From assembly GCA_027604005.1 (NCBI GenBank), contig JADGJT010000291.1, positions 1 through 30,071 on the forward strand: 30,071 nucleotides of DNA. Reading direction: 5' to 3'. Numbering within the stretch: the stretch's first letter is position 1; every line of letters starts with the position of its first letter. The position numbers and the translations under genes were made by a program. Positions 1-30,071 of the stretch are shown in pieces. The notes below the pieces were generated by a model, which was not told where the DNA came from, did not search any database, and saw only the letters and a program-made list of their open reading frames with translations. Source of the stretch: Dinochytrium kinnereticum (Eukaryota; Chytridiomycota; Chytridiomycetes; Chytridiales; Chytridiaceae).

Positions 1-443
1 CCGAAAACGTTGAACGACGTGCTAAAGAGCGCGAACAAAAAGGGGTGTATTGCGGCAATGGATGAAGAGATTCACTCCACAGGACAAAAAGGGCATTAAG
101 TCTGGTTGGGTCTACAAAGCTAAACGAGGTGAAAGGGGGGAGATAGAGCGCTTCAAAGCGCGTTTCGCCGCGAAAGGATATTCGCAGAAGGAAGCAAAAG
201 GTTTTTAATGAAACTTTCGCCCCAGTGATCCAACAGTCCACGCTTCGAATGATGATAGCAGTTACATGCCATGAGGACATGGAAATACGACAGTATGATG
301 TGAAGACCGGGTTCCTGAATGGTCGAATTACAGAACATGACATCTACATGGAACATCCAAAGGGTTTTGAGGTTGAAGGAAAAGAGGATCACGTTTGCCT
401 GCTAGGAAAGAATCCTGCTGGAATGGAGATGTCGCTGTCTTAG
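1..443 (+). pseudogene. Ty1/copia reverse-transcriptase fragment, decayed
   Basis: Reads as the N-terminal part of a copia-type reverse transcriptase. The recognisable blocks are the KARF..KGYSQ stretch (about 146-190), the NETFAPV block (about 209-230) and DVKTGFLNG followed by IYMEHPKGF (about 297-370). The blocks lie in different reading frames: an in-frame stop follows the first segment near 97, and a one-base shift in a T run near 205-210 separates KGYSQ from NETFAPV. Similarity ends near 408, just after the VCLLGK block, so the catalytic YVDD region is absent. The element enters from outside the left edge. It is a dead relic; no LTR or integrase was recognised here. Identification rests on the block order typical of copia pol. 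Confidence 0.85.
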
Positions 444-1315
444 CTATCCCACTTCAAGGAATGTGCGAGGTCTTACTTTTCTGCCCCAATGATCATTTAA
501 CACTAAGTGTCCTCTCCCTCGTCCATCCACGGAGCTTCGTTAAAGCCATAACTCTCACTCCAGGACATCGGGATGGTCCAGGTCATTGGCAAACTAATAT
601 CAACATGGGTCTCCGACCTCACATTCAAAGGAATTATGCCAATGAGGCGTATATAGATAGATAGCTCATACCTTCTTAGACCTTGGTCCGGATGACAGGC
701 TCTTAAGGTGGCACTGCAACCTGGCCACCCACCGACGGCATTCATAACACTATATAGAATATAGATAGAAGAAAGCTCAGCCCAAAGGCTGGTCTTATCA
801 TATAGGGCTGTTCAAGGTCTTTTGGGTGTTGGTAAATCTATTAAAATTTCTCTCTCTAAAACAAATAAATAATTGTGAACTATATAATCAGGCGTCTCGA
901 CCACACACATTTTGCTTTTTCAGGGTTGCAACGGCGGTGGCTGCCCTTCCTTCTTGAAAACCTTCTTTCATCTATTGGGAAGAAATGTCGAAAACACCCG
1001 AGAGGGAAAAGAACGCAACGGGAATTAGACTCTGAATTGTCGAACTTGCGCCTCATTGTGGAGTTCATTGAATGTTCACACTTCTTGCTAGTCGTATTTT
1101 TCGCGTAACTAACCATCTCTGTTACCTGTGTGAATCGCTGATGTCAGAATTTCAAAAAAGGGTGATGGTTGACAAAGTCAGAAAGAAAAGGGATTTCTTT
1201 TTGTTATATCCGAGTTTCTATCTCGTGGAAATATATCACCTTCAACAAATCCAATGCAATTTGGAGCCATAACGCAAAATTTAACAGGCCAGGTTTCACA
1301 TTAGAAGATATAATT
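444..1315. other. Gene-poor stretch between copia relic and IND1
   Basis: No convincing gene is seen. Open frames on both strands at about 875-1116 mirror each other and resemble no family. A short GATA run and repeated tatagat words occur at about 649-665 and 751-768. The stretch may include further transposon remains and the IND1 promoter and leader, but no LTR ends could be defined. Confidence 0.4.
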
Positions 1316-2475
1316 ATGTTGTTGTCCTGTAGGGTTTGGGGACGGCCCCATGCTGCGATGCGCCAGCATCTGCGGATGTTTGCGACTAGCCCAAGGCCAC
1401 CAATGTTTTCAAGTGCGAAGGCACCTGTGCGCCAGAACATCGGACAAGTTGGGAAGGTCATATGCATATCGTCTGCAAAGGGAGGAGTTGGGAAATCCAC
1501 AGTTTCTGGTGAACGATTCATAGGTTCTCAGATCTGACAGCGTGATAGTCAATACTTCTATCGCTCTGAAAGCAGCCGGATGGCGGGTTGGTTTGCTAGA
1601 TGCTGATCTCTTTGGCCCGTCAATACCTTTGATGATGAACTTAAAGGGAAGAGCAGATTTGACCGAAAGTAGGTATCAAATCCCAGTTGACTGGCGGCTG
1701 TTTTTAGAAGGTCCTGCTCTGTAACTATGCTGAAAGCTCCAGCGATTGTGATTTTCTGATTCGACTTTGCAAACTTATTCCAGGAAACAAGTTTCAACCC
1801 TTGGAAAACTACGGCGTAAAATGTATGTCTATGGGGTTTCTGATAGAGGAAGGAGCACCGGTTGTCTGGCGGGGCCTCATGGTTCAGATATTTTAAGCGA
1901 TGGACGTATCTCAATAATCATAGGTCATGAAAGGCATTCAGCAATTGCTGTGGGAAGTAGATTGGGGTGAGCTCGATTACCTAGTAATTGATATGCCTCC
2001 AGGGACGGGTGATATCCAATTATCTATTGCGCAGCAAGTCAAACTTGAAGGTGCCGCCTACATCGAACCATGCTGATGTGAAGTCAAGGTGCAATTATTG
2101 TATCTACACCACAGGATGTTGCTCTTACGGATACCATGAAAGGAGTCGCCTTATTTCAAAAGCTCGGAATACCAGTAATTATGGCGTGATATTCAGAGTT
2201 ATCTAACGTCAAAGATATTGGGACTCGTCCAAAACATGAGCTATTTTGAATGTCCGAAGTGCGACCACACAACTCATGTATTTGGGTATAATGGAGCTGT
2301 CAAGAAGGCATCGTCGCTAGGAATTGCTACTCTTGGCGACATTCCCCTCCATGCCGATATATGCGAGACCTCCGACAGTGGACAGCCCATCACAGCATCG
2401 CGACCGGAAAGCCCTTTATCTAAAAAATATTCGATTATTGCCGATGCTATCACGAAGAAGACGAATCAATCTTGA
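1316..2475 (+). CDS. IND1: IND1/NUBPL, mitochondrial P-loop Fe-S protein for complex I assembly
   Basis: Six exons are inferred: 1316-1508, 1549-1668, 1784-1881, 1924-2050, 2089-2174 and 2215-2475, giving 294 residues, the usual family length. The first about 25 residues are rich in Arg with few acids, fitting a mitochondrial presequence. The deviant Walker A KGGVGKS is at about residues 55-61, followed by the [24 protein letters not shown] and DMPPGTGD blocks. A CPKC pair at about residues 221-224 is the Fe-S binding motif of the Mrp/Nbp35 class. CMSMGFL and the order of blocks match IND1/NUBPL rather than cytosolic Nbp35/Cfd1. Known role of the family: delivery of [4Fe-4S] clusters to respiratory complex I in the mitochondrial matrix. 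Introns 1, 3, 4 and 5 are only 38-42 nt; those at 2051-2088 and 2175-2214 end in AAG but carry CTGAT or CTAAC branch-like words. The stop overlaps the 3' end of the opposite-strand gene. Confidence 0.93.
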
Positions 2476-3023
2476 TCATCTGCTTGCAAAGCACTGCGAA
2501 TTGCTTTCAGGGACTCCTCTAGTTGTTCAGATAAAATAATGTTTTCTTGCCGTAACCTCTCGTTTTCCGCCTAAATTGTAAGGGCATGCACCAAATACAA
2601 CTCAACCTTGGATGCCATCAGGTTCTGGTTCCAATCGGTTTGAAGAGCCTGCTTTTCTTTTTGAATAAGACTCTACAGCACATTACTTCAGTTCATTTTG
2701 ACAAAGCTTTACCGTCTGGGCTCGGAATTTGGCCATTATAACCTCCATAGTAGATTCATACTGCTTAATCAGTTGATTTAATAGTCGATTCTCCTTCAAC
2801 AGTTCGACGTAATGCTTATCTACAACAGTTATTTCACATTCATTGGCCCCCAAACCACTTGTATCGGTGTGCGGAAAAACATCATCGGCTCCTTCCTGCA
2901 CTCTTTCCTTCACTATTAGATTCGAATGATTCAACACCTTGCCTTTAAGCTGTCAAGCCGCGCCTTAAGCGAGAGAATGCTGTTTTTGTTGTCTTGAAGT
3001 ATCTGCAGAAGGTCTGCCTCCAT
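2466..3023 (-). CDS. SIKE/FGFR1OP2-like coiled-coil protein (STRIPAK-associated type)
   Basis: Four exons on the minus strand are inferred: 3023-2938, 2902-2713, 2672-2607 and 2570-2466, giving 148 residues. The centre carries [20 protein letters not shown], close to the conserved ENKELR..ALELIMSKYREQ segment of SIKE and FGFR1OP2. A second coiled-coil block ([18 protein letters not shown]) forms the C-terminus. In animals and fungi (SIKE, FGFR1OP2, Sordaria SCI1, S. pombe Csc4) these small coiled-coil proteins bind striatin-type phosphatase (STRIPAK) complexes. Function here is inferred from that resemblance. Introns are 35, 40 and 36 nt; the first ends in AAAG with a CTAAT branch-like word. 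All splice phases agree. The gene runs tail-to-tail into IND1, with a 10-bp overlap of coding sequence. The protein is shorter than the animal members, so other small coiled-coil families remain possible. Confidence 0.7.
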
Positions 3024-4754
3024 TTTTTAGAGTTTCCGAATATGGGATGGGTGGGTATCACAATCAATAGGTACAAATTATCAAATCTGTAGCCCTCTTC
3101 TCCTTCTTGCCTTCCCAACTTGCAACGCTTATGTACGGGCAGTGCCTCAATTTTTCAGCAGAATTGGCTACTCACATAGTACATAAAGCTATTATTGACC
3201 TCTTGATCGTATGGGTTCAATAGTGGTATTGAGAATAATATCATTTCCGCGCCGACTCCTTTTCTACATTAAAATTTAAGAGGGCGAAAAACGAGACCTA
3301 TTCGTGACGGCAACTCGCTTATATCTATAATTATTCCGGGCCTCTCCCTGTATGGTGGACGGTGAACAAGATAGAATACATCGAGGATATAGTAAGTCTG
3401 AGCAGGGAATAAAGCATTCAATGTGGCCACATTTAGCAGGTATGTCACGCCGAATTAGTCATAAGCATCTTTGCCGTGTCCAATGGCACGCCATCTGGCC
3501 TTGACTGTTCGACAGAGAAAAGGGAAGGTTAGCACACTGACCTTTGAAAATATAATGAATAGGTAGAGAAAGTGATAGGTGAATGAATGACTTTATATTT
3601 ATGTAAAGTAAAATACCGGCCTGAAGTTAATGTCAATATGGTTGGACCATCATTTACAATATCCGTACTAACGTAAATATTTATGTGGTGAGCTGGAAAA
3701 AACAACATATTGGACGGAAGAACATTGTTGATCGTTGGGAGTTAAAGGATGACCGGTGCTGACATTAGGAATCAAAAATGGTGCCGTTTTTAAGGTTATG
3801 TCATCACATCAAATGACGGATCACAATTCTTCGGCTGCTAGGAGTTAAAGTTATCTTAAGCATTTTTCGGACATGGTTAAGGGGACTAAGTCTTACTCAT
3901 GGGCATCTCATATCTTCCGCAGAGCAAACGACTCATGCTAGATGAGGTGTATTTATCCATCCATAACTTATGCGACGTAAAACAAACACAGGAGAGCAAT
4001 AGCGTGGTCCTCGAAGTAGGTACCGTGGAGACTGACCTATGATATCTTTAGAGATCTGGCGTCTTCTTGGGTATGATTATGCCTGAGCATTTGGTGGCAG
4101 TTGTTATAGGTCTCTCGAGAATAGCTCACCTCAGAATATGCTAAGTGCCTCATTTTGGCGGTAAAAATAATACTGTGCGAACGAGTCTACAGATATTCTC
4201 GCAGAACTACGGTCGTACCTCATTATCCTCCCAGAGTGGAATTGCTGATAGTTTGAGGAAGAGATTATATTGCCTGAAAATCTAGCATATTTAGTTGGGA
4301 TGCTCCTCAGGTATAGCCTCGATCTCATCGATGTCGCTATTCGAGAAAATCTTCACTAGGGAACTTTCGAGCTTGCCTTTTCCAAGGTCAAGTCTCTGAA
4401 AGCTGCTGCTGAAGCTGACATTTCATTCTATATTTTCCAGTGACATGATAAAAATTAATCGGGAGAAGGCAGAAAGGAATATTCATCAAGGCCACTTAAT
4501 TAATTGGTTTCGTAAGTCTCGATATAAAAATTGGTTTGAGGGTTTTAGGAGTCTTGATAATATTGCCATAGCTTCACAATAAAATTGTACTCCATAACTA
4601 CGTGTATTCAACGTTGCCTCTCACAAGGCTCCCTCTTCGTTAATGATGTGAAAGTGTGAAAGGGATGGCAGCTCATAATCCAAGTAAAATAATAAAAATG
4701 TATTTCTGTGAATTAATAGTATTTTGATTTAAAAAAAAAAATCAACAAATTTCA
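3024..4754. other. Unresolved 1.7-kb stretch with exon-like pieces
   Basis: No complete gene could be modelled with confidence. On the minus strand, 3504-3455 reads as a terminal exon (KARWRAIGHGKDAYD then TAA). It is preceded by a textbook 3' splice site: a TGCTAAC word, a pyrimidine tract and AACAG. No matching upstream exon was found. Another minus-strand run open from the ATG at about 4151 (MRHLAYSEVSYSRETYNN...) to about 4027 looks protein-like without being recognised. A separate two-exon candidate at 4291-4569 is listed on its own. The rest is AT-rich. No tRNA-like fold was recognised. Confidence 0.35.
4291..4569 (-). CDS. Candidate small two-exon gene, unknown product
   Basis: Tentative model: exon 1 4569-4496 starts MAILSRLLKPSNQFLYRDL. 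An intron 4495-4415 follows, with alternative CAG acceptors spaced 3 or 6 nt apart. Exon 2 4414-4291 reads LDLGKGKLESSLVKIF and then an acidic segment ending EEHPN and TAA. The phase is consistent and the product would be 65 residues. The N-terminus is basic and amphipathic, which could suit mitochondrial targeting, but no family was recognised. The exon-like composition of the second part is the main support. The 3' boundary could instead be an intron, because an AACTAA branch-like word and a TTTTCAG acceptor follow. Confidence 0.25.
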
Positions 4755-5610
4755 ATGTCTGAAACCGCCTTGCAACAAAGCCCTCTAGCCTTCACATGGG
4801 TGTTCTGGTGAATGAAGTAATCGCGCGCATCATAAATATTGACAAGATACTACGATCCGAAAAGGGCGATGCACAGGGATCCTTCTACCAAATTCGAGAA
4901 AGGGTCGTATGACAGTTCAATTAAGCGGCTAGTATCATTTTCGACCGTCGAAGAATTCTGGGGCGCCTACAATCTGCTGAGGAGGCCGACGAACTTGCCC
5001 CCCATCAGCGATCTATTTTTGTTTAAGAACGGGAAGAAACCGACTTGGGAGGGTAAAAATGATAAAGGGTTAGAGTTGAATGTTGACAATACATACTTCA
5101 GATCAACCTGATGGTGGGAAGTGGATTGTGAGACTGAAAAAAGGATTAGCGAGTAGATTTTGGGTGAGTTGAATAGTTGATGTTTTCGTTGGTTCTCTCA
5201 TCCGGAACTAACCTATGGAGTAGGAGAACCTGGTATTATTCATACGTTTTGTTGGTCGATGCTGACGTTGACCAGGTTATCGCACTGATATCAGAGCAAT
5301 TTGAGGTTGGAGATGAGATCTGCGGAGCTGTCATTTCGATCCGGCACTCGGAAGATATTGTTTCAGTATGGAATAGCAATGCGAGCCTCGGAAGAGTCAA
5401 TTTGAAGATCAGGTATTACTGATTTGATTCACACCATAAATTCATACGAGAAGGGATACGATCAAGCGGGTTCTCGGACTACCATCTCAATGTATCATGG
5501 AATATAAAGCGCATTCGCAAGCAATAACTGATCAAGTAAGAATTACAAAGAATGTGCATGTTAACGAATTTCATTAGTCTTCATTCAGGAATACAGCACT
5601 TTTTCTTTAA
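4755..5610 (+). CDS. EIF4E2: eIF4E2/4EHP-type mRNA cap-binding protein
   Basis: Seven exons are inferred: 4755-4807, 4865-5052, 5102-5163, 5224-5232, 5276-5412, 5454-5535 and 5578-5610, giving about 187 residues. The fold blocks are FTWVFW, FSTVEEFW, LFKNGKKPTWED, GGKWIVRLKKGLASRFW, EICGAVISIR and IMEYKAHS, in the order of human 4EHP and with nearly identical spacing. One of the two cap-stacking residues is Tyr (about Y33, in GSYDSSIK), as in class II 4EHP; canonical eIF4E has Trp. The other is W79 of the WED motif. 4EHP proteins bind the m7G cap weakly and usually repress translation because they bind eIF4G poorly. Exon 4 is only 9 nt (Glu-Asn-Leu). Intron 1 must end at 4864 (AAAG); using the nearer AAG at 4846 would create a stop. 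The last intron (5536-5577, GTAAGA) is optional: reading through ends at 5577. The N-terminus is short. Confidence 0.88.
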
Positions 5611-5666
5611 TTAAATTAAACCATGGCACAAGATTCTTAGACCGTAAGGCGTAACATTAAAAAGCG

Positions 5667-6002
5667 TCATTCGGGGAAGTCACCAACATCCCCTGAGGCT
5701 TCGATTGAGTGCTCTTGAATGTCATGCGAGTGGTCCTAAAACGGGATAAACCTATACATTGAGCAGTTATCAAACCTCTGCCTGCATTACATCTGCACTA
5801 TGGCCACCTGCAGACCCAATGGGTGTTGGAGCTTTCTTTTCCCTTATTTCTTCTGCCTGGATTGGCAAACCGTTAGTTAAACGACGAAGCACCAAGCCTT
5901 AACTCTCAAAGCGACTTTCTTTTCTTCCTCGAGTAGTCCTTTTAAGCCTTGACTATCATGAGGCCACCACAGTGAGAGCTCTGGTCGTGGAGGAGAAATC
6001 AT
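5667..6002 (-). CDS. Unrecognised 82-residue protein, three exons
   Basis: Too broken by introns to show as a long open frame. Exons on the minus strand: 6002-5904, 5856-5776 and 5735-5667, with introns of 47 nt (CTAAC branch word, CCAG end) and 40 nt (TTTTAG end), both phase 0. The product starts MISPPRPELSLWW. It has a charged helix-prone centre (LLEEEKKVALRAEEIREKKA) and an acidic, His-containing tail ending DVGDFPE and TGA. No membrane segment or signal peptide is visible and no family was recognised. It lies downstream of the Nudix gene on the same strand and tail-to-tail with the 4EHP gene, whose stop is 57 nt away. Support comes from matched splice signals and protein-like composition; it could also be the 3' part of a larger gene. 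Confidence 0.5.
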
Positions 6003-6206
6003 CAAAATTGTCCAACAAAAAAAAACATGTTCCAGCTACAGGTTCACTTTAAACTTTACAATGTCCCAATTATTATGATGTTTTATTTAATATTGATGGC
6101 ACTGGTTTAATATTGAAACCGCTCTGTACCCACAACCCGTACTGCGATAAGTCGACAGATGCTCAGTAGACCACGGAGTGGACCAGATATTCTTACATTG
6201 ACTTGC

Positions 6207-7201
6207 TTAAAGAAAATTCTCTTTTCGCAGCCAATTTAGGCCCATGTATGCTGTTTGGACAGATGGTAACGTCAGTTCACCTCTTAAGATGATGGCGTCT
6301 AATTCTTCCATGGATATATTTGACTCAACACTGATCATTTCTGTGGCAGTGGTCAACTCCAAAGTCTGACTTCATAGGCAAACGATGACCCACCTTCCGC
6401 ATCTCTTGGCCGAGGATTTGAATCGGCTATGGGATCCAGCACTAAGTAAGGCAGGAACTTATTCGTGCACCATTTCAACTCCATAATTCCATCCGTACCC
6501 TCAGGCAACAATGGAATAAGCTTTCCATTTGCAAGTCTAGCTTCCTCCGAGAGTTCCTCCCTCGCGGTGTCCTCTCGCGTGCGGTGCTTTTTGGGATCAA
6601 AGCCCCCTGCCGGAAAGCTATATCTAACTCCATTGATTCCTTGCATATACTCGAGGATGAGAGTGGTTGTCTTGGTCGCGGTGGAAAAAGGGAACATGAC
6701 GCAAAAAGTTGGGTTTGGAACGTCATGACCAACGATATCCCTATATGTGGGAACCAGGGTTAATTGATTGCATGAGATGGAGGGTGGTGCCCACCATTCA
6801 ACAGGTCCGTTGGGGAACTGGACGGTTCGCTGCCACATTCTCAAAAACCTCTTGTAGCCGACCTTATCCTCTTTCACCAGAGGAAACCCTTCGCTTAAAC
6901 GAAGCATTCGTCTGAGATCTGGCTGGTCTTTTTCCATATTGTATTTTTGACACCGAGCAAAGCCGAAAGTTATCCAATTTTTTTTGGGAAAAGCCGTGAG
7001 AGCAGTTTTGCCCTCAGCGATGGTAAGTCCTTGCAAAAAATATGTTCTTCTTTGTCGGGAACCATCACGAAGGCAAGATCATTCCTCTGTTGAAGGGATC
7101 CAGGAAGCACCTCAGACAGACTAAGGAGGACATTTGGCACCTAATAATTCAAAAAGAAAGCTGTGAGTTTCTGGAGACGAAAAAGTCATTCCCTTAGACA
7201 T
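6207..7201 (-). CDS. Nudix hydrolase domain protein
   Basis: Main exon 7029-6394 and terminal exon 6340-6207 are joined by a 53-nt intron. An optional first exon 7201-7141 (MSKGMTFSSPETHS...) joins in frame across a 111-nt intron ending TTTTTTGCAAG. The long model gives 276 residues. If translation begins at the internal ATG 6937 (MEKDQPDLRR) the product is 225 residues. The Nudix core reads YSFPAGGFDP with the helix REELSEEA at about residues 177-184 of the long form, keeping the REUxEE metal-binding half. The upstream Glu of the GX5EX7 half is not at its usual spacing. The C-terminus (MEELDAIILRGEL...) resembles the terminal helix of nucleoside-diphosphate-sugar hydrolases. Nudix enzymes cleave nucleoside diphosphates linked to another moiety; the substrate cannot be deduced here. 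The 5' end is the weakest part of the model. Confidence 0.8.
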
Positions 7202-7985
7202 GACAATGGAGAATGATCAAGTACCAACCGTCGCAAATACTCGCCTCTCAACAATCTGGGGAAATTATGAAGGATGTCCGGCCCCAAGCATTCTCTTCAA
7301 AATTCATCTGCACCATCCGCCACCACCTCCCATTTTCATCTTCAGACCTTGGATGCCATTATTATGTTTTTGTAATTTACAGTAATATACCGAACAAGTT
7401 ATCAAGAAGGAAACTAAAAAAAATGCTACATTGCATTTGATAACGTTCGCGATTTTTTGTTAAGTTAGGACGAGAGTGTGTACATTGCAGACTAGATATC
7501 ATCTTGAGGCGAATCGGTGAATAAGGGCATTGGCTTACATCACTTGATCGTAGATGTCAGTGATCCTCGATACGGTTTGTGACGAGATTATTTTTTCCAC
7601 TGGGAAGTGTTGACATATCGTGAAAGTGAGATAATATTAACTTTCGAGACATGATTATCGTCAAGTCAGCATAATAATGTTTTTGAGATACACAATTTTT
7701 TCAATGATACATGATGTTATCCCAAATAATTGAAGATTTCCCATAAAAGTGAAAAGCAAGTTGTTTAAGTAACTAGTTAACTAGAAAGATAACAAAAGCA
7801 AAAATCAAAAGACTAAGCAATGACCCTCAGAAAAGTAACCGCTTAGTTGCTTAAAAGTAAGCCTAACTCTCCAGCCTCCTTAACCTAGAGAGCAGCCGAT
7901 CCCTCTCATTTTCTTAAACTAAGGGGCTACTTGAACTTTAGTTATACAGCTATGGTGGTTTCTCAACATTGAGAGCCTGGTTTTC
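7202..7985. other. Intergenic stretch between Nudix and M15 genes
   Basis: AT-rich, with no confident gene. Two opposing short open frames at about 7206-7440 look partly protein-like. On the minus strand these include segments reading VERRVFAT and MNFEENAWGRTS, bounded by possible 36-40 nt introns. They may be extra 5' exons or leader of the Nudix gene, but the pieces could not be joined uniquely. The remainder (7450-7985) shows nothing recognisable. Confidence 0.4.
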
Positions 7986-9336
7986 TTAATTTGACTTGCA
8001 GGTGTATCTCACAAACGCGTTGCACTTGGAACCTGGTCTTAGCTCCCAATGATGTGGCTCGGAGGTAACTGTCCTGACAAAACCATTGCGAGCAGCATTA
8101 TCGCGAAGCCAAGCAAAAACGGCAGGGTTGACCACGTTAAGGTCCAGCGCGATCCCGTTTTGGTGATTGCTAAAGCCGGGGCTGTATAATACGTTGTTAG
8201 TTTTGTTTTTTTAAATTAATCCTTTCCGTATTACCGCAAGAAAGAAAAGAAAAAGAAAAAAAAAAGTCATAAACTTACCGAGCTGCTAAGTTCCCATTAT
8301 TGCAAGACTTTGTCTGAAAGCATCTGAATAATTCAGCTTGCTTCGCATTCGTCCTGAAGCCAGAGTTGAGCTGCAGCCTCATACCATCATTTTGGGCGTT
8401 TTGTTTCATCTTTAAAAACGCACATGCTGTCTCCACTACCACGTCTTTACCATCGATCTTCCCAAAAACAGTAAGGTGTTTCGCAAGTCATCAATCACTT
8501 AACAAACCTTGGTGCATTGCTTGCCTCCGATAGGAACTCCATTTTGAAAAGCTTGTCCGCAGGGAGAGACGTTATCGAAATTGCAGCTGCTACCTGAAGC
8601 GATCTTATTCGCGGCGGTCTTGGATGCGCCAGCAACTTTTGGCGTGCTTTTACTGGTAGCCGCGACCTTGGCAACAGCTTTACGTGCAGGAGCAGCATTT
8701 GCAGCAGCTTTGAGTTCTTCTTGAGCTTGCCGTACTTTGAGACAGTCGTTGGTGATCTCTACATCCTTGCCGTTAATCTGGAATAAGAATTGTGTGAGAA
8801 AGCGGCGAATAGTAGGAGGGAAGACATTATCGTAGTTACCTTAGTGCATTCTCTGCCATTCAAGCACGGAAAAAGATTTTTGAAACCACAGTTGATTTTA
8901 GGTCCAACCAGCAGCGATCCAGGAGAGACGGCTTTTGGCGATGGAGCAGGTGACACCACAGTTACTTTGGAAGCCTCCAACTGGGCTTCTTTGACCTTAA
9001 CGCAATCATTTGTGATCTCTACGTCTTTGCCGTTGATCTGCCGCGATGTGGTAATTAGGCCCTTCATTCGGGCTACAGTGCTAGAAAAACTGAGACGACG
9101 AAGTTTACCTTTGCGCACTCCTTGTTATCAAGACAAGGAAATAGATCCTTAAAGCCACAATTGATCTTGGGTCCAACTATTTTGGGTCCAACGATCTTGG
9201 GACCAACAATCAACGGGCCGACGATCTTGGGACCAACAGTGGTGGTGGAGGCATACTGAGGTGCTGCTTGACCGGCATCCAGCAGGAGTAGAGTAGGGAC
9301 CAGTGCCGCCGTCAACAGATGATACTTGAAGATCAT
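7986..9336 (-). CDS. Secreted M15-type peptidoglycan peptidase with duplicated Cys modules
   Basis: Five exons on the minus strand: 9336-9109, 9037-8840, 8777-8508, 8457-8279 and 8181-7986, giving 356 residues. The N-terminus is a signal peptide (basic start, LLTAALVPTLLLL core, cleavage likely after GQA). Five VGPKI repeats follow, then modules of the form CGFK.LFPCL..EC.KINGKDVEITNDC. The catalytic domain (about 233-356) carries SGFRT (264-268), PGFSNHQNGIALDL with likely zinc ligands H298 and D305, and EPHH (E333, H336), matching the ExxH of D,D-/L,D-peptidases (VanY/Ply500-like, M15). Such enzymes cut peptidoglycan cross-bridge or stem peptides and are mostly bacterial or phage. A secreted fungal copy would act on bacteria outside the cell. 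Introns 1-3 are phase 0 and fall at the same place, between Lys and I(N/D)GKD, so the modules look like exon duplications. Introns are 50-97 nt. Confidence 0.87.
9163..9237 (-). repeat. Five tandem 15-bp units encoding VGPKI
   Basis: Five exact-length 15-bp units lie head to tail in exon 1 of the M15 peptidase, each encoding Val-Gly-Pro-(Lys/Leu)-Ile. Units differ by a few silent or conservative bases; the second (9208-9222) gives Leu for Lys. The unit nearest the cysteine module runs straight into INCGFK, and a single VGPKINC also precedes the second module. The array most likely forms an extended spacer after the signal peptide. Confidence 0.9.
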
Positions 9337-9832
9337 GTTTGTGCCGGTAGTAAATGTTGATGGGATAGCTATGAAGGCCCATTCCTTTATAGCCTGTTCC
9401 CATTCCTTTCTAGCCCGTTGAACACACCGCAAGCCGCACGGCGTCCACCATCATGATCACACTTCGGACTTTTTTTCTGAACACACATTTAGATTCCTGA
9501 AGATTTGATAAGCAACTCTTGCCTAAAAAGACGTGCTACAGCTGTACATGCGTACCCAGCTGATCCCATTTGTGAGTGGTTCTTACATGCTGCATGTCCA
9601 ACATGGAAAGCACTCTGCATGTATCAGACTGCAGCTATTTGCTTGCTGCTCTCTGTATGTATTGAAAAGCACCTTACAAGGTGTCCCTGAGTTGAGCGGG
9701 TGCTGTTCTGGAGAAAAACATCAACTCTGGCCCGTTGCCCTTGAGTGTATTCCTTGATGAGATGGACGAAATGTCTTCTTTTTGCAATAAGAAAAAAATC
9801 AATGTGATTTGTCCTAAAATCATTAATTATAG
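9337..9832. promoter_or_regulatory. Divergent upstream region of M15 peptidase and OTC genes
   Basis: About 500 bp separate the ATG of the minus-strand peptidase from the ATG of the plus-strand ornithine carbamoyltransferase, so both promoters must lie here or overlap the leaders. Open frames crossing it on both strands have no family resemblance. No specific binding site was identified. Designation as promoter follows from the gene layout. Confidence 0.5.
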
Positions 9833-11092
9833 ATGAGGCTCGCCAACGCATCCCTTGGTCGGTCTCCTGCAATGCGATTTGTACTGCCGAAGGCAAGGCT
9901 GCATGCCATACCCGCATGCTTCCCTCTGCAGTTGCGCTCGCTTGCTTCCAGCGCGCCATCCACGTCACCAGGCCTCCGCTCACACTTTAAGGAGATCCAC
10001 CACCTTCTCACCCTCAAGGATCTCACTGTCCCGCAGATCCTGCATCTCATCCGTCGCTCTTTGGAGTTGAAAAAAATAATCCATGAAGATCGTAGAATCG
10101 CTCAAACGTCCCCTGTCATCCCCGCTGTGATGGCTGGCAAGACGTTGGGCATCTTGTTTACAAAGAGGTCAACACGCACTAGAGTGTCTGCTGAGACGTC
10201 TTGGGCTCGGCTTGGAGGTCATCCGCTTTTTTTGGGGCAGGACGATATTCAGTTAGGGGCTGGCGGGGAGTCTTGGAGGGATACTGCAGTCGTTGTCTCG
10301 TCAATGGTCGATGCGCTTTTAGCCAGGGTTGGAGGACATGAGGAGATTGAGGTGGGTACTTGAATATGATTTGACTCTTTGACTTGCAGCTTTTCCTTTT
10401 CCATTGTTTATTATCAGTAAATTTATATTATCTAATATGTCTATTGCCAGCTCCTCGCGAAGTATTCTTCTGTTCCTGTCATCAATGCCCTGACGGCCAA
10501 GTACCACCCCTTACAGATCTTGGCGGATGTGATGACCCTTTACGAGGAATATGTGCCCAATGCTTTATCGCATTCCATGCAGTCTGGGATCCCCCTACCC
10601 CCTCTCCCGAAAGGTCTGACAGTGGCTTGGGTTGGGGATGCTAACAACATTCTCAACTCCTTGATGGTCACACTTCCTCGCCTCGGAGTCACGATCCAAG
10701 CTGCAACACCCCGCAATTATGATATAGACCGGGATGTGATCGAATATGCTCAATCCAAAACCGCTTCGGGAGCTCGCGTCCTCGTCACAAGGTCTCCGAA
10801 TGAGGCCGTGAAAAACGCCGACGTGATCATCACCGACACTTGGATTTCGATGGGTCAAGAGAAGGAGAAGGAGAAGAGAATGAGAGATTTTGACGGGTAT
10901 CAGGTGACTGAACGGATGGCCATTGAGGCTGGGGCTAAGGAGAACTGGAAGTTTATGCATTGTCTCCCAAGGAAGAGGGAAGAGGTTGATGATGATGTGT
11001 TTTACAGCCCTAGGTCTCTTGTTTTCGGTGAAGCTGAGAACCGCAAGTACACCGTTATGGCTGTTTTTGAGGCGATTTGCGGAAGGTCTTAG
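9833..11092 (+). CDS. ARG3: Ornithine carbamoyltransferase, mitochondrial
   Basis: Two exons, 9833-10351 and 10451-11092, flank a 99-nt intron; the product is 386 residues. The carbamoyl-phosphate motif STRTR is at about residues 113-117, in the context GILFTKRSTRTRVS. HCLPRK is at about 343-348 and carries the ornithine/Cys active-site signature. VAWVGDANN and DVIITDTWISMGQE are the expected C-domain blocks. The first about 45 residues are basic and Ser/Ala-rich (RLANASLGR, LRSLASSAPS), fitting a matrix presequence. The enzyme condenses ornithine and carbamoyl phosphate to citrulline in arginine synthesis and acts as a trimer. The start is the first in-frame ATG; a second at residue 14 is possible. 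No truncation or missing key residue is seen. Confidence 0.97.
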
Positions 11093-11317
11093 AAGACTGA
11101 CACCTACTATGACTTCTTGTTCTTTTATCGTTTCTTTTATTTTTAAAACGAATGCAAAGGGTTGCAAGAAGCACACATGGTTGTGGCGCGCTTCGCTGTT
11201 AACTGCTTTTTTTTTTGTTAAAAAACAAAAAATATAGAGAGAGAGTAATAGTTTGTTTTGTTTATGCTTGCTTTTTTTTTTTTTTTCAAATTTCCACTTT
11301 GAACAGCAATAATAATA

Positions 11318-14196
11318 ATGGCTGATCCAAAGGTGGATAAGGTCCGTCTACGAATACGTCTTCATCAAACGACATCCATGGACGTTGAGGTTGCTGGAGA
11401 TGACGATCGCCAGACGTTTAAGTTTGAGGAACTTGCCACTGCAACCCTCCGGTTTAAAGTCGCAGTCTCAGGATCGACAACAGTCCCTGAACTGCTTAAG
11501 ATTGTTCGCAGGCAGTTTGATGCCATGGTTGCTGTGAGGCAACGTGTGAGGGATGAAGGTGGGGTCGTAGGAGATCGGGTTACGATAGTTGAGGAGTCTC
11601 AGTGAGTTTGTTTTCTACTATAGTTGTTGAGGGGTTGGTTGAGTTAGTTGGCTGCATCCGCCTATGTTGCTTTCTATTTGTAAGCCTCTGACTATTGTAA
11701 AACAAACAGGTACATCAATCATGCAATCATTCGTGATGTTGACGGCGATCAAATCCTTCCTCCCTTCACGGTTTCAGACTTCTTCTCCGACAACGACTTG
11801 CTACATGTGATTGTCCCCATTCCTCTCCAGGTTTACGCTAGATATGTTTCACTACCTCCCATCACTGAAGACGAAATTGATGATCTGGCGGAGGATATGG
11901 AGCGTACGGAGGAGGCTCCACCGGCTGCTCAGGAGGAAAAACACGAAAAACCAAAGAAGCTCGTAAAACGGAAACGGAGGAGGGAGTCGTCGACGGAGGA
12001 CTCCAGGACTGAAGCCGTCGTGCCTGAGCCGGAAAATGAGGAGGCGATGGCGTCGGAATCAATGAGTGGCATGAATGTAACTCCTGTCAAGAAAAAGAAA
12101 AGGAAGAAGGCCTCTTTGGTTGAGACGGAGGTCCCACCATCTTCCCCATTGAGGGTCACGGCTGGTGAGGACGAGTCGGGCATTTTTTTGCAACAAGAGG
12201 CTGTTCTATTAACGAAGAAGAAGGATGCATCTAAGACATTGCCGTCAACCATAGTAAGGGAGATAAAGACGAAAATAAATGGCGCCTCGCCCGAAAAGAA
12301 GACAAAGGAATCTGTACCGGCTCTCGTGTCAAAGGAGTCAAAGACTGCCATAGAGGTTCCTGCTGGAAAAGAGAAGAAGAAACGGGCGAAAAGGGCGTCG
12401 ACTGCGAATGATGTGATTGCAGCTCAGCAAGAAAGCTCTGTTTCGAATATGATTGAAGCATCGGAGAAGAATTATGATGGAGTGACCCTTCGGAATGGGA
12501 AGAAACGCAAGTTTTCAGAAAACGAGGCCGATATCTCTGATGATGACAAGGCTATGGTGTCTTTTACTGAAGACAAAGCCCCGAAGAGGAAGAGAACACG
12601 AAAGCGGGTTTCTGATAGTGCGGATGATAGGTATAAATCAGATGGTAGGGAAGCGAAAGTCACGGCTGATTTGGACGGGTCTTCAAATAGAGACGTGCCT
12701 AAGGTTCTCGCAAAGCAGGAGGTATTGTTTTACCGGTTATTTGAGTCGTTTTCTCACGACCCACTCAGCAACTACAGATCGAGGAACAATTAGAGGAATC
12801 AATCCACAAGCCATCTACAGCTGCACCCGACAAAATATCCACTGTGTCATCATTTACCCTTATCACACAACCACCAGAGGTTCTTAATGTGGGATTAGGG
12901 GATAGCGTGAAAGGAGGTGTGATCGTGCAACGGAAAGGATCGTTTGCAAGTATTGTGAGCTTTAAAGAGGATGAGACTTTGGTCGATGACGATGAGGGGA
13001 AGGCTCCGCTTCCGAAGAACCGAAAGCCAAGAGATTCGACGCTTGTGGAGGAAAAGAAGGCGCCAGTTACGTATGTGGACGGTAATTCCTATGAAGAGAC
13101 TAAGGAGGATGAAGATGCGACCCTTGATATCACAAACCAAACGAGCGAGATGGAGAGCGATAAAGATGACGATTCGGGTGAGAACAAAAACGGCGATAAT
13201 ACGGTAGCTAGTGAAGTTCACGAAGAAGTAGCACATCTTGAAGACGAGATGGTTGTGAACGATAGCGCTGAAAGCAGCGATTCCGAAGAAAGTGACCACC
13301 ATGGTATTAGCCCGAGGGCAACCCAGAGTAGCCCTATGAAATACCCGCACTCCCAGTACCGCGCATATCAGGCCGAGGATGATGAGAATGAAGACGAAGT
13401 CAAGGACGCTAAAGATTGCGAGAATGATTTGGGCATCACAAAGGAGCTAGCAACAGAAGCTTACCAGGAGATCTTTGTGAAGGAGGTATCGCCTCTCTCA
13501 GATGGGGTTCTTTCACCGAATCTGTTCAGCATGCCTGGGTCTTTAGGGACTCCTTTATTTAGCCAAATATCTCCGACTCTCAGGCCTGTTGATGCGGAGG
13601 AAGTGGAAGAAGCTTCAAAGACCGAGGGGGATATTGATGGTGACGCGTCGGAGGAGCTTGACGAGGCGGAGTCGTCCACGGACCTCAGCAGTAACGCCAT
13701 TATTTCCAAAATTCCCCTATCGTCTCAGATTAACTCATCGCAATCTACGATCCCTAATAGTCCCCTAACAACGAAATCTACTCTCAAGAAACCCACATCC
13801 TCACAGCCTGTCGGAATCATCGTCCGACCAGGTTCCCAACTGAAAACCTTCACGCGCCCTAGTCTCTCCCTCGGAGAGCTTGCGAACAGTTTTGCTCCTT
13901 CCTCTTCTACTAATCGGCGGGTTCCGGGAGTACCTCAAACCCTTGCAAGCCTGGCAATGAGAAATGGCAAGAGTTCGGGAGGAATGCCGACTGCCCCTCC
14001 TTCGCGAGACGACGAAGATGATGATGAGGATGAGATAATGGCTAAGGTCTATGGAAGAGATGAGGAAGAGGATGACGATGATGATGATGATGACGATGAT
14101 GAGGATGAGGATGAGGATGAAGCAGCCGGGGGCATCCGGAGGGCTGGAAGAAGGAAGAGGAAGTCTGGATTGTTGCAGATGTCGAAGCGAGGTTAG
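11318..14196 (+). CDS. Large acidic nuclear protein, Net1/Dnt1-like N-terminal domain
   Basis: Three exons, 11318-11601, 11710-12721 and 12778-14196, join in phase to give 904 residues. The N-terminal about 130 residues (KVRLRIRLHQ, TVPELLKIVRRQF, then IIRDVDGDQILPPFTVSDFF and DNDLLHVIVP) look like a ubiquitin-like fold. Closest in character is the N-terminal domain of the fungal nucleolar Net1/Dnt1 (Cdc14-binding) family; coilin N-terminal domain is an alternative. The rest is low complexity: repeated Lys/Arg clusters (KKKKRKK, KRKRTRKR) suitable as nuclear localisation signals, then Ser/Glu/Asp-rich stretches. A conserved-looking SLSLGELANSF patch is followed by a long Asp/Glu run (codons about 14068-14121) and a basic tail. 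Function is not shown by sequence; nuclear or nucleolar location is inferred. The start at 11318 follows a pyrimidine-rich leader. Confidence 0.75.
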
Positions 14197-14468
14197 TAAT
14201 GGCGCGTAATTTTAATCATTGGTCAGTTTCTTACATCTTCCCGTCGTCCCCCGCGTCTTTCACTACAGCAGCGATGCAGAAGTCCGTTCTGCCCTCTTGA
14301 GTTTTTGAGTGGTAATAATCGTACAACATAATAAATTTCAATTTTTTTCACCCCCAAATAGTATCCTGCCTTGCTCCAACTTGCATACATTGCGCTGAGC
14401 ATCTGCATCCGCACCCATCCTACACAAACACCCCCGCCTCTCCTCCTCACCGATCAGTATCAGCAGAG

Positions 14469-15746
14469 ATGGTCAAGTGGTTCTCCAACCTCCCTGACTC
14501 GGACCACGTCCCCTACACCTTCATCGCCGCTGAGCCCCACATCAAGGATGTCGTCAAGTACTTCAGGACTGAGGACTATGCTGCGATGGTCGGGATCGGA
14601 GCTGGGTTCCCGCTGGCTCAGGTTGCTTGGGGTATGTCTTTTTTGCTTTCTAATCCCTTTTTTGATCTTGGGGGCCTTGTGGTTTATTGTGGTGGCATTG
14701 GGTAGTTGATATGTTTCCTCGTTGACCCTTGAGGTTTGAGGAATTTTTTAGCAGTGCTCTCTCTTCAACGTGAAATGCAGGGGCTCATTAACTCGTCTCT
14801 TCTTTCGTTTCTGTCCATGTGAATTGGTTATTTTCGATCGGTAATCGCGCTTGTCGGTATATGCTTCTTGCTGTTCGATGTCAACAGAGAGGATGTCTCC
14901 TAGCATCCACCCTCGATACATTCCGAGGTCTATGCTTGTTCAGGTTCCTTTCTTTATGACTTGCGGATTGATCTTTGCCATGCAAAGATCATACTGTGAG
15001 TTTCTAGTTTCCTCTCTGCTTTTTGGTCTTCTCGCTTGTCTCTCCCCTTCTTCTTCTCCTCTACGGATACGGCCTCCAGCTGTTTTTTGTCTTTTCTACT
15101 GGCTTGGGTTGGGGTGGTTTGAGGATTAGTGGCGGCAACATTGTTGTTGTTTTGAGTGAGTGCTCCTCTTCAAAGGACTGCAGTTGGAAAAGGCTGGTAG
15201 TTTATCATGCAGATTTGGGATCTATCTATATCTATCTTCCCCTGCTTGAACACAGGGAAGGAATGAAGTATAGGAGATGGCGGGAAAATCGACGGAATCA
15301 CTTTCCGCTATTGACAGCGGAGCATTGTGATCAAAACCTTGTCGAGCGTTGTTGTTGCTTTTCAGCATAATGTTCCGTTTGGATGGCATGCCCTCCCCTA
15401 GCTAATTTCATAAGCGAATGGATGGTCGTAGTTCCTTTATTAGTAGCATCGTGGATCGAAAATCGATTATTAACCAACTAACGCCTTTACCCCAGTCAGA
15501 TTCTGGGGTTGGAGGGAGAACGCCAGGGAGGCGAAGAGATGGGAGGCGGAGGCAAGCCTGAGGCCAGCTGCGGATGAGAAGCAGGGATGGGAGGACAACG
15601 ACTGGGTATGCTTCTTCGTTTCTGTTTCTGTTTTGCTTTTTGTTGCATGCTCTATGGTGTTTTGGTTGTTCCTCATCCGTTACCTTTGGCCGATACCAAC
15701 CTTCTTACCCATATATCTTCCCTCATCAACACCCTGTGTCTAGTAA
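14469..15746 (+). CDS. NUXM: Complex I 21 kDa-type accessory subunit (NUXM-like)
   Basis: Exons 14469-14631, 14888-14995 and 15496-15605 are joined by introns of 256 and 500 nt. They encode VPYTFIAAEPHIKDVVKYFR, then VAWERMSPS, FFMTCGLIFAMQRSYFRFWG and WRENAREAKRWEAEA. This matches, block by block, the fungal NADH:ubiquinone oxidoreductase 20.9/21 kDa subunit (PYPLIDTDPHFKRVV, MERVAPS, FFYQRSINRFYGFTENKRE). The protein is an accessory membrane-arm subunit of mitochondrial complex I, here with one or two hydrophobic helices (about residues 43-53 and 72-86). The product would be about 127 residues, shorter than the N. crassa form. The end is uncertain: after NDW the frame enters T-rich sequence, and the best model splices 15606-15743 to a final exon beginning with TAA. 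Read-through adds a hydrophobic tail ending at 15743. Confidence 0.78.
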
Positions 15747-16455
15747 ACGACTGGAGCGGCTTGCAGTCCACACGCAGTACCCATACACCAGCCTTTGCCT
15801 CAATAAATTTATTATATGGAGAAAGTAGAGACCGAGCCGTTTCCGTCGTGCCTCAGCACCAGCGATCCTTGACTTGCATTGGAGTGTTGGATGCTTTGAC
15901 GGATCCATGACGATCCAATCACGTCCAAGAACAAATTTATTCCTTTCCTGAAGGGGGGCGGGGACCGCCGCCAGCAAGCTGAAAATCCGACTCTGGTCTT
16001 ATCCTGCTCGTCTCTGCGGACGCATCGTTTTCCTGCTTCCCCTTCATCAGGCACTGCTGGCCTATTACATTGCATTGGCTGACTGGAAGACACTATTCCG
16101 TCTTCCCGCCTCGCCCTCACCACCGCCACCTACGCATCCCTCAGCCATCCGTCATCCATTGCTCTCCGCTCTGTATCAGCGGCCATCTCTTTATCTCCAG
16201 CTCGGTGCACCAGCACGGGCGGGCACGCAGCAGCGGCAGCAGCAGTGGTGCCTCAGAGGTGGTGGTGGTGGTTGTGCAATCTGTGAACGCCTGCCTGTGT
16301 TTGAAGGCAAAAATTGATTCCAGAGCCGCTTGAAACGACAACGAGCGTCTGGCTGGGCATCACAGGAGAGGACAGCCTCAGCACCAACATCACCGCCTTC
16401 ACCCTCTTCTCCCGTCTACCCCTTCCACTCCCTGCATTGTATCCCTGCTGCTGCC
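15747..16455. other. Upstream region of MUB1-like gene
   Basis: About 700 bp with no gene of its own. The frame upstream of the MUB1 ATG is open back to about 16330 but has no earlier ATG, so it is read as leader. A short GGT repeat occurs at about 16257-16272. Other open frames on both strands are shadows or low complexity. Confidence 0.5.
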
Positions 16456-18442
16456 ATGGTCAGAGAGGACAACCACTGCAACCCGGCGGCGCTTCAGCCG
16501 TCCATCACCATTGCCCACTCAAACTACGACAAGCGGGCCCTCACCTCGACAGACCCAATGGCTCTGGCTGCCTCTCTGCAGAACCTGAGCTATCTCACCC
16601 ATGTGCAGGGCCAGACTATGGCCCCCATCATGGCAGCCGACGGCGGGATTTGCATCCTTGTCGACCTTATCAAGTCGGTTGGGAGGAGGATCAGAGGTCT
16701 GGAAGGACCGGCTGATCCAAGGGCAGAATGGCATCGGGTTGAGACAGAAGAGCAGGCATTGGAGAGGATGAAGCGGAGGGCTGGAATCCTCGACATTGAC
16801 AGACTCACTCATACCTATGCCTTGACCACCTTGAACAACCTGGCAATGAAGGGGAGCCGGTTGGTCAAGGAGCGGATGGTGGATGCCGGAGTTGTTCCAG
16901 CACTGGTTGAGCTACTAGAAGATGCTGTTGGTATCATGGAGACGGTGAGGAAGTTGCAGACTGATGCTGTTGAAAAGAAGGCAGCATCAGCTTCTGCCGC
17001 CTCCGAGATGCCCATGGAAGTGACGGATAAGGAGATCCCATCGTCCCCTTGTAGCGATAGTGGTCCCACCGTCTCGACCAACCCAGCATCATCGCTTCCC
17101 TCAACGACCCCTGCGCCCTTAGCCGTTGAGACCTCCTCCTCCTCCGACGCTGGCGCCTCCTCGGCGGCCGCATCGTCCTTTGCTCCTCTCGATCTCACCC
17201 AGCCTCCGATCCATCAGATTCCCACACCCACCGAAGCTCCATCGAACCTTCCCACCCCTCAGGTAGCGCAGTCTGCCTCCGTCACCGTCTCCGCCATTGG
17301 ACAGTATATCCCTTCAAACCCTACTCCGACAATGGCCGACACCATCATCTCCGCCCCAACCTCCGACGACGCCGTCTCCAACCCTCTAATTACAGAGACG
17401 ACGACACCTACGGACGAAGCCTCCACTGCCACAGTCCCTACCGTAGGGCGAGACGGCACTCAAAAGTCATCCTCCTCCCGATCAAAGCCATCTCTTCCAA
17501 TCCTCCCTGGAATCCAGTCAGCCTCCACATATGTCGAGGCTTCCATGGTCTCCGATGTTCTTGGCAGGTCCCAGGACATCACCTTGGCCGCCCAGCTTAT
17601 CGCCGCTCTCTCAAAGTATCCTTCCATCAGGCCATACCTCCACGCTGATTTCTACCGGACAGGCCGGGAACCGAAGGCTGGAGAGAGAGAGGATGAGTTG
17701 TTTGAGAGGATTCCTTATCGGAGAAGTGCGTTCCAACTTCTGGAAGTCTTTTCGGGGGTCTCCTCTGTCCTTCCCGAGGCAAGAGTTTGGGCCGTCGTAG
17801 CTATGAGGAATGCTTTCAGAAGGGATCATGTTCAGGCTGGGACTCCAGCGAGCGGGGCATCTTCCTCTGCTGGTCAGCTCAGGCGGTGTGGAGACGTGAG
17901 ATGCGTTAAGTGGGAGACCAGCTTCAAGGAGTATAGCAAGTGCAGCAGATGCCGTAGAGTGGCTTACTGCAGGTATGGCTTTTCGTTTGTTTTTGTTTTG
18001 TTTTGTTCATGTATTCGTTGAGGACCTAGCCACTCTTGTATCGCTTCCTTACATTTTCAACAATAGCAAAACTTGTCAGCGCCGTGCATGGACTCTTCAT
18101 AAAAACTGGTGCCTCAAGTTTGGCGAAACGAGCAGTAGCTGCAGCGGCGCCAACCGTAACGTCTCCACTTCAACTAGTCAGTCCAGCAACTCTATTCCTT
18201 CAACCGCTAACGACCCTCACCATCATCGCCACCAACATCGCTTCCGTCACCAACACCGTCACCCCGCCACGCCATCGGCTGTTGATACCACCGCTATTGA
18301 AAATGCCTCGGAAGAGCCGTTAACTCCTATGGAGGAGATGGCTCCTCGAAGGGCGATGAGGAGGCCAAGCCGAGGCATGTTTGCTGCAACGGCCGTTCGG
18401 GAGGAATCAGTAGATCCTATGGATGTTGAGGAGGATATTTAA
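16456..18442 (+). CDS. MUB1: MYND zinc-finger protein, Mub1/samB family
   Basis: Two exons, 16456-17972 and 18067-18442, flank a 94-nt intron; 630 residues. The N-terminus (NPAALQPSITIAHSNYDKRA, then LQNLSYLTHV and ADGGICILVDLIKS) matches the start of fungal MUB1/samB proteins, which form armadillo-like helices. The segment VPALVELLEDAV continues that pattern. A Ser/Thr/Pro/Ala-rich linker covers about residues 175-350. Before the finger, VLPEARVWAVVAMRNAFRRD corresponds to the conserved WAGVVMRNACRKD block. The MYND finger spans about 478-521 with Cys pairs CGDVRC, CSRC, C..TC and the final H...C, and is split by the intron after the YC. In yeast Mub1 partners the Ubr2 ubiquitin ligase in Rpn4 turnover; in Aspergillus samB affects polarity and septation. 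The C-terminal tail is His-rich and then acidic. Confidence 0.93.
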
Positions 18443-19887
18443 TAGGATACCTCCCTCTTCTCTTTTTCTTTTTCCTACTTTTTGTCTTCGTCTACCCCTC
18501 GTCTTTTTATTCCGATTGCTTAGTTGGTTGCTTTGTTTTACTTGCCTTCTTCGTTAGAGTCCATTTTTTTGGCGCACTCACGATCCCTACCCACCCCCCG
18601 TATATTAGATCTCTGTTTGTTTCTTTTGAATTCTACGGCCAGTCTCCTTTTTGATTTTTTTGCTTGCCGTGGAACTCTTCAGCAAGACCCTTCTCCGCGC
18701 CACCCCTAAACATGCCTTTTTGGTCGATTTCTGCGGCCTTCCTTATTCCCCTCCCTTCCCCCCTCCTTAGCCAAAAAAAACCGCACACCCACCAAGACTT
18801 CCACCCCTACTTTTTGTGCCGAATGCATGCACAAGCCCTATCTTTGGCCACTTTCTCATCGTTCACCCTTTGAATGTTGTGCGTTTCCATGCCGTTTTTG
18901 CCTTTAGGTCATTTTTCATCCCTCTTTTGCCGAGGGGACCACTCATCGATTTTCTTTGTTCCCATTTTTCCACCTTGGATTTTGCTTTTGTCCCTTTTTT
19001 GTTTTGATCGTTTTGGGTTTGTTTCTTTGTTTGTTTTTTTTTCTTCTAATTTTTTTTTTTTTTTTCCAAAAGATTTATTGTTTGTTTGGTTGTTTTGGAT
19101 TTTGGGGATGGGAGGGGAAGAAAGGGGTAGGGTTTAAGAGTGCGTTATGTCGATTACCATATGTTGAGGTTTCACTTTTTCTTGTTGTTGTTTCTTCCGT
19201 TCACTTGGCATAGAGATTTTCTCCCAAATTTGTGTTGCTGTGTGTTGTTGTTGTTTTTTTCTTTTTCTTTTTGGATCAGGTGGATGAGGTTGCTTTTCGA
19301 GGTTTTAGAGTGCGTGTTGGGCGTTTCTTTTGTCTGGGGAGTGGGTCCAAGAGTGGTCTAGTTTTGGGGATTGGGTTGGGAGATGTGTCTACCATTTCCT
19401 CCTCTGTAGTCAGACCTGCCTGTGGTTTGGTTGGGGGTTTTTTCTGCCCAACCTTTCCTTTTTATTTTGTTGTTGTTGTTTTCAAATCTGGTTGGTTTTT
19501 TTTGTTTTTTTTTTGTTTTGTTTTTATTGAATGCCCTTGATGTTTTTGTTTGCCCTTTTTTTTGTTGTTGTTGTTGTTGTTGTTTCCTTACTTTTATGGT
19601 GGTGCTGGACCTTTTGGGAGGTCCTTCTTGTAATGTTGTAGTGCTTGGGATATGGGGGGATTTTGCCTGAATCAAAAGATGCTTCACTTAACGATTTCTG
19701 ATAACCGAGCAGAGATACGGAAAGAAAAAGGAAGAAGGAAAGAAAGAAAAAAAAGGAACAGCGGAATCCCCCGCCATTCACTTCTCAAGTCCATCAGAAC
19801 TTTCTTGGAAAAAAAAAAAACGAACCAAAAAAACCCCAAAATAAAAATTATTTGGCCCCTCCAACAGAAAGAAGCCAACCAACCAAA
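18443..19887. other. Long T/G-rich non-coding stretch between MUB1 and derlin
   Basis: About 1.4 kb with almost no A on the plus strand over long runs (especially 18850-19640). It contains many T homopolymers and TTG repeats; the clearest, GTTGTTG..., is at about 19562-19582. The hydrophobic open frames here are compositional and resemble nothing. An A-rich patch (about 19720-19860) directly precedes the derlin ATG and probably forms its leader. No gene is seen. Confidence 0.6.
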
Positions 19888-21463
19888 ATGGACCAGCAGC
19901 AACGTCAGAACGCACCACCTGAGCGCGGCCCCATCGACGAGCTCTCGGCATGGTTCCAGTCCATCCCCCCCATCACTCGAGCCCTCTTCTGCGGGTCATT
20001 GGGGTTATCAGTGATATCAAGGTTCCAGATCCTGGACATTCGATCGCTGGCGTTGTTTGGACCGCAGCTCTGGAAGGGGGAGGTTTGGTCACCTTTGTTT
20101 TTATTTGTTGTTTTTCTTTTCTGCTTTTTGTTTTGATTTCAGTTTTGAGGACGGGATGATTGTTTTTGTTTGTCTGTTTTCTTTGATTTGGTTTTTTTTT
20201 CTGTTATTGGGGTTTAACCTTTTGGCCTTCCTTTCTTCTTCTTTTTTTTTTTTTGTTTTGTTGCATGCACCTTGTGTTTTTGTGTGTGTGTGTGTTAGAT
20301 ATGGAGGGTTGTGACGGCGTTCCTTGTCTACCCAATGTCATGGAACTACTTCATGACGCTTTACTTTCTTTACAAGTACTCTTGGTCACTTGAGGAAAGC
20401 ATGTTCAGGCAACGCAAAGCGGATTACGTGTTCATGATCCTGGTCTGCGTCGCCGCCACTCTGGTGAGAAATGATGAGCCGTTTTCATCCATCAAGCAAG
20501 CAAACAAACCATTAACGCTGTTGCATGGTTGTTGTTTTTTTTGTTTTTTCTCTCTCTCTCTCTCTTTCTTCCTCCTCCCTTTCTTTTTTACTTTCTTCAG
20601 CCCATCGCTTTGATCTTCAACGTCCCTTTGCTGCTGGAGTCTCTCGTCATGTCGCTTCTCTACATCTGGGCAATGGACGCAAGTGATCAGATTGTTCAGT
20701 TCTTTTTCGGGATCCAGTTCAAGGTTCTGATCCTCTTCTTGTTCTTTCCCTCTTGTTTTTTTTTTTTTTTTTGTCCTTTTTTTTCTTTTCTTTTTCGTTG
20801 CGCGTGCATGAAAGAAAAAGAAAACTAACTCCTTGCTAACTTCCTTCCTTTTTTTTCTTTCTTTCCCTCTTTCTTTTTTTCTCTTCTTTCTTCTGGTCTT
20901 TTTCTTTTCATCCACCGAAAAAATCAACAACAAAAAAACAGGCGCTTTACCTCCCCATCGTCCTCGTAGCATTTGTAAGTTAACCCCTTCCTCTCGCACA
21001 CAACACCCCAACCCCCAACCCCCCCCCCCCCAAAACTACAACAAAAAAAACACCATAATCAAACCTCACTAACCCAACAACAACAACTACAACAACAACA
21101 ACAACAACCAAAAAAAAAAACCAACCCCAGGACATCCTAACCGGCGCCCCAACATTCATGGACAAATGCATAGGCGTGGCAGTCGGCCACCTCTTCCACT
21201 TCCTCGACAAGATGTACCCCGCCCAAAACAACGGTCAAAGGATCATCTCAACCCCCGCCTTTCTTCACTCCCTCTTCTCAGAGGACGGTGTCGCCGGTGC
21301 AGCCGGAGGGGCTGGTCGGGGCCAGAGGTTGGGTGGGGGGGGCGGAGGAGGAGGTGCGGGGTCGTATAGGCCTGTGCCGACCGCTGCTGAGACGCCGCAG
21401 CAGGGTGGGGAGGGGGTTTGGTTTTGGGGGTGGGGGAGGGGTAATCGGTTGGGGACGGAGTGA
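19888..21463 (+). CDS. Derlin (Der1/Dfm1-like) ER membrane protein with SHP box
   Basis: Five exons, 19888-20082, 20299-20463, 20601-20723, 20942-20974 and 21131-21463, all joined in phase 0; 282 residues. Diagnostic blocks: WFQSIPPITRALFCGSL at the first helix, LWKGEIWRVVTAFL containing the derlin WR motif, YSWSLEESMFR, DYVFMILVCVAATL, SLLYIWAMDASDQIVQFFFG, ALYLPIVLVAF and VGHLFHFLDKMYP. The fold is a rhomboid pseudoprotease lacking the Ser-His dyad. It works in ER-associated degradation by aiding retrotranslocation of misfolded proteins. After a Gly-rich linker the C-terminus carries WGWGRGNRLG, an SHP box expected to bind Cdc48/p97; a second GRGQRLG lies about 50 residues earlier. Introns of 137-218 nt are extremely T-rich; intron 1 ends with a (TG)7 run at about 20281-20294. 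Confidence 0.95.
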
Positions 21464-22300
21464 GGAGGTTGAGGGTTTGTTTGAATGTTGTTTTTTTTTT
21501 TTTGTTTGTTTTTTTCTCTGGTGGGGGAGCGTACACCGCAAGTTTTTGGAGTTTGATGATTGTTTTTTTTGGTTTGTTTTTTTTTTTATTTTATTTCGGC
21601 GGATTGCATGTTGAAGAAAATGAAGGGGATGGTTGGGTGGTGGGTTGGGATTTCTCCTTCTTTGAACATACTGCATATTGACTTTCGTGCTGGGAAGATG
21701 GGGAAAAGAATATGTATGGGGTCATGCAAACAAAAGTCGAACAGAGAAGAAAGAGAGAAGAAAAGAAAAACACCATCCACGTGTATTGCATTTCATATCA
21801 ACACCTCCAGGGAAAAAAGTGGGGAAGGGGAAAGAGCTGTAAATGGGATCGAGAGAGCAAAAACAAAAACAAAAAAAACAAACCAGTGCAGAACAATGAG
21901 AAGAAAAAAACAACGAGAGAAGATAAAGATGAAAGGAAAAAGAAAAAAAAAAAGAACAACGTCGCCGGGCCTCAAAGCTTTAAGACATAGAAGGATAAGC
22001 CATCACAGTCATCAAGACCAAACGCCCCCCACTTCTCAGAAGAGCAATACAAAAGCCAGCCGGGGCAACAATCCCCTCTAATAAAGCTAGAGACACAACA
22101 ACAACAAAAAAAAGAGAGAACAAGCTCCCCGCCCCCAAAAAAATAGAAAGAAAACAGACAAAAAGATGCCAACGCAAAACAAAAAAACGAAACAAAACAA
22201 AAATGATGAAAACGTACAGGTGGTAGACAAAGGTTGAGTCAAAAGAAAGCCCGTCCATTCCAGTAAAAAAGAGATGAAAAGTAAGGATGTAAAACTCCGA
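21464..22300. other. Convergent 3' region of derlin and MSS4
   Basis: Holds the 3' untranslated regions of two converging genes. From 21464 to about 21690 the plus strand is T/G-rich; from about 21715 to 22300 it is A-rich, so each transcript is U-rich in its own sense. The Lys- or Phe-rich open frames here are by-products of that composition. No gene is seen. Confidence 0.6.
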
Positions 22301-24919
22301 TCACTCAGCCCCTGTAATGCTTTGTGTAGGTGACGTGACGGCCGAGACGAGAGGAGACGAAGGCGGATCCCCGGGTCGAGCAATGGCGTTCTTCATAAAC
22401 TTGACAAAACGTGTGCCATAAAGGATGGGGTTCACCGAGCTGATCTTGTTCTAAAATAATGAATGCAAAGCAAAGAGGAGTGTGTTTAGCATGTATGGCT
22501 TTCAAAAAGCAAACAAAGAAAAAAAGAAGCACCCAACCACGAAAAAGAATAAGCAAAAGAAGCAACTGGACGCGTGGATCAACGAACAATTGCCAGAACG
22601 ACGAGAAAGAAAAGAAAGAAATAAAAGGGAAGGGAAGAAGAAAAAGAAGAAAAGAGAGAAGGCTCACCCTATCAGCCACCAACCCCTTAAAGAAATGCTC
22701 CACCTTCTTTGAAGCATTATACTTTGTAAACACATCAATTATCCCCAAATAATACACTTCCTGCAGCGGTCGATCATTCGCATCCGTCGCCCTAAACCCA
22801 CCCATGTCCCTATAAAACAAGAACCCACTCCTCTCCGGCGGAGAATCATCCGGCAAGCGACTTGAGCTCGGTCCAAGCCGAACAGGATCCGACTCGGCCA
22901 ACGTCCGTCGCATCGCAGAGGCCTTCGAGCCTCGTCGGATCGTTGACGTCGTCACGGGGGTTTGCGGCAGGGTGGTGGAGTGATGGAGGCGGGAAAGGGT
23001 TTCGGGGTTGGGTTCAAAGACGGCGAGGGTCGTGTCACGGATATTGTCGGCGTTGCCCTTGACGAGGTCGTGGTAGCCAACGAGGAGGGAGTAGTCCATG
23101 ATCTTCATGCTGGATAGGAACTAGACGCGTTTCGGGAGCAAGGTCAGAGAATCGCCAACATAAGGAAAACGAGAGGGGTGGAAGGGTCAGGGAAAAGGAA
23201 AAAAAAGGAAAAACTCACAGCAACATCCTTCTCCATCTGCTCGACAAACTGCCTCTCCTTCTCAGGTCCCAGCCTCAACTTGCGTCCCCTCTGCAACCAA
23301 TTCATATCCTTCAGGACAGCTCTAGGATTTTTCTTCTCCTCCTCCTCACTGATCACCCTCCCCACAGAGCTCCCTTTCAGATCATATGTCTCATGAATGT
23401 CCTTGTTGGGAGGGAACACATTTCCCATCACAACAAAGTGAATCTTCTTGTTCCCGGGGAGCTTGACACGGTGAAGTCCAAAGATGCGAGAGATCAGCGT
23501 CTGGGGGTTGGCTTTGACGTGGTTGTAGTAGTTGTGGAGAACTTTACGGATGAATTTGTGCTCAGAGTGATGGATTGTCTTGATGATAAAGCGGTAGTCT
23601 TGGCTAAAGTAGAAGAAGCTGCCAGATTTTCCGGGGCTGCCGAGCTCGGAGAGGACGTACTTTCCTGTGAGAGAGAGCTGAGAAGATGGCATATATTCAG
23701 CCTCAATCTTCCTTTGAGAGAAACATCACCACAGAGGTACTCACCAAATACTCTGCAGCATCAACGTTAAAAATCTCTCGAATCAAGCGGAAGCACCACG
23801 GGGCGTAGTCCTTAAACTTGAAATCGTACCGTGACGAGGGAGTCAACTCATTACCCGTCCTGAATAAATCAAATACGAGAGGAGAGGAGATGGGCAGTGT
23901 TTAAGCCATTAATCTTATTCGCAGTGGCTTCAGGTCCTCCTGGTACTTACACATCAAATGCAAGCTTGTGAGCGGCCTCAAGATCCTCCTCCTCCAGAGG
24001 TCTAAGAGGCTTCGCATTGCATCGCGAAACCTGAGTCAGGAGAAAACACCAAGTTAGCCTCCATGGAGAAAAGAAATAAGAAAAGAAAAAGAAGAGAAAA
24101 AAAACAAGCAATGACAAGATGATGGGGAAAGTAAGAAAAAAGAGAAAAGAAAGAAACCCTCACCGAAACCCGAATCCCCGTCAACATATCATACATCAAC
24201 ATGTAATTAACATGCCCCTCCTTAACTGGCGTCCCAACAAGCACCTCCTTCTCACTCTTCTGTCTCACCAGTCCCCGCCTCCCGCTGATCGTCCCAGTGA
24301 TACTGTCCAACCCGCCAGACCCCTCACTCCGACTCCTGACGCTGAGCTTCTTGGACAGCTTCCCAGGCTCTGGAGCCGACGCGGAGACAGGTGTTGCCAG
24401 GATCGATGAGGATCTGTTCCGCGCTGAGGAGGGAGTGTGGGGCATGGGTGTGGCTGGTGTGGCTGGGCTGATCACAACAGAGTCCTCATCGAGTGGGGCG
24501 AGTGTGCCACCAATCATGGAGGGGGTGGTGGAGAGTGAAGGGTGTTGGTGAGAAGTGTGGGCGGAGGAGCTGATGGTCAGAGGTGGAGGCGTGAAGCTTG
24601 TGGTTGTGGTTGAGGTGACAATGTTTGTGAAGGACGAGACGGATGTCCTGAGAGGAAGCGGGTTGCTGGCGGGTGATGCAGGGGAAGGATTGGAGGTCCA
24701 CTTCATGGGAACCTTTGCCTTTCCAGAAGTGTTGAGGGGGATGTTGTGGATGTTGACGACGGGAGAGGAGGACAGGTTCAGCGATGAGGCGCTGCGGCTG
24801 GCAGGCTCGGATTTGACCTCATTCGCGGTCTCACCGGGCTGCAGCGCAGAGGCGGTTGAGGGGGCACCCATGGCGTTCACAGTCGCAGACGGAGGAGGCG
24901 TCTCTCCTCCGTTAGCCAT
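22301..24919 (-). CDS. MSS4: Phosphatidylinositol-4-phosphate 5-kinase, Mss4 type
   Basis: Six exons on the minus strand: 24919-24164, 24030-23951, 23859-23745, 23677-23219, 23120-22668 and 22450-22301; 670 residues. The first about 235 residues are Ser/Thr/Pro-rich. The kinase begins at GHVNYMLMYDMLTGIRVS and continues VSRCNAK, AHKLAFDVTGNEL, YDFKFKDYAPWCFR, the glycine-rich LGSPGKSGSFFYFS, ATP-anchoring FIIKTIHHSEHKF, GLHRVKLP, FVVMGNVFPP and DLKGSSVGR. Catalytic IMDYSLLVG and metal-binding IIDVFTKYN follow. Then come the KKVEHFFKG and NPILYGTRFVKFM segments of the type I activation region. The enzyme makes PtdIns(4,5)P2 at the plasma membrane, controlling actin and cell integrity. Between IMDYSLLVG and IID is a long variable insert (about 90 residues) rich in Ser and Arg. 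It is divergent from the calpain gene. Confidence 0.95.
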
Positions 24920-25660
24920 TCAACGGAGCGGTGTCAGAGCAGAAGCGTCGAGGGCTCTTTTTGAGGCGAGGGGAAGAGTTGAGTTTGCGCAAGACCAATT
25001 TGAAAAAAGAAATGAGAGACTTTTAACGGTTGCACCAGATTGGCCAGCAGCAGCAGCAGCAGCAGACTTACAGCTGATGATGGATGGGAAGGAGGAGGAG
25101 GAGGAGGAGGAGGAGCAGTTGCTTGCTGGAGAGGATGAGGATGGATGGATGAGGATAGTATGCAGGAGGATGAGGTCTGTTGAGGAACAGAAGGAAGGAT
25201 GATTGGATGGATGGAGGGAGGTAGGGAGAGAGGGAGGGAATGAAAGAGGAAGGCAGAATCAAGGGAGAGAGAGAGGGAGAGAGAATGAATGAATGAATGA
25301 ATGAGGTCTTTAGCAGAGAGAGAGAGAGGTGAGCAGAGAAGCAGAGAGAGTGGTGAACAGAGGCAGAGATGAGAGTTGATTGTTGATGTCGCACACATTC
25401 AGCACGCCCTGCACCACCACCACCACCACCACAGGGAGGGTAGAAAAGAAAAGAGAGAGTAGATACCGCAGTGAGAACTAACTAAAATAAATTAAATTAA
25501 ATTAATTTAAATTCATTGAAACTCCGAAGAGAAATGAATAATGAGACAATTCTTTTAACCACTCAACTGCATTGACTTTTATTAGGTGCTCGTATGTACA
25601 TAACTACTCTTTATTATTATTATTGTTGTTGTTGTTGGCAATTCCACCTTCAAAAGAATA
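24920..25660. promoter_or_regulatory. Divergent upstream region of MSS4 and calpain, rich in microsatellites
   Basis: About 740 bp lie between two start codons facing away from each other. It contains (CAG)7 at 25045-25065, a GGA run at about 25091-25115, GA-rich tracts at about 25265-25350, (GAAT)5 at about 25283-25304, a CAC run at 25412-25432 and an AAATT array at about 25485-25513. A TTA/TTG run (about 25610-25637) precedes the calpain ATG. Seen from MSS4 the tract is pyrimidine-rich, as often found in fungal leaders. Open frames over the repeats are not genes. Confidence 0.55.
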
Positions 25661-28651
25661 ATGCATCAGCTCTACAGCCAAGGTGCTTCTTCATTTCTGA
25701 TCTTCTTCTGCTTCATCCTGACCGGCCTTCCCGCAAACTAGACTACAAGCGCATCTTTGTCCACAATGCTCGCTCAAGGTCAAAGTTTGTTGACGACGTG
25801 AGTCCAACCTCCCTTCCTTCAAAGAGGCAGACTGAAAACGCAATCTCACAAGGAAAACTGGCTTCCTCTGCTTTTTTCCTCCTCCTTCCGCTCAGACGTT
25901 CCCCCCAAACGACTCCTCCATCTTCCTGTCTCCCCGCGGTTCTCCCGCGAGTCTGTCCACAACATCCGTCTCCTCCCTGTCCCTGGCAACACAGCGCAGC
26001 CTCTCGAGCACGACCCTCCAACCACCACCCACCAGCAACATTGTCTGGATAAGGGCAAGCGAATTGGCTCCCGAACCATCTCTCTTTTCCAACATGATGC
26101 CATCAGCCAACATCATAAAGGTACCGGCCGACTTCAACTATTTTTCCTTGTTCTTTTTTTTTGTTTTTCTTTTTTCTTTTATTTTCTTTTTTTGCTTCTC
26201 CACGCCGGAAGTTTTGCTGTCGTCGTTTTTGTTTACGAGAATACCATACATTCAGGGTGAACTTGGGGACTGTTGGATCGTCTCAGCCGTCGCAGCCTTG
26301 ACTATTCACCCGACGTTAGTTGAACGCGTTCTTCCCAACATCTCTGAACAAGATTGGGTGAATGATCGAGATGGGAGGAAACGTGGAAACTATTACAGAG
26401 ATTATCATCGAAGTCCGGATCTGCACCCAGGTCCTCCTTCTTCCTCTTATTATTCTCTTCTTACTTTTCCCATGTTTCAGATTGTCTAATTGCAGTCAAA
26501 ACATTTGCTCATACGCTTTCTTGTCCTGAGCAGGTATATTCAGGTTCCGGTTCAATAGGTTTGGCGAATGGGTGGAGGTGGTTGTGGATGACTACCTTCC
26601 TTGCACTCCCGACGGGAATCTCATCTACGCAAGGTCAAGAGGTGATAAAAAGAAAAAAAAAGAAGGGAGAGAAAATGGGGTTCCCTTACTAACCAGACAA
26701 CCCACTCCCACCTCTCGTCAGATCCAAACGAATTCTGGGTCTCCCTTCTCGAAAAGGCCTACGCAAAACTTCGAGGATGCTACAAAGCCCTGGAATCAGG
26801 TTCTCCGAACGGTGCCTACGTTGATCTAAGCGGTAAGAACTCACGTTCACCAAACTTCCCCCCCACACACACAGCTTCTACAAAAAAAAAAAGAGAAGAT
26901 AATCGGCTAACTACCTGCCACAAACAACCCACCAAAAACCATCAAAAGGCAACGTCCCAGAAACCATCAACCTTCGGTCGCCAGAAATCATTGAAGAGTT
27001 TTCAGACAACAACGGAGCCCTTTTCACGCTCATGAAAAAGGCCATGCAATCCAGCGCCCTCATGAGCTGCACTATGCAACCCTCCACTCCAACATCAATG
27101 GGCACCCAAAACGATTCCGGTATGGCCCCTCCCCCCCCGCCCCCCTCATCCAAAGAGAGAGAAAAAACAAATAACCAACAGCTTTCCCCTCCCCACGCGC
27201 TTCCTAACAGGCCTGATCTTTGGCTACTCATACGCCATCACGACGGTCGTGAACGTTCGAATCCGCATGTCGAATCTACGACGTCGAAGCATCCAGCTGG
27301 TTCAGCTTCGAAACCCTTGGCACAGTCATGCGGATGGACATGCGGGGTTCACGGGAGCCTGGAGTGATTGGAGTGAGGAGTGGCAGTTGGTGACAAAGAA
27401 GGAGATGAAGAGGCTTAAGTTATCGTTTGAGGACGATGGGGCCTTTTTCATGAGTTTCGAGGTTGGTTTTGTTTCTTGTTGTTTTAAAGCGTATTGTGGT
27501 TGTTTTGGTAGTTTACTCTTTATGGCTGTTTCAGAGACCCTCACTCTCCCCCCCCTTAAAAAGAGAGGGACGTCTGAGCTAACCTAGCATTCTAAATTTA
27601 AACCCAGGACTTTCTCCGGTTCTTCACAACCCTAACAATTTGTCGTCAATTCTCCTCATCCCTCCTCCGCCCCCTCCTCCCACGCTGGTCATGGCAATAC
27701 TACTCCTCTTGGTCCCTCTCCTCAAAAACCGCAGGAGGCTGCATAAACTCTCCCTCAACCTTCCCGGACAACCCCCAATTCCTCCTCCACCTCAACTCCC
27801 CAGGAACCGTCATGATCAGTCTGATGCAACGAGAATCACTTCCAGTGACCCCACCACCACCCCTCCTCGCATCCTCCTCAGTCGTTGGAAAATCCTCCAC
27901 CACAGGATCCTCCTTGCTGAGCATTGGTTTCGCCATACTCAGGGTGGAGGAGAACCGAAAGTACCGTGTCCACACGAGCAGCTACGAGGTGACCGCCATG
28001 GTGACCTACATGAACTCTCGTGAGGTGTTTGGAAGGGCCAAACTCGATGCAGGGAGGTACGTCGTGATCCCCACCACCTTCCATCCAAACCAAGAAGGGG
28101 ATTTCATGATCAGAGTGACCTGTCCAGGCACCTCATCAACCTTCAAACCCCTCATAAAGGACCTCCCAACCCCACGCACCCTTCTCCCATCCAAGAATTA
28201 CCCAATAGGGGTGTTACGCGTAGAGGTGGTGGGATGCATCAACCTTCCACGTCAGAAGATCCTGGGGGCAGGAGCAGACCCCTACGTGATGCTCCACCTC
28301 GCGGACGAGTCCCACCCCAGGCGACGTCAAAAGCCTCACCGAACCCGTGTGGCGCGGTCCACGCTCAATCCAACATTTCGCGCCTCCTTCATGTGGACGC
28401 TGAGGAGACCCCGTGAGACGGTGTTGGTCGTGGAGGTTTGGAATCGGTGTGGGGTGGCTGTTGCTGATCGGCTCATGGGGGTTGCTGTTGTCAGGGTGGA
28501 GGATTACATGAGGGGGGAGAGGGCTGGGAGGACTTGGGAGGTGGATTTGGTGTTGGGGGCTAGGGGGGTTGAGGGGGTGGGCGTTGGAGGGGGTGGCGGG
28601 GGAAGTGTGAGGATGAGGATGAGATTTGAGGATTCTTTAGATATGTTGTGA
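25661..28651 (+). CDS. Calpain with C2-like and C2 domains (CAPN5 layout), His altered
   Basis: Nine exons: 25661-25682, 25742-25797, 25896-26120, 26256-26430, 26534-26641, 26722-26832, 26949-27119, 27211-27461 and 27608-28651; 720 residues with consistent phases. The protease core holds [27 protein letters not shown] (Cys at about 107), [31 protein letters not shown] and LRNPW (Asn at about 324). WSDWSEEW and [12 protein letters not shown] then follow. The C2-like domain follows ([32 protein letters not shown]), then a true C2 domain ([30 protein letters not shown]) and a Gly/Val-rich tail. This order is that of animal calpain-5/TRA-3. The position of the catalytic His (GHAY in relatives) reads GYSY here (Tyr at about 295). 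The oxyanion Gln before GELGDCW reads Lys (101). It may be an inactive calpain; family members are Ca2+-dependent cysteine proteases. Confidence 0.88.
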
Positions 28652-29473
28652 AAGTGTGGGTGGATGAGAAAGGGTTCTATGTGATTCGGTTCTTTGCTTG
28701 TGTTTAACTTGATTCTATTATTTATTAATGTTGTGTTTTCATCACCTTTTTTTAATGCTGTATTTTTGTTATATTAATTTTGCCCCCCACTCCCCCCCAA
28801 ACTGACTTTTTTTTCACTGCTGCTGTCTCCACAAACAAAAAAAAAGGAACGGGTTTCTATAGATGGTTTGTTGTTGTTTTTTTTCCGGCTAATTTAATCT
28901 TGACGTCTTCCTTCCCCTTCATAATCTCTTCTATTTATTTCATCACCTTAATCTTAGAAAGAAGGGGGGGGAGGTAGGTGGGGGACCCCCTCTCCCACGT
29001 TTACTGGTTGCTTTGTTTTGTTAGTGAACATAATACAGAAGATATCTATATGAGTGCATAACTGTGGCTGTCTTATTTCAAAACTCCCCAAGAGTTTATA
29101 ACCAGTTTTCACCATTTATCTCCGCTGCCCCTTCACCCTCACCTCCACCTGTCTTGCTGCTAGCGAGAGGGTCTCAATTGAATAACCGCCTCCTTTCTGA
29201 CCAGCCCCCCCCCAGGGCCTCATCCCTCAGTCATGACTAATAAGGCGGCCTCAACAAACGTCGCCCCTGTTTATTTTATGATGAAAATACAAAAGAAGAA
29301 ATCGATGCAAGCATGACCGACCGCATCACCACAGTCAATAGTCTTCTTCCCCTTCTCTGAAATCTAACCCTCCTCTCCACCCCCTCTCCACCCCACTCTG
29401 ACACACCCCACCGACCCCACCAACATGAAAAGAAAAAAAAAAATTGCAGAGCAAGAAAGCGAGAGAGAGAGAA
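28652..29473. other. Convergent 3' region after calpain
   Basis: About 820 bp between two converging genes. It includes T- and A-homopolymer tracts, C-rich runs (about 28783-28798 and 29205-29213) and short low-complexity frames. It is presumably the 3' untranslated regions of the calpain and of the membrane-protein gene. No gene is seen. Confidence 0.5.
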
Positions 29474-29824
29474 TCACCCATTGAACCCTTTCTTTCCCTT
29501 ATTGAACCGATACTGAACCACGATGCCAATGAGCGTCAGAACGAGGCTCGTCACAATCAGCGCAATGACCTTGCTTGTCAGACTGTTTGTTGTTTGTTTT
29601 TTGTTGTTTTTTTTTAATTTTTTTTTTTTAGGGAGGGAACCGAAAAGAGTAAAATCAGTGACTCCTGAAAAGGTTTCAAGGAGGGGAAGGATCGGGGGGG
29701 GGGTGGGGAAGGAAAGGGCTCGCTTTACTTGTAATCATAAGCGTTGAAAGATTTCGTGTTCAAGAAATTTCCGCTAGCCTCGATGAACCCAACGTGAGCG
29801 TAGCAGTCGACTCCAAACACGATC
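29474..29824 (-). CDS. C-terminal part of a single-pass membrane protein, unknown family
   Basis: The last two exons of a minus-strand gene, 29824-29729 and 29582-29474, are separated by a 146-nt T-rich intron. The visible end reads IVFGVDCYAHVGFIEASGNF, an NLT glycosylation sequon, one hydrophobic helix (VIALIVTSLVLTLIGIVV) and a short basic tail QYRFNKGKKGFNG before TGA. The topology suggests a lumenal or external domain and a short cytosolic tail with lysines. Upstream of 29824 an acceptor (CCACTTCAG) with a CTGACTCAAC branch-like word shows that more exons lie beyond; 29825-30071 appears to be intron, and the rest of the gene is outside the window. No family was recognised. Confidence 0.6.
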
Positions 29825-30071
29825 CTGAAGTGGATGGAAAGAACAAGGTTGAGTCAGTGGTTGGCATGTTGGTTTTCGCGAAGTGGGACGAGAGTTGTGA
29901 TGAGGAAGAGGGAAGACGAAGGAAATGAGAAACGATTGGAATGGGGAGGTTTTAGGAAGACGGGGAGGAGAATGTAAGAATGTGCTCTTGTTTGCATCAC
30001 TTTAGAAGCAGAAAGGAGAGAGGGGAAAGAAAAAAAAGGCAACGAGGAAGAATTAAAAAAATTAAAAAAAA

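Follow-up and report, generated by a model that had tools for sequence, protein, structure and literature searches.

A putatively secreted VanY-type peptidase of the chytrid Dinochytrium kinnereticum carries N-terminal modules that appear to be shortened copies of its own N-terminal lobe

Eukaryotic proteins that combine cysteine-rich repeats with an M15 peptidase have been described in ascidians and in fungi. In the ascidian protein, rusticalin, two cysteine-rich repeats precede an M15-like domain; the protein is predicted to be secreted and its gene contains introns. Its repeats are described as β-defensin-like, and its peptidase is nearest to the L-Ala-D-Glu peptidase of phage A500, as far as the accessible part of that paper goes (PMC6339383). 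In the accessible part of a second paper, 382 proteins with a rusticalin-type repeat are listed, 301 of them fungal, and Pro29-Gly30-Pro31 is conserved in the repeat. The list includes the Neocallimastix protein A0A1Y2FMX2, in which GH25 and M15 (PF08291) domains are joined to paired cysteine-rich repeats (PMC7379824). In Trichomonas vaginalis, laterally acquired peptidoglycan hydrolases of the NlpC/P60 type are reported, in the available text, to be active and to help the parasite outcompete bacteria (PMC6299479), a parallel to the present gene in that a eukaryote holds such acquired enzymes. Our literature search, which covered few subscription journals and did not query self-copied lobes by name, found no paper on the gene described here or on self-copied lobes in M15 peptidases.

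The D. kinnereticum gene resembles that of rusticalin in having introns and in encoding a predicted secreted eukaryotic protein with two Cys-rich repeats ahead of an M15-like domain. It differs in that the peptidase is of the VanY type, the repeats (hereafter modules) match a lobe of that very peptidase, and both PGP and CC are missing, relative to the portion of the rusticalin paper available (PMC6339383). We rejected an assignment of the modules to the rusticalin-type repeat on the absence of PGP and CC from the protein, these two features being the whole of the comparison with the accessible descriptions. With A0A1Y2FMX2 the protein shares a fungal host, a predicted signal peptide and the pairing of Cys repeats with a bacterial kind of M15 domain; the Neocallimastix protein, as described in the available text, belongs to the PF08291 family of M15, apparently carries another repeat type and has one intron (PMC7379824). 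These two proteins are the closest systems known to us from the portions of the literature seen, and they seem to carry repeats of a different type. The NlpC/P60 peptidase fold is unrelated to M15, and we know of no self-derived modules in the Trichomonas hydrolases.

The gene occupies positions 7986–9336 of the window, the whole 30,071-nt stretch of D. kinnereticum DNA that was analysed, and is read from the minus strand. As the first-pass annotation had proposed, it is a fungal gene of five exons (Table 1) that encodes 356 amino acids in frame, and all four introns have GT/AG ends. Introns 1–3 each cut after a Lys codon ahead of I(N/D)GKDV, so that module 1, module 2 and the N-terminal lobe (N-lobe) of the catalytic domain share a K/I intron point; the three phase-0 introns at one point of the repeating unit that had been noticed at first reading are thus confirmed. 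Since these introns are all in phase 0, exons 2 and 3 are symmetric. Intron 4 lies inside the catalytic domain. The protein begins with MIFKYHLLTAALVPTLLLLDAGQA, which by eye is a likely signal peptide, in keeping with the secreted product proposed earlier, and continues with VGPKI repeats, module 1, module 2, an Ala/Lys-rich linker and the catalytic domain. Each module contains four cysteines (C60, C68, C74 and C88 in module 1; C126, C134, C140 and C154 in module 2), as does the catalytic N-lobe (C207, C215, C230 and C244).

Table 1. Exons, introns and tandem repeat of the M15 peptidase gene, in window coordinates
Feature	Position	Strand	Phase	Length (nt)	Content
Exon 1	9109..9336	-			putative signal peptide, VGPKI repeats, module 1 first half (CGFKDLFPCLDNKECAK)
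Tandem repeat	9163-9237				15-bp repeat within exon 1
Intron 1	9038..9108	-	0	71	
Exon 2	8840..9037	-	symmetric 0-0	198	module 1 second half (INGKDVEITNDC...), linker, module 2 first half (CGFKNLFPCLNGRECTK)
Intron 2	8778..8839	-	0	62	
Exon 3	8508..8777	-	symmetric 0-0	270	module 2 second half, Ala/Lys-rich linker, catalytic N-lobe first half (CNFDNVSPCGQAFQNG...CTK)
Intron 3	8458..8507	-	0	50	
Exon 4	8279..8457	-			IDGKDVVVETAC..., SGFRT (R267), Q272
Intron 4	8182..8278	-	2	97	
Exon 5	7986..8181	-			SNHQNGIALD (H298, D305), EPHH (E333, H336), C-terminal cysteine pair, stop

The top database match, P0001, is HDU67_005333 of D. kinnereticum, a member of the Chytridiaceae; its NCBI model of 341 amino acids uses other splice sites. 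In that model, module 1 gains eight residues of intron 1 (GLITTSRQ) and module 2 is left without its first half, VGPKINCGFKNLFPCLNGRECTK. The five-exon model is supported by P0002 of Chytridium lagenaria, which contains the uninterrupted module KINCGFRNLVPCGDNKECVM-INGKSIEITNDC (KINCGFRN...ECVM-INGK...ITNDC), and it yields three parallel copies that share one intron point. An exon-level search of the 22.4-Mb D. kinnereticum genome indicates a single copy of the gene; C. lagenaria is represented by at least five entries among the matches listed (P0002, P0003, P0007, P0015 and P0024). Next to the peptidase gene lies that of an ornithine carbamoyltransferase, followed by PIP5K and a calpain/C2 gene; all three are of ordinary eukaryotic kind with split frames, which makes bacterial contamination very unlikely.

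The catalytic domain matches the Pfam VanY family PF02557 (E = 5.1e-14; 52.6 bits, cut-off 25). All of the M15 signatures named in the first-pass annotation are found: SGFRT, SNHQNGIALD and EPHH. Of the three Pfam families it had put forward, PF02557 alone was borne out; PF13539 scores 17.4 bits, below its cut-off, and PF08291 is absent from the protein's Pfam matches and was likewise not found in the genome. A CBM77 match (E = 0.037) also falls below its cut-off, and matches to PHROG families indicate M15 kinship and nothing beyond it. Alignment to VanYB by motif and family profile places H298, D305 and H336 at the zinc-ligand positions and E333 at the catalytic position, roles that we take over from what is known of the VanY family. 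The domain is predicted to have the Hedgehog/DD-peptidase fold, with VanYB nearest. It is not closer to the M15C L-Ala-D-Glu endolysins Ply500 and LysB4 than to VanY. Sequence comparison supports an assignment to VanY (M15B), a type of M15 peptidase with which bacteria trim their walls. The catalytic fold and the SGFR, SxHxxGxAxD, ExxH order are those of the VanY/LdcB carboxypeptidases (MEROPS M15B, PF02557; VanYB 5zhf/5hnm), whereas the chytrid protein is encoded by a fungal gene with introns and has N-terminal modules, additional cysteine pairs in the N-lobe and at the C-terminus, and EPHH in place of ExWH. The EPHH form occurs in 2 of the 144 retrieved proteins, and activity may be altered by it. 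One reading of this Trp-to-His change beside a zinc ligand is that the domain has lost its role as a wall enzyme and acts on another substrate, or serves as a Hedgehog-like binding protein; we consider this rather unlikely.

When aligned with the beginning of the catalytic domain (CNFDNVSPC...KQCTK/IDGKDVVVETAC...KMKQ), modules 1 and 2 score 72 and 86, in each case above all of 5000 shuffles (maxima 48 and 50). The order of the four cysteines and the intron point are identical in the modules and the N-lobe, and the modules are shorter by nine residues in the stretch from the second cysteine to the third. The modules keep this cysteine-rich strand/helix lobe and are without any active-site residue. 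When the modules were set against lobes of other proteins, ten of 12 comparisons gave scores reached by 2–31 of 2000 shuffles; two were not significant (Cercozoa against module 1, 455/2000; P0025 against module 1, 238/2000). In the AlphaFold model of C. lagenaria P0002, module 2 (residues 42–84) forms three strands and a helix at a block pLDDT of 62–78, and the catalytic lobe (residues 111–161) has the same strand/helix order, which answers the suggestion that the modules be modelled. In the P0001 model, where linkers and modules are modelled poorly, the module pieces form two strands and a helix at low confidence. The modules thus appear to be shortened copies of the peptidase's N-terminal lobe, both being predicted as β-β-β-α, and to have been made by exon duplication. 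The duplication proposed at first reading is supported, the modules sharing the intron point and matching each other at 32 of 41 residues; the host-evolved scaffold proposed with it gives way to homology with the enzyme itself.

Introns 1–3 show no sequence similarity to one another; it is their position and phase that speak for a common origin. P0015, a C. lagenaria model that has no modules, becomes homologous exactly at IGGISVVVETAC, and the preceding stretch is unlike the lobe. P0007 has the lobe start and is without the eight residues just before the K/I point, which are present in P0024. These breakpoints, read from protein models, may mark an exon start at the K/I site; in P0007 a short deletion would look alike. 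A four-cysteine lobe is also found in P0013, P0025, P0028 and P0124, which the tree places apart from the chytrid group and which are not among the proteins returned by the module search; the lobe itself looks older than the modules.

As copies of a core fold element placed before the domain, with a long Ala/Lys-rich linker between, the modules could be a pro-region or in-cis regulator that competes with the true lobe and keeps the enzyme inactive until cleaved. The lack of the true lobe's nine-residue loop counts against such competition, and we regard this role as unlikely.

Of the 32 residues shared by modules 1 and 2, 22 use different codons. The modules differ at 40 nucleotides, 27 of them at third codon positions, with a pN of 0.125 and saturation at synonymous sites. 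In 20000 simulations that scattered 40 differences randomly, 32 retained residues were never reached (mean 15.9, maximum 24). Saturation rules out a recent duplication, and together with the third-position excess and the random-placement test it indicates that the modules are old and have been kept by selection. The same values, along with conservation of the modules in C. lagenaria, render highly improbable the notion that they are decayed copies or gene-model artefacts, for which the loss of half of module 2 from the automatic model might be cited. Their distribution is narrow. A word-based search with residues 25–165 as query, over 5.8 billion proteins and reaching those of 0.55–1.75 times the query length that share short words with it, scored 2519 candidates. 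Three had E ≤ 1e-3: P0001 and C. lagenaria P0002 and P0003, so that the proposed search for the Cys module did recover it in a second chytrid. Among these candidates of similar length and shared words, no protein beyond Dinochytrium and C. lagenaria has the modules.

A careful tree (80 rows, 140 columns), drawn from the 105 rows of a quick tree, unites the five chytrid rows in one group (100/94) that adjoins one further protein (98/90). They lie in a 27-row set of eukaryotic type (89/87, not starred), whose other members are two Willaertia rows, a cercozoan, two EukProt entries and 17 proteins without an organism label. The nearest bacterial sets in the tree are those of Myxococcota, Lujinxingiaceae and Planctomycetota, which also supply the nearest named prokaryotic matches at ~50% identity. 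The N-lobe cysteine pair is present in 25 of the 27 rows and the C-terminal pair in 24; the query has both, and the chytrid rows missing a pair are truncated or apparently misjoined models. Neither pair occurs in any of the 66 rows classed as bacterial, a class of our own assignment made up of 56 genome-collection loci and 10 proteins, eight of them without an organism name. EukProt entry P0021, outside the 27-row set, has the C-terminal pair only. Named fungi among the matches listed (120 of 164) are Dinochytrium and C. lagenaria only. A viral source was rejected, the best identity among 31 viral-contig loci being 41%, compared with up to 57% for bacterial loci.

These results bear on the earlier suggestion that a bacterial lytic domain moved directly into the chytrid and there became fused to an unrelated cysteine-rich scaffold of the host. 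The bacterial type of the enzyme stands, and the ~50% identity to the three bacterial groups would suit such a transfer. Forcing the chytrids together with the Myxococcota-like set makes the tree 29.2 log units worse; at p-AU 0.122 this arrangement is not rejected, which leaves direct transfer some room. Against it are the position of the chytrid rows with Willaertia and the cercozoan and the two cysteine pairs held in common with other eukaryotes; against an unrelated scaffold are the match of the modules to the peptidase's own lobe and their return, in the word-based search, from two chytrids only. We judge the combined account quite unlikely. A private bacterium-to-chytrid transfer is not favoured, and an old transfer from bacteria to eukaryotes, followed by spread or patchy retention, fits better.

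We therefore read the protein, with a probability of about 0.7, as a secreted VanY-type (M15B) zinc D,D-/L,D-peptidase of a eukaryotic-type group that is ultimately bacterial, with modules derived by tandem duplication of a piece of its own lobe. Before the split of Dinochytrium and Chytridium, a piece running from the end of one exon across the K/I intron into the beginning of the next would have been duplicated in tandem; the copies, shortened by a loop of about nine residues, would then have become the two N-terminal modules. Outside the cell, the catalytic domain would trim or cut stem peptides in the peptidoglycan of bacteria, and the modules, putatively held by disulfides, may act as wall-binding or spacing units. 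Extracellular hydrolysis of stem peptides is the likely activity, as predicted from kinship, modelled fold and the companion domains of relatives (SH3_3, GH19 and GH24); D,D-/L,D-carboxypeptidase and endopeptidase activities are not separated by sequence alone. A role in killing or feeding on bacteria, as first suggested, is plausible. D. kinnereticum is reportedly a dinoflagellate parasite. An exon-level search of limited sensitivity found no GH24, GH25, NlpC/P60, Amidase_2 or M15_3 in its genome, which counts against a large bacteriolytic set. More tentatively, the acquired peptidase's N-lobe and intron, copied in tandem as symmetric exons, may have given rise to stand-alone cysteine-braced modules, wall-binding or acting as an in-cis brake and variable by exon skipping, with the active-site Trp-to-His change in the same lineage.

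Secreted bacterial-type wall hydrolases of eukaryotes are already known, and their partners in the relatives seen here are borrowed domains. In this gene the accessory modules seem instead to repeat part of the peptidase fold itself, with the intron point recording their apparent origin, providing a small testable case of a transferred enzyme gaining new architecture in a fungus. The shared peptidase type, marked by its extra cysteines, connects aquatic chytrids to protists, Willaertia among them.

Several minor observations were made among the relatives and elsewhere in the window. CPGP occurs in 5 of the 144 retrieved proteins, the VanY-type P0021, P0022, P0048, P0089 and P0127 (the last also with GH24), suggesting that a rusticalin-like repeat may also join the VanY branch of M15. 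A CC-ending pattern of our own definition is found in 12 of the 144, some of them probably bacterial, and not in the present protein. GH19 chitinase-type and VanY-type domains are combined in P0013 and in P0124, a EukProt entry. The window contains no Rfam match. An open frame at 6353-7078 on the minus strand contains FPAGGFDPKKHRTREDTAREELSEEARL, which to us resembles a Nudix box, and has no Pfam match at 1e-3. At 16318-18442 on the plus strand, two overlapping frames, the first without a Pfam match, contain a Cys/His stretch that on reading resembles a split MYND zinc finger. Directly upstream of the peptidase start codon, two copies of a 21-bp repeat lie at 9378-9419.
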